Below are positions 1-43,297 of a DNA stretch of 43,297 bases, piece by piece. Under the pieces are notes generated by a model. That model saw only the letters and a program-made list of their open reading frames with translations, ran no database searches and had not been told where the DNA came from. A program made the position numbers and the translations under genes. The stretch's first letter is position 1, and every line of letters begins with the position of its first letter. The stretch covers positions 1-43,297 of the IMG/VR virus record IMGVR_UViG_3300044695_001799; one strand, written 5' to 3'. The stretch comes from a virus.

Positions 1-61
1 ACCACCTAGCACATGCTTTATGTTGTCTCATGTTTTTATATGAACACGACGTAAAATACAG

Positions 62-90
62 TGTACAAAATGACAAAAATGTGGTATAAT
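62..90 (+). promoter_or_regulatory. early-type sigma70-like promoter, upstream of gp45
   Basis: TGTACA at 62-67, a 17-base spacer ending in GTGG, and TATAAT at 85-90. It matches eleven other promoters in the window in architecture and sits 28 bases before the sliding clamp gene, so it probably starts the clamp/clamp-loader/RegA operon. Confidence 0.85.
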
Positions 91-117
91 ATATATTATT
101 AATCGTGAGGAATCAAT

Positions 118-792
118 ATGAAGTTAACTAAAGAGACGATTGCAATCTTAAAAAACTTTGCAATCATTCAACCAAACCTTATGTTCAAAGCGGGAAGCGA
201 ACTTAAAACTATTGCTGAAGCTAAGAATATCGTAGCTAAAGCAACAATCACTGAACAAATCCCCCAAGATTTTGGCATCTATGATGTCAATGATTTCTTG
301 TCATCGTTATCATTATTCAATGATCCAACATTTGATTTCTCTGAAGATGGTAAATCAGCATATATCTCAGAAGGTAAATCATCTTTGACTTACTTTTTCT
401 CTGAAGAATCTTCATTGACATTCCCACAAAAAGATGTCTCAATGCCTCAAACAGATGTGTCATTTGTATTAACAGATACAGTGTTGAGCTCATTGAAACG
501 CGCCACATCGCTATTATCCGTATCAACAGTAGCTATTGAAGATGCTGGTAGTGGTATGGTAATTCGAGTTAAAGATGCTAAAAATAATACATCTAACTCG
601 TATGGTACTGAAGTAGAAGGTAATAACGGCAATCATAGTTTTAAATTCCATTTCGATATCAGTAATTTTAAAATTTTACCAGGTGATTATGATGTATCCA
701 TCTCTGGTAAATTAATCTCTCATTTCAAACACAAGACATTACCTATTGAGTATTGGATTGCACTTGAAAAATCATCAACTTATGAGGCATAA
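118..792 (+). CDS. 45: DNA polymerase sliding clamp (gp45-like)
   Basis: Sliding clamp that tethers the phage DNA polymerase to DNA; in T4 it also activates late transcription. The 224-residue protein has almost the length of T4 gp45 (228) and shares its N-terminus (MKL-K-T-A-LKNFA) and the pattern IYD-N-FL--LSL-ND near residues 54-69. The C-terminal half keeps the F-F-I-M-PG-Y motif style of gp45. A GAGGA ribosome site lies just before the ATG. It heads an operon with the DsbA-like, gp44, gp62 and RegA genes, the T4 order with small insertions. The identification is by remembered family sequence, not by a search. Confidence 0.93.
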   Translation: MKLTKETIAILKNFAIIQPNLMFKAGSELKTIAEAKNIVAKATITEQIPQDFGIYDVNDFLSSLSLFNDPTFDFSEDGKSAYISEGKSSLTYFFSEESSLTFPQKDVSMPQTDVSFVLTDTVLSSLKRATSLLSVSTVAIEDAGSGMVIRVKDAKNNTSNSYGTEVEGNNGNHSFKFHFDISNFKILPGDYDVSISGKLISHFKHKTLPIEYWIALEKSSTYEA

Positions 793-794
793 TT

Positions 795-1007
795 ATGAAG
801 TTAACAGACTTACAATTAGTAATACAAATCATAGATTTAGCATCTGAAAAGGGTGTATTTAAAGGTGCTGACCTTAAAACAGTCGGCGAAGTACGTGAAC
901 GCATTATTGAATTTGTAAAAGCAAATGCTCAACAAGTCCCACCACAACCAGCAGAAACAGCAGCAGAAGGAGTAACAACAGATGAGCCTAACACAGAGAC
1001 TAAGTAA
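795..1007 (+). CDS. small conserved hypothetical protein of the clamp operon
   Basis: A 70-residue acidic protein directly after gp45, with a GAGG ribosome site inside the end of gp45. The first 45 residues look helical (LQLVIQIIDLASEKG, then VRERIIEFVKANAQQ), and the tail is Pro/Glu/Thr-rich and probably unstructured. Similar short proteins beginning MKxTDLQ occur in marine T4-like phages, to my knowledge without a known function. Its 3' end overlaps the start of the DsbA-like gene by 26 bases, so the two are likely translationally coupled. Confidence 0.75.
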   Translation: MKLTDLQLVIQIIDLASEKGVFKGADLKTVGEVRERIIEFVKANAQQVPPQPAETAAEGVTTDEPNTETK

Positions 1008-1242
1008 TCCGTCAGATCGTAAAGCTGTTTATGATGCGATCGTAGAGATATCTAATTCTATGACTCGTATGGAAGCAGAACGCGATCTTATTCGAGAGAC
1101 ATTAAAAGATGTGGCAACTAAGTATGAGTTACCACAAAAGTATACTCGAACATTGGCAAAGATCTATCACAAGCAAAACTTTAATGAGTTTAAAGCTGAG
1201 CAATCAGAAGTAGAAGATCTCTACGAATCTATCAGCGCTTAA
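982..1242 (+). CDS. dsbA: DsbA-like double-stranded DNA-binding protein
   Basis: An 86-residue charged helical protein. Its C-terminal third, YHKQNFNEFKAEQSEVEDLY, closely follows the T4 DsbA pattern YHKQ--DEFE-E-EEV-ELY, and the preceding segment (KYELPQKYTRTLAKI) matches DsbA's linker to that helix. T4 DsbA (89 residues) binds double-stranded DNA and influences late transcription; the same role is inferred here. It starts inside the upstream gene in another frame, with GGAG ten bases before the ATG. In T4 dsbA lies near rnh and gene 33, so its place beside gp45 is a rearrangement. Confidence 0.72.
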   Translation: MSLTQRLSNPSDRKAVYDAIVEISNSMTRMEAERDLIRETLKDVATKYELPQKYTRTLAKIYHKQNFNEFKAEQSEVEDLYESISA

Positions 1243-1273
1243 TTGTTGTACTATTATATTATGGAGTTTTTGA

Positions 1274-2212
1274 ATGCAAGATCAATTTTTATGGGTAGAA
1301 AAGTATCGTCCTAAAACGATCGACCAATGTATCCTTCCAAAGGCTCTTAAGGACACATTTCAAACAATAGTCAATAACGGTGAATTGCCAAACCTAATGT
1401 TCTCAGGAACTGCAGGTCTTGGCAAAACCACTGTCGCGCGAGCCTTATGTGAACAACTTGGCATCGACTATATCATCATCAATGGATCTGAAGAAGGTAA
1501 CATCGACACTCTTCGTACAAAGATTCGTCAGTTTGCATCAACAGTATCATTACAAGGCGGTTATAAATGTGTGATCCTAGACGAAGCAGATTATCTTAAT
1601 CCTCAATCAACTCAACCAGCTCTTCGTGGATTCATTGAAGAATTTGCTGATAATTGCCGATTCATCTTAACATGTAACTTTAAGAACCGCATCATTGAAC
1701 CACTTCATTCTCGTTGTGGTGTCATCGACTTTAAGTTTGATAAAAAACAATTAGCTGGTCTATGCGGTCAATTCTTAACACGTCTTAAAGATATCCTTAC
1801 AAAAGAAAGTGTAACATTCGAAGAAGCTACATTAGCTGAGCTAATTTTGAAGCATGCTCCAGATTGGAGACGCGTTCTTAATGAAGCTCAACGCTATTCT
1901 GTTGGTGGTACTATCGATTCTGGTATTTTAGTTACACTCAATGATAAGTCTATCAAAGATTTAATGGAAGCACTTAAAGCTAAAAACTTTAAAGGCATGC
2001 GTGAATGGGTTGTCAATAATATTGATACAGAACCACATGCTATCTTTCGTAAAGTTTATGATGTTCTTAGTGAACACCTCCAACCACAATCAATTCCACA
2101 AGTGATTCTTATACTTGCCGATTATCAATATAAGAATGCCTTCGTAGCTGACCATGAGCTAAATGTTGTTGCATGTATGACAGAAGTTATGGCTAATGCG
2201 GAGTGGAAATGA
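1274..2212 (+). CDS. 44: sliding clamp loader large subunit, AAA+ ATPase (gp44-like)
   Basis: ATPase subunit of the clamp loader that opens gp45 and places it on primed DNA. The 312-residue protein has the N-terminal signature LWVEKYRPKTIDQCILP, Walker A SGTAGLGKTTVA around residues 44-55, Walker B VILDEADYL around 96-104 and the SRC arginine-finger motif (HSRCGVIDF) near 147-155. T4 gp44 is 319 residues. A GGAG site precedes the ATG. The next gene starts at an overlapping ATGA. gp62, its partner, lies 300 bases downstream. Confidence 0.95.
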   Translation: MQDQFLWVEKYRPKTIDQCILPKALKDTFQTIVNNGELPNLMFSGTAGLGKTTVARALCEQLGIDYIIINGSEEGNIDTLRTKIRQFASTVSLQGGYKCVILDEADYLNPQSTQPALRGFIEEFADNCRFILTCNFKNRIIEPLHSRCGVIDFKFDKKQLAGLCGQFLTRLKDILTKESVTFEEATLAELILKHAPDWRRVLNEAQRYSVGGTIDSGILVTLNDKSIKDLMEALKAKNFKGMREWVVNNIDTEPHAIFRKVYDVLSEHLQPQSIPQVILILADYQYKNAFVADHELNVVACMTEVMANAEWK

Positions 2213-2391
2213 TGCTAGCTAAAATATATCCCAAAGAACAATTTTGGTTTGTAGAATATATAGATCAAGATACTGATAAACCACCTGCTACTGGCATTTT
2301 TGTAGAATTACAAGACGCTAGACAAGCAGCAATTGAATGGTGTAAAGGAGTCGTCGAAAATGTGGCGATTGTGGGCAAAAGCGATTGGTAG
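2209..2391 (+). CDS. small hypothetical protein between gp44 and gp62
   Basis: A protein of about 60 residues starting at the ATGA overlap with the gp44 stop (GGAG at 2200-2203 fits the ATG at 2209 or 2212; a GTG at 2203 is possible but less likely). It is rich in aromatic residues (KEQFWFVEYIDQD) and ends in a probable helix containing IEWCKGV. I do not recognise a family. Position and spacing suggest cotranslation with the clamp-loader genes. Confidence 0.65.
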   Translation: MMLAKIYPKEQFWFVEYIDQDTDKPPATGIFVELQDARQAAIEWCKGVVENVAIVGKSDW

Positions 2392-2509
2392 TAAAGGAAG
2401 TGCTAATAATTCTGAAGCCGACAACATTGCTATTATTAGAACACTTATCCTTTGCAGCTATCTTATAACTAACCTGGTTATTATTGCAGGTGTAATACAT
2501 CATTGGTAA
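2360..2509 (+). CDS. small inner-membrane protein (49 residues)
   Basis: This short gene overlaps the 3' end of the previous one in another frame and has a strong AAAGGAG site at 2343-2349. The product starts MWRLWAKAIGSK, has an acidic/polar stretch, then one hydrophobic segment of about 20 residues (LILCSYLITNLVIIAGVI) and ends HHW. A very similar small protein beginning MWRLWAKA is common in marine T4-like phages, in my recollection. The function is unknown; a single-pass membrane location is predicted. Confidence 0.72.
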   Translation: MWRLWAKAIGSKGSANNSEADNIAIIRTLILCSYLITNLVIIAGVIHHW

Positions 2510-2512
2510 TAT

Positions 2513-2887
2513 ATGAATCCTTTTGAATATGTAAATGCTATCTGCGATACTAAACAAAATCTCATCGTAGATGAGCTAAGTGAGAAAAATTATAATCCTT
2601 TCATGGTGAATAGATCTTTGTCCTATCACTATGACACTGTCCTGCTGGCTAATGAAATGAACCAGCGCCATTTCCTAGATAAGAAGCTTCAAAACGAGTT
2701 TCTTATAAATACAATCAGGAAGAAAAAAAGGTTTGCCAAATGGATAAAACCTATTTCTTCTGATGATTTGGAAGTGGTTAAAGAGTATTATGGCTATAGC
2801 AATGAGAAGGCTCGTCAAGTTCTGCCTCTGCTTAGTCATGATCAAATGGGACAATTGAGACAAAGGATTTTTAAAGGTGGAAAATAA
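2513..2887 (+). CDS. 62: sliding clamp loader small subunit (gp62-like)
   Basis: Likely the small clamp-loader subunit, partner of gp44. The 124-residue protein begins NPFEYVNAI, has the YNPFMVNRSLS motif and a basic R-KKRFAKWIKP segment near residues 70-80, matching the spaced features of gp62 (T4: FMVENALS and GKRYGKWAK). It is shorter than T4 gp62 (187), as I recall for marine T4-like homologues. No clear ribosome site precedes the ATG, suggesting coupling to the membrane-protein gene four bases upstream. Position between gp44 and RegA supports the call. Confidence 0.85.
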   Translation: MNPFEYVNAICDTKQNLIVDELSEKNYNPFMVNRSLSYHYDTVLLANEMNQRHFLDKKLQNEFLINTIRKKKRFAKWIKPISSDDLEVVKEYYGYSNEKARQVLPLLSHDQMGQLRQRIFKGGK

Positions 2888-2918
2888 CGAAAAGAGCGTC
2901 GAGTGGACGCCAGCTTCT

Positions 2919-3302
2919 ATGCTGGAAATCACACTAAACGAGCCGGACGATTTCCTAAAAGTACGCGAAACTCTAACTAGAATTGGAGTAGCGTCACGTA
3001 AGGATAAAAAGTTATATCAATCTTGCCATATATTGCATAAGCAAGGTAGATATTTCATCGTTCACTTCAAAGAATTATTTGTATTAGATGGCAAGCCGTC
3101 AACTATTACAGAAAACGATATTCAAAGACGAAACACAATCGCGGTATTATTATCGGATTGGGGTCTTGTGACTATAAATAATGTAGAACAATCCAAAGAT
3201 CGGGCTCCTTTAAGACAGATCAAAGTACTGGCATTTAAAGAGCGCGATGAATGGGAATTGTGTCCTAAATATAATATAGGTAATACACGAAAAGAATTCT
3301 GA
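2919..3302 (+). CDS. regA: RegA translational repressor
   Basis: RNA-binding protein that represses translation of several early T4 mRNAs by occluding initiation sites. The protein matches T4 RegA almost position by position: LEITLNEPDDFLKV-ETLTRIG, LYQSCHILHKQGRYFIVHFKE, ITE-D--RR-TIA-LL-DWGL and the C-terminal PKYNIGN. I chose the ATG at 2919 because T4 RegA starts MIEITL; this gives 127 residues (T4: 122). A GTG at 2877, overlapping the gp62 end, would add 14 residues and has an AAAGG site upstream, so it remains possible. A structured RNA region begins at its stop codon. Confidence 0.92.
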   Translation: MLEITLNEPDDFLKVRETLTRIGVASRKDKKLYQSCHILHKQGRYFIVHFKELFVLDGKPSTITENDIQRRNTIAVLLSDWGLVTINNVEQSKDRAPLRQIKVLAFKERDEWELCPKYNIGNTRKEF

Positions 3303-3349
3303 TCCTTCGGGATCCGAACATGGTGATAGTAACCATGTAAAAAACTATC
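3301..3349 (+). other. structured RNA: UUCG hairpin plus possible pseudoknot
   Basis: GATCC-TTCG-GGATC (3301-3314) forms a five-base-pair stem with a UUCG tetraloop over the regA stop codon. ACATGGT (3318-3324) pairs with ACCATGT (3332-3338). The loop between them, GATAGT (3325-3330), is complementary to ACTATC (3344-3349). The last two helices could form a tight H-type pseudoknot or two mutually exclusive hairpins. Base pairing is read directly; the function is unknown. Confidence 0.55.
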
Positions 3350-3352
3350 ACT

Positions 3353-3380
3353 CTCATGCCCATTCTGGGGTGAGATTTTA
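3353..3380 (+). terminator. possible rho-independent terminator after regA
   Basis: CTCAT/GTGAG with a bulged G, then CCC/GGG closing a five-base loop, followed by ATTTTAAT. The U-tract is short and the stem imperfect, so this is a weak terminator or a processing structure between regA and hsp20. Confidence 0.4.
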
Positions 3381-3396
3381 ATAAACTTAACTCGCT

Positions 3397-3411
3397 TAAT
3401 AGGAGCTATTA
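3397..3411 (+). promoter_or_regulatory. hairpin sequestering the hsp20 ribosome-binding site
   Basis: TAATAG (3397-3402) and CTATTA (3406-3411) are perfect inverted repeats around a GAG loop. The Shine-Dalgarno AGGAG lies at 3401-3405, inside the structure, and the A of the ATG is the last paired base. A short AU-rich stem at this place could act as an RNA thermometer; this is inference from the sequence alone. Confidence 0.4.
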
Positions 3412-3938
3412 TGAACACATTAGTAAAACAACTATTCGAAAAACCTTTCGAAACTTTAAACGTATCTTCAAAAGACTTTGATAAGTTCTTTGTTGGTTTT
3501 GACGATCAATTCGACAAACTAGCAAAACTTCAACAAGACTTTGCAAAGAACGTTCCGAACTATCCTCCATATAACATCCGCAAAATAGCCGATAACAAAT
3601 ATGTTATTGAACTTGCTATTGCTGGTTTCGCGCAATCAGATGTAGAAGTTACAATCGACGGTAACAAACTTACTGTTACTGGTAAAACTACAGACGCAGA
3701 AACAGATTACCTATTTAAAGGTATTGCAAATCGTGCATTCACCCGCACATTTGCTTTAGCTGATAAAATAGAAGTTGAATCTGCTGAGATGGTTAATGGT
3801 ATGTTAAAAGTTGCTCTTGAAAAGTTGGCTGAAATTTCAACTGTTAAGAAAATTGACATAAATTCTTCAGCTAAAAAATCCAAGAAAAAGCTTTTAACAG
3901 AGGATGAAGAATATGCCACAGCTGCTGAAACTCTTTAA
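3411..3938 (+). CDS. hsp20: small heat-shock protein, Hsp20/alpha-crystallin family
   Basis: ATP-independent holdase chaperone in the cytoplasm. The 175-residue protein has a variable N-terminus and then an alpha-crystallin domain at about residues 48-135: PYNIRKIADNKYVIELAIAGF, DVEVTIDGNKLTVTG and the NGMLKVALEK motif near its end. A lysine-rich, acidic-ended tail follows. Phage Hsp20 genes are known in marine T4-like phages. It follows the structured region after regA and may be expressed separately; its ribosome site is inside a small hairpin. Its end overlaps the next small gene. Confidence 0.93.
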   Translation: MNTLVKQLFEKPFETLNVSSKDFDKFFVGFDDQFDKLAKLQQDFAKNVPNYPPYNIRKIADNKYVIELAIAGFAQSDVEVTIDGNKLTVTGKTTDAETDYLFKGIANRAFTRTFALADKIEVESAEMVNGMLKVALEKLAEISTVKKIDINSSAKKSKKKLLTEDEEYATAAETL

Positions 3939-4014
3939 AGATGTAATTAGTGGATTGTATGAAGGCATCATAATGATGCGCAAACATAAAGCTGATAGGT
4001 TTAATAGATTATGA
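3913..4014 (+). CDS. small hypothetical protein (33 residues)
   Basis: A short frame starting inside the 3' end of hsp20 with GAGGA about nine bases upstream. The product reads as a helix with basic C-terminus (MPQLLKLFKDVISG, then RKHKADRFNRL). Its stop is in an ATGA overlap with the following micro-gene, which argues for real coupled translation. No family was recognised. Confidence 0.45.
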   Translation: MPQLLKLFKDVISGLYEGIIMMRKHKADRFNRL

Positions 4015-4088
4015 ATAATTGGATACCTATGACTGATGATGATTGGGATTGGGTTAACGGTATACCACCTAAAAAATCTAAGTCTTAA
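4011..4088 (+). CDS. micro-protein (25 residues)
   Basis: Begins at the ATGA overlap with the preceding small gene and ends six bases before a strong terminator stem. The product, with WIPMTDDDWDWVNGIPPKK, is acidic and tryptophan-rich. Placement as the last frame before the terminator supports it, but a 25-residue frame could arise by chance. Confidence 0.4.
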   Translation: MNNWIPMTDDDWDWVNGIPPKKSKS

Positions 4089-4093
4089 AAACC

Positions 4094-4123
4094 GGGAGGC
4101 TTAAGTGCCTCCCATTTCTTTTA
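4094..4123 (+). terminator. rho-independent terminator after the hsp20 unit
   Basis: Perfect seven-base-pair stem GGGAGGC (4094-4100) / GCCTCCC (4107-4113) with a TTAAGT loop, followed by ATTTCTTTTA. It closes the hsp20 and micro-gene unit. Confidence 0.85.
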
Positions 4124-4134
4124 TAGATAATACT

Positions 4135-4335
4135 ATGAAAGAAAAAACAAACCATTTAGTTTCAATGGAAACGGTTCGATTAGGAGATTGGTATATAAAA
4201 GCCAGTCAAATGAAAGGATATGTTTTATTGATTATGATAAATTTTTATAATGCTAAGTTTGTTCTACAACATGTTGATGATGTACATAAGGCAAACTTAA
4301 TCGTTGAATACGTTATTGAAAAAGGTGATTTATGA
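4135..4335 (+). CDS. small hypothetical protein
   Basis: About 66 residues from the ATG at 4135; a GTG at 4105 lies inside the terminator stem and is unlikely. The protein (METVRLGDWYIKASQMKGYVLL, given here by its first part) reads as a beta-rich domain followed by a helix (DDVHKANLIVEYVI). It ends in an ATGA overlap with the Sm-like gene, suggesting coupled expression. I do not recognise the family. Confidence 0.6.
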   Translation: MKEKTNHLVSMETVRLGDWYIKASQMKGYVLLIMINFYNAKFVLQHVDDVHKANLIVEYVIEKGDL

Positions 4336-4622
4336 TTAGAGTACTTCAATTAGTAACTGCACAAGAAATTATTGGTGAAGTTACAGAAACCGCAGATACA
4401 TTTACTGTTAAAAATCCTGCAACAATCCACATGGTACCACAACAAAACGGTGGTTCATTCGGAATCGGACTAATACCATTTATGCCGTACTTAGATGGTT
4501 CTCAAGTCAATATCAATAAAGACAAAATAGTAATTACCGCAGAACCTTCAGTGGATATGCGAAACAATTACAATAAAATGTTTGGGAGTGGCATCCAAAT
4601 AGCCAATGTAATACCAAAATAA
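4332..4622 (+). CDS. Sm-like fold phage protein (conserved in marine T4-like phages)
   Basis: A 96-residue protein beginning MIRVLQLVTAQEIIGEV, a strand pattern typical of an Sm/LSM-like barrel, with NPATIHMVPQ and GIGLIPFMPYLDG in the middle and I-KDKIVITAEPS then N-YNKMFGSGI near the end. The pattern fits the family represented by a structurally determined Sm-like protein of putative cyanophage origin, as I remember it. RNA binding or Hfq-like activity is not demonstrated for this family. The gene precedes the promoter of the DNA polymerase. Confidence 0.65.
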   Translation: MIRVLQLVTAQEIIGEVTETADTFTVKNPATIHMVPQQNGGSFGIGLIPFMPYLDGSQVNINKDKIVITAEPSVDMRNNYNKMFGSGIQIANVIPK

Positions 4623-4636
4623 GATTCAAAAAAGCA

Positions 4637-4665
4637 TGTACTTTTTTTTCTCGTTATGGTATAAT
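4637..4665 (+). promoter_or_regulatory. early-type promoter upstream of DNA polymerase
   Basis: TGTACT (4637-4642), a 17-base spacer ending ATGG, TATAAT (4660-4665). The polymerase ATG lies only eight bases after the -10 element, so the transcript leader would be nearly absent, or translation uses a longer upstream transcript. Confidence 0.75.
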
Positions 4666-4672
4666 AGGCTAT

Positions 4673-7189
4673 ATGGAATTCTACACAAACATTTCTCGCT
4701 ACGGCAATCAACTTCTCTACCGCGGTTATAAAGACGGTAGACGAATACAAACAAAAATCCCTTTCTCCCCTACGCTGTACGTACCAGTAGAAAAATCTAC
4801 TGCATGGAAAGCTCTCGACGGAAAGTCAGTTGAACCTGTCCGTCTCGAAACCATGCGTGAAGCTAAAGAATTCGTCGAACGATATAAAGATGTATCGAAC
4901 TTCGAGATCTATGGCAATACAAACTATATTGCTCAGTTCGTAGCAGAAAAGTTTCCTAATGAAATCAAATTCGATTCTTCATTAATCAATATCACCACTA
5001 TCGATATTGAAGTTGCTTCTGACGAAGGATTTCCTGAACCTGAACAAGCTAATTATCCTATCACAGCAATTGCAATTAAAAATAACATAGACAACATTTT
5101 CTATGTATTCGGTCTTGGTGATTATGATGTGTCTAAGTCAATCATGAAAGACAATCTTGTTAAATACGAGAAGTGTCGTGACGAACATGAATTGCTAATC
5201 AAGTTCATTGCCCATTGGGGTACACCTTCTCATATGCCAGATGTTGTGACTGGTTGGAATATTCGTAACTTCGATATCCCATACATCATCAATCGTGCAG
5301 CTCGTATCGTACATGAAGATACGATTAAGAAGCTATCTCCATGGGGTAGAGTCGAAGAAAAACAAGTCACTATGCAGAAAAGACAAGTGCAGATGTATGA
5401 TATCATCGGCGTAGCACAACTTGATTGGATGGATCTCTTTAAGAAATTTGGTTATACTTTCGGCCCACAAGAAACATATCGCTTAGATCATATCGCCAAT
5501 GTAGTACTCGGTGAACGTAAACTAGAATACGATGGTACATTACATTCGTTGTATATGACAGATCATCAAAAATTCATCGACTATAATATTCGAGATGTAG
5601 ATCTTGTTGATCGTATGGAAGACAAAGTAGGTTTGATCGTACTATGCTTTACGATGGCTTATAGAGCTGGTGTTAATTACAGCGACACATTCGGCACAAC
5701 TGCTATTTGGGATAGTTTAATCTATCGCTATTTGTTACCACAAAATATTGTAGTACCACCAAATAAAGAATCTATTAAAGAAGCATACGACGGTGGTTAT
5801 GTTAAAGATCCACAATGCGGTGTTCACGATTGGGTTGCATCATTCGACGTCAATTCACTTTATCCTAATATCATTGTTCAGTGGAATATGTCACCTGAGA
5901 CTATCATACGAGGTCGTCATGACCATCGTGTGTCACCAGATTCTATTCTTGAAGGATATCAACCTGAAAAGACAGAATATGGTATTGCAGGTAGCGGTCA
6001 AATGTTCTCTAATCAAAAGCAAGGTTTCATGCCTAAGATTATCGAAGAGATGTATGACGAACGTGTGAAGATCAAAACGCTTATGCTCGATGCTAAAAAA
6101 GAATTAGAAGCATCTGATAAGACGAATAAACAAGAAATGTATAGAATTGAACGAGACATCGCTCGATATGAAAATCAACAGACATCTATTAAGATTCTAT
6201 TAAACTCTCTTTACGGTGCACTAGGCAACAAGTATTTCAGATACTTTACTATGGAAATTGCAGAAGGCATTACACTATCTGGTCAAATGATTATTCGATG
6301 GGCAGAAAAAGCTGTAAACGAATATCTTAATAAAGCATTAAAGAATAAAAAAGAAAAAGACTATGTCATCGCTATTGATACTGATTCTGTTTATGTTAAT
6401 CTTAGTGAGGTTGTTAAGGTAACTAATATAACTGACAAAACAAAGATAACTGATTTCTTAGATAAGTTGTGCACTGATTCATTGGAATCTGTTTTAAGTA
6501 AATCATTCGATGAACTTGCAGATACGATGAATGCATATAAGAAGCGTCTTAGCATGAAACGAGAAGCTATCGCTGATCGTGCGATATGGACTGCTAAGAA
6601 ACGATACATCTTAAACGTACTAGATAATGAAGGAGTACGCTATGCTAAACCTAAACTCAAGATCATGGGGATTGAAGCGATCAAGTCCTCGACACCGGGC
6701 ACGTGTCGCACGGCTTTTGAAGAATTGTTTCAAGTCCTCATCAGTGGTACGGAAGCTGAAACTCAGACTTTTATTCAAAATTATAGAGAAAAATTTGATC
6801 AACTTCCAGCGCACGAAAAAGCATTCCCTCGCGGAGTCTCGTCGGTTAAGGAATATCAATCGCGCGACACGCTCTACAAGAAAGGTACACCCATAAATTC
6901 ACGTGCAGCCATCTTGTATAATCACATGCTGCAAAAGCAAGGATTAAAGACTTACACACCCATCAAAGGTGGTGATAAGATCAAATACATTTATTTGTAT
7001 CCTCATAATCCTATGAAAGAAGATGTTATCGGCTTTGTTGACATCTTACCTCCAGAATTTAAGCTTGATAAGTATATTGATAATGACAAACAATTCGAAA
7101 AAGCTTTTTTAGAACCAGCAAAATTGATTCTCGATGCGATCGGTTGGAAAGCAGAAAAAATAGCATCTCTTGAAGATTTCTTTGCTTAA
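4673..7189 (+). CDS. 43: family B DNA polymerase (gp43-like)
   Basis: Replicative DNA polymerase with 3'-5' proofreading. The protein has 838 residues (T4 gp43: 898) in one uninterrupted frame. Exonuclease motifs: ITTIDIEVASDEG (ExoI), VVTGWNIRNFDIPYI (ExoII) and YNIRDVDLVDRM (ExoIII). Polymerase motifs: A, SFDVNSLYPNII; B, KILLNSLYGALGNKYFRYF; C, IAIDTDSVYVN. The T4-type KKRYI segment and a C-terminal tail for the clamp (IASLEDFFA) are present. The start is fixed by the family-like MEFYTNISRYGNQLLYRG. A stretch near 6640-6880 has visibly more C/G-ending codons than its surroundings. Confidence 0.97.
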   Translation: MEFYTNISRYGNQLLYRGYKDGRRIQTKIPFSPTLYVPVEKSTAWKALDGKSVEPVRLETMREAKEFVERYKDVSNFEIYGNTNYIAQFVAEKFPNEIKFDSSLINITTIDIEVASDEGFPEPEQANYPITAIAIKNNIDNIFYVFGLGDYDVSKSIMKDNLVKYEKCRDEHELLIKFIAHWGTPSHMPDVVTGWNIRNFDIPYIINRAARIVHEDTIKKLSPWGRVEEKQVTMQKRQVQMYDIIGVAQLDWMDLFKKFGYTFGPQETYRLDHIANVVLGERKLEYDGTLHSLYMTDHQKFIDYNIRDVDLVDRMEDKVGLIVLCFTMAYRAGVNYSDTFGTTAIWDSLIYRYLLPQNIVVPPNKESIKEAYDGGYVKDPQCGVHDWVASFDVNSLYPNIIVQWNMSPETIIRGRHDHRVSPDSILEGYQPEKTEYGIAGSGQMFSNQKQGFMPKIIEEMYDERVKIKTLMLDAKKELEASDKTNKQEMYRIERDIARYENQQTSIKILLNSLYGALGNKYFRYFTMEIAEGITLSGQMIIRWAEKAVNEYLNKALKNKKEKDYVIAIDTDSVYVNLSEVVKVTNITDKTKITDFLDKLCTDSLESVLSKSFDELADTMNAYKKRLSMKREAIADRAIWTAKKRYILNVLDNEGVRYAKPKLKIMGIEAIKSSTPGTCRTAFEELFQVLISGTEAETQTFIQNYREKFDQLPAHEKAFPRGVSSVKEYQSRDTLYKKGTPINSRAAILYNHMLQKQGLKTYTPIKGGDKIKYIYLYPHNPMKEDVIGFVDILPPEFKLDKYIDNDKQFEKAFLEPAKLILDAIGWKAEKIASLEDFFA

Positions 7190-7191
7190 CA

Positions 7192-7220
7192 TGTACAGCG
7201 AGAAAATTATGTGGTATAAT
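7192..7220 (+). promoter_or_regulatory. early-type promoter upstream of MazG-like gene
   Basis: TGTACA (7192-7197), 17-base spacer ending GTGG, TATAAT (7215-7220), starting right after the polymerase stop. It probably drives the MazG-like, primase-like and nuclease-like genes. Confidence 0.85.
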
Positions 7221-7240
7221 ATTATTTTAAGGAGTAAAAT

Positions 7241-7642
7241 ATGAGTAGAGATTGGGTACAAGATATACAAGAAATGCATACTAAATATGGTGTGCGAGAA
7301 GTCGTTAGAAACTTTGATGCACTTAAGTTAGACACATATCTAACATTCAGAGCAAATTTTTTACAAGAAGAATTGGATGAACTGAAAACATCTAAGAATG
7401 CAGATGATGCTGTTGATGCTTTGATCGATCTTTGTGTTGTAGCAATTGGAACATTAGATGCATTTGGTGTAGATTCATATACTGCATGGGATCGCGTTCA
7501 TAAAGCAAACATGAATAAAGAAGTTGGTATTAAAGAATCTCGACCAAACCCATTAGGATTGCCAGATCTTATCAAGCCAGAAGGTTGGACAGCGCCAAGC
7601 CATGCTGACAATACTGCATTGCTTGAAAAGATCTATGACTAA
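7241..7642 (+). CDS. MazG-like all-alpha NTP pyrophosphohydrolase
   Basis: Predicted to hydrolyse a (d)NTP to the NMP and pyrophosphate. The 133-residue helical protein carries QEELDELK (EExxE metal motif) followed about 15 residues later by DDAVDALIDLCVVAIG, the MazG/PRA-PH arrangement. The C-terminal part (WDRVHKANMNKEV, then RPNPLGLPDLIKPEGW) is typical of phage MazG-like proteins. The substrate cannot be read from sequence. Near a hydroxymethylase and dCMP deaminase, clearing unmodified dCTP or dUTP (the job of gp56 in T4) is an attractive inference. An AAGGAG site precedes the ATG. Confidence 0.85.
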   Translation: MSRDWVQDIQEMHTKYGVREVVRNFDALKLDTYLTFRANFLQEELDELKTSKNADDAVDALIDLCVVAIGTLDAFGVDSYTAWDRVHKANMNKEVGIKESRPNPLGLPDLIKPEGWTAPSHADNTALLEKIYD

Positions 7643-7644
7643 AT

Positions 7645-8637
7645 ATGAATTATTCTTTGACAGCGTTTTCGTCTATATTTGATAATAAGACGCATCGCCA
7701 AATACATCATGAAACGTGGGAAGAGTTCGAAGCCATGCTATATAAAATGGCTGAAACTCCAGGTTATAAATTAAAACGTGGAGAACGCAAAGCACCGAAA
7801 GGTCTTAAAGCTTCTCCATTAATTTCTCCTGCTATATTTCCAGAAGGAAAAACCCGAGCTAACGATAATGTTATTGAATGGGCAGGATGGGCAGCATTAG
7901 ATATTGATGATCATCAATTCCAAGGAAATTTAAAAGATGAATTACATACTCTTTATGGCAATTATTATTATGTGTGTTACTCTACCTCTAGTAGTACTAT
8001 CGATCATCCGAAGTTTCGCCTTGTATTCCCACTTAAATCTAGTGTGCGGAAAGAATTCATTAAGCATTTCTGGTTCTCACTCAATAGAGAGTTCAACAAT
8101 CTCGGAGATGAACAGACTAAAGACTTATCGAGGATGTATTATGTCCCTGCTGTTTATCCAGGGGCTAATAACTTTATCTTTACTAATGTTAGTGATAGTT
8201 TTATTGATCCAATTGTTTTGATGGATAAACATCCATACATTGTGCAACAATCTGGTATTGCAACATTTATGGATAGATTACCACCAGAAGTACAGAAGAA
8301 AGTTATTAATCATCGTGAAGAGTTATTAAAAAATCAAGCAAATTATGATTTTGAATGGACATCATATAGAGATTGCCCATTCGTTAATAAAAAAATGGTT
8401 AACGATTATAGTGCTATATCTAATACAGATGGATCAGGTCGCTATGCAATGATTTATAAGATCATGACATCAATAGCATGTAATGCAATCAAACGCAAGT
8501 ATCCAATCACATCTAATCAGATTGCTGAATTAATTCGGCAGCTTGATAGAGATACGTCTCGTCGTTATCAGAAACGACCATTGCAGACTGAAGCAGAGCG
8601 AGCTTTAGAATATGCGTATAGGACCGCTGAAATCTAA
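7645..8637 (+). CDS. possible primase (archaeo-eukaryotic primase-like) or replication protein
   Basis: A 330-residue protein. AALDIDDHQFQG near residues 91-102 could be the catalytic D-x-D strand of an AEP/Prim-Pol domain. It is followed by YYVCYSTSSSTIDHPKFRLV and, further on, DEQTKDLSRMYYVPAVYPGA, which fits the pattern seen in phage and plasmid Prim-Pol or replication initiator proteins (an S-x-H-like segment, then a third acidic residue before a hydrophobic run). A helical C-terminal region (TSNQIAELIRQLD) follows. No DnaG/gp61-type primase is in this window although the gp41 helicase is. The start is two bases after the MazG stop, and its end overlaps the next gene by one base. Confidence 0.5.
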   Translation: MNYSLTAFSSIFDNKTHRQIHHETWEEFEAMLYKMAETPGYKLKRGERKAPKGLKASPLISPAIFPEGKTRANDNVIEWAGWAALDIDDHQFQGNLKDELHTLYGNYYYVCYSTSSSTIDHPKFRLVFPLKSSVRKEFIKHFWFSLNREFNNLGDEQTKDLSRMYYVPAVYPGANNFIFTNVSDSFIDPIVLMDKHPYIVQQSGIATFMDRLPPEVQKKVINHREELLKNQANYDFEWTSYRDCPFVNKKMVNDYSAISNTDGSGRYAMIYKIMTSIACNAIKRKYPITSNQIAELIRQLDRDTSRRYQKRPLQTEAERALEYAYRTAEI

Positions 8638-9095
8638 TGGAAGACAAGCGAAAATTAGGAGAATTAGGTGAATTAGTAGTAGCTCATCTAATGAAAGCTA
8701 AACTATCGTCAAACCCATTTGATTCGGAAAAAGACATGACCGATAGTTATGATGATACAATAGAAGTTAAAACACAAAATCGTTGGACGTCTATAGATTG
8801 TTTTACTATCCCGCTAGATAAGCAAACTAACTTTAAAAAATGTTTAAATGTTAAACGTCTTATATTTGTTGAATACGACCATAGCGATTACATACATGTT
8901 TGGGAATGTACAGATCGTCAAAACTATTTCATTAAAGATACAAAGAATGACAAGCGTGTTTGTTGGCCTATAAGTAAAATGAAACAACTGCATAGAATTA
9001 AAACCCCGCCTCTTGCAAATAAGATGAGAGAATTATCGCAAGCATCAGAGTTTGTACAATATAAAGATGTACAGCGAGATATTTTTGTGGTATAA
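8637..9095 (+). CDS. PD-(D/E)xK-like nuclease
   Basis: A 152-residue protein starting at a TAATG overlap with the previous gene. The N-terminal helix KLGELGELVVAHLM carries glutamates, followed by FDSEKDMTD and the strand DDTIEVKTQNRWTS with an E-x-K signature, the usual order of the restriction-endonuclease fold. Further strands (RLIFVEYDHSDYIHVWE) complete a small nuclease core. The function could be DNA repair, recombination or host DNA degradation; no close relative was recognised. Its last codons contain the next promoter. Confidence 0.6.
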   Translation: MEDKRKLGELGELVVAHLMKAKLSSNPFDSEKDMTDSYDDTIEVKTQNRWTSIDCFTIPLDKQTNFKKCLNVKRLIFVEYDHSDYIHVWECTDRQNYFIKDTKNDKRVCWPISKMKQLHRIKTPPLANKMRELSQASEFVQYKDVQRDIFVV

Positions 9096-9096
9096 T
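9068..9096 (+). promoter_or_regulatory. early-type promoter at the head of the hypermodification cassette
   Basis: TGTACA (9068-9073), 17-base spacer ending GTGG, TATAAT (9091-9096). It overlaps the end of the nuclease-like gene and precedes the DUF1599 gene by 26 bases, so it likely drives the modification cassette. Confidence 0.85.
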
Positions 9097-9122
9097 ATAC
9101 CTATCAACGTTAAGGAAATTAC

Positions 9123-9506
9123 ATGCAAAAATCATACTCAAGACCATCAGCAAATATCCTGCTAGAAGCTGCAGAAATCCAAGAAAGAAAAGGCCAAGAT
9201 TATAATAATGCAGCTAGTCGTGTTGAACAAGCTGACTATTATCCACGAGGCGTAGTCTCAATTCTTGATATCATTCATGCAAAATACCTTCGCATGGTTT
9301 CAGTCCTTGAAACTATGGAAGCTGGTGGTAATGTCAACTACGAATCAGTCGAAGACTCAGCACTTGATATGATTAACTATGCATCATTCGTAGTTGCTTA
9401 TATGCGCGGTGAAGTACCTGGTCAAAAACCTGATCGTGATATCTTCAACAAACCAAATCCAGAAAATCAAGCACTTATCCCAACAAAATTCAGAGGTACT
9501 AAGTAA
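9123..9506 (+). CDS. DUF1599 / nucleotide modification-associated domain 1 protein
   Basis: A 127-residue protein with ERKGQDYNNAASR and later ILDIIHAKYLRMVSVLE and DSALDMINYASFVVAYMRG. These fit the family called DUF1599 or Nmad1, which is known mainly for occurring beside phage DNA-modification genes and whose activity is not established. It is the first gene after the promoter and overlaps the hydroxymethylase start by one base (TAATG), so it belongs to the cassette. An alternative view is a MazG-related helical protein, as it has a similar helix pattern. Confidence 0.75.
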   Translation: MQKSYSRPSANILLEAAEIQERKGQDYNNAASRVEQADYYPRGVVSILDIIHAKYLRMVSVLETMEAGGNVNYESVEDSALDMINYASFVVAYMRGEVPGQKPDRDIFNKPNPENQALIPTKFRGTK

Positions 9507-10210
9507 TGTATGTTATTCCAACAGTTTATGATATCCGTCATCAACTTATTAATGAGTTACACGATCAAAATTTTGTAACTGATAAATCTGGTGTTAAGAC
9601 CATCGAAATAATAAATGCTTCTTTTCTTGCTGATGAAGAAGCAATATTCGGCACGCCAAACCAAGATTATATTGAACGTGAACTTAAATGGTATCGTTCA
9701 ATGTCACGTAACGTTAATGATATTCCTAATGGTCCTCCAGAAATATGGAAAATGGTTGCAGATAAGAATGGTATGATCAACTCAAATTATGGTTGGTGCA
9801 TTTATTCAGAAGAAAACGGTTATCAATTTGCTAAAGTTGTAAAAGAACTTGTAGAATCTCCATTATCTCGTCGTGCAACAATGATTTATACTAGACCAAG
9901 TATGCATGAAGATTATAATAAAAATGGTATGTCTGATTTTATGTGTACTAATGCTGTACAATATTTTATTCGTAAAGGTAAACTCCACGCGTCAGTCTAT
10001 ATGAGATCTAATGATGCTGTCTTCGGTTATAAAAATGATTATGCATGGCAAAAATATGTTCAACAACAAGTCCTTGAGGCAATCAATGGCAAGCTTTCTA
10101 CTGTATATGGTATTGGTGATCTTTTCTGGAACGTCAGCTCTCTTCATGTCTATGAGCGGCATTTTAAACTAGTAGAAGATGAGGACGGAGAATATGGACC
10201 AAACACATAA
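9506..10210 (+). CDS. 42: deoxycytidylate (or deoxyuridylate) hydroxymethylase, gp42-like
   Basis: Thymidylate-synthase-fold enzyme that adds a hydroxymethyl group to a pyrimidine nucleotide using methylene-tetrahydrofolate. It follows T4 gp42 closely: DKSGVKTIEIINASF, INSNYGWCIYSEENGY, RRATMIYTRPSM, DFMCTNAVQYFIR (catalytic Cys147; T4 Cys148) and MRSNDAVFGYKNDYAWQKY. The Asp178 aligns with T4 Asp179, which selects cytosine, whereas thymidylate synthases have Asn there, so dCMP is the favoured substrate. Length 234 (T4: 246). Genes upstream and downstream overlap it, placing it in the modification cassette; ThyX at 17.9 kb supplies ordinary dTMP. Confidence 0.9.
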   Translation: MYVIPTVYDIRHQLINELHDQNFVTDKSGVKTIEIINASFLADEEAIFGTPNQDYIERELKWYRSMSRNVNDIPNGPPEIWKMVADKNGMINSNYGWCIYSEENGYQFAKVVKELVESPLSRRATMIYTRPSMHEDYNKNGMSDFMCTNAVQYFIRKGKLHASVYMRSNDAVFGYKNDYAWQKYVQQQVLEAINGKLSTVYGIGDLFWNVSSLHVYERHFKLVEDEDGEYGPNT

Positions 10211-10643
10211 ATGGGATTTACGATATTTAGATCTAGCTAAACACGTTGCACAATGGTCGAAAGATCCTAACACTAAAGTTGGCGCTGTAGCAGTTGGACA
10301 TATGGGTCAAATATTGGCTCAAGGATATAATGGATTTCCTCGAGGTATCTTAGATACTCCTGATCGTTTAAACGATAGACCAACTAAATACAAATTTGTA
10401 GTTCATGCAGAGATGAACGTAATCTATAATGCAACATATAATGGAGTGTCATTGAATGGTGCTAGATTATATGTTTACGGTTTACCAGTTTGCAGTGAGT
10501 GTGCAAAAGGTATCATACAAGTTGGTATACAAGAAATAATTATTTCTCAAGAATGTTTGAATCTTCAACCACATTGGGTTGAAAGCTGGAAAATATCTGC
10601 AGATATGTTCGCTGAAGCTTGCATCCTCGTAAAAGTAATATGA
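10194..10643 (+). CDS. cd: dCMP deaminase
   Basis: Zinc enzyme converting dCMP to dUMP, the precursor for dTMP made by ThyX. HAEMNVI (His71, Glu73) and PVCSECAKG (Cys100, Cys103) give the zinc and catalytic site. The allosteric/substrate GYNGFPRG motif is near residues 44-51. The ATG at 10194 has GGAG upstream; an earlier in-frame ATG at 10179 lacks one. The 149-residue product is shorter than T4 Cd (193). It overlaps the hydroxymethylase end and its stop forms an ATGA overlap with the next gene. In this context it balances the dCMP pool between deamination and hydroxymethylation. Confidence 0.93.
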   Translation: MDQTHKWDLRYLDLAKHVAQWSKDPNTKVGAVAVGHMGQILAQGYNGFPRGILDTPDRLNDRPTKYKFVVHAEMNVIYNATYNGVSLNGARLYVYGLPVCSECAKGIIQVGIQEIIISQECLNLQPHWVESWKISADMFAEACILVKVI

Positions 10644-11809
10644 ACATAGAAACCACTAAATACTATGACGAATATATTCGTTATTTTAAACTAGCATTAG
10701 ACCAACAAAATAAGTGTAACGTATCTGATAGTGCACCTTATGGCATGTTGTCTCATGCTGAATCAGATATGAACGACGAGTTGTTACATCATGTGGAACT
10801 ATATGATGTAGTAGAACGTAAGTATGCTGGATTCTCTCAGATCGTAAATGATGTATTCTACGGTTGGACGGAAGAACATCCATATTGGAAAAAGATGGAA
10901 GCTGGTAAAATTACAAGGCAACGAGAAGTAGTTGCTAAGGATTGGACTGGTAAACACGCAGACTTTAAACTTCCCGAATGGCTTTACATTTTTATTTTAC
11001 ATCGTGTTTGTGGTTCAGCTATTAATTATTCTACTAAGCCTAGCGGATACCATAACACACTTCTATTCAACCTTCATAAAGCTAAGACGATTGAAGGAAT
11101 GGTTGAGATTGTAAACAAACATCCTAAACCATTCTACACATCTGTAGGATATCAATTCCCTTCATTCCCTAAACCACCAGCAGGATCGAGTTATAAACGA
11201 GGTGGAGATTACTATCTAAGTGAATATGCACCACGTTTGGCTAGAGAACTTGCAGAGTTCTTAGAACAAGGTGGCAAGCGAGATCTTCGCGAGATCGGAG
11301 ATTTCATGTTAAAGTGGAACGTAGATAACGGTCTTCGTCAATACCATTTCCAATATGCAGCAGTAGTTGCTGACATCGCAGATTGGTATCCACAATACAC
11401 TAATAAAGAATCTCCATTCTACTATGGAACTAATGCAGTTGAATGTATCTCTTACTTAGCAAAACCAACTACTAAGATGAAACCAATTCAGTTCTTAGAT
11501 AAAGTTATGGAGAAGATCTATGAAGACGTTAAGTCATATCCATATAACGCAGAGGATGTATGCTGTGACTTCATCCGTTGGGTTGAAAACTATGTTAGAC
11601 CCGGTGCAGATTACGATCACTTAGACTTCGATGCAGTATGGTCGTCATGTAAGATTAAAGACCATCCATTTGGTAGACAAGAAAATATGTTAAAGCTTGG
11701 ATTAGTAAAATCATTTAATGGTATGAAAGCACATCCATCAGATGACGCTATTATTAAACAAGCAGGTTTGACAGTAGAACAATATAAAGAACTATGCAAA
11801 ACGATTTAA
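10640..11809 (+). CDS. putative amino acid:DNA transferase / alpha-GPT pyrophosphorylase-like protein (first copy)
   Basis: A 389-residue protein starting at the ATGA overlap with dCMP deaminase. Features: PEWLYIFILHRVCGSAINY and KPSGYHNTLLF near residues 112-143, VGYQFPSFPKPP near 165, then a helical C-terminal half with AEDVCCDFIRWVENYVRPG around 320. The helical layout with a YHN motif and a late D-x-C-x-x-x-x-x-W/Y signature resembles the alpha-glutamyl/putrescinyl-thymine pyrophosphorylase superfamily, whose members replace the pyrophosphate on phosphorylated hydroxymethyl bases with an amine or amino acid. This assignment is from recalled patterns and context, not a search. No P-loop is visible, so it is not the hydroxymethyl-base kinase. 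Confidence 0.5.
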   Translation: MNIETTKYYDEYIRYFKLALDQQNKCNVSDSAPYGMLSHAESDMNDELLHHVELYDVVERKYAGFSQIVNDVFYGWTEEHPYWKKMEAGKITRQREVVAKDWTGKHADFKLPEWLYIFILHRVCGSAINYSTKPSGYHNTLLFNLHKAKTIEGMVEIVNKHPKPFYTSVGYQFPSFPKPPAGSSYKRGGDYYLSEYAPRLARELAEFLEQGGKRDLREIGDFMLKWNVDNGLRQYHFQYAAVVADIADWYPQYTNKESPFYYGTNAVECISYLAKPTTKMKPIQFLDKVMEKIYEDVKSYPYNAEDVCCDFIRWVENYVRPGADYDHLDFDAVWSSCKIKDHPFGRQENMLKLGLVKSFNGMKAHPSDDAIIKQAGLTVEQYKELCKTI

Positions 11810-12777
11810 CACAGTTTATAGACGAACCATATAATAATGTAACCTATGAAGGCACATCAGAGGTTATGTTAAAGAATGGTAAACCAACAGAAAGTTGGAT
11901 GAAGGATTGGACACAAGAACAAAGATTCGACAAGTTCTTCGAGTGGTGTCAAGCATTCGACAAGCGTGAAGATAAACTATTGAAGGAAGACTATCAGATC
12001 TTCTCTCATCGTTTGCATTGGCACGAACATCCGTTTGTAGATGTTATGCAACCAATCACTGATAATAAGTTGCGTTTATTTTATACACTTGTGTTCTCAT
12101 TTAGTAATGAACATTGGGGCACACTCACATCATTGATGAATGATGGTATCATCTTAACTCGTGAACGATTTAAGACACAACGACACGCACGAAACGATCT
12201 ATTCCAAATCTATTATCCTAAAGGTACGAACGTAAAAGATTGGTTGATAGATGGTCCAATGAAAGCTGCAGAAGATATTCATACTATCTTAGATGAACCT
12301 AAAAAGATGGGTCGTCCATTTACGATGATGGAATTTGCTAAACGTTTAGAAGCATACTTTAAAGAACATCAAAACTTTAGAAGCCCATTATATCCATGTA
12401 AAAATACAGCACGTTATATGGCATTTGCTTATCCGCATTTAGTAGATCCAGAATCGGTGTTGTTTGGTGGTACAGGTCACTTCGATGGCATGCAACAAAT
12501 ATTTGGTGGCACGAATCTAAACGGTAAAGTTAAATACGAGATTGGACCCAATGGAGAGTTTACAGCAACAAATAAATATGGTATAATGTGGCTAGAGCAA
12601 ATGAATTTATTAGCCAATGATACTCGTAATCCAATGACTGTACAAAAGATGTTAAATGTAGAAGATAAAACCTGTTTCTTTTATAAACATATTGCTATTA
12701 GTCATGGAGTTAAATCACCAACCAAACGTATTCCATATACATGGATTTTCCCACAGGAATTTAGCTTAAAAAAATGA
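11794..12777 (+). CDS. putative amino acid:DNA transferase / alpha-GPT pyrophosphorylase-like protein (second copy)
   Basis: A 327-residue protein overlapping the first copy by 16 bases. RFKTQRHARNDLFQIYYPKG, then FRSPLYPCKNTARYMAFAYP and SVLFGGTGHFDGMQQIFGG are the most conserved-looking segments. The YPCKN-ARY-A--P and G-TGHFDG stretches fit what I recall of phage base-hypermodification proteins of the same superfamily as the preceding gene. Two tandem members also occur in characterised thymidine-hypermodifying phages. The ATGA overlap with the SGNH-like gene shows one operon. The gene contains a promoter-like sequence at 12559-12587. Confidence 0.45.
   Translation: MQNDLTQFIDEPYNNVTYEGTSEVMLKNGKPTESWMKDWTQEQRFDKFFEWCQAFDKREDKLLKEDYQIFSHRLHWHEHPFVDVMQPITDNKLRLFYTLVFSFSNEHWGTLTSLMNDGIILTRERFKTQRHARNDLFQIYYPKGTNVKDWLIDGPMKAAEDIHTILDEPKKMGRPFTMMEFAKRLEAYFKEHQNFRSPLYPCKNTARYMAFAYPHLVDPESVLFGGTGHFDGMQQIFGGTNLNGKVKYEIGPNGEFTATNKYGIMWLEQMNLLANDTRNPMTVQKMLNVEDKTCFFYKHIAISHGVKSPTKRIPYTWIFPQEFSLKK
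12559..12587 (+). promoter_or_regulatory. internal promoter-like element
   Basis: TTTACA (12559-12564), a 17-base spacer ending ATGG and TATAAT (12582-12587) inside the second transferase-like gene, 190 bases before the SGNH-like gene. The architecture equals that of the intergenic promoters and the -35 variant equals the one at 39273. Confidence 0.55.
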
Positions 12778-13757
12778 ATGTCTTAACAAACCCAATTAGT
12801 AATGTACCTCAACTAAAGAACTCTCATGTCCTTGGTTGGTCACAAGTATGGGCAAACCAATTAGATGCTGCTATCGATCATAAGTGTTCTCCAAATATTG
12901 TTAATGCTTCAATCGTTTATATTGAGCACGGTGTAAACTTCGGTGGTACACTAAACTTATTTGGTGGCGCAACTAAAGAGATCTATGATAGAATCAATAG
13001 AGTTGCAGCGCATCCTAATGTAGTATCATTAGACTTCGATATGCCAGATTGGGGAGACCAACTTAAGAAACGAATTGGTGCACCGACTACATACATAGGT
13101 ATCACTGAACAATGGTGTGATGCATTATCTTTACGCTTATCAAAAGTACAATCTGTTAAACAACAAGACTTATTACAAGTATCATCTAAGTTTGATGGTA
13201 TTTCTGTAGGAGATTCACACACACCAGCATTCTCCCGTTCCACTGACATTGTACTAAGAGAAAATGGTAAGACATTATACGGTACTCTTAAACGCGGATT
13301 AATCACAGAGTTTAGAGGATTGAAACCATTTGGTAATGTAACATTCTGTTATGGATCTATTGATATTCGTCATCATATCCTTCGTCATGAGAACTTTAAC
13401 TTAGACGATATGTTAGATGAGTATGTTAGACAAGCTGTCACTATACAAAAAGAACATGGATGTGATATATCATTCACAACTCCAGTTCCAGTTGAATACG
13501 AAGATCGTAGATTACCAAAGACTGGTTATTTTAAAGGTACTCCATTCTTTGGATCAAGACAAGATCGTTTAGACTTTACATACCGAATTATAGAAGGACT
13601 AAATAAAAGAAAGGTGAATGTTATTATGCCACCTGAAGAATGGTACAAGATGGATGGTGAGAAGTATGCAAAGACTTATATGGAAAATAGTTCGAGCGTT
13701 CATATTTCACCACAATATTATAGACGAAATGATTGGGGTCAAACTTGTTTAGCATAA
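12774..13757 (+). CDS. SGNH/GDSL-like hydrolase or acyltransferase of the modification cassette
   Basis: A 327-residue protein starting at an ATGA overlap. GDSH at residues 146-149 matches the nucleophile block of SGNH enzymes, YGSIDIRHH at 193-201 sits where block III (G-x-N/D) is expected, and SVHIS near 308-312 could supply the catalytic histidine, though the usual D-x-x-H spacing is not evident. The first 140 residues form a separate domain. SGNH enzymes are esterases, lipases or O-acyltransferases; acting on a DNA modification or its precursor is inference from the operon. A promoter-like element lies inside the previous gene. Confidence 0.55.
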   Translation: MNVLTNPISNVPQLKNSHVLGWSQVWANQLDAAIDHKCSPNIVNASIVYIEHGVNFGGTLNLFGGATKEIYDRINRVAAHPNVVSLDFDMPDWGDQLKKRIGAPTTYIGITEQWCDALSLRLSKVQSVKQQDLLQVSSKFDGISVGDSHTPAFSRSTDIVLRENGKTLYGTLKRGLITEFRGLKPFGNVTFCYGSIDIRHHILRHENFNLDDMLDEYVRQAVTIQKEHGCDISFTTPVPVEYEDRRLPKTGYFKGTPFFGSRQDRLDFTYRIIEGLNKRKVNVIMPPEEWYKMDGEKYAKTYMENSSSVHISPQYYRRNDWGQTCLA

Positions 13758-14707
13758 CAGAAGATACAGGTAATAAAGATATCCCGATGGGAATGGATCG
13801 CAGTGATGCGAAAAAATATTATGAAGAATTGTGGGGATCATATGATTCTAAAATATCAGATCCAGTAATAGAATCATATGGAGATAAATTTATACTAAGA
13901 GCTGATTTAGCACCAGGCGGATTGAAAGCTTTCGGTGGTGAAAGAGTTATAGCAGAATCAAAGTATGATACATTTACATATTGTGCACCTCGACAAGGTC
14001 ATGCTATGGATGCTATTTCAATGTTAGCAGAGATGTATAATAAAAAAGTAGTATTCTTTTGTCCGTCATCTAAAGAAGTATCAGATCATCAAGGTGCATT
14101 ATTCTCGTATCCTCACGTTGATATGCGATTCGTTCGTATTGCTGCAATGCCAGTTTTAAATCAATATGCAAAGAAATGGGCAAAAGAAAATAATGCGCAG
14201 TATCTTCCATTAGGTTTAAAAGATGTTCCAATTGTTACAGCAGGACTTGTAAACATGGCAAATAAGATAACTAAACAATTAGGTAAAGAACCTACACAAA
14301 TTTGGTGTGCAGTTTCAACAGGAACTATGATACGTGCATTGCAAATTGGATGGCCGACAGCAGAAGCACATGGTATTGCAGTGGCACGTAATATACATAA
14401 AGGTGAAATCGGTGATGCGAAAGTTGTAACAGCAACTATGCCTTTTCTTAAAGCATGCATTACAAAAAATCCTATGCCATTCCCATCGACAGCGGCATAT
14501 GATGCAAAAGCATGGGACGCTTTTGTTGAGCACGGAAAACCAGGATCTATTTTTATTAATGTTGGTGCTGATGAACATATCAATAGAAACTTGTCAAAAG
14601 TAGATATATCTAATATCAATAGTTACAGAGAATGGCATGATATGGAAGATTTAAAACGCAATAGAGCATTTAAAAACAGTGTACAAACTAGTGAAAATGT
14701 GGTATAA
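13733..14707 (+). CDS. PLP-dependent enzyme, fold type II (ACC deaminase / tryptophan synthase beta-like)
   Basis: A protein of up to 324 residues. ILRADLAPGGLKAFGGERVI contains the likely Schiff-base lysine (Lys65 from the first start). YCAPRQGHAMDAISMLAEMY resembles the helix after the S-x-N-H-A-x-A motif, and AVSTGTMIRALQIG resembles the glycine-rich phosphate-binding loop of fold-type II PLP enzymes such as ACC deaminase/D-cysteine desulfhydrase. The start is uncertain: TTG at 13733 or 13745, or ATG at 13787, none with a clear ribosome site. As the last gene of the cassette it could make or trim an amino-acid-derived group on DNA. It ends in the UvsX promoter. Confidence 0.65.
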   Translation: MGSNLFSITEDTGNKDIPMGMDRSDAKKYYEELWGSYDSKISDPVIESYGDKFILRADLAPGGLKAFGGERVIAESKYDTFTYCAPRQGHAMDAISMLAEMYNKKVVFFCPSSKEVSDHQGALFSYPHVDMRFVRIAAMPVLNQYAKKWAKENNAQYLPLGLKDVPIVTAGLVNMANKITKQLGKEPTQIWCAVSTGTMIRALQIGWPTAEAHGIAVARNIHKGEIGDAKVVTATMPFLKACITKNPMPFPSTAAYDAKAWDAFVEHGKPGSIFINVGADEHINRNLSKVDISNINSYREWHDMEDLKRNRAFKNSVQTSENVV

Positions 14708-14708
14708 T
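14680..14708 (+). promoter_or_regulatory. early-type promoter upstream of uvsX
   Basis: TGTACA (14680-14685), 17-base spacer ending GTGG, TATAAT (14703-14708), overlapping the end of the PLP gene, 31 bases before uvsX. Confidence 0.85.
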
Positions 14709-14739
14709 AGTATATGAATACAAATAGGAGTAATATGCA

Positions 14740-15810
14740 ATGGGCTTAATGAGCAAACTACAGAAGAATTCAAAAATCGAATTCACTTCCCCGCTCGAAG
14801 ACTCGAAATTCTTCGGCGACAAAGATATGATTACAACACCAGTTCCAATGGTGAATGTAGCGCTAAGTGGTAAACTTGATGGTGGTTTGACACCAGGATT
14901 GACAGTACTTGCTGGTCCGTCCAAACATTTCAAAACTGCTTTTAGTTTACTTATGGCTAAAGCATACATGGACAAATATAAAGATTCAGTATTGTTATTT
15001 TATGATTCTGAATTTGGTACTCCTCAAGGATATTTCGATTCTTTTGCTATTGATAAATCTCGAGTACTTCATACTCCTATCACTGATGTAGAACAATTAA
15101 AATTTGACTTAGTATCACAGCTCAATAATCTTGATCGTGGTGAAAAAGTCATTGTAATTATCGACTCAGTTGGTAATTTGGCATCTAAGAAAGAAATGGA
15201 AGATGCGTTGAACGAAAAATCTGTGGCAGATATGTCACGTGCTAAAGCACTTAAAGGTTTGTTCCGTATGATTACTCCATATCTAACAATGAAAGATGTG
15301 CCATTGCTTGCTGTGAATCACACGTATATGGAAATCGGTATGTTCCCTAAAGCAGTAGTTTCTGGTGGAACAGGAATCTATTATTCAGCTGATACAATTT
15401 GGATTTTAGGTCGTCAACAAGATAAAGAAGGTACAGAGATTAAAGGTTACCACTTTATTATTAATGTGGAGAAAAGTCGTTATGTTAGAGAAAAGTCTAA
15501 GATACCTTTATCTGTTAGCTATGAAGGTGGAATTCAGCGTTATTCTGGTTTGCTTGACGTTGCTTTGGCTGGCGGTTTCGTCGGTAAACCTTCTAACGGG
15601 TGGTATCAAAAAGTGGACAGAAACACTGGTGAGTTCTTGGATCCAAAGGTACGAGAGAAAGAAACGCTATGCGAAGAATTCTGGTCACCACTATTAAAAG
15701 ATCCAGCATTTCAAAAATATATTACAGACACATATCAAATGGGTACTGGTAAGATGTATCAAACAATAGAACCAAGTCATGCAGAAGAGTTGACTGATGA
15801 AGATATCTAA
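14740..15810 (+). CDS. uvsX: UvsX RecA-like recombinase
   Basis: Strand-exchange protein for recombination-dependent replication and repair. The 356-residue protein (T4: 391) has the N-terminal FFGDKDMITTPVPMVNVALSG, Walker A AGPSKHFKTAFSL (T4 has the same GPSK-FK form), LLFYDSEFG, a Walker B-like VIVIIDSVGN and the AVNHTYMEIG and SGGTGIYYSADTIW loops. Its first codons are C-rich in the third position. It ends overlapping the next gene by 14 bases. Together with gp41 it forms a recombination/replication operon. Confidence 0.95.
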   Translation: MGLMSKLQKNSKIEFTSPLEDSKFFGDKDMITTPVPMVNVALSGKLDGGLTPGLTVLAGPSKHFKTAFSLLMAKAYMDKYKDSVLLFYDSEFGTPQGYFDSFAIDKSRVLHTPITDVEQLKFDLVSQLNNLDRGEKVIVIIDSVGNLASKKEMEDALNEKSVADMSRAKALKGLFRMITPYLTMKDVPLLAVNHTYMEIGMFPKAVVSGGTGIYYSADTIWILGRQQDKEGTEIKGYHFIINVEKSRYVREKSKIPLSVSYEGGIQRYSGLLDVALAGGFVGKPSNGWYQKVDRNTGEFLDPKVREKETLCEEFWSPLLKDPAFQKYITDTYQMGTGKMYQTIEPSHAEELTDEDI

Positions 15811-16135
15811 AGATAGTTATACTTTTGTTGAGCACAAAGGCGATGAAGATTGGTTTGTTAAAATCAAAGAAGGCGACTATAAAGGTATCATTTACAAATA
15901 TGGTCGCATAGAAGTTCAAGAAGAAACAGAAATTGCAAAACTAAAATTTCAATTTAATATATCTAAAATTCCAGATGATCTATTGATGACGCAAGAAGAG
16001 TTACAAGAAGATGTAGTCTTTATGAATCTCTTAGGTGATATCTTAACACATATCATTGAAGACGCAATGGATACTGGGAAATATAAGCTAGGGAAAAATG
16101 ATAAGCCAACTGATACTGAACCAACTATGCACTAA
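15797..16135 (+). CDS. conserved hypothetical protein between uvsX and the gp41 helicase
   Basis: A 112-residue acidic protein. The first half is probably beta-rich (YTFVEHKGDEDWFVKIKEGD, IIYKYGRIEVQEE) and the second half helical (TQEELQEDVVFMNLLGDILTHII). Its gene overlaps uvsX by 14 bases and the helicase gene by 38 bases, both in other frames. Proteins of this position occur in T4-like marine phages without a known function as far as I can recall. A role with recombination or helicase loading would be inference from position only. Confidence 0.75.
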   Translation: MKISKDSYTFVEHKGDEDWFVKIKEGDYKGIIYKYGRIEVQEETEIAKLKFQFNISKIPDDLLMTQEELQEDVVFMNLLGDILTHIIEDAMDTGKYKLGKNDKPTDTEPTMH

Positions 16136-17477
16136 TGAAGAATTCACTAGACGTGCATTACCATTTCTAAAGGATGAATATTTCGAAAGAGGAGACAAAC
16201 TTCTCTTTGCAGTAATAAACCACTTTATTGAGAAATATAATAAAGTTCCAACTGAAGCAGCATTAAAGATTGAATTACAACGTATTCCAAACGTTACGAA
16301 TGATGTAATGGATATCGTTGATAAGGCATACAAAGCTGAACCCATTGATATTCAATGGGCATTAGATGAGACAGAAAAGTTTTGTCAAGAACGTTCCATA
16401 TATCTTGCCATCATGGAATCTATTCAAATCATAGATGGTAAGCATAAGGAGTTATCTAACAATGCGATCCCCGATATCCTATCTAAAGCATTATCTGTTA
16501 GCTTTGATACCAATGTTGGTCATGACTATATTGACGCTTCTGATGCGCGTTATGATTTTTATCATAGGACTGAGTCGAGGATTCCATTCGACCTTGATTA
16601 CTTCAATAAGATCACTAAAGGCGGTCTTCCAAATAAAACGTTGAACATCATCTTAGCTGGTACAGGTGTTGGTAAATCTTTATTCATGTGTCATATGGCT
16701 GGTTCATCGTTAGTACAAGGTAAAAATGTATTATACATAACGATGGAAATGGCAGAAGAACGCATAGCTGAACGTATTGATGCGAACCTTATGAATATCC
16801 CGATCGACCAGTTAGAACAATTGCCAAAGCAAGTATATGATCAAAAGATCCAAAAGATTGGTCAAAAGAATATTGGTAAACTAATCATTAAAGAATATCC
16901 AACTGGTGCAGCTCATGTCGGGCACTTTAGAGCATTAATCAATGAACTTAAACTTAAAAAGAATTTTAAACCCGATATCATCTTTATTGACTATCTTAAT
17001 ATTTGCGCCAGCTCGAGGATTCGTGGACTGGGTGGATCAGTTAATACTTACTCATACATTAAATCGATCGCAGAGGAAATGCGCGGCTTTGCTGTCGAAA
17101 ACAACTGTCCAGTCGTATCAGCAACACAAACAACGAGGTCGGGTTTCTCGAATACGGATGTGGGTCTTGAGGACACAAGTGAATCTTTTGGTTTACCGGC
17201 TACAGCTGATCTTATGTTTGCGGTCATCTCGACGGAAGAGCTTGAGAAACTTGGCCAACTTATGGTTAAACAGCTTAAGAACAGGTACAACGACCCAACG
17301 TTCCACAAAAGATTCATCGTCGGTGTAGATCGATCTAGAATGAAACTTTACGATGTAGAAGCAAGTGCTCAAACATTAATTAGTGAAGCAGTACACGTAA
17401 AAGAAGATGATAAACCATTAAACACCTTTGGCGATAGAGAAGGTAAAAAAGATTTTGGAGCATTTAAATATGATTAA
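16098..17477 (+). CDS. 41: replicative DNA helicase, DnaB family (gp41-like)
   Basis: Hexameric 5'-3' helicase moving on the lagging strand. The 459-residue protein (T4: 475) has a helical N-terminal domain (residues 1-150) and a RecA-type motor: Walker A NIILAGTGVGKSLFM near 188-202, YITMEMAEERIAERIDANL, Walker B DIIFIDYLNIC near 293-303 and the SATQTTR sensor motif. The ATG at 16098 gives MISQLILNQLCTNEEFTRR, as gp41 proteins begin. Positions 17000-17330 have more C/G-ending codons than the rest. The following gene starts at an overlap with its stop. Confidence 0.95.
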   Translation: MISQLILNQLCTNEEFTRRALPFLKDEYFERGDKLLFAVINHFIEKYNKVPTEAALKIELQRIPNVTNDVMDIVDKAYKAEPIDIQWALDETEKFCQERSIYLAIMESIQIIDGKHKELSNNAIPDILSKALSVSFDTNVGHDYIDASDARYDFYHRTESRIPFDLDYFNKITKGGLPNKTLNIILAGTGVGKSLFMCHMAGSSLVQGKNVLYITMEMAEERIAERIDANLMNIPIDQLEQLPKQVYDQKIQKIGQKNIGKLIIKEYPTGAAHVGHFRALINELKLKKNFKPDIIFIDYLNICASSRIRGLGGSVNTYSYIKSIAEEMRGFAVENNCPVVSATQTTRSGFSNTDVGLEDTSESFGLPATADLMFAVISTEELEKLGQLMVKQLKNRYNDPTFHKRFIVGVDRSRMKLYDVEASAQTLISEAVHVKEDDKPLNTFGDREGKKDFGAFKYD

Positions 17478-17706
17478 AGACGAAGAATTAGCAAAACTCA
17501 GTTATGAACTAGATGATCTTATGCATAGATTGTGCATGGAATATAAAATATCTCCTTTGGTATTATCATCAATTGTGATAGCAAGATTATCTCACTTAAA
17601 CGTTGCAGCAAAATCTGTAGATGATTATGTAAATTTATTGTTGACTGTTACTAATATGGACTTCACGGTATTAAATGACAAGCAAGAACCTGTACAGGTG
17701 CATTAA
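17470..17706 (+). CDS. small hypothetical protein after the helicase
   Basis: 78 residues from the ATG at 17470, which has GGAG at 17457-17460; a longer frame from 17428 would overlap the helicase needlessly. The product is helical (LAKLSYELDDLMHRLCMEY, then LSSIVIARLSHLNVAAK) with a hydrophobic core. Its stop overlaps the next ATG by one base. I do not recognise the family; similar small helical proteins follow gp41 in marine T4-like phages. Confidence 0.7.
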   Translation: MIKDEELAKLSYELDDLMHRLCMEYKISPLVLSSIVIARLSHLNVAAKSVDDYVNLLLTVTNMDFTVLNDKQEPVQVH

Positions 17707-17870
17707 TGTATAAAGTAACTTATTATATAAACGGTTCGACAGTACAATTCAAATGGTTTAAAACTTTACATGAAGCTACGGATTATTGTATTAATAAAAT
17801 ACCAACCGGAGAAGTACTAGAGATTAAAAAATACGATGACCCGGAGAAATTTCACTATCATGGAGATTAA
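17706..17870 (+). CDS. small hypothetical protein (54 residues)
   Basis: Begins at a TAATG overlap with the previous gene and ends inside the start of thyX. The product MYKVTYYINGSTVQFKWF, followed by HEATDYCINKIPTGEVLEIKK, reads as a beta-hairpin, helix and strand, a compact domain. Tight overlaps on both sides support it as a translated gene. No family was recognised. Confidence 0.6.
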   Translation: MYKVTYYINGSTVQFKWFKTLHEATDYCINKIPTGEVLEIKKYDDPEKFHYHGD

Positions 17871-18546
17871 ACTTGTTTCCTATTCACAACCAACCGAATC
17901 ATATAGATCTATGGGTATCGAAGATGCGCAGGAACTCATTGCGTATTGTGCCCGTGTCTCCAATCCAACCAACCAACTTAACACCGAATCATCAGCAAAA
18001 CTCATCTCATACCTCATCAAACACCAACACTGGTCACCACTCGAAATGGTCTCAGCATGCATGGAAATCACCACAACAAGAGATATCGCAAGACAAATGT
18101 TGCGACATAGAAGTTTTAGCTTCCAAGAATTCAGTCAACGATATGCTGATCCTACTAAAGACTTGTCGTTTGTACTTAGAGAAGCACGAAAGCAAGATCC
18201 CACTAATCGACAAAACAGTGTAAAGCTAAGTGGTCTCACACTTACTGAACAAAACTTAATCGAACAATGGAAGTGGAAACAACAAGAAGTTATATCTGCT
18301 GCTGAACATGCATATGATTGGGCAATTAATAATGGTATTGCTAAAGAACAAGCACGCGCAGTATTGCCAGAAGGTTTGACTGTAAGCAGATTGTATATGA
18401 ATGGCACATTAAGATCTTGGGTACACTTTATTGAGTTACGTAGTGGACATGGCACTCAACTGGAGCACATGGAAGTAGCTCGAGGATGCGCTCAGGTCAT
18501 CTCAAAAATCTTCCCCTTGATGGATACATTGGTACAAAAAGATTGA
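17860..18546 (+). CDS. thyX: flavin-dependent thymidylate synthase ThyX
   Basis: Makes dTMP from dUMP with FAD, NADPH and methylene-tetrahydrofolate. The 228-residue protein has the ThyX motif R-H-R-x(2)-S as RHRSFSFQEFSQRY at residues 82-95, HWSPLEM near 57-63 and the C-terminal RSWVHFIELRSG--TQLEH. I chose the ATG at 17860 (MEIKLVSYSQPT), typical for the family; an ATG at 17836 is possible. It receives dUMP from the dCMP deaminase at 10.2 kb. Having ThyX frees the gp42-like enzyme for hydroxymethylation. Confidence 0.95.
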   Translation: MEIKLVSYSQPTESYRSMGIEDAQELIAYCARVSNPTNQLNTESSAKLISYLIKHQHWSPLEMVSACMEITTTRDIARQMLRHRSFSFQEFSQRYADPTKDLSFVLREARKQDPTNRQNSVKLSGLTLTEQNLIEQWKWKQQEVISAAEHAYDWAINNGIAKEQARAVLPEGLTVSRLYMNGTLRSWVHFIELRSGHGTQLEHMEVARGCAQVISKIFPLMDTLVQKD

Positions 18547-18574
18547 CGTAACCAGGAGCTGCCGGTGAGTAATA

Positions 18575-18603
18575 AAAAAGTTAACAAAATCAATGACTTA
18601 CAA
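18575..18603 (+). repeat. 29-base dispersed repeat, copy 1
   Basis: This 29-base non-coding stretch (containing AAAATCAATGACTTACAA) matches 41855-41883 at 25 of 29 positions, and all four differences are transitions. Both copies are beside a GGGCCC-type stem and upstream of an early-type promoter. Confidence 0.6.
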
Positions 18604-18630
18604 AAGGGCCCCTTGGAGGGTCTTTTTTTT
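18602..18630 (+). terminator. rho-independent terminator after thyX
   Basis: AAAAGGGCCC (18602-18611) pairs with GGGTCTTTTT starting at 18618, with two G-U pairs and a six-base loop, and continues into a run of eight T. It ends the uvsX-gp41-thyX unit. Confidence 0.8.
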
Positions 18631-18721
18631 AACTTTTTTTACGGTATGAAAAGCTTCCAGATCCAACGCCGTCCGTGCAAGTCTATGATTTCATTAGCGA
18701 ATAAATTTTTAGGGGGGCCTA

Positions 18722-18750
18722 TGTACAAACTGCGGGTTTCAGGGTATAAT
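18722..18750 (+). promoter_or_regulatory. early-type promoter
   Basis: TGTACA (18722-18727), 17-base spacer ending AGGG, TATAAT (18745-18750), 30 bases before the gene at 18780. It is preceded by GGGGGGCCTA, an upstream extension shared in similar form with promoters at 41393 and 41898. Confidence 0.8.
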
Positions 18751-18779
18751 GGTTACATAAATTGAAAAAGGAAAACATT

Positions 18780-19055
18780 ATGACACACACAGAAAAATTA
18801 GCTTGGGAAAAACAAGCATACGGTATGACAGCAGCAGAAGTAGATCAGATGGTAAAGCAACAAGCTTTCCCCGGTACTGAGATGATGTTTGCAGCTGGTC
18901 TTATAAGCGATGCTCAACATGTTATTGATGCAGAATTTAATGCTGATGGTTGGGTTTCTCCACAACGTGCAAATCAAGCACGTCAATATATGAATATTGC
19001 AAAAAAGATTATGTTCGATGTGATGGATAATTCTGAAGAAAGAAAGGCAGCTTAA
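18780..19055 (+). CDS. small hypothetical protein
   Basis: 91 residues from the ATG at 18780, which has AAAAAGGA upstream; a TTG at 18762 lies before that ribosome site and is unlikely. The helical protein contains EKLAWEKQAYGMTAAEVDQM and a second half with QRANQARQYMNIAKKIMFDV. I do not know a function; the promoter class suggests early expression. It is followed by another small gene one base later. Confidence 0.7.
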   Translation: MTHTEKLAWEKQAYGMTAAEVDQMVKQQAFPGTEMMFAAGLISDAQHVIDAEFNADGWVSPQRANQARQYMNIAKKIMFDVMDNSEERKAA

Positions 19056-19056
19056 T

Positions 19057-19389
19057 ATGTCAAAGACTAAACGTACAGATTCTTATGTTTTTACCGCAGA
19101 TCCTCAGTCAGTTGCTGACATGCAACAGATCGATATTGTTAAGAAGACAGTTAAAGCTATCAACTTAAACAATGCTCAGTCTTACAAATACGCATGTCGT
19201 ACTGCTGAATATCGTGGTGAACCATTACCTAAAAAACCAAGTCGTCTACGTGTTCGTTTGATGGGACGTGGACCACGACGTGTACACGCTAATCTCAAAT
19301 ACGGTGGTCGTCATAACAGTGCTTATGATGCATACTTGCCACAGAAACATGCCACTCATTTTGATGTCTATATTGCGAATGTAAGATAA
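19057..19389 (+). CDS. small basic hypothetical protein
   Basis: A 110-residue basic protein, with an acidic/neutral N-terminal helix region (DPQSVADMQQIDIVKKTVKA) and an Arg-rich second half (PSRLRVRLMGRGPRRVHANL). It could bind nucleic acid, but nothing specific is recognised. The stop overlaps the next ATG by one base. The ribosome site is an AAAGGCAGC stretch in the end of the previous gene. Confidence 0.7.
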   Translation: MSKTKRTDSYVFTADPQSVADMQQIDIVKKTVKAINLNNAQSYKYACRTAEYRGEPLPKKPSRLRVRLMGRGPRRVHANLKYGGRHNSAYDAYLPQKHATHFDVYIANVR

Positions 19390-19562
19390 TGAGATATAAT
19401 GACACAGTAACCATCGTAGATGGCGTGAAGTTTACAGTATGTGAACCACGTAAAATTAAGGCAGCACAGCGGACATTTCCTAATCGCACAGGAACTATAT
19501 GGAAGATCGGTGCACGTAATGCCAATTTGATTAGTAATAACTTTAAGAAAGGAAAAGCATGA
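19389..19562 (+). CDS. small hypothetical protein (57 residues)
   Basis: TAATG overlap at its start and ATGA overlap at its end. The sequence MRYNDTVTIVDGVKFTV, then RKIKAAQRTFPNRTGTIWKIG, reads as a small beta-rich basic domain, reminiscent of SH3-like folds, but this is only a secondary-structure impression. Overlaps on both sides are the main support. Confidence 0.6.
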   Translation: MRYNDTVTIVDGVKFTVCEPRKIKAAQRTFPNRTGTIWKIGARNANLISNNFKKGKA

Positions 19563-19732
19563 GTCGCATGAAAGAACTTGCAATGGACATAGAAGAAAAC
19601 TTGCGTCAAGGTTATAAACCAATGACTATCGCAGCAATGCTAAATGTTCCATTAGAAATAGTAGAAGACGTTGAAAAAAACTTAATGCAACTTGCAGATC
19701 CACGTTTTTTTGGACCAGATTATGATGAATAA
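19559..19732 (+). CDS. small helix-turn-helix-like protein (57 residues)
   Basis: Starts at the ATGA overlap with the previous gene; AAGAAAGGA precedes it. The segment NLRQGYKPMTIAAMLNVPLE, followed by IVEDVEKNL, has the layout of a helix-turn-helix (helix, MTIAAMLNVP turn, second helix). The acidic C-terminus ends in FFGPDYDE. It may be a DNA-binding or adaptor protein; no family is recognised. Confidence 0.6.
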   Translation: MSRMKELAMDIEENLRQGYKPMTIAAMLNVPLEIVEDVEKNLMQLADPRFFGPDYDE

Positions 19733-19746
19733 GAAAGGCGGATAGC

Positions 19747-20157
19747 GTGGTGGTTTATATAAAACAATCGAGATATCTTACCGCTGAAAAGCGTGAAGAG
19801 TTATACAATGCATCCTCACTTTTTTTAAATGAATTGTTAGGTAAAAAAGACGGTAAAGTTTATGTTGAAATATCAGTCCGTGGTAAAGGTTTACAAGATC
19901 ATATAGATGGTTATTGTCTATGCACAGAAGACTATGATAATGGTAAACCTAAAGAGATTATGGTAGAGATCAGGGGCGATCGAGGTTTAGACTATGCTAT
20001 TAAGTGTTTAGCTCATGAACTAGTACATGTTTGGCAAATGATGACTGGTAGGATCGACAATAAAGCATATAAAGGGAATCATTATCATTCTCCATGGGAG
20101 ATAGAAGCCAGAGAATTAGAACAACCATTGTATGAATTATACGTAAAGAATAGTTAA
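19747..20157 (+). CDS. SprT-like zinc metallopeptidase
   Basis: A 136-residue protein starting with GTG after an AAGGCGG ribosome site. HELVH at residues 90-94 is the zinc-binding HExxH motif, and SPWEIEARELE near 115-125 gives a third acidic ligand. The preceding KEIMVEIRGDRGLDYAIKCL fits the small SprT-like fold of phage proteins. Substrate unknown; SprT/Spartan relatives cut DNA-protein crosslinks, but that cannot be assumed here. It is the last gene before a strong terminator and the late block. Confidence 0.78.
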   Translation: MVVYIKQSRYLTAEKREELYNASSLFLNELLGKKDGKVYVEISVRGKGLQDHIDGYCLCTEDYDNGKPKEIMVEIRGDRGLDYAIKCLAHELVHVWQMMTGRIDNKAYKGNHYHSPWEIEARELEQPLYELYVKNS

Positions 20158-20183
20158 GTAGTGTCATAATGTAGTACTTTTCA

Positions 20184-20211
20184 AGGGGGTTTCATGCCCC
20201 CTCTTTTTTTA
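20184..20211 (+). terminator. rho-independent terminator before the late block
   Basis: AGGGGG (20184-20189) pairs with CCCCCT (20197-20202), loop TTTCATG, followed by CTTTTTTT. It separates early-type transcription from the late genes. Confidence 0.88.
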
Positions 20212-20219
20212 TATAAATA
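20212..20219 (+). promoter_or_regulatory. T4-type late promoter (TATAAATA)
   Basis: Exact T4 late consensus TATAAATA followed by G, directly after the terminator and about 50 bases before the first late gene. T4-like late transcription would need gp55 and gp33 with the gp45 clamp; gp55 and gp33 are not in the window. Confidence 0.75.
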
Positions 20220-20272
20220 GATCTTGTATATGTCAGTTGCCATTTAGAGCAACAGTAACATGGAGCAAGGTT

Positions 20273-21241
20273 GTGGCACAAAGTCAATATAAGAAACTTA
20301 CACCCAGTGAATTATTAAAACCTGGGCGAGAAGGCAGAGGACCAACATTAATCAAGAAAATTGAAGAAGGACAAGACTTCGTTTTATTTTCTGGTGAAGT
20401 TGTGAAATTTAAAAATGATAGTGCTATTCTTGGAGCAATAACTCAAGGATTAAAACAAGGCAGCAATGATTTGCTAAATGCTATTCGCTTAACGACCACT
20501 ACAAACAAACAATATAAGATATCTGATCTTGCAAAAACGGCAGAATTCGGTGGTAAAGGTGCTGGATCTGGCACAGTAGCTGAGTCAATAGCATTAACAG
20601 ATATTCAAGCTAAATTGCAATCGATCTTAATTAAAGAAAACAAACCATTTATTAAAGTTGACATAAATGGAAAAGTAGTTCAATGTTCTAATTTTCAAAA
20701 GACTGATGGAACACCTAAAAGCGACTTTCATATATTAGATCCTAAAGGTAAAGAGGTTGCATGGATCTCCCATAAAAAGGGTACACGTGCAAAAGATTTC
20801 CAACAATATGGTGGCATGATTGAATTGTCTCCGTCAGAAGAACTAGATACATTTGTAAAAGATGTAAAGAATACATTAGCAAGTAATGGTTCTGCTGGAG
20901 TTTTACCTATGAAGACCGCGTATTATCAAAAAGTTAAAGATAAACGCACTCGTATGAAAACTCTTTTTGGTAAAGATTTTAAAACTTCAGGTCCTGATTC
21001 TAGACAAAACATTGATGTCTTATATCAAGGAGTATTAGATTTTAAAAAAGGCACTGGCGGTATTTACACTATCACTAGTAGTCATACAGTATTTCATGGT
21101 AAAGAACCAACTGGTGATTATGAACCATATTATTATATTAGACCAGAACAAGCTAAAACACAATTCGGAGTTAGAGGCGGTAGATTTTTTATCGTAGCTA
21201 AATTAACAGCAATTTCAAATAAGAATGCGACAGAGATATGA
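20273..21241 (+). CDS. nuclease-like late protein (PD-(D/E)xK-like), function unproven
   Basis: About 322 residues from the GTG at 20273, which has GGAG at 20262; a TTG at 20237 would add 12 residues without a ribosome site. TAEFGGKGAGSGTVAES and then PKSDFHILDPKGKEVAWISH-K are the conserved-looking parts. The pattern K-S-D-F ... E-V-x-W-I-S-x-K fits a D ... x-x-K nuclease core, and the following FQQYGGM helix is common in such phage proteins. First gene after the late promoter. It ends at an ATGA overlap with the first capsid-targeted protein. Similar proteins occur in marine T4-like phages with unknown activity. Confidence 0.5.
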   Translation: MAQSQYKKLTPSELLKPGREGRGPTLIKKIEEGQDFVLFSGEVVKFKNDSAILGAITQGLKQGSNDLLNAIRLTTTTNKQYKISDLAKTAEFGGKGAGSGTVAESIALTDIQAKLQSILIKENKPFIKVDINGKVVQCSNFQKTDGTPKSDFHILDPKGKEVAWISHKKGTRAKDFQQYGGMIELSPSEELDTFVKDVKNTLASNGSAGVLPMKTAYYQKVKDKRTRMKTLFGKDFKTSGPDSRQNIDVLYQGVLDFKKGTGGIYTITSSHTVFHGKEPTGDYEPYYYIRPEQAKTQFGVRGGRFFIVAKLTAISNKNATEI

Positions 21242-21621
21242 TAACTTTCAAAGAATACTTACAAGAAGAACACGGCGCAGGAGAATGGGGAACAACCAAA
21301 CTTACTAAGCGTTATAAGAAAGATACTCCTGGCCAAGATGATAAAGAAGACATCAAAGAATATGCTGTTGATGCTAAAGGACATAAGTCGTCTACTGGTG
21401 GATTAACACAAAAAGGTGTTGATGCTTATAAGAGAGAAAATCCAGGTAGTAAACTTCAAACAGCTGTAACTACTAAACCTTCCAAATTAAAACCAGGAAG
21501 TAAAGCTGCTAATCGTCGTAAATCATTTTGTGCTCGTATGAGCGGTGTTGATGGTCCTATGAAAGACGAAAAAGGTAGACCAACTAGAAAAGCTTTGGCT
21601 TTAAGAAAATGGAATTGCTAA
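21238..21621 (+). CDS. DUF6321-like late protein with capsid-targeting-like N-terminus
   Basis: A 127-residue basic protein. It begins MITFKEYLQEE, close to the T4 capsid-targeting sequence (MKTYQEFIAEA) that directs internal proteins into the prohead and is cut by gp21 after [L/I]-x-E. The C-terminal two thirds, with GGLTQKGVDAYKRENPGSKL and the cysteine-containing end SFCARMSGVDGPMKDEKGRP ... RKWNC, match a family I know from marine T4-like phages as DUF6321. Probably an internal head protein; binding to DNA is plausible given its charge. Confidence 0.75.
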   Translation: MITFKEYLQEEHGAGEWGTTKLTKRYKKDTPGQDDKEDIKEYAVDAKGHKSSTGGLTQKGVDAYKRENPGSKLQTAVTTKPSKLKPGSKAANRRKSFCARMSGVDGPMKDEKGRPTRKALALRKWNC

Positions 21622-22757
21622 TGATTACTTTTAAAGATTTCTTATTTGAGGCTACATCAGTAGATGATGAGATGCTTGGTCATCTAACACATACTAAAGA
21701 TTTACCTCATGAAGATTCACGATATGGCAATGCAGCTATAAATCTAATACACCAGTTTCATAAGCTTCGTAAAGGCGAGAAGAGCGAAGTGTCTGCTTCA
21801 TTGAAAACCGATGGTGGTTCATCTGTGCACGTAGTACACGATGCTAAAGGTGTAGGTGTATCAGATAAACATAGAATTGCACGAGGAGTTATCGCAAGAA
21901 CTCCTGAAGAAGTAGATCAGCATTTTGGGCATCAACCACAATATGCGCATGCATTAAAACATCTATTGAAACACGGTCATGAGATCGTAAGTAAAGGACA
22001 TCATATTCAAGGTGATTTGTTACATACACCAAAAGATGAAACTACCAAACAAAGTAAAGATACTACTACAACAACTCCAAATAGAATCACTTATAAAGCA
22101 AAAACAAAAGCTCCTATTGGATTGGCTATACATACTGAAGTAACTAAAGGCGTTGCTCATGCACCATCTAAAGGTGCTGTGAAGAAAAGTAGTAATGTGT
22201 TTGTTCCAGCATATACGTTTAATCATAAAGAACATCCATATACAGCTGAAGATCAAGCACACGTAGAACATCATTTAACTGCTGCTAAAAAACTAATGGA
22301 TGATCATTCTACACATCACTTAACACCTGATCATACTAGCCATTTTACAATATACTTAAATAGAACTACGCGAAGAGGAGAAGCACCTTCAATTGCTGGA
22401 TATAAAAAGCATTTGGCTGGTGAGGGAGAAAAAGCAGCTGGTAAATTAAAGACAGCAGTTGGTAAAGAAAAAGTTATGTCAAAATTTAATACATTATCTA
22501 ATCATGCTGATACTCATAAAAAACATTTCCAACGCTCATTAGATATTCGCCATCATTTAGGTCAAGCAACTGAGCATGCATTGAAGGGTATAAATCATCC
22601 TGATATGGAAACATCTATTGATAATAAGAAATCTCCTGGTGAAGGTATAGTATTACAGAAAAAACACAATGGAAAATTAAGACCAGTTTCGAAACTTGTT
22701 CCAGTTAAAGTTTCAAATGCTATCTTAAATAATCCAAGATTCGCTAAGGAAAAATAA
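21621..22757 (+). CDS. ligase-fold nucleotidyltransferase-like protein with capsid-targeting-like N-terminus (DUF6267-like)
   Basis: 378 residues from the ATG at 21621, which overlaps the previous stop (TAATG) and starts MITFKDFLFEA; the ATG at 21609 would bury this signature. SLKTDGGSSVHV near residues 60-72 resembles motif I (K-x-D-G) of DNA/RNA ligases, with Lys62 as the adenylation candidate. GDLLHT could be motif III, GEGIVLQKK near 345-353 fits motif IV and the downstream SKLVPVK fits motif V. The middle is a long His/Thr/Lys-rich insertion. It may be an internal head protein delivered into the host; enzymatic activity is inference. Confidence 0.6.
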   Translation: MITFKDFLFEATSVDDEMLGHLTHTKDLPHEDSRYGNAAINLIHQFHKLRKGEKSEVSASLKTDGGSSVHVVHDAKGVGVSDKHRIARGVIARTPEEVDQHFGHQPQYAHALKHLLKHGHEIVSKGHHIQGDLLHTPKDETTKQSKDTTTTTPNRITYKAKTKAPIGLAIHTEVTKGVAHAPSKGAVKKSSNVFVPAYTFNHKEHPYTAEDQAHVEHHLTAAKKLMDDHSTHHLTPDHTSHFTIYLNRTTRRGEAPSIAGYKKHLAGEGEKAAGKLKTAVGKEKVMSKFNTLSNHADTHKKHFQRSLDIRHHLGQATEHALKGINHPDMETSIDNKKSPGEGIVLQKKHNGKLRPVSKLVPVKVSNAILNNPRFAKEK

Positions 22758-23377
22758 TGCAAACGTTTTCAAACTTCCTTAAGGAAGAAACAGAAGCTAA
22801 ACACGCAACTCTCGCATATGGTCGCATGAATCCTCCAACATCTGGTCATCTTAAAGTAATTAATAAAGTGCAAGAAGTTGCTAAAAAACAAGGCGGTGAA
22901 CATCATATGATTGTGTCACATTCTCAGGATGCTAAAAAGAATCCATTATCTGGAGAACAAAAGGTTAAACACCTTAAACGCTATGCACCTGACGCAAATA
23001 TCCGTTCATCATCAAAAGAAAATCCTACATTATTCTCACATGCTGCTGAGCTACATAAAAAAGGTGTAACGCACTTACACGTTATTGCTGGTTCAGATCG
23101 TGTATCAGAATATAAAAAGAAGTTTAAAGAATTGAATGGTAAACCAAATAAAGACGGTCATGTACCATTCCATTTTAAAAAGGTCACAGTTCATTCTGCT
23201 GGTACAAGAGATCCAGATGCTGAAGGTGATACAGGAGTGTCAGGTACAAAGATGCGTGGCCATGCTGCGAGTAAAGACTTTAAGTCATTCCGCAAAGGTG
23301 TTCCAAGCCATGTATCAGATGAACATGCACACGAATTAATGCATGATGTACGTAAGGGTATGGGCCATAACGATTAA
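22757..23377 (+). CDS. HxGH nucleotidyltransferase-like protein with capsid-targeting-like N-terminus
   Basis: A 206-residue protein starting MQTFSNFLKEE at a TAATG overlap. After the signature, TLAYGRMNPPTSGHLKVI carries the NPPTxGH form of the cytidylyltransferase/NMN adenylyltransferase motif. DRVSEYKKKF fits the substrate loop and VSGTKMRGHA near residues 160-170 fits the ISSTxxR motif that binds phosphates. The family transfers a nucleotide from NTP (as in NAD or phospholipid-precursor synthesis); the substrate here is unknown. The N-terminus suggests packaging into the head. Confidence 0.72.
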   Translation: MQTFSNFLKEETEAKHATLAYGRMNPPTSGHLKVINKVQEVAKKQGGEHHMIVSHSQDAKKNPLSGEQKVKHLKRYAPDANIRSSSKENPTLFSHAAELHKKGVTHLHVIAGSDRVSEYKKKFKELNGKPNKDGHVPFHFKKVTVHSAGTRDPDAEGDTGVSGTKMRGHAASKDFKSFRKGVPSHVSDEHAHELMHDVRKGMGHND

Positions 23378-23391
23378 CTGAAAGTAATATC

Positions 23392-23664
23392 ATGTCTACA
23401 AAACTCCAGCGCAAAAAGAAACAGCGCACTGGTTGGTATGAATTAGAGTATGAAGAATTAGCTAAACCTAAGAAAGGTCCGACTAAAAGGGCTAGCACTA
23501 GGAAATACTATTCCACGAAAGTTACATATTGTAGCATGAGAGAAGAAGAGTATTTAAACATAGCAGATAGGATAGTTGGTCTTTCTCCAGAATCACATAG
23601 AATGACTATATTAACATCAGAAGGTCAACAAGAATTCGATCAAGATGACGATGAAATAGATTAA
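23392..23664 (+). CDS. small basic hypothetical late protein
   Basis: A 90-residue protein, basic in the first half (KLQRKKKQRTGWYELEYEEL, KPKKGPTKRAS) and acidic at the end (QEFDQDDDEID). No capsid-targeting signature is present. It sits between two packaged-type proteins, 14 bases after the first, followed by a late promoter. No family was recognised. Confidence 0.65.
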   Translation: MSTKLQRKKKQRTGWYELEYEELAKPKKGPTKRASTRKYYSTKVTYCSMREEEYLNIADRIVGLSPESHRMTILTSEGQQEFDQDDDEID

Positions 23665-23680
23665 GGTTGTAACCTAAACT

Positions 23681-23806
23681 ATTATAAATAAGAGTGAACC
23701 AGTTATAAAATTTGATGGAATTGAAATAGAAGCTGTTAACTGGGACCGCTTCGTAAGATGTTCAATTCGATTATTATCACACGTGGTTAATGGGAAAATA
23801 TGTTAA
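23681..23806 (+). pseudogene. protein-like frame without a normal start codon
   Basis: A stretch after an in-frame stop at 23675 reads SEPVIKFDGIEIEAVNWDRF then VRCSIRLLSHVVNGKIC before TAA at 23804-23806. Its composition looks coding, but there is no ATG, GTG or TTG in frame; only ATT (23681) or ATA. It overlaps the late promoter at one end and the next gene by seven bases at the other. It may be a decayed gene or use a rare start. Confidence 0.3.
23683..23690 (+). promoter_or_regulatory. T4-type late promoter (TATAAATA)
   Basis: TATAAATA followed by AG, 110 bases before the basic internal protein gene at 23800. Confidence 0.65.
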
Positions 23807-24246
23807 AGTTTAAAGAATATTCGCACGAATTCGATCTTCAATTAGAGTCAATACAATTGACAGACGAAGAAGTATCTGAGCTTAATGAAGTTTTAGATAC
23901 ATCTGCTCGAATCAAAAGAAAACAACAGTTTATTCGTCGTGGCGCTCGCATTGCCATGCAACGTAAAGTACAGCAACGTAGGTTCGCTAGTCCTGAACGA
24001 TTAAAACTTAGATCAAGACAGAGGGCAAAGAACCTCTTAATAAGACGCCTTTATCAAGGCCGTTCTAGATCACAAATTCCCCTCGCCCAAAGAAAACAAG
24101 TAGATATTAAATTAGGCCGCATGAAGAATGCCGTCAATCGCTTATCTCAAAAATTAATAAAACGCGTTCGACAAGAAGATATTGCAAGAAAAACAAAAAA
24201 TAGAAACTTACCAAAATTTGATAGTAAGAGTCAAGTAGGATTTTAA
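23800..24246 (+). CDS. arginine-rich internal head-type protein
   Basis: A 148-residue, strongly basic protein. It begins MLKFKEYSHEFD, a variant of the capsid-targeting signature, then an acidic helix (LTDEEVSELNEVLD) and a long Arg/Lys-rich helical part (FIRRGARIAMQRKVQQRRF, RSRQRAKNLLIRRLYQGRSR). The LDTSARIKRK-like and R-ASPERLKLRSRQRA stretches occur in several marine T4-like phage proteins. DNA compaction inside the capsid is a reasonable inference. Confidence 0.72.
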   Translation: MLKFKEYSHEFDLQLESIQLTDEEVSELNEVLDTSARIKRKQQFIRRGARIAMQRKVQQRRFASPERLKLRSRQRAKNLLIRRLYQGRSRSQIPLAQRKQVDIKLGRMKNAVNRLSQKLIKRVRQEDIARKTKNRNLPKFDSKSQVGF

Positions 24247-24248
24247 TT

Positions 24249-25187
24249 ATGAAGCAATTTAAAGAATATCTTAAAGAAACGAGTGGTAAAGTTACATTGA
24301 CGTTTGGTCATTTCAATCCACCAAACATTGAAAACGAAAAGCTAATTAATAAAGTATATGAATCTGCAGAAGGCGGACCATATAGGATCTATACATCGCA
24401 AGAATGTGATGAACATTCTCCATTAGAGTATAGTACAAAAGTTAAATTCATGCGCAAAATATTTCCGCGTCATGCACGTTCTATAATTAGTGATTCGAAT
24501 ATCGTAGATCTGTATGGTGCATTAGATTCTTTATATGAACAAGGCTACACTAAAGTTGATTTAGTGATGCCTAATATTCCTAAAGAACTTAAAGAGCAAG
24601 TTAATAATTATAATAGATCTAGATATAATTTTAAGTCAATAGATTTTATCTCGGTTGATACACATAATATTGAACAAAAAATAATTGAAGCTGCTAAAAA
24701 TAATAACTTTGAATTGTTTGTTAAAAGTTTACCTTCGACATTAAAAGAAGGACATAAGTTATATAATGCTCTTCGTTCAGCACTTGGTTTAAAAGAAACA
24801 TTTAACTTTAGACAACATATTCAACTTCCTACATTATCCAAAGAACGCGAAGCTTATGTAAACGGAGAGTTGTTTAAAGTAGGTGATGTAGTTGAAGTTA
24901 GAGAGACTAAAGAGATTGGTCAGATTCAAAGACTCGGATCAAATTATGTAATCATTGAAACATATGAAGGCAACAAACAACGCAAGTGGTTGAAAGACGT
25001 TGTTAAAGTCGAAGAGGCAGTCATCAATCAAATGCTTGAGAAGATGGGTAATCCTTGCTGGTCTGGTTATACAATGGTTGGAACAAAAGAAAAATCAGGT
25101 AAAACAGTGCCTAACTGTGTGCCTATAAATAAGAAAAACAAAATTAAGTCTTTCAAAGAAGACTTATCAACATTTAATGGGAAATAA
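24249..25187 (+). CDS. degenerate HxGH nucleotidyltransferase-like protein with KOW-like and C-rich domains
   Basis: A 312-residue protein starting MKQFKEYLKET (capsid-targeting-like). Residues 15-30, VTLTFGHFNPPNIENE, align with the NPPTSGH motif of the neighbour at 22757 but lack the final G-H, so this copy may have lost catalysis. Residues about 200-245 (VNGELFKVGDVVEVRETKEI ... GSNYVIIE) look like a KOW/SH3-type barrel. The C-terminal MGNPCWSGYTMVGTKEKSGK ... VPNC segment is a recurrent cysteine motif of phage structural proteins. A late promoter lies near its 3' end. Confidence 0.65.
   Translation: MKQFKEYLKETSGKVTLTFGHFNPPNIENEKLINKVYESAEGGPYRIYTSQECDEHSPLEYSTKVKFMRKIFPRHARSIISDSNIVDLYGALDSLYEQGYTKVDLVMPNIPKELKEQVNNYNRSRYNFKSIDFISVDTHNIEQKIIEAAKNNNFELFVKSLPSTLKEGHKLYNALRSALGLKETFNFRQHIQLPTLSKEREAYVNGELFKVGDVVEVRETKEIGQIQRLGSNYVIIETYEGNKQRKWLKDVVKVEEAVINQMLEKMGNPCWSGYTMVGTKEKSGKTVPNCVPINKKNKIKSFKEDLSTFNGK
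25124..25131 (+). promoter_or_regulatory. T4-type late promoter (TATAAATA) inside the preceding gene
   Basis: TATAAATA followed by AG, within the last 25 codons of the upstream gene and about 60 bases before the small structural-type gene at 25190. Confidence 0.6.
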
Positions 25188-25189
25188 AA

Positions 25190-25447
25190 ATGTCAGATAG
25201 ATTAATTCAAGTATTGGGTACAGAAATAAGTCTCACCACAGCTAGTACTGTTGGCGGTGCACATGTTGTCCGCTTATACCATAGTGGTGGTTCAGATACT
25301 TTAGCAACAATTAAAGATTCTGATGCAGCAACCATCGGTACAGTTACTGTAAAAGCTGGTGAAATAATGTTTATAAAGAAAAGAGCAACTGATACAATTG
25401 CAACTGCTGCAGCAACTAAAGCAGTTTCAGTTGGTTTTGGGGATTAA
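25190..25447 (+). CDS. small virion structural-type protein
   Basis: An 85-residue, beta-rich protein with alternating Thr/Ser/Gly and hydrophobic residues (LIQVLGTEISLTTASTVGGA, TIGTVTVKAGEIMFIKKRA). Composition and late-promoter position suggest a small capsid- or tail-decorating protein. A few similar proteins occur in marine T4-like phages. It is separated by one base from the next gene's start. Confidence 0.65.
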   Translation: MSDRLIQVLGTEISLTTASTVGGAHVVRLYHSGGSDTLATIKDSDAATIGTVTVKAGEIMFIKKRATDTIATAAATKAVSVGFGD

Positions 25448-25448
25448 A

Positions 25449-26981
25449 ATGAAAACATTAAAAGAATTTTTAGAAGCACGAATGATAGCAACAGGAGATT
25501 TCAAAATCTCTGCATCTGGTCGTAAAGTACGTCGTCTAATTAAAGTTGGTGATGATGGTTATAATAAAGCCGATGATCTTGATAAAGACGGTGATGTTGA
25601 TAAAGACGATAGACGCTTAGCTAAAGAAGAAGTCGAACAGATCGAAGAAGCCACAGTCAAATCTTCTAGCTATTCTTGGGGTACAATGAAGACTGTACAT
25701 CACGGTAAAGACTTCTCAATCCCTCTTCATCCAGAACACCACAAACCAATCGCAGCATTAAAGCACGGCGAATCTCATTCATTTAAAGATGAGACTGGTA
25801 ATAAATGGAAAGCTACACGTGAAGATGATACAGTTCATTTCCACGGTGGTTCATATGGTACACAAAAGACTTCAGTTAAACATGACACTATGAAAGAGTC
25901 TGTTGAGATTACAGAAGCTGAAGAACACTTAGTTCATGTATCTGATGGTTCTAAGTATGATGAAGTCCCACACCCAAAAGATATTGAACATGTTAAGACT
26001 GGTGCAATGCATCATGGTGGTAAATGGGATGGTCATTCAGATAAAGGCGCATTCTTTAAGTTTAAATCGAAAGAAGATGCACAACACTTTGTAAGTCATG
26101 TTAAAAAATGCCCACATAGAACATGCTCAGCAGATCTACACGAGTCAACAGAACAAGTTAATGAAGCATCTGATAAACAAGATTCACGTCTATTACAGCT
26201 TGCTCGCTTAGGTTTATTAGATAAAAATGATGTAGCAATATTTAGAAATGCTATGCAAACATTTAAAGCTGATAAACAATTATCGATTAAACAACGTAAT
26301 ATGTTATTAAGCGTATATAATGATTTAGTGAATATGGTAACAGGCGATGATGCTATGTTTGCCCGCGCTAAGTTAGATGTACAAAAAGAAGATACAGATT
26401 TAGAAGAAGGCAAGCGCGGATTATGGGATAATATCCATGCTAAACGTAAAAGAATAGCAGCAGGATCTGGCGAAAAAATGCGCAAACCTGGTAGTGAAGG
26501 TGCTCCATCAAATCAAGACCTTAAAAATTCTCAAAAAGAAGAAGTACAAATCGATGAAATTTCTAAAGATACACTAGCTTCATATATTCCTAAAGCTGCT
26601 AAAGATGCACGTATTCATGGTCAAATCGCAACCGACTTTGAACATCTAGGTAAAAAAGCTAGAAAACCAGGTTCAAAAGATAATTGGAATAAATTGTCTA
26701 TGAAATATAAAGAAAAAGCATGGAAACGCGATGATGGCATATCTAAAGCTGTTGGTAAGTTAACTAAAGAAGAAACACAATCTGAAGGTTATTATAAAGA
26801 TATTGATACTAATGCAAAAGAAGACGAACGTTTAAGCGGTTCATGGAAAAAAGAAACTCCATGGCGTAAAATAAAACCAGGTTCTGATGTAGTTACTGAT
26901 AAGTCGGGAGCTAAACATACTCCTATGTCTAGAGCACGTCACTTAGCTAGAATGGCATTAAAGAAAACAGATACTAAGTAA
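25449..26981 (+). CDS. large polar internal-head-type multi-segment protein
   Basis: 510 residues from the ATG at 25449, giving MKTLKEFLEAR, a capsid-targeting-like start (an earlier in-frame TTG at 25398 overlaps the previous gene). The chain is divided by acidic linkers with [I/V/L]-x-E sites (EQIEEA, EITEAE, QVNEAS, QIDEIS), the cut rule of T4 prohead protease gp21. Near residues 40-55, DDLDKDGDVDKDDRRLAKEE resembles an EF-hand or dockerin calcium loop. Two middle segments are His/Lys-rich, and the end is basic. Probably processed internal proteins; no enzymatic motif is recognised. Confidence 0.68.
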   Translation: MKTLKEFLEARMIATGDFKISASGRKVRRLIKVGDDGYNKADDLDKDGDVDKDDRRLAKEEVEQIEEATVKSSSYSWGTMKTVHHGKDFSIPLHPEHHKPIAALKHGESHSFKDETGNKWKATREDDTVHFHGGSYGTQKTSVKHDTMKESVEITEAEEHLVHVSDGSKYDEVPHPKDIEHVKTGAMHHGGKWDGHSDKGAFFKFKSKEDAQHFVSHVKKCPHRTCSADLHESTEQVNEASDKQDSRLLQLARLGLLDKNDVAIFRNAMQTFKADKQLSIKQRNMLLSVYNDLVNMVTGDDAMFARAKLDVQKEDTDLEEGKRGLWDNIHAKRKRIAAGSGEKMRKPGSEGAPSNQDLKNSQKEEVQIDEISKDTLASYIPKAAKDARIHGQIATDFEHLGKKARKPGSKDNWNKLSMKYKEKAWKRDDGISKAVGKLTKEETQSEGYYKDIDTNAKEDERLSGSWKKETPWRKIKPGSDVVTDKSGAKHTPMSRARHLARMALKKTDTK

Positions 26982-26992
26982 GGGTTTTAGTA

Positions 26993-27331
26993 ATGTCAAC
27001 AGTAGAAAATATTAATATAGAAAGAATAACCAGATTGGAAACTCAAATGGCAGATTTAAAAGAAGATGTTGCAGCAGTTAAGTCTGATATCAAAGAGTTA
27101 CACTCTAGAATTACCTCAGGCAATAGAGAGATCATGGATAAACTCGATCAAAAGATAGATGAGTTAGCTAAATCTGATAAAGATCAACACGCCTCATTGA
27201 AAGAAACAATGGAAAATGTAAAAGAACGCGTTGATATATTAGAAAGATGGCGATGGATGATCGTAGGAGCCGCAATAGTATGTGGATATTTATTAGGCAA
27301 CACTAACTTACTAACAATATTAAGTAAATAA
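26993..27331 (+). CDS. coiled-coil membrane-anchored protein (XhlA-like)
   Basis: A 112-residue protein with a long heptad-rich helix (ITRLETQMADLKEDVAAVKS, then further E/K/L repeats to residue 85) and one C-terminal transmembrane segment (RWRWMIVGAAIVCGYLLG) with a short tail. The layout resembles XhlA-type haemolysin-related phage proteins associated with lysis, although it could also be a scaffold or tail component. The ribosome site AAGGGTTTTAGTA is weak. Confidence 0.6.
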   Translation: MSTVENINIERITRLETQMADLKEDVAAVKSDIKELHSRITSGNREIMDKLDQKIDELAKSDKDQHASLKETMENVKERVDILERWRWMIVGAAIVCGYLLGNTNLLTILSK

Positions 27332-27353
27332 CAATTTATAAAGGAAAATAAAA

Positions 27354-28481
27354 ATGAATTGGGGAATTTTCAAAACAGATTCTGTATCTGAAGCATATAA
27401 AAAGATGAAAGCTGAAGAATCATCTTGTGATAAAGATATGAAAAAAGAAGAGCTTAAAGGCAATCAACATAAGCTTGATAAAAACAAGAATGGTAAAGTC
27501 GATGCACACGATTTTAAATTATTGCGTAAAGAAGAAACAGTTGAAGAAGGTATTGATAAATCTGACATTCCAGCATATCAACGTAAAAATGATAAGTTAA
27601 CTCTTGCTGATCTTGAAAAAGAACGTACAAAAAACAAAAGCCATCCAGAAACTTTAGCTAAAAATAATGGTACAAAAAATGAATCAGCTGAACAGTTAGC
27701 TGAGATGGAATTTGATAAGAACGGTGTGTATAGACATCAAGCAAAACCTGGTGTTTACGGTGGTTCTGAAAAAGAAAAGCATGTAGTAGACACATTAGCT
27801 GGTCCTAAGAAATCAGATCTAGAAAAGATCATAGCTAAAAAGAAAATGAAGAAAGAAGACTTAGAACTCTTCAATGAGAGAGAACTAGATATGCTTATCA
27901 ATGAAGTATTATCTAAAGATGCTCCAGCTGGTAAATGGATTGGTGATTTTGTGCAATCAGATGCACCACAGTTTGCAGGTAAGTCAACAGAAAAACGTAA
28001 GCAGATGGCTTTAGCTGCTTATTACTCAGCACAAAAAAATGAATCAACAGAATACGATTCATTTTTAAGTGAAGAAGGTAACCCTAAACCGTTTATCGGT
28101 CAAGGTGCCAAGGATATTAAACATGCAAACATGAAGGATAAACAAGATGATCAAGATGTTATGGAACCTCATTCAGAAGGCGAGCAAAGCTTTGTCGACG
28201 ACCACTCCGTCCTCGTTACCGACGAGCCAAACACAGACGGAACCCCCAATGGAGCCGACAAAACCAAGCGAGCAGATGAACCAAAAGGAAAAGGTCCAGC
28301 AAGCTATGATGCCAAGGAAAAACTCGGCAAACAAGGTGCAGTCAAAGAAGCCGTCTTCAAGACAGCCGCAGGTGAAGAAATCGACACCACTCCCCAAACC
28401 AAGAAAGACGGCGACGGTAAAAAGAAATTCAGTCAGTTAAAAAAGAAAGTAGTTGCAGCAGATAGCGCTAGCAATTACTAG
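27354..28481 (+). CDS. polar, low-complexity internal-head-type protein
   Basis: A 375-residue Lys/Glu/Asp-rich protein with repeated E-E linkers (KEETVEEG, ESAEQLAEME, NESTEYDSFLSEEG) and no hydrophobic core. HKLDKNKNGKVDAHDFKLLR near residues 40-60 resembles an EF-hand loop, like one in the preceding large protein. GKWIGDFVQSDAPQFAGKS near 200 is a helical element. Codons in 28190-28425 are C-rich at the third position, unlike the flanks. A clean AAAGGAAAATAAAA precedes the ATG. Likely an internal or scaffold-type protein; unproven. Confidence 0.62.
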   Translation: MNWGIFKTDSVSEAYKKMKAEESSCDKDMKKEELKGNQHKLDKNKNGKVDAHDFKLLRKEETVEEGIDKSDIPAYQRKNDKLTLADLEKERTKNKSHPETLAKNNGTKNESAEQLAEMEFDKNGVYRHQAKPGVYGGSEKEKHVVDTLAGPKKSDLEKIIAKKKMKKEDLELFNERELDMLINEVLSKDAPAGKWIGDFVQSDAPQFAGKSTEKRKQMALAAYYSAQKNESTEYDSFLSEEGNPKPFIGQGAKDIKHANMKDKQDDQDVMEPHSEGEQSFVDDHSVLVTDEPNTDGTPNGADKTKRADEPKGKGPASYDAKEKLGKQGAVKEAVFKTAAGEEIDTTPQTKKDGDGKKKFSQLKKKVVAADSASNY

Positions 28482-28488
28482 TAGTAAA

Positions 28489-28516
28489 TAGTAAGGGAGA
28501 GATGTTCTCCCTACTA
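28489..28516 (+). terminator. hairpin between late genes
   Basis: TAGTA(A)GGGAGA (28489-28500) pairs with TCTCCCTACTA (28506-28516) with one bulged A and a GATGT loop. No T-run follows, so it may be an RNA-processing or mRNA-stability structure rather than a terminator. Confidence 0.45.
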
Positions 28517-28536
28517 AAACTTTGTCATAGGATATT

Positions 28537-28905
28537 ATGAATAGCTTTGAAAAATTATCGAGCAAGAATTTTACATTATTTGCGGCAAAAAATTACAGCA
28601 ACCCGCAGTGTATGACAACTGAAGAATTTCATGAAGATCTTCACAAGTTTAAATATATTAAAAGATTGTTTAACCGTTACGAAACAACGGGTGAATTGAG
28701 CGAACGTCTAATATTAAATCATTTGATAGTACTTTATAATGTATTTGGTATTAACTCAGCTAATCACATGATGTTCTATAAGATTGATAAAAAGAACTGG
28801 CCATTATTAAAGACATTTTTAGTCTATTTGAATTATTTGCCAGAGGATCAATATGTTGAAGTGCCTCTCGATCAAAAGGTCGTAGATGTATTAAGGAAAA
28901 TTTAA
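28537..28905 (+). CDS. conserved T4-like hypothetical protein (DUF7207-like)
   Basis: A 122-residue protein with FTLFAAKNYSNPQCMTTEEF, HKFKYIKRLFNRYETTGELS and RLILNHLIVLYNVFGINSA. This helical pattern (EF-eDL--FKYIKRL--RY ... LILNHLIVLYNVFG) is conserved across many T4-like phages; I associate it with DUF7207 but do not know a function. It precedes another conserved T4-like gene by one base, and the pair is usually near virion genes. Confidence 0.72.
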   Translation: MNSFEKLSSKNFTLFAAKNYSNPQCMTTEEFHEDLHKFKYIKRLFNRYETTGELSERLILNHLIVLYNVFGINSANHMMFYKIDKKNWPLLKTFLVYLNYLPEDQYVEVPLDQKVVDVLRKI

Positions 28906-28906
28906 G

Positions 28907-29500
28907 ATGGCATTAGTACAAAGAGCAGTAGACGTGTACTACACGTTTAGGTTTATGCGCCAATTAGTAACACCATGGAATGAAACAAAAGCATTTCAAC
29001 TTGGACTAATTGATGCAGATGGTAATAAATTAAAGAGCGCTGAAACGCCTGAAGAAAAAGATGCATATACATTATTTTTCAGATTAGTTTATAATATAAA
29101 ACGATTATTAAATAAAGTTCCGTTTGGTAAGACTAAGCTGGCTTCTTATGCTGCAGCTCTATGGCTTATTAAAGAGAATACAAATATGAGTTCTGAAGCT
29201 GTATTTTCAGGCTTCGCGCAATATGCAAAAGATTTAGGTATTGAATTAGATAATACATTAAATGAATCTAAATCTTGGATGTTAAAAGATAACAATTTAT
29301 TGCCTGGAAAATACAAGTTAGCAGAACATTGTTTGTCTCCTGCAACTGGTCAAGTTGTTGCATTTAAAGGATCTATGATCATAGTCAATGAGATGAACTC
29401 TATACCTCATGCAAAAATAGGTGATGTCAACCTATATTCTGTGTATCATCCATCTAGTAAACAACATATATACGTAACCATAGAAGATATTTACAGGTAA
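28907..29500 (+). CDS. conserved T4-like virion-region protein
   Basis: A 197-residue protein. VQRAVDVYYTFRFMRQLVTP and EEKDAYTLFFRLVYNIKRLL, then PFGKTKLASYAAALWLIKEN, match a family present in many marine T4-like phages. The C-terminal half (ESKSWMLKDNNLLPGKYKLA, then VVAFKGSMIIVNEM) appears to be a second, beta-rich domain. Function unknown to me; the linked DUF7207-like gene and late position suggest virion or assembly. Confidence 0.72.
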   Translation: MALVQRAVDVYYTFRFMRQLVTPWNETKAFQLGLIDADGNKLKSAETPEEKDAYTLFFRLVYNIKRLLNKVPFGKTKLASYAAALWLIKENTNMSSEAVFSGFAQYAKDLGIELDNTLNESKSWMLKDNNLLPGKYKLAEHCLSPATGQVVAFKGSMIIVNEMNSIPHAKIGDVNLYSVYHPSSKQHIYVTIEDIYR

Positions 29501-29504
29501 ACAA

Positions 29505-31292
29505 ATGGCAATTGATGCATCAGTTCAACGTAAAGTAGCTAGCATGTCAGATGAAATGACTAAGCTTCGTCAACAGCACAAGGATGCAGTGTCTGCGCAA
29601 TCTGATCAAGTAACAAATAAACTTGATATGTTAAAGAATAAGAAGCAACAAATATTAGATGCTGAAAGAAAACGCTCTAGCGCTACGCACTCATCAACTG
29701 CCAATAAAGATTCTGCTACAGCTTCTCATTCAGAACAAGTTGATGTAACTATTGCAATTGATGCTATGTTATCTGAAAAAGCAGCCGTCGGAGGTTTCAA
29801 TTATGAAAAAGAAGTCAATGACAAGTTGAAAAAGATGGGCAAAGCACATAAAGATTCTACTACTGCTGGTTCTTCAGCTGATGCACCCGATGCCAAGTTT
29901 ACACATGATGGTGAAGAACACCATTTAGAAGTCAAACAAAATAGTAAAGCTATGTTTGGTCAAATCGAACTTCACCATGATGGTAAGAAGTGGGATATCT
30001 CTGAACGTTCTAAGAAAAAATATCCAGCTACACACGCTGCAATAGCAGCCACAGGTTTCTTAAGTAAAATAAATAAACAATGGGATAAACCCACTGGCGA
30101 TTATGATACAGACCTACAAAAGGGAAATGTGTATCACACTCATCATGATGCTGAACCAATTAAATCACATTACGGTACAGATCGAAAAACTAATTACATT
30201 CAAATTGGTGGTGGTCATGGATTTTACCATACCGGTAATGATGCAGCAGGTTTAGGTTCTCCTGAATTAGAAGGTAAAGCAACACTTCGTGCACGCATGA
30301 AATATCGTGGCACAGATCGAAAAACAGGCAAGAAAAAATACGGAGCATTAATAGTCATGGGCTTAAAAGACGCAGAAAAATCTCATCATAACTTAGATGA
30401 ATCTCTCCAAAGGAAATGGATACTTGATGCATTGCAAGGTCATGAATTGTTCGAGTCTGCATTAAATCCTAAAGATCCACATAAAGATTACGAAGCTAAA
30501 CGCAAAGCATTGCATGATCTATCACTGAATAAAGATGTAGATCAAGCACATGTACAGCAAAGACGTTTAGATTTAGATAAAGAATATACTAAGCAATATA
30601 AGAAAGAACATATCGAAGCTCTTAAAGAAGATATGCTTCAACTTCGCAAGATGTTAGATAAACATACAGAAAAAGCTTTAGCTGCAAATAAACAAGGCGA
30701 TGATGAGAAAGTTAAACATCATCAAAGAATGATGAATAAGGTAAAAGATCAGATGTCTAAGTTAGTCAAAGAAGATTTAAACGAAGAAGCAATCCCGTTT
30801 GTCGATGCTTTCTGGTCAGGGCAACAAGAAGAACCTAAACAAAATCCTTATGCAGAAGATACAGCTGAATATGCTGAATTCGAAAATGGTTATATGCAAG
30901 GTGTAATGACTCGCAGACGTATACAAACTGAATCACGCGGTCATAAAACACTAGAAAGATTTTTTAAGAATAGAAATGCATGGTCAGCAACTGGTAAAGA
31001 AGGAACTCATCGTGAAACCGGTGAGAAGACTAAAGAATACCAAGAAGTAGATCACGAAGGTAAACCAACTGGTAATCGTCATTGGAGAAATGCTAAAGGC
31101 CAAAACATGGGCGAATCAGTTGTACAAGAAGAAGGCGAAGGCGCTGTACCTGCTAATAACGCAGGTGATGGCAAAATAGCAGGATTTGCAGGCGATGCTG
31201 GTAAAAAAGTTAAGATGATGAGTCAACCATTAAAACGTAAACCGTTACCTAAATTTAAAATGTACGTTTCTCAAGAACACGACTACGAATAA
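29505..31292 (+). CDS. multi-domain late protein with nuclease-like domain
   Basis: A 595-residue protein. Residues 1-90 are charged, Ser-rich and probably coiled; IAIDAMLSEKAA gives an L-x-E cut site. Residues 95-200 contain FNYEKEVNDKLKKMG, DAPDAKFTHDG and EEHHLEVKQNSKAMFGQIEL, an E ... D ... E-x-K arrangement of PD-(D/E)xK nucleases. Residues about 330-420 are a long charged helix. AEFENGYMQGVMTRRR near 465 resembles the ribosome modulation factor core. A basic C-terminus follows. It may be a packaged, processed effector or a structural protein with an acquired nuclease domain; both are inference. Confidence 0.6.
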   Translation: MAIDASVQRKVASMSDEMTKLRQQHKDAVSAQSDQVTNKLDMLKNKKQQILDAERKRSSATHSSTANKDSATASHSEQVDVTIAIDAMLSEKAAVGGFNYEKEVNDKLKKMGKAHKDSTTAGSSADAPDAKFTHDGEEHHLEVKQNSKAMFGQIELHHDGKKWDISERSKKKYPATHAAIAATGFLSKINKQWDKPTGDYDTDLQKGNVYHTHHDAEPIKSHYGTDRKTNYIQIGGGHGFYHTGNDAAGLGSPELEGKATLRARMKYRGTDRKTGKKKYGALIVMGLKDAEKSHHNLDESLQRKWILDALQGHELFESALNPKDPHKDYEAKRKALHDLSLNKDVDQAHVQQRRLDLDKEYTKQYKKEHIEALKEDMLQLRKMLDKHTEKALAANKQGDDEKVKHHQRMMNKVKDQMSKLVKEDLNEEAIPFVDAFWSGQQEEPKQNPYAEDTAEYAEFENGYMQGVMTRRRIQTESRGHKTLERFFKNRNAWSATGKEGTHRETGEKTKEYQEVDHEGKPTGNRHWRNAKGQNMGESVVQEEGEGAVPANNAGDGKIAGFAGDAGKKVKMMSQPLKRKPLPKFKMYVSQEHDYE

Positions 31293-31298
31293 ACATAT

Positions 31299-33311
31299 AT
31301 GTCAATATTACCAAAAGCAATAAAAAACATTAGATTTTCTTCTGGAGAAACGATCAAGAGAAGTACGTTTCTTGAAGACTTAACAGTCAAATCTAATAAA
31401 GATGTAAAGATTATAGTAGAACAAGATAGTACTTCTACAGAATTTGCATTTAAAGATGTGGCCGGGTTGGGCGAATTAACAATTCCAGCTGATGGTAAAA
31501 TAAATTTTGGGGTTGGTCCTGAAATTTCAAACACCGGTGATGCATTAAATATTAATGCTGCTGATATAAACATCGAAGCTACTGATGAAATAAACATCGA
31601 TGCTACTGATGAAATTGTTGTTTCAGCTGGAGCAAAAAGCTGGAATTTTGCTAACACTGGATTACTGCAATTACCAATTGATGGAGATATTGTAGACCAG
31701 AATGGCGATAGCGTATTAAATACCGGTACTGCTTCTGGAGATCCTAGATTAACTATTCATGGATATTTAGATGGTGTAACAGTACCTGGCACGGTTAAGA
31801 ACTTTATAACGTTTACGACTGGCGAAGACCCAATATCTGCATTATACTTAACCAAGTTTATCAGTGTTGATAATAGAGCATGGTTTGCTATACAAGTGGG
31901 TTCAACTTGGACAGCTTCGCAAACTGCTATCACAGCCGATCACGTTGCCTATGGACACTTTGGTCCTAATGCTAGTATCGTAAATACTCTTGGTTCCAAT
32001 TTACTTGCAACCACCAATTACACGTTATTACCTGAAACATCATACACGATGTGGATACAACAGATTAATGCTATAACTGAATATGCATTTTCTACTTCTG
32101 CAGCTGATCAAGGCGGTAATTCGTATACAGTATATTCTTCTACTCCAAGTTCACCGACTGTCATACCCTTTTATACATCTACAGGATCTGGTCCTGTAGC
32201 TTTAAGTGAAACGGCTAGATTATCTAATACTATATTAGAAGGGAGAACTACACACGCCCAACTAGTCGAAACACTTCGCACAAAAACTAATGCTGGTTTA
32301 ACTGTTGTACACGACTTTCAAACATCTTCTACATGGTATCACAGTTCAATATCCCAAGATTTTACGCCAAACTTTGCTAACGTACCGACAACTGATGATA
32401 GAGTTATTCCTATTAAGTTGATCGTAGCTAACGGTGCTACTCCATATAAACCACTTAGCCCAATAAAAATTGCTGGCACTGATGTTGCCGTTACTTGGGA
32501 AGGCGGAGTTTATCCAACAGGTACTGCAAACTTAACAACTGTATGGACATATAATTTAGTTCGTAATGCTGGAACATGGAAAGTATTTGGTAGAGCAGAA
32601 CTATATACAGAGTCATCAGACACTGGTTCACGAGCATATACACATAGTCCTACATTTACTGGTACACCACTTGCACCAACAGCAAGTGCAGGTACAAACA
32701 CAACACAACTAGCAACTACAGCATTCGTACAAGGCGAAAAAGCAAGTCCTACATTTACTGGTATACCTCTCGCACCAACTGCAACAGCAGGAACAAATAC
32801 TACACAGATAGCAACTACTGAATTCGTAAAAACTGCAGTAGATAATGTAATAGCTAGTGCACCAGGTGCATTAAACACTTTAGATGAATTAGCTGCTGCA
32901 TTAGGCGATGATGAAAATTATGCAGCTACTATAACTACTGCTCTAGGAAATAAAGCTCCAATAGCAAGTCCTACATTTACTGGTTTAGTAACAGATTCTA
33001 AAGGTGAACTTAGAAATCTACCACAAAACCCACAAACTGCTGCTTACACATTAGTTTTAGCAGACGCTGGTAAACATATATCGATTACGACTGGTGGTGT
33101 TACAGTTCCAGCTGATGTATTTGCAATCGGTGATTCAATTACAATTTATAATAATTCAGCATCAGCTCAAACTATAACTACATCGGCTGTTACTTGTTAT
33201 TTAGTAGGAACTGCAACAACCGGAGCTAGAACATTAGCGCAAAGAGGTTTAGCCACACTAATATGTGTTGCTACTAATGTATTTGTAATTACAGGTGGTG
33301 GATTAACTTAA
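31299..33311 (+). CDS. tail fibre protein with T-F-T-G repeats
   Basis: A 670-residue protein. The N-terminal SILPKAIKNIRFSSGETIKR leads into a beta-rich shaft with a 24-base tandem repeat (31566-31613) coding for IEATDEINIDATDEI. In the middle, SPTFTGTPLAPTASAGTNTT, QLATTAFV and its repeat at 32745 are the Phage-tail-fibre repeat (about 99 bases per unit, with a partial third at 32967). The C-terminal part (ALNTLDELAAALGDDENYAA) is the usual fibre collar motif, followed by a beta-rich tip. The adhesin at 33311 overlaps the stop and is likely its receptor-binding partner. Confidence 0.85.
   Translation: MSILPKAIKNIRFSSGETIKRSTFLEDLTVKSNKDVKIIVEQDSTSTEFAFKDVAGLGELTIPADGKINFGVGPEISNTGDALNINAADINIEATDEINIDATDEIVVSAGAKSWNFANTGLLQLPIDGDIVDQNGDSVLNTGTASGDPRLTIHGYLDGVTVPGTVKNFITFTTGEDPISALYLTKFISVDNRAWFAIQVGSTWTASQTAITADHVAYGHFGPNASIVNTLGSNLLATTNYTLLPETSYTMWIQQINAITEYAFSTSAADQGGNSYTVYSSTPSSPTVIPFYTSTGSGPVALSETARLSNTILEGRTTHAQLVETLRTKTNAGLTVVHDFQTSSTWYHSSISQDFTPNFANVPTTDDRVIPIKLIVANGATPYKPLSPIKIAGTDVAVTWEGGVYPTGTANLTTVWTYNLVRNAGTWKVFGRAELYTESSDTGSRAYTHSPTFTGTPLAPTASAGTNTTQLATTAFVQGEKASPTFTGIPLAPTATAGTNTTQIATTEFVKTAVDNVIASAPGALNTLDELAAALGDDENYAATITTALGNKAPIASPTFTGLVTDSKGELRNLPQNPQTAAYTLVLADAGKHISITTGGVTVPADVFAIGDSITIYNNSASAQTITTSAVTCYLVGTATTGARTLAQRGLATLICVATNVFVITGGGLT
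31566..31613 (+). repeat. 24-base tandem repeat in the tail fibre gene
   Basis: Two 24-base units, 31566-31589 and 31590-31613, differ at one base (A/T) and code for the repeating IEATDEIN/IDATDEI. It may alter fibre length by slippage. Confidence 0.8.
32646..32830 (+). repeat. 99-base tail-fibre repeat units
   Basis: Units starting at 32646 and 32745 both code for SPTFTGxPLAPTAxAGTNTT followed by Q-ATT-FV; a truncated third SPTFTG starts near 32967. They are coding repeats typical of fibre shafts. Confidence 0.75.
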
Positions 33312-34180
33312 TGTCGATTTATAATATGTTAGTAGGTGTAACTAGCGGTGTTAAAGATGGATCATCTTCTTTAAGAGCTGCATCTTCTGCACAAGCTATA
33401 AAGACATTAACTGGCACTAATACTGATGGTGTATATTGGATTGATCTTCCAACAGTAGGTCCAACGCAAGTATATTGCATTATGAATTCATCGTGGAATG
33501 GCGGTGGTTGGATGATGGCAATGAAAGCAACTCGTGGAACAACATTTAATTATAGCGCAAATTATTGGTCTACTACAAATACATTAAACCCAACTGATCT
33601 AACACGTAATGACGCTGATGCAAAATATCATGTATTTAATTATTTTTCTGCACTAGATATAATGGCAGCATGGCCAGATATTGGTGCGGGAGGAAGTATA
33701 CCTAGTGTAGGTATGTGGACTTGGTTAGAAAATAATTTTAATAATAGCACTAGAATAACTCCAGTAAATTTCTTCGGAAATGAAACTGGGACATATGCGA
33801 CAACAAGTCCAGCCGGTGTAGCTGTAAGTAAGTACGGAGGATTTTTTAAAGGTTTGGCTAAATCATTTGCTGGTTGGGCTAGTGGTGTATTCTCTAGCCA
33901 AAATGCTATCAATTTTTATGGATTTAATTTTTACCCTTATCCAGGATATAGTACTCAAGCTAAAGTCCGTTGGGGATTTGCATGGAATGAAAACAATGAA
34001 GGTAATTACTCTTCACCAGCAACTTTAGCTAGTGGTGCCGCTCCAGGTTCAAATGATGTATCTGGTGGTATAGGTATGGATACCACATTTGGAAGTCATT
34101 CTGCTGGTGATATAATCAATTGTTGTGCTGATACTACTGGTATCAATAGATCTGCTCGTGTTGAAATTTATGTTAGATGA
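33311..34180 (+). CDS. fibrinogen-like adhesin at the tail-fibre tip
   Basis: A 289-residue protein starting at a TAATG overlap with the fibre gene. SAQAIKTLTGTNTDGVYWID followed by YCIMNSSWNGGGWMMAMKA and FNYSANYWSTTNTLNPTD fit the fibrinogen C-terminal domain fold (DGVYWI, C-x-M, GGGW, YW). The remainder is Gly/Ser/aromatic-rich, with WPDIGAGGSI and RWGFAWNENNEGN. Such domains bind glycans, which suits a receptor-binding protein. Family members occur as marine T4-like phage adhesins, as I recall. Confidence 0.78.
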   Translation: MSIYNMLVGVTSGVKDGSSSLRAASSAQAIKTLTGTNTDGVYWIDLPTVGPTQVYCIMNSSWNGGGWMMAMKATRGTTFNYSANYWSTTNTLNPTDLTRNDADAKYHVFNYFSALDIMAAWPDIGAGGSIPSVGMWTWLENNFNNSTRITPVNFFGNETGTYATTSPAGVAVSKYGGFFKGLAKSFAGWASGVFSSQNAINFYGFNFYPYPGYSTQAKVRWGFAWNENNEGNYSSPATLASGAAPGSNDVSGGIGMDTTFGSHSAGDIINCCADTTGINRSARVEIYVR

Positions 34181-34208
34181 TTGATCTTAATTAAGGAAAA
34201 TTAATAAT

Positions 34209-34784
34209 ATGTGGTTACTATCATTTGTACCCGATTGGATTTTTTATGGACTGGCACTTGCCAGTTTTGTCGCTTTGATCTTAGCAACATTTTTAAAAGT
34301 TATACCGTTCATAGGTAAGTATGCAATACCTATTCAACTATTATCATTTGTGGTATTATTAGTCAGTGTATTCTTGTGCGGAGGTCTTTCAAACGAGGCT
34401 GCATGGCAACTCAAAGTTGCTAAGACTAATGCAGAAATCGCAGAATTAAAAGTTAAGTCAGAAAAAGTCTCGACGAAAGTCGTAACCAAATATATAGATA
34501 GAATACAAGTTGTTAAAGAAAAAGGAAACGAAATTGTCAAATACATTAATAAAGAGTCTGATACTAAGTGTGAGTTGCCTAATTCTTTCGTCATGCTCCA
34601 CGATGCTGCCGCAAAAAACGAGCTTCCCGACCCCACCCGAGCTTCTGATGCGGGAGCCAGCGAAGTTAAACTCTCTGGAGCCACAACAACAATCGTCCAA
34701 AACTACGGAACCTGCTGGGAAATAAGAGAGCAATTAAAATCTCTACAAGAGTGGGTTATAGAGCAGAAAAAACTTAACCCGTAG
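34209..34784 (+). CDS. inner-membrane spanin (Rz-like)
   Basis: A 191-residue protein with two N-terminal hydrophobic segments (IFYGLALASFVALILATFL; IPIQLLSFVVLLVSVFLCGG), then a coiled coil (AAWQLKVAKTNAEIAELKVK to about residue 110) and a C-terminal region with two cysteines. The nested lipoprotein gene in another frame identifies it as the i-spanin of a spanin pair that fuses the membranes during lysis of a Gram-negative host. Two N-terminal segments instead of one are less usual for Rz. It is the last late gene before the nrdA promoter. Confidence 0.75.
   Translation: MWLLSFVPDWIFYGLALASFVALILATFLKVIPFIGKYAIPIQLLSFVVLLVSVFLCGGLSNEAAWQLKVAKTNAEIAELKVKSEKVSTKVVTKYIDRIQVVKEKGNEIVKYINKESDTKCELPNSFVMLHDAAAKNELPDPTRASDAGASEVKLSGATTTIVQNYGTCWEIREQLKSLQEWVIEQKKLNP
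34534..34725 (+). CDS. outer-membrane spanin lipoprotein (Rz1-like), nested in another frame
   Basis: A 63-residue lipoprotein encoded in a second frame wholly inside the i-spanin gene. The TTG at 34534 has AAAAAGGAA seven bases upstream; a TTG at 34510 would add eight residues but has no such site. The signal (LIKSLILSVSCLILSSCSTM) ends in the lipobox LSSC, where the Cys would be lipidated; the mature part is Pro-rich (SFPTPPELLMREPAK), like Rz1. Nested Rz/Rz1 is a known lysis arrangement. The C-rich bases in 34600-34720 reflect double coding. Confidence 0.8.
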   Translation: MSNTLIKSLILSVSCLILSSCSTMLPQKTSFPTPPELLMREPAKLNSLEPQQQSSKTTEPAGK

Positions 34785-34820
34785 TACTCTCCCCCGTAAT
34801 AAAATAAATTGAATTGGCTA

Positions 34821-34849
34821 TGTACAAAACATAGCTAATATGGTATAAT
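34821..34849 (+). promoter_or_regulatory. early-type promoter upstream of nrdA
   Basis: TGTACA (34821-34826), 17-base spacer ending ATGG, TATAAT (34844-34849), about 30-40 bases before nrdA. Confidence 0.85.
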
Positions 34850-34889
34850 ATACTCTTCTATTGACTGATATGGAGCTTTGAAAAAATAC

Positions 34890-37190
34890 ATGCATAACAA
34901 GATTATTACAAAAAGAAATGGTGAGCAAGAACCATTCGATGTAAATAAAATCCATAAAGTTTTAGAATGGGCAACAGAAGGTATTAATGGTATTTCCATT
35001 AGCGAGATTGAATTAAAAGCAAATATTCAAATTAGCGATGGTATGGCAACATCAGATATCCATGAATTATTAATTATTTCTGCTGCTGAACTTATCAGTG
35101 AACACACCCCAAATTATCAATCAGTAGCTGCACGACTTGTAAATTACAAGTTGCGTAAACAAGTATACAATCAATATGAACCTTGGTCTTTAATCAAGAT
35201 CGTACAAGAAAACGTTAATCGTGGAATGTATGATGCTCAAGTTCTTATTGAATATAGCGAATCTGAATTCGATCAATTAGACAAATACATTAAGCACGAT
35301 AGAGATAACGATTTTACATATGTAGGAATGGAACAATTCCGCGGTAAGTATTTAGTACAAGATCGCATTACCCGAATTCCATATGAAACGCCTCAAATAT
35401 TGTATATGTTAATCTCAATGAACTTATTCATGAGCTATCCTAAAGATACGCGCATGAAGTATGTTAAGGAGTATTACGATGCAATTTCTCAATTTTATAT
35501 TAGCTTACCTACCCCAATCATGGCTGGAGTTCGTACACCTACTCGTCAGTTTTCAAGCTGTGTGCTTATTGAGTCTGGTGATTCTTTGGACTCGATCAAT
35601 TCGACGGCAACTTCAGTTGTCAGATACATTTCTAAAAAGGCTGGCATTGGGATCGGCGCTGGTAGTATTCGTGCTATTGGCAGTCGTATTGGTGATGGTT
35701 CCGTTATTCACACGGGGCTTATCCCTTTCTTAAAATATTTTCAAGCCGCAGTAAAATCATGTTCACAAGGTGGTGTACGTGGTGGAGCTGCAACCATATA
35801 TCTTCCAATATGGCATCTTGAATTCGAGAACTTAATTGTATTAAAAAACAATAAAGGTACAGAAGAAACTCGAGTTCGCCATATGGATTATTGTTTCCAG
35901 TTTAATAAGACGATGTATGAACGTCTATTAACTAGTGGTAATATTACATTGTTTTCACCTGATGAAGTTCCTGATTTATATGAAGCATTCTATACAGATC
36001 AGGACAAATTTAAAGAGTTATATGTTCATTACGAACAAAAAGAAGGTATCCGCAAAAAAGTGCTTTCAGCTATGGAAGTTTTTACACAGTTCATGACAGA
36101 ACGTAAAGACACTGGAAGAATTTATTTAATGAACGTTGACCATGCTAATAGTCATGGCGCATTCTTACCAGAATTGGCACCTATAAAGATGTCCAATCTA
36201 TGTTGCGAAATCGATTTACCTACTAAACCTTTAACATCATCGGAGGATACAAATGGAGAAATCAGTCTGTGCACTTTGTCGGCCATCAATTGGGGACTCA
36301 TCAACGAACCAAAAGAATTTGAAAAATATTGCGAGCTTGCAGTCAGAGCTCTCGACAACCTCCTCGACTATCAACAATACCCAGTCTTGGCAGCAGAGAG
36401 ATCAACCAAAGATCGCCGTCCTCTTGGTGTCGGCATCATCAACCTCGCGTACTTCTTGGCAAAACGAGGACTTAAATATAACGATGCAGCCCTCACAACG
36501 ATAGACGAATACGCAGAAGCATGGTCATATTATTTGATTAAAGCTTCTAATGATTTAGCTAAAGAAAAAGGTGCATGTCCTAAAAATCATGAGACTAAGT
36601 ATTCACTTGGAAAAACTCCGAATGATACATATAAGAAAGAAGTAGATGAGTTAGTACCACATAGTGAAAGATTAGATTGGAAAACATTGCGAAACGATCT
36701 ACGCACACATGGTATTCGTAACTCAACACTAATGGCATTAATGCCTGCAGAAACTTCAGCTCAAATTAGTAACTCAACAAATGGTATCGAACCACCACGT
36801 GCTTTAGTTTCGTTTAAACAATCTAAAGATGGTGTAATGGCTCAAGTCGTTCCAGGTTTTTATAAATTAAAAAATCAATATGACTTACTATGGGATCAGA
36901 AATCTCCTGAAGGTTATTTAAAGATTTGCGCAATACTCCAAAAGTATATTGACATGGGTATTTCTGTTAATACATCATATAACCCAGAAAATTATGAAGA
37001 TCATAAAGTCTCGATGGCTGATATGATTAAACACTTGGTTATGTTTTATAAGTATGGTGGTAAACAACTATATTATTTCAACACCTATGACGGTGCTGGT
37101 GAACTTCATGAAAAAGAATTCAAAGCAATAGAAGCACAGCTCGCTGAACCCGTTGATGGTGAAGACGACTGTGATTCATGCAAAATATAA
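34890..37190 (+). CDS. nrdA: class Ia ribonucleotide reductase large subunit
   Basis: Catalytic subunit that reduces ribonucleotides. About 766 residues from the ATG at 34890; a TTG at 34878 sits two bases after GGAG, so it is possible but spaced poorly. An ATP-cone (IITKRNGEQEPFDVNKIHKV) opens the protein, followed by TPTRQFSSCVLIESGDSLDS (substrate-site Cys), GIGAGSIRAIGSRIGDG, NLCCEIDLPTKP and ISLCTLSAINW near 420-470 (active-site radical region). The C-terminal CDSCKI is the redox pair reached by glutaredoxin. T4 NrdA has 754 residues. Codons in 36240-36500 are unusually C-rich. Confidence 0.95.
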   Translation: MHNKIITKRNGEQEPFDVNKIHKVLEWATEGINGISISEIELKANIQISDGMATSDIHELLIISAAELISEHTPNYQSVAARLVNYKLRKQVYNQYEPWSLIKIVQENVNRGMYDAQVLIEYSESEFDQLDKYIKHDRDNDFTYVGMEQFRGKYLVQDRITRIPYETPQILYMLISMNLFMSYPKDTRMKYVKEYYDAISQFYISLPTPIMAGVRTPTRQFSSCVLIESGDSLDSINSTATSVVRYISKKAGIGIGAGSIRAIGSRIGDGSVIHTGLIPFLKYFQAAVKSCSQGGVRGGAATIYLPIWHLEFENLIVLKNNKGTEETRVRHMDYCFQFNKTMYERLLTSGNITLFSPDEVPDLYEAFYTDQDKFKELYVHYEQKEGIRKKVLSAMEVFTQFMTERKDTGRIYLMNVDHANSHGAFLPELAPIKMSNLCCEIDLPTKPLTSSEDTNGEISLCTLSAINWGLINEPKEFEKYCELAVRALDNLLDYQQYPVLAAERSTKDRRPLGVGIINLAYFLAKRGLKYNDAALTTIDEYAEAWSYYLIKASNDLAKEKGACPKNHETKYSLGKTPNDTYKKEVDELVPHSERLDWKTLRNDLRTHGIRNSTLMALMPAETSAQISNSTNGIEPPRALVSFKQSKDGVMAQVVPGFYKLKNQYDLLWDQKSPEGYLKICAILQKYIDMGISVNTSYNPENYEDHKVSMADMIKHLVMFYKYGGKQLYYFNTYDGAGELHEKEFKAIEAQLAEPVDGEDDCDSCKI

Positions 37191-37339
37191 AAGAACTAGC
37201 TACAAAAAGATACGAGATCTGTTCTAAGTGTCCTAAAAAAACAGATCTATTAAAAATAGAACGTTGTAAAGCATGCGGGTGCGTAATTTTATTTAAGATT
37301 ATAGCACCCACATCTAATTGTCCTTTAGGAAAATGGTAA
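37178..37339 (+). CDS. zinc-ribbon peptide between nrdA and nrdB (DUF6171-like)
   Basis: A 53-residue protein in a different frame, overlapping the nrdA end by 13 bases and abutting nrdB. It has cysteines spaced C-x-x-C (ICSKCP) and C-x-x-C-x-C (RCKACGC), then a final C (SNCPLGKW). The pattern R-x-C--CP ... C--CGC-...-CP-GKW matches small DUF6171-like phage proteins. Probably a zinc-binding peptide; a link with ribonucleotide reductase is positional only. Confidence 0.7.
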   Translation: MQNIKELATKRYEICSKCPKKTDLLKIERCKACGCVILFKIIAPTSNCPLGKW

Positions 37340-38464
37340 ATGTCATCAGTATTTAAATTAAAAACAACGAGTCACCTCGAATCTCCTATGTTTTTTGGAG
37401 AGTCAGTAGATATAGCAAGATATGATACAGTTAGATACCCACAGTTTGAGAAGATTACAGATAAACAATTGGGGTTTTTTTGGAGACCTGAAGAAGTAGA
37501 TCTATCAAGTGATCGTAAAGATTTTCATGACTTAAATGATTTTGAACAACACATCTTTACATCAAATTTAAAACGCCAAATTTTATTAGATTCTGTACAA
37601 GGTAGATCGCCGAATCTGGCATTTTTACCTATGGCTTCAGTGCCAGAATTAGAAGTAATGGTTGAAACATGGGCATTCTTCGAGACTATTCACTCTCGTT
37701 CTTACACGCATATAATTAGGAACATCTACGCAAATCCTTCTAAAGTATTTGACGAGATTAAAACTATACAACCTATTTTAGATTGCGCTGAAGATATTTC
37801 TAAGTATTACGATGACTTTATTACGGCTTCGCGTTACTATGAAATGCTTGGTGTTGGAATTCATACAATTAATGGTGAAACTATTAACGTAGATCTTTAC
37901 GAATTAAAGAAAAAATTATTCCTTTGTTTATTGAGCGTATACATACTTGAAGGTATCCGTTTTTATGTTTCATTTGCATGTTCTTGGGCATTTGCTGAAC
38001 TTAAAAAAATGGAAGGCAATGCCAAGATTATTAAGTTTATTGCACGCGACGAGAATGTGCATTTAGCAGCAAGCACTAGTATTATTAAACATCTCATTAA
38101 AGATGATAAAGATATTGAACGTATTCGCCAAGAGACTGAAAAAGAAATTAACGATATGTTTGTATCTGCAATAGAACAAGAAAAAGAATGGTCTAAGCAT
38201 TTATTTAAAGATGGCTCGATGATTGGTTTGAATGAAAAATTATTAGCCGATTACGTCGAGTGGATTGGTTGTCGTCGTATGCGTACATTAGGATACCATT
38301 GTCCATACACAGTTTCACAATCAAATCCACTCCCTTGGACAGAGAAATGGATTTCAGGAGGTAACGTACAAGTTGCACCTCAAGAAACTGAGATCACATC
38401 ATATATAACTGGTGGTGTTAAACAAGATGCTACCGCAGACTCATTGAAAGGTTTATCGCTGTAA
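37340..38464 (+). CDS. nrdB: class Ia ribonucleotide reductase small subunit
   Basis: Diiron-tyrosyl subunit. The 374-residue protein (T4: 388) has METWAFFETIHSRSYTHIIR (iron-ligand E-x-x-H), ILEGIRFYVSFACSWAF and IKFIARDENVHLA (second E-x-x-H), with the C-terminal DSLKGLSL tail. It starts one base after the zinc-ribbon peptide, and glutaredoxin starts at a TAATG overlap with its stop, so nrdA, nrdB and the reductant are one unit. Confidence 0.95.
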   Translation: MSSVFKLKTTSHLESPMFFGESVDIARYDTVRYPQFEKITDKQLGFFWRPEEVDLSSDRKDFHDLNDFEQHIFTSNLKRQILLDSVQGRSPNLAFLPMASVPELEVMVETWAFFETIHSRSYTHIIRNIYANPSKVFDEIKTIQPILDCAEDISKYYDDFITASRYYEMLGVGIHTINGETINVDLYELKKKLFLCLLSVYILEGIRFYVSFACSWAFAELKKMEGNAKIIKFIARDENVHLAASTSIIKHLIKDDKDIERIRQETEKEINDMFVSAIEQEKEWSKHLFKDGSMIGLNEKLLADYVEWIGCRRMRTLGYHCPYTVSQSNPLPWTEKWISGGNVQVAPQETEITSYITGGVKQDATADSLKGLSL

Positions 38465-38706
38465 TGAAAATTTATACAAGAACAGTTTGCCCTTATTGTG
38501 ATCAAGCAAAAGCTTTGTTAGATTCAAAAGGAATTAGTTATGAAGCCGTAAATATAGAAGACAACGCAGATGCTAGGAACTTCTTAGCAACTCAAGGCCT
38601 TAGATCAGTACCACAAATCTATGAAGAAAATACATTGATTGGTGGATTAAATAAACTAAAAGAGTGGATATCCATTCAAGAAATTACATCTCAGATAAAA
38701 TTATGA
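38464..38706 (+). CDS. nrdC: glutaredoxin
   Basis: Reductant for ribonucleotide reductase. The 80-residue protein has the N-terminal strand KIYTRTVCPYCDQAKALL with active-site CPYC (residues 9-12), then RSVPQIYEENTLIGGLNKLK with the cis-Pro TVP-like motif. T4 NrdC plays the same role. It overlaps nrdB at its start and ends at an ATGA overlap with the zinc-ribbon gene. Confidence 0.9.
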   Translation: MKIYTRTVCPYCDQAKALLDSKGISYEAVNIEDNADARNFLATQGLRSVPQIYEENTLIGGLNKLKEWISIQEITSQIKL

Positions 38707-38894
38707 CAGAAAAAATACACGAGTGTTTAGAATGTGGCGCTGAAGCTACCATAAAATATGACTATGATTCAGTCATAGAAGAACCACAATATTGTCCATT
38801 CTGTGGATCATCATATATACAAGAGGAATTAGAAGATGATGTTAACCTCTTGAAAGGTGATGGTTTCGATGATGACATGGATTTACAATGGTAA
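38703..38894 (+). CDS. zinc-ribbon protein
   Basis: 63 residues from the ATGA at 38703; an earlier in-frame GTG at 38664 lies inside glutaredoxin. Two C-x-x-C pairs (ECLECGAEA and QYCPFCGSSY) form a zinc ribbon; the remainder is acidic (QEELEDDVNLLKGDGFDDDM). A small ribbon adaptor or transcription-linked protein is possible; nothing specific is recognised. Its end overlaps the GIY-YIG gene in another frame. Confidence 0.72.
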   Translation: MTEKIHECLECGAEATIKYDYDSVIEEPQYCPFCGSSYIQEELEDDVNLLKGDGFDDDMDLQW

Positions 38895-39300
38895 GCCTTA
38901 CGAATTAGGCGAGCAGACGCATAAAGAAGTATATGGTTTCGTTTACGTAATTACTGATTTAAAAACAAATAAACAGTATGTAGGTAAGAAACTATTTTGG
39001 TCTAGCAGAACTAAACAAGTTAAAGGTAAGAAAAAGCGGCTTAAAGTAGAATCAGATTGGAAAACCTATTTTGGTTCCAATAAACTATTACTTGAAGAAC
39101 TTGAAAAGAACGGCGCAGATAATTATAAGCGAGAGATCCTTCACCTATGTGCAGGAAAAGGCGAATGTAATTATTTAGAAGCATATGAACAGTTTACTCG
39201 CGGAGTATTAACTAGCGACCAATACTACAATGATTGGATAATGGTTAAAGTTCATAGAGCTCACATAAAGGGTTTACAGCAGGCAAAAACTGTGGTATAA
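38869..39300 (+). CDS. GIY-YIG family endonuclease-like protein
   Basis: About 143 residues. VYGFVYVITDLKTNKQYVGK carries the GIY-YIG signature (FVYVI ... QYVGKK), then WSSRTKQVKGKKKRLKVESD with the catalytic Arg region, WKTYFGSNK and KREILHLCAGKGECNYLEAY with the Glu. The start is probably ATG 38869 or 38872 (AAAGG at 38853); a GTG at 38857 is also possible. Relatives in T4-like phages include Seg homing endonucleases, though this one resembles the small standalone forms common in marine T4-like phages. Its last codons contain the promoter at 39273. Confidence 0.78.
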   Translation: MMTWIYNGKPYELGEQTHKEVYGFVYVITDLKTNKQYVGKKLFWSSRTKQVKGKKKRLKVESDWKTYFGSNKLLLEELEKNGADNYKREILHLCAGKGECNYLEAYEQFTRGVLTSDQYYNDWIMVKVHRAHIKGLQQAKTVV

Positions 39301-39301
39301 T
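39273..39301 (+). promoter_or_regulatory. early-type promoter upstream of RNase H
   Basis: TTTACA (39273-39278), 17-base spacer ending GTGG, TATAAT (39296-39301). It lies inside the end of the GIY-YIG gene, and the RNase H ATG is only eight bases after the -10, as with gp43. Confidence 0.75.
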
Positions 39302-39308
39302 ATAGATT

Positions 39309-40160
39309 ATGATTATTATTGATTATTCGCAAATTTCCATCGCATCTTTCTATGCTCAGCCCAATGCTGAACTTAATGAAGACTTTCTAAGACACATGAT
39401 TCTTAATAGTATTAGAATGTATTCGCATAAGTTTAAGAAAGAATACGGTGATATAGTTATTGCATGTGATGGTGGAAAATCTTGGCGTAAAGGTTATTTT
39501 CCTCAGTATAAGGCTCATCGTAAGAAAGCTCGTGAGGATAGCGGTTTAGATTGGAATTTATTCTATGAATACTTGAATCAGATACGCGAAGAGATTAAAG
39601 AAAACTTTCCATATAAAGTTATTCATTTAGAACACATAGAAGCTGATGACGTTATAGGAACTCTGGTTAAAGAGACACAAGAATTTGGTAAAAATGAACC
39701 AGTAATGATCATATCATCTGATAAAGATTTTATTCAATTACAGAAATATAAAAATGTTAAACAGTTCTCACCAGTCCAGAAGAAAATGGTTACAGATACC
39801 AACCCTCACTTATACTTATTTGAGCATGTTCTTCGTGGTGATAGCGGTGATGGTATTCCTAATGTCCTATCTGCTGATACTACCTTTGTGGATGGTTTAC
39901 GACAAACTCCTCTCACTCAGAAAAAGATTGATGCGTGGTTAGAAAAAGCTGAAGATATCAAATCAGCAATGGATGATGAGACGTATAGAAATTATCAAAG
40001 GAATAAAACATTGATTGATCTTGACATGATTCCAAAGGATTATGTAGACTCAATCAAGTATTCATATGATAACCAAACACCAGCACCTCGTGCAAGAATG
40101 TTAGATTATCTTATTAAGAAACGTTGTAAAATGTTAGTAGAATCTATAAGCGAATTTTAA
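39309..40160 (+). CDS. rnh: RNase H / 5'-3' exonuclease (T4 rnh-like)
   Basis: Removes RNA primers from Okazaki fragments. The 283-residue protein (T4: 305) has the FEN-family acidic residues in DYSQISIAS, CDGGKSWRKGYFPQYKAHRK, EHIEADDVIGTLV, IISSDKDFIQLQ and GDSGDGIPNVLS, and a C-terminal helical domain. The PQYKA segment is the helical-clamp region that binds fork DNA. It partners with gp41, gp43 and the clamp loader in lagging-strand synthesis. The next gene follows after two bases. Confidence 0.95.
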   Translation: MIIIDYSQISIASFYAQPNAELNEDFLRHMILNSIRMYSHKFKKEYGDIVIACDGGKSWRKGYFPQYKAHRKKAREDSGLDWNLFYEYLNQIREEIKENFPYKVIHLEHIEADDVIGTLVKETQEFGKNEPVMIISSDKDFIQLQKYKNVKQFSPVQKKMVTDTNPHLYLFEHVLRGDSGDGIPNVLSADTTFVDGLRQTPLTQKKIDAWLEKAEDIKSAMDDETYRNYQRNKTLIDLDMIPKDYVDSIKYSYDNQTPAPRARMLDYLIKKRCKMLVESISEF

Positions 40161-40162
40161 AT

Positions 40163-40597
40163 ATGGCCAAAAAATTACTTGTCACTGAAATGTTAGAAGC
40201 TGTCGCTAAGGCAGAAACACGCAAAGAAAAACTTGAACTGTTAAAACAATTCAATTGTTTAGAACTTCGTGATATCCTTAAAGGAGCTTTTGACGACACT
40301 ATCGAATTCACTCTTCCAAACGGAGTTCCTCCTATTAATGAAGATGAAAAGAAAAACTATGATAAAACTCGATTATTGTCAGAGACCAAAAAGTTTAGAT
40401 ACTTTGTTAAAGGTGGTCCTGGAGATCAAGTTAACAGAGTCCGTAGAGAGAAAATGTTTATAGATATATTATACAGAATAGATTCAAAAGAGATTCCGCT
40501 TATATGCCATATGAAAGATAAAACACTTGATGGTGTATATAAAGGTGTCACTAAAAAATTAGTTCAAGAAGCATTTCCAGGACTCATAGTTAAATAA
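40163..40597 (+). CDS. DUF6433-like conserved protein
   Basis: A 144-residue protein with LLVTEMLEAVAKAETRKEKL, NCLELRDILKGAFDDTIEFT, LPNGVPPINEDEKKNYDKTR and the C-terminal DGVYKGVTKKLVQEAFPGLI. It matches a family known as DUF6433, found in many T4-like phages often close to RNase H. Function unknown; it is the last gene before a strong terminator. Confidence 0.75.
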   Translation: MAKKLLVTEMLEAVAKAETRKEKLELLKQFNCLELRDILKGAFDDTIEFTLPNGVPPINEDEKKNYDKTRLLSETKKFRYFVKGGPGDQVNRVRREKMFIDILYRIDSKEIPLICHMKDKTLDGVYKGVTKKLVQEAFPGLIVK

Positions 40598-40633
40598 ATA
40601 TAGTATATGCTTGCACGCACCCCATCAACCCGT

Positions 40634-40670
40634 AAGGCCTAGATTCCCGACAGATCTAGGCCTTTTTTAC
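40634..40670 (+). terminator. strong rho-independent terminator
   Basis: Eleven-base-pair stem AAGGCCTAGAT (40634-40644) / ATCTAGGCCTT (40654-40664), loop TCCCGACAG, followed by TTTT. It ends the rnh unit. Confidence 0.93.
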
Positions 40671-40742
40671 TTTAGGAGAACGACAGACTAGCTTAACTTA
40701 TATCATGTGATTTTTTAACCTTTCAACTTCACGGAGATATGC

Positions 40743-40922
40743 ATGATTTTTTCCAATATAGAAAAATTAAAACGCGATTCGAGAGAGCTCGGACATTTTA
40801 TACAAAAAATGCGGAAACGAGGACGAAGCGATGTTGCTGGTAGACTTAAGATAAAAAAAGCACAGATAGACTCATACGTTCAACAATATACGGAAGAAGG
40901 AAGAGTTAACCTAGTCAATTAA
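40743..40922 (+). CDS. small basic hypothetical protein (59 residues)
   Basis: ATG at 40743 with CGGAG six bases upstream. The product (MIFSNIEKLKRDSREL, then HFIQKMRKRGRSDVAGRLKI) is basic and helical with a possible small DNA-binding helix-turn-helix character (KKAQIDSYVQQY). It sits between two terminators, so it forms its own transcription unit or is read from upstream. No family was recognised. Confidence 0.65.
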   Translation: MIFSNIEKLKRDSRELGHFIQKMRKRGRSDVAGRLKIKKAQIDSYVQQYTEEGRVNLVN

Positions 40923-40945
40923 GTAAAGGCGGTGATCAGATATCT

Positions 40946-40977
40946 CGGGAGGTTCACAAGACCTCCCGTTATTTTTA
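40946..40977 (+). terminator. rho-independent terminator
   Basis: Eight-base-pair stem CGGGAGGT (40946-40953) / ACCTCCCG (40961-40968), loop TCACAAG, then TTATTTTTA. It follows the small basic gene. Confidence 0.88.
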
Positions 40978-41000
40978 CAAACCCAAAAGGAGAATACATT

Positions 41001-41129
41001 ATGGACGATACAAAAGAAGTAAAACAAATAGAAGAAGTAAAAGAAGAAATACAACCAGAAATGCCATGCAAAGATGAAGATAAGGCATGCACTCGCAGAT
41101 GGATAGATTCTCTTAGTGATTGCGCATGA
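41001..41129 (+). CDS. small acidic hypothetical protein (42 residues)
   Basis: ATG at 41001 with a good AAAAGGAG site at 40985-40992. It is acidic and repetitive (KEVKQIEEVKEEIQPE) with two cysteines near the end (MPCKDEDKACTRRW). The stop forms an ATGA overlap with the next gene. A longer start at 40932 would run through the terminator stem and is rejected. Confidence 0.65.
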   Translation: MDDTKEVKQIEEVKEEIQPEMPCKDEDKACTRRWIDSLSDCA

Positions 41130-41386
41130 TAGTTGAATTAGCAACAGTAAGCGCGATGTATATGGCTGATGCTAGTACTGCATCTCCTATAGATTATATT
41201 AATCCTATCACGATCGTAGTTAAAGGCGGAGAGAAAGCCATTAATTACCTCGATAAAAAGAAAGAAAAGCAGCTTTATATCCCAAAAGAATCTTTAGAAA
41301 AATTTAAAGCATGGGAAAAAGAGGATTGGTATAAGGATGATCCATATAAGGATATGTGGGATCCAAACTGGATAAAAAAGTCCTAG
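41126..41386 (+). CDS. small hypothetical protein with hydrophobic N-terminus
   Basis: 86 residues from the ATGA at 41126 (a TTG at 41120 would not change it much). The first 35 residues are hydrophobic (MIVELATVSAMYMADASTAS, then PITIVVKGG), the remainder is charged and aromatic-rich (KFKAWEKEDWYKDDPYKDM). It might be membrane-associated; no clear signal cleavage site. No family was recognised. Confidence 0.65.
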   Translation: MIVELATVSAMYMADASTASPIDYINPITIVVKGGEKAINYLDKKKEKQLYIPKESLEKFKAWEKEDWYKDDPYKDMWDPNWIKKS

Positions 41387-41392
41387 GGCCTA

Positions 41393-41421
41393 TGTACAAC
41401 GAGTTATTTTCATGGTATAAT
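41393..41421 (+). promoter_or_regulatory. early-type promoter
   Basis: TGTACA (41393-41398), 17-base spacer ending ATGG, TATAAT (41416-41421), preceded by AGGGCCTA like the promoters at 18722 and 41898. The next gene's ATG is eight bases after the -10. Confidence 0.8.
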
Positions 41422-41428
41422 ACTAACC

Positions 41429-41764
41429 ATGATTATACACACACCGATCGGAAAGTCAAAAAAGCGCAAGCCAAATGCTAAGCAACGTGCCTTAGCAGAA
41501 TCCTGGCAAGCGATGCTCAAAAAATACGAAACTAAACCAGTGCCAAAGTCTGTCAAGCTTATACAGCCTACTAAGGCATACGTACGCGAGACACCGCGCT
41601 ATCCGTCACTAAATAGTGGTGTTGGTTCTTGTACCAAACCCGTTCAAGGCAAAGTCTATACTGGCACAGCGATGATCGGTATCGGTACACTACACAAATC
41701 TAATGCAGTACCTATCTTCAGCAGCGAAGAGGCCGTTGAGATCAGCAAGATGCGTCGTGGTTAA
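41429..41764 (+). CDS. conserved hypothetical protein of marine T4-like phages
   Basis: A 111-residue basic protein: GKSKKRKPNAKQRALAESWQ, then VKLIQPTKAYVRETPRYPSL, and the C-terminal VYTGTAMIGIGTLHKSNAVP ... SSEEAVEISKMRR. The K-YTG--M-GI--+HKSN-VP-F--EEA--ISKMRR pattern is one I recall in many marine T4-like phages, with no known function. The ATG follows its promoter so closely that translation of a leaderless or almost leaderless mRNA is possible. Confidence 0.72.
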   Translation: MIIHTPIGKSKKRKPNAKQRALAESWQAMLKKYETKPVPKSVKLIQPTKAYVRETPRYPSLNSGVGSCTKPVQGKVYTGTAMIGIGTLHKSNAVPIFSSEEAVEISKMRRG

Positions 41765-41807
41765 TTCCAGATTTTTTTCCAAAGTAAAACTGCGCGGGTG
41801 ACACCCC

Positions 41808-41840
41808 GGGCCCCCTAACGCACCCCAAGATGAGGGGCCC
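41808..41840 (+). terminator. weak GC-rich hairpin after the gene at 41429
   Basis: GGGCCCCCT (41808-41816) pairs with AGGGGCCC (41833-41840) with one bulge; followed by CTAAAAATATATTT, without a real T-run. Possible terminator. Confidence 0.45.
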
Positions 41841-41854
41841 CTAAAAATATATTT

Positions 41855-41883
41855 AAAAAGCTAATAAAATCAACGACTTGCAA
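41855..41883 (+). repeat. 29-base dispersed repeat, copy 2
   Basis: Contains AAAATCAACGACTTGCAA and matches 18575-18603 at 25 of 29 positions with only transitions. It lies 15 bases before the promoter at 41898. Confidence 0.6.
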
Positions 41884-41897
41884 GGCCAGGGGCCCTA

Positions 41898-41926
41898 TGT
41901 ACAAACAGCGAGAAACGTGGTATAAT
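41898..41926 (+). promoter_or_regulatory. early-type promoter
   Basis: TGTACA (41898-41903), 17-base spacer ending GTGG, TATAAT (41921-41926), preceded by GGGGCCCTA and 31 bases before the gene at 41958. Confidence 0.85.
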
Positions 41927-41957
41927 ATTCCTATACAATGAAAAAAGGACAAATTAT

Positions 41958-42344
41958 ATGATACTCGTTATTAGAACACAGTTTATGGAAAACTACGGTG
42001 CACACGATTGGGACGGTGAAGGTGAATGTCCGCAATATTGGAAGATGAAAGGTGGTTCAGAGTACATGATTGACAATGTACCACTTAACATCGATTATGC
42101 AGCAGTGGTCGAAATGGCTGAAGTTGAGAAAAATAACGAGTATGTTCGCGAATATATTCTTGATTGGTCACTCGAAAGCGATGACTATATGTCATGGTTT
42201 GAGAAGTCTCAACTTGAGTATGATGGCAAGATTTCGTGTAAAGAACCACGTCTTGACTATAACGAACTAAACGATCGTTATACAGATCCAATGGAATATG
42301 CAGAGATGTGTGCAGATAATGACGCAGTTATTTATGGAGCTTAA
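41958..42344 (+). CDS. hypothetical early-type protein
   Basis: A 128-residue acidic protein with MILVIRTQFMENYGAHDWDG and GECPQYWKMKGGSEYMIDNV, then helical acidic stretches (VVEMAEVEKNNEYVREYILD) and a DYNELNDRYTDPMEYAEMCA end. A similar N-terminus occurs in other phage proteins I have seen, with unknown function. It starts a run of coupled small genes under the promoter at 41898, with AAAAGGA upstream. Confidence 0.72.
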   Translation: MILVIRTQFMENYGAHDWDGEGECPQYWKMKGGSEYMIDNVPLNIDYAAVVEMAEVEKNNEYVREYILDWSLESDDYMSWFEKSQLEYDGKISCKEPRLDYNELNDRYTDPMEYAEMCADNDAVIYGA

Positions 42345-42345
42345 G

Positions 42346-42549
42346 ATGATAGCATATTGTGATTATATGGCAAAAGTGATTCATGATTCTTTGAAAAAAG
42401 ATGCACATGAATATGGAACATACGTAGACTCAGTTGGTAAAGTGAATTGGGATCTTGGCGAAAAAGGCGAATTTTTATCAACTAAAAAAACTATGTCTGT
42501 GATTGATAGAAATGGTAAATCGTATCGTATAACTGTTGAGGAGCTTTAA
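42346..42549 (+). CDS. small hypothetical protein
   Basis: 67 residues from the ATG at 42346, with GGAGC six bases upstream; longer starts would overlap the previous gene. MIAYCDYMAKVIHDSLKKDA followed by KGEFLSTKKTMSVIDRNGKS and YRITVEEL suggests a helix then a beta-hairpin. The GAGGAG at its end serves the next gene. No family was recognised. Confidence 0.65.
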   Translation: MIAYCDYMAKVIHDSLKKDAHEYGTYVDSVGKVNWDLGEKGEFLSTKKTMSVIDRNGKSYRITVEEL

Positions 42550-42550
42550 A

Positions 42551-42937
42551 ATGGGTTTAGATATGTACGCGTTCTCTGTGCGCAAAGAAGACGCACTTGG
42601 AGATTTTGAATGTAAAACCGACAACGATGGTGGTGAGCATAAAGAAATTGCTTATTGGCGTAAGTTTAATGCTTTGCACGGTTGGATGGAAAAATTGTAT
42701 CGCGAAAAAGGCGGAGACAAAGAATCTTTTAATTGTGTACCTGTACGCTTAACAGAAGAAGATCTGATACGATTAGATCTTGATCTCATCAATGAAAATT
42801 TACAACCAACATCTGGATTCTTTTTTGGAGAACAAGAGATTGAAGATTATCAATTAGAATCTGCTCATGAATTTCTTGCTAAAGCGAGAAATGAGATTGA
42901 TGCAGGTCGCGAAGTTTATTATGATTCATGGTGGTAA
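42551..42937 (+). CDS. MGLDMY-type conserved phage/bacterial protein
   Basis: 128 residues from the ATG at 42551 after GAGGAG. It starts MGLDMYAFSVRKEDALGDFE and has HKEIAYWRKFNALHGWMEKL and LDLINENLQPTSGFFFGEQE, the layout of a widespread uncharacterised phage/bacterial family beginning MGLDMY with YWRK-N--H-W. No catalytic motif is obvious. The next gene starts one base after the stop. Confidence 0.75.
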   Translation: MGLDMYAFSVRKEDALGDFECKTDNDGGEHKEIAYWRKFNALHGWMEKLYREKGGDKESFNCVPVRLTEEDLIRLDLDLINENLQPTSGFFFGEQEIEDYQLESAHEFLAKARNEIDAGREVYYDSWW

Positions 42938-42938
42938 T

Positions 42939-43154
42939 ATGATACGAGAAAAACAACTTACACACACTCCTATAATTGATCTTACAGGTCCAGAAGGCAA
43001 TGCATTTTGTCTAATGGGTTATGCGAAGAAATTTGCACGACAGCTTGAATTGGATGGAGATAGTATCATCAATGAAATGAAAGCAGGAAACTATGAACAT
43101 TTAGTCTCTACTTTCGATAAACACTTTGGCGAATACGTTATTCTTGAGCGATGA
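42939..43154 (+). CDS. small conserved phage protein (DLTGPEGN motif)
   Basis: 71 residues from the ATG at 42939. PIIDLTGPEGNAFCLMGYAK, then FARQLELDGDSIINEMKAGN and STFDKHFGEYVILE, match a small family found in diverse phages (DLTGPEGN-F-LM--A). Its function is unknown. Its stop is in an ATGA overlap with the following small membrane protein. Confidence 0.7.
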   Translation: MIREKQLTHTPIIDLTGPEGNAFCLMGYAKKFARQLELDGDSIINEMKAGNYEHLVSTFDKHFGEYVILER

Positions 43155-43273
43155 TAGATAAACTATACATTTGGCTATGTAGACACAAAAAATTACACGC
43201 TTTATATTACCAGTGTACTTTTGCCGAATGGTGTGGTATAATATTATTAATCATTTGGATGTTACTCGCATGA
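43151..43273 (+). CDS. small membrane protein (40 residues) containing the next promoter
   Basis: ATGA overlap with the upstream gene and ATGA overlap with the downstream partial gene. The product starts MIDKLYIWLCRHKKLHALYY and ends in a hydrophobic segment, CGIILLIIWMLLA, preceded by FAEW. A single-pass membrane protein is predicted. The early-type promoter at 43214 lies within its coding sequence. Confidence 0.5.
   Translation: MIDKLYIWLCRHKKLHALYYQCTFAEWCGIILLIIWMLLA
43214..43242 (+). promoter_or_regulatory. early-type promoter near the window end
   Basis: TGTACT (43214-43219), 17-base spacer ending GTGG, TATAAT (43237-43242), 28 bases before the ATG at 43270. Confidence 0.8.
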
Positions 43274-43297
43274 ATGAATTTTTTGGACCAACGTTGC
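43270..43297 (+). CDS. partial gene running off the window
   Basis: ATGA overlap with the previous small gene; only MNEFFGPTL is readable before the edge. It lies 28 bases after the -10 of the promoter at 43214, as expected for a first gene of a unit. Identity cannot be judged. Confidence 0.5.

Follow-up and report, generated by a model that had tools for sequence, protein, structure and literature searches.

The stretch of viral DNA analysed here (the window: positions 1 to 43,297 of IMG/VR record IMGVR_UViG_3300044695_001799, 43,297 nucleotides) comes from a T4-like phage genome, with uvsX and gp41-like genes. Between positions 9123 and 14707 it carries seven open reading frames (g1 to g7) on one strand, behind a recurrent promoter motif, and an ORF check of the window shows neighbouring frames overlapping by 1-32 nt throughout. 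The promoter-like site, of the extended -10 type (TGTACA-N14-TGGTATAAT, 9068-9096, + strand), is a perfect copy of the consensus TGTACA-N14-TGnTATAAT, upstream of the cassette. With at most one mismatch, this motif occurs 12 times in the window, always on the + strand (12/12), against an expected 0.06. One of the one-mismatch copies lies inside the cassette at 12559, and the next perfect copy (14680-14708, + strand), at the end of g7 and upstream of uvsX (14740-15810; PF21134, 8e-15; phrog_97, 5e-89), marks the downstream limit of the transcription unit. A preliminary description of this DNA had proposed a promoter at 9068 followed by six to seven continuously overlapping genes, read as a base-hypermodification cassette in a T4-like phage. 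ORF positions and motif recurrence agree with that layout, all seven frames lie where they had been placed, and the reading itself is upheld in large part, with corrections.

The first three genes concern the nucleotide pool. g1 (9123-9506, + strand) encodes an Nmad1/DUF1599-like, nucleotide-modification-associated protein, a match that is weak and under the cut-off in Pfam (PF07659, E 0.0013) and firm in PHROGs (phrog_1485, 1e-18), while g3 (10179-10643, + strand) encodes a dCMP deaminase (PF00383, 8e-19; phrog_174, 2e-40); both names had been given before any family search, and the scans match them, for g1 firmly in PHROGs only. g2 (9506-10210, + strand) encodes a gp42-type dCMP hydroxymethylase like that of T4 (PF00303, 5e-15; phrog_160, 7e-54). 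It is a member of the thymidylate-synthase family with the catalytic Cys, kept in every copy compared, and shares 58-63% identity with T4-like gp42 proteins. In T4, residue D179 selects dCMP over dUMP (PMC6400193). An Asp occupies the equivalent position in g2 of the window and in 100 of 100 cassette-linked copies, whereas the thymine-pathway enzyme of Pseudomonas phage M6 has Asn. Identity, Cys and Asp together bear out the earlier gp42-like call and, because g2 is of the gp42 type and carries the dCMP-selecting Asp, the base modified is, to judge by these residues, cytosine and not uracil or thymine, the M6-type Asn not being present. The hydroxymethylated pyrimidines first suggested are thus retained as to hydroxymethylation and narrowed to cytosine.

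The two following genes encode all-helical proteins according to their AF2 models: g4 (10640-11809, + strand; 389 aa; pLDDT 89.9), the best-conserved gene of the cassette, and its structural relative g5 (11794-12777, + strand; 327 aa; pLDDT 89.7). Neither belongs to a family in Pfam, PHROGs or NCBIfam, singly or across members, and PF18723 (HMUDK_hel) and PF18724 (ADDT) gave no match in 23 g4 and 13 g5 members, nor in 12 relatives. Profile-profile comparison with M6 gp51 and gp55 gave no signal for the single proteins and at most 1.3% probability with deepened M6 families, in a test that is blunt, since the HMUDK_hel and ADDT profiles score just 2.5% against each other. A PDB sequence search with the g4, g5, g6 and PLP-enzyme profiles likewise returned no significant match. 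Foldseek, in turn, relates the g4 model to the 5-hmdU DNA kinase of SP10 (probability 0.98) and to the proteins of PhiW-14 (0.90) and RSL1 (0.80), and the g5 model to the HMUDK-helical protein of Lucky3 (0.99), the SP10 kinase (0.93) and a g4 orthologue (1.00). Once their own orthologues and uncharacterised proteins are set aside, the helical domains of 5-hmdU kinases are the nearest neighbours of both models, with a partial overlap (TM 0.35-0.47 at Foldseek probabilities of 0.80-0.99). Against the PDB, the best matches of the g4 model are HhH DNA glycosylases (1xg7, 0.92; 3knt, 0.84), in agreement with the glycosylase-like helical core anticipated in the preliminary description, and the solved amino acid:DNA transferases present there, 8z2m and 25qc, are not among its structural matches. 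By predicted fold, we would place g4 and g5 in the 5-hmdU-kinase-helical/amino-acid:DNA-transferase group. The earlier view of two tandem proteins of the alpha-GPT/amino acid:DNA transferase type therefore stands as to predicted fold and not as to sequence profiles, and the assignment is a structural one.

The last gene, g7 (13745-14707, + strand; phrog_7093, 1e-66), has a TTG start codon, at 13745 or 13733, and its frame ends at 14707. It encodes a PLP enzyme of fold type II and of the M6 gp52 family: phrog_7093 also holds M6 gp52 (2e-159), HMM matches between the two families are reciprocal, and hhalign aligns them at 97.6% probability (E 4e-12), every other pairing of a cassette family with an M6 family remaining at or below 1.3%. 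Seven diverse members of the g7 family have K61, P245-F246-P247, Y252-D253, K255, W257 and N272 as invariants; Lys61, the presumed PLP lysine, and the C-terminal signature PFP..YD.KAW..WN are common to g7 and M6 gp52. Furthermore, Erythrobacter phage ZS04 encodes a PLP domain of this family and a DNA methyltransferase in a single polypeptide. The class of enzyme had been correctly recognised, and what does not hold is its description as an unfamiliar finishing enzyme.

Homologues of g4 occur in at least 483 IMG/VR contigs and of g5 in at least 405 viral contigs, and neither was found among 50,697 phage records. In 54 distinct loci where g4 has flanks of 4 kb or more on both sides, it is accompanied by g6 in all (54/54), by the PLP enzyme in 52, by g5 in 40, being missing from about a quarter, and by a nearby hydroxymethylase in 39. 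Gene order varies, with several arrangements, and linkage across so many distinct loci argues that the cassette is no chance grouping. In 13 of the 54 there is no gp42 homologue within the stored locus; two contigs (G008 and G010) have none over their whole length, and a third (G007) has a dUMP-type synthase only. A gp56-like dCTP/dUTP pyrophosphatase adjoins the cassette in lineages without an adjacent gp42. Among other neighbours, a UDG-superfamily-like gene often lies before g4, and many loci have a possible glycosyltransferase (phrog_1574) downstream of the cassette. A neighbouring C5-methyltransferase was considered as a replacement for gp42 and dropped, being beside gp42 in 7 of 39 loci and present in 0 of the 15 without it nearby; a 401-aa neighbour at one locus (L167), tried as a methyltransferase, proved to be a glycosyltransferase. 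A search for TET/JBP oxygenases, which could be another source of 5hmC, in the lineages without gp42 gave no match, as did its control.

No hydroxymethyl-base kinase of the HMUDK_HMUD1 family (PF18748) was found in the window, whose own genome is a fragment, or in 12 relatives, which upholds the earlier remark that the window holds no kinase and extends it, for the M6 type, to these relatives. In two near-complete relatives, the best matches to the M6 kinase profile are clamp-loader ATPases; a search for the T4 gp1 kinase, run without a control, gave no match. An M6-type radical SAM protein was not found either in the relatives tested. Since neither this protein nor the M6-type kinase was found in the relatives, the M6 pathway cannot be transferred step by step.

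It is in this light that g6 (12774-13757, + strand; phrog_13881, 1e-121) has to be considered. Its product is SGNH-like with an extra N-terminal domain, and its invariant residues include the motifs GDSH (146-149), GxIDxRxH (194-201) and SVHxS around His310, conserved among members, just 2 of 36 of which give a profile match to PF00657 (E 0.013). The N-terminal part matches T4 beta-glucosyltransferase (PF09198) in 11 of 36 members, under the cut-off (best E 0.0024), and in hhalign with an E of 4e-4 and a probability of 35%; the C-terminal GT domain has no profile match. Moreover, g6 is homologous to the N-terminal part of ORF233c of Aeromonas phage 44RR2.8t (795 aa; phrog_17781, uncharacterised), whose C-terminal region gives weak HMUDK_hel matches (E 0.0036 and 0.0014) and no sequence signal with g4 or g5. 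This phage resembles the cassette in having a g6 homologue and gp42, and differs from it by the C-terminal HMUDK_hel-like fusion; homologues of g4, g5 and the PLP enzyme were not found in it. Aeromonas phage 31 is a second isolate that has gp42 along with the g6-helical fusion. The constant partnership with g4 and the fusion to a kinase-helical-like region in 44RR point to an early role for g6 rather than finishing alone, so that, of its earlier portrayal as an SGNH-like finishing protein, the SGNH-like motifs are kept and the exclusive finishing role is not. We infer that g6 is the best candidate substitute for the hydroxymethyl-base kinase.

The closest known system is the thymidine hypermodification pathway of M6, which leads to 5-(2-aminoethyl)deoxyuridine through gp51 (ADDT), gp52 (PLP), gp53 (rSAM), gp54 (kinase), gp55 (HMUDK_hel), gp56 (Nmad5) and gp58 (TS). 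The cassette shares with it a TS-family hydroxymethylase, a dCMP deaminase, an Nmad protein, two all-helical proteins of one fold group and a gp52-family PLP enzyme. It differs by having cytosine for uracil, helical proteins without profile kinship and, where no M6-type P-loop kinase or radical SAM protein was found in the relatives tested, an SGNH-like protein. With the 5hmC system of T4 (gp42, cd, gp56 and the glucosyltransferases) it has in common the gp42-type hydroxymethylase and the dCMP deaminase, whereas g4-g7, after 5hmC, are its own; two near-complete relatives have no T4 beta-glucosyltransferase homologue by sequence. We propose, with a probability of roughly two in three, that the cassette directs an amino-acid-based, post-replicative hypermodification of 5-hydroxymethylcytosine in phage DNA. 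By its identity and active site, g2 would make 5-hydroxymethyl-dCMP, which would be polymerised into DNA, while g1 and g3 would tune the nucleotide pool. As their fold and linkage suggest, g4 and g5 may hold 5hmC in DNA while its CH2OH group is activated and an amino acid or amine is transferred to it, much as M6 and similar phages use HMUDK-helical and ADDT proteins on 5hmU. g6 would act at the step for which M6-type systems have a P-loop kinase, or else on the group once installed, and g7 would carry out PLP chemistry on the base-attached amino acid, most likely a decarboxylation giving an amine-bearing cytosine. The expected effect would be to shield the DNA from restriction and other DNA-targeting defences.

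In favour of this proposal stand the Asp in 100 copies, the M6 gp52-family PLP enzyme, the linkage and the g4/g5 folds, and further the ZS04 polypeptide, the 44RR fusion, the gp56-like neighbour and the list of parts shared with M6. Against it stand the missing profile link for g4 and g5, the partial TM overlap, the unmatched 8z2m and 25qc, the kinase and radical SAM protein that were not found, and the cassette loci without gp42. A rather unlikely variant is a kinase-free route, in which g6, with the base held by g4 and g5, would activate the CH2OH of 5hmC by a non-phosphate group, for example an acyl ester, which the amino acid would displace before trimming by g7 to an amine-bearing cytosine; if true, both the DNA base and the activation chemistry would be not yet described.

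The N-terminal resemblance of g6 to T4 beta-glucosyltransferase, whose substrate is precisely 5hmC, together with the downstream phrog_1574 gene, would also fit a system in which g6, as a distant relative of that enzyme, places a sugar on 5hmC, g4 and g5 locate the base, and the PLP enzyme serves amino sugar or nucleotide metabolism. We consider this unlikely: the resemblance is weak and drawn from many comparisons, the C-terminal half of g6 carries SGNH motifs with no GT-B sugar-nucleotide domain, and the PLP enzyme belongs to the gp52 family of a pathway without sugars. Still less probable is that g4 and g5 act as genuine DNA glycosylases excising particular bases (for example plain or hydroxymethylated cytosine in competing DNA), the cassette being a module for attack or repair next to a normal gp42 operon, as the HhH folds and the UDG-superfamily-like gene before g4 could suggest; the 5-hmdU kinase/transferase group has the same fold and matches better and more often in the viral library, and glycosylases would have no need of the M6-type PLP enzyme present in 52 of 54 loci. 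PLP proteins of fold type II are usually metabolic enzymes and the g1-g3 neighbours act on the nucleotide pool, yet a modification at the nucleotide level, or an amino-acid or nucleotide metabolism in which g4-g7 do not act on DNA, is equally improbable given the DNA-glycosylase-like predicted fold of g4 and PLP relatives joined to a DNA methyltransferase or placed in the DNA pathway of M6.

Hypermodification of 5-hydroxymethylcytosine, as proposed here, may be set beside other derivatisations of cytosine in phage DNA. Cyanophage S-B43 makes 5-carboxymethylcytosine-glycine through CmoA, CmoX and CmoY, also placing an amino acid on a cytosine handle, but with a carboxymethyl transfer step and an amide ligase that depends on ATP, and not via 5hmC (PMC12783734); none of the three was seen among the cassette proteins. 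The 5-hydroxymethylcytosine carbamoyltransferase found by MetaGPA derivatises 5hmC in environmental phage DNA (PMC8670742), as the cassette would, but by a single carbamoyl transfer, and family scans detected no relative of it among the cassette proteins. For amino-acid-derived hypermodification via a hydroxymethylated base, the searchable literature has 5-hydroxymethyluracil only. The cassette is probably the cytosine counterpart of the thymine pathways, with one enzyme family in common with M6. This gene set is common in environmental viruses and was found in no cultured phage among those searched, its g4 and g5 being absent from the phage records, and it supplies named families for assay and possible enzymes for 5hmC labelling; a related question is open to test in isolates such as Aeromonas phage 44RR2.8t.

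In the 43,297-base virus record, which is a genome fragment only, seven overlapping open reading frames (ORFs) were read on one strand at 9123-14707. On the + strand they run from g1 (Nmad1/DUF1599-like, from 9123) through g2 (thymidylate-synthase family), g3 (dCMP deaminase), g4 (389 aa), g5 and g6 (327 aa each) to g7, a PLP enzyme of about 320 aa with a TTG start at 13745 or 13733 and its end at 14707; uvsX comes next, starting at 14740. The promoter motif named in the preliminary description was borne out: TGTACA-N14-TGnTATAAT, with an extended -10, occurs 12 times at no more than one mismatch, against 0.06 expected, and exclusively on the + strand (62, 4637, 7192, 9068, 12559, 14680, 18722, 34821, 39273, 41393, 41898 and 43214). 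The copies at 9068 and 14680 are perfect and flank the cassette on both sides. The motif is probably the phage's own promoter class.

Relatives of g4 were found on at least 483 IMG/VR contigs and those of g5 on 405, with four further contigs from genome bins; the 50,697 phage records searched held none of either. Counted over 54 distinct g4 loci, each with 4 kb or more of sequence on both sides, g6 is always nearby (54/54), together with the PLP gene (52/54), g5 (40/54), gp42, the dCMP hydroxymethylase gene (39/54), Nmad1 (36/54) and dCMP deaminase (31/54). That these genes occur in more than one order (g4-g5-g6-PLP, g4-g5-PLP-g6, g6-g4-g5-PLP) is an argument that function keeps them together. 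Among the 15 loci without nearby gp42, two carry a g2 homologue farther off and eight a relative of T4 gp56, the dCTP/dUTP pyrophosphatase. Such a gp56-like gene lies directly after or close to the PLP gene at 14 loci in lineages without adjacent gp42 (L164:10689-11156; also L156, L167 and L185; L numbers denote loci on other contigs). At L030:7998-9149, g4 is broken into two neighbouring ORFs.

As regards the modified base, g2 shares 58-63% identity with the gp42 proteins of T4-like phages, and the position of T4 Asp179, the residue deciding between dCMP and dUMP (PMC6400193), is Asp in g2 and in 100 of 100 cassette-linked hydroxymethylase genes of other contigs, whereas the dUMP-type enzyme of the thymidine-hypermodifying phage M6 has Asn. 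Among the larger contigs of 12 relatives, Asp likewise occurs in G001-G006 and G012, as well as in a more distant copy in G009; G007 has a dUMP-type synthase only, and no family member was found in G008, G010 or G011. From the gp42 identity and the active-site Asp, we infer that the first product would be 5-hydroxymethyl-dCMP.

No fitting sequence family was found for g4 or g5. Their predicted structures (pLDDT 89.9 and 89.7) have as nearest named viral models, ranked after orthologues and uncharacterised proteins, the SP10 5-hmdU DNA kinase and the HMUDK-helical proteins of PhiW-14, RSL1 and Lucky3 (probability 0.80-0.99, TM about 0.35-0.47), and the g5 model also matches a g4 orthologue. The best two PDB matches of g4, 1xg7 among them, are helix-hairpin-helix (HhH) 8-oxoguanine glycosylases (0.92 and 0.84). 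These models suggest that both proteins are of the 5-hmdU-kinase-helical fold group. UniProt labels the orthologues 'Amino acid:DNA transferase domain-containing', a label given little weight because PF18724 finds no match in the relatives' proteins. At 84 loci, as at L036:7586-8002, a 139-aa UDG-superfamily-like protein (PF03167, E 6e-4) is encoded just 5' of g4; none was seen at the g3-g4 junction of the window. A LOG-type 'possible lysine decarboxylase' (PF03641, 3e-31) lies between g5 and the PLP gene at 13 loci, including L164:9050-9736 and L185:9002-9694.

The family of the M6 hydroxymethyl-base kinase, PF18748, was not found in the 12 relatives, and an M6-kinase profile retrieved only clamp-loader ATPases from two near-complete ones. 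The g6 protein bears SGNH-like motifs (GDSH, GxIDxRxH, SVHxS). In Aeromonas phage 44RR2.8t its homologue makes up the N-terminal portion of a larger protein (795 aa), and the C-terminal region of that protein gives weak matches to HMUDK_hel (0.0036 and 0.0014, two libraries). The arrangement is like that of a kinase-plus-helical-domain protein, with the g6 domain replacing the kinase. Since this fusion puts g6 where the kinase sits, it offers, by analogy, a lead to a role of g6 in activating or modifying the hydroxymethyl group. A weak resemblance of the N-terminal part of g6 to T4 beta-glucosyltransferase leaves room for a role in glycosylation instead. Cultured phages carrying a protein such as that of 44RR2.8t (ORF233c, L197:8995-11382) have gp42 too. 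Immediately 3' of g6, 13 loci (including L036:12063-13268, L134 and L066) encode a C5-cytosine DNA methyltransferase (PF00145, 1e-18), a neighbour found only beside gp42. Downstream of the cassette, 64 loci (L036:13500-14390 and relatives) encode a phrog_1574 protein with weak glycosyltransferase similarity.

By sequence comparison, g7 is a member of the M6 PLP family. It matches phrog_7093 at 1e-66, of which M6 gp52 is a full-length member (2e-159); HMM matches between the two are reciprocal, and their profiles align at 97.6% probability (E 4e-12, 215 columns), the remaining 15 cassette/M6 family pairings reaching at most 1.3%. The presumed PLP lysine, Lys61, is common to both, as is the signature PFP..YD.KAW..WN. 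Enzymes of the gp52 type are said, after Lee et al., to decarboxylate the base-attached amino acid. M6 DNA contains 5-(2-aminoethyl)deoxyuridine (PMC6449724), and M6-like phage cassettes include a PLP enzyme (PMC9476957). Related PLP domains occur in Erythrobacter phage ZS04, in a single polypeptide with DNA-methyltransferase motifs (L200:2326-4764), and in Microcystis phage Mae-JY30, adjoining two ParB/sulfiredoxin genes (L199:6995-7705); both may belong to further DNA modification systems that employ this family. Elsewhere, a terminase at L149:3758-5758 resembles an intein splicing domain (PF14890, 4.5e-6).

The pathway would most probably open with synthesis of the 5-hydroxymethylcytosine precursor. 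The hydroxymethylated nucleotide may then be polymerised into DNA, where g4 and g5 might hold the base during an activation involving g6, an amino acid or amine might be transferred, and g7 could carry out PLP-dependent trimming. The cassette is real and widespread, and the reading that fits it best is of a pathway related to that of M6, built on cytosine and with at least one unexplained replacement.
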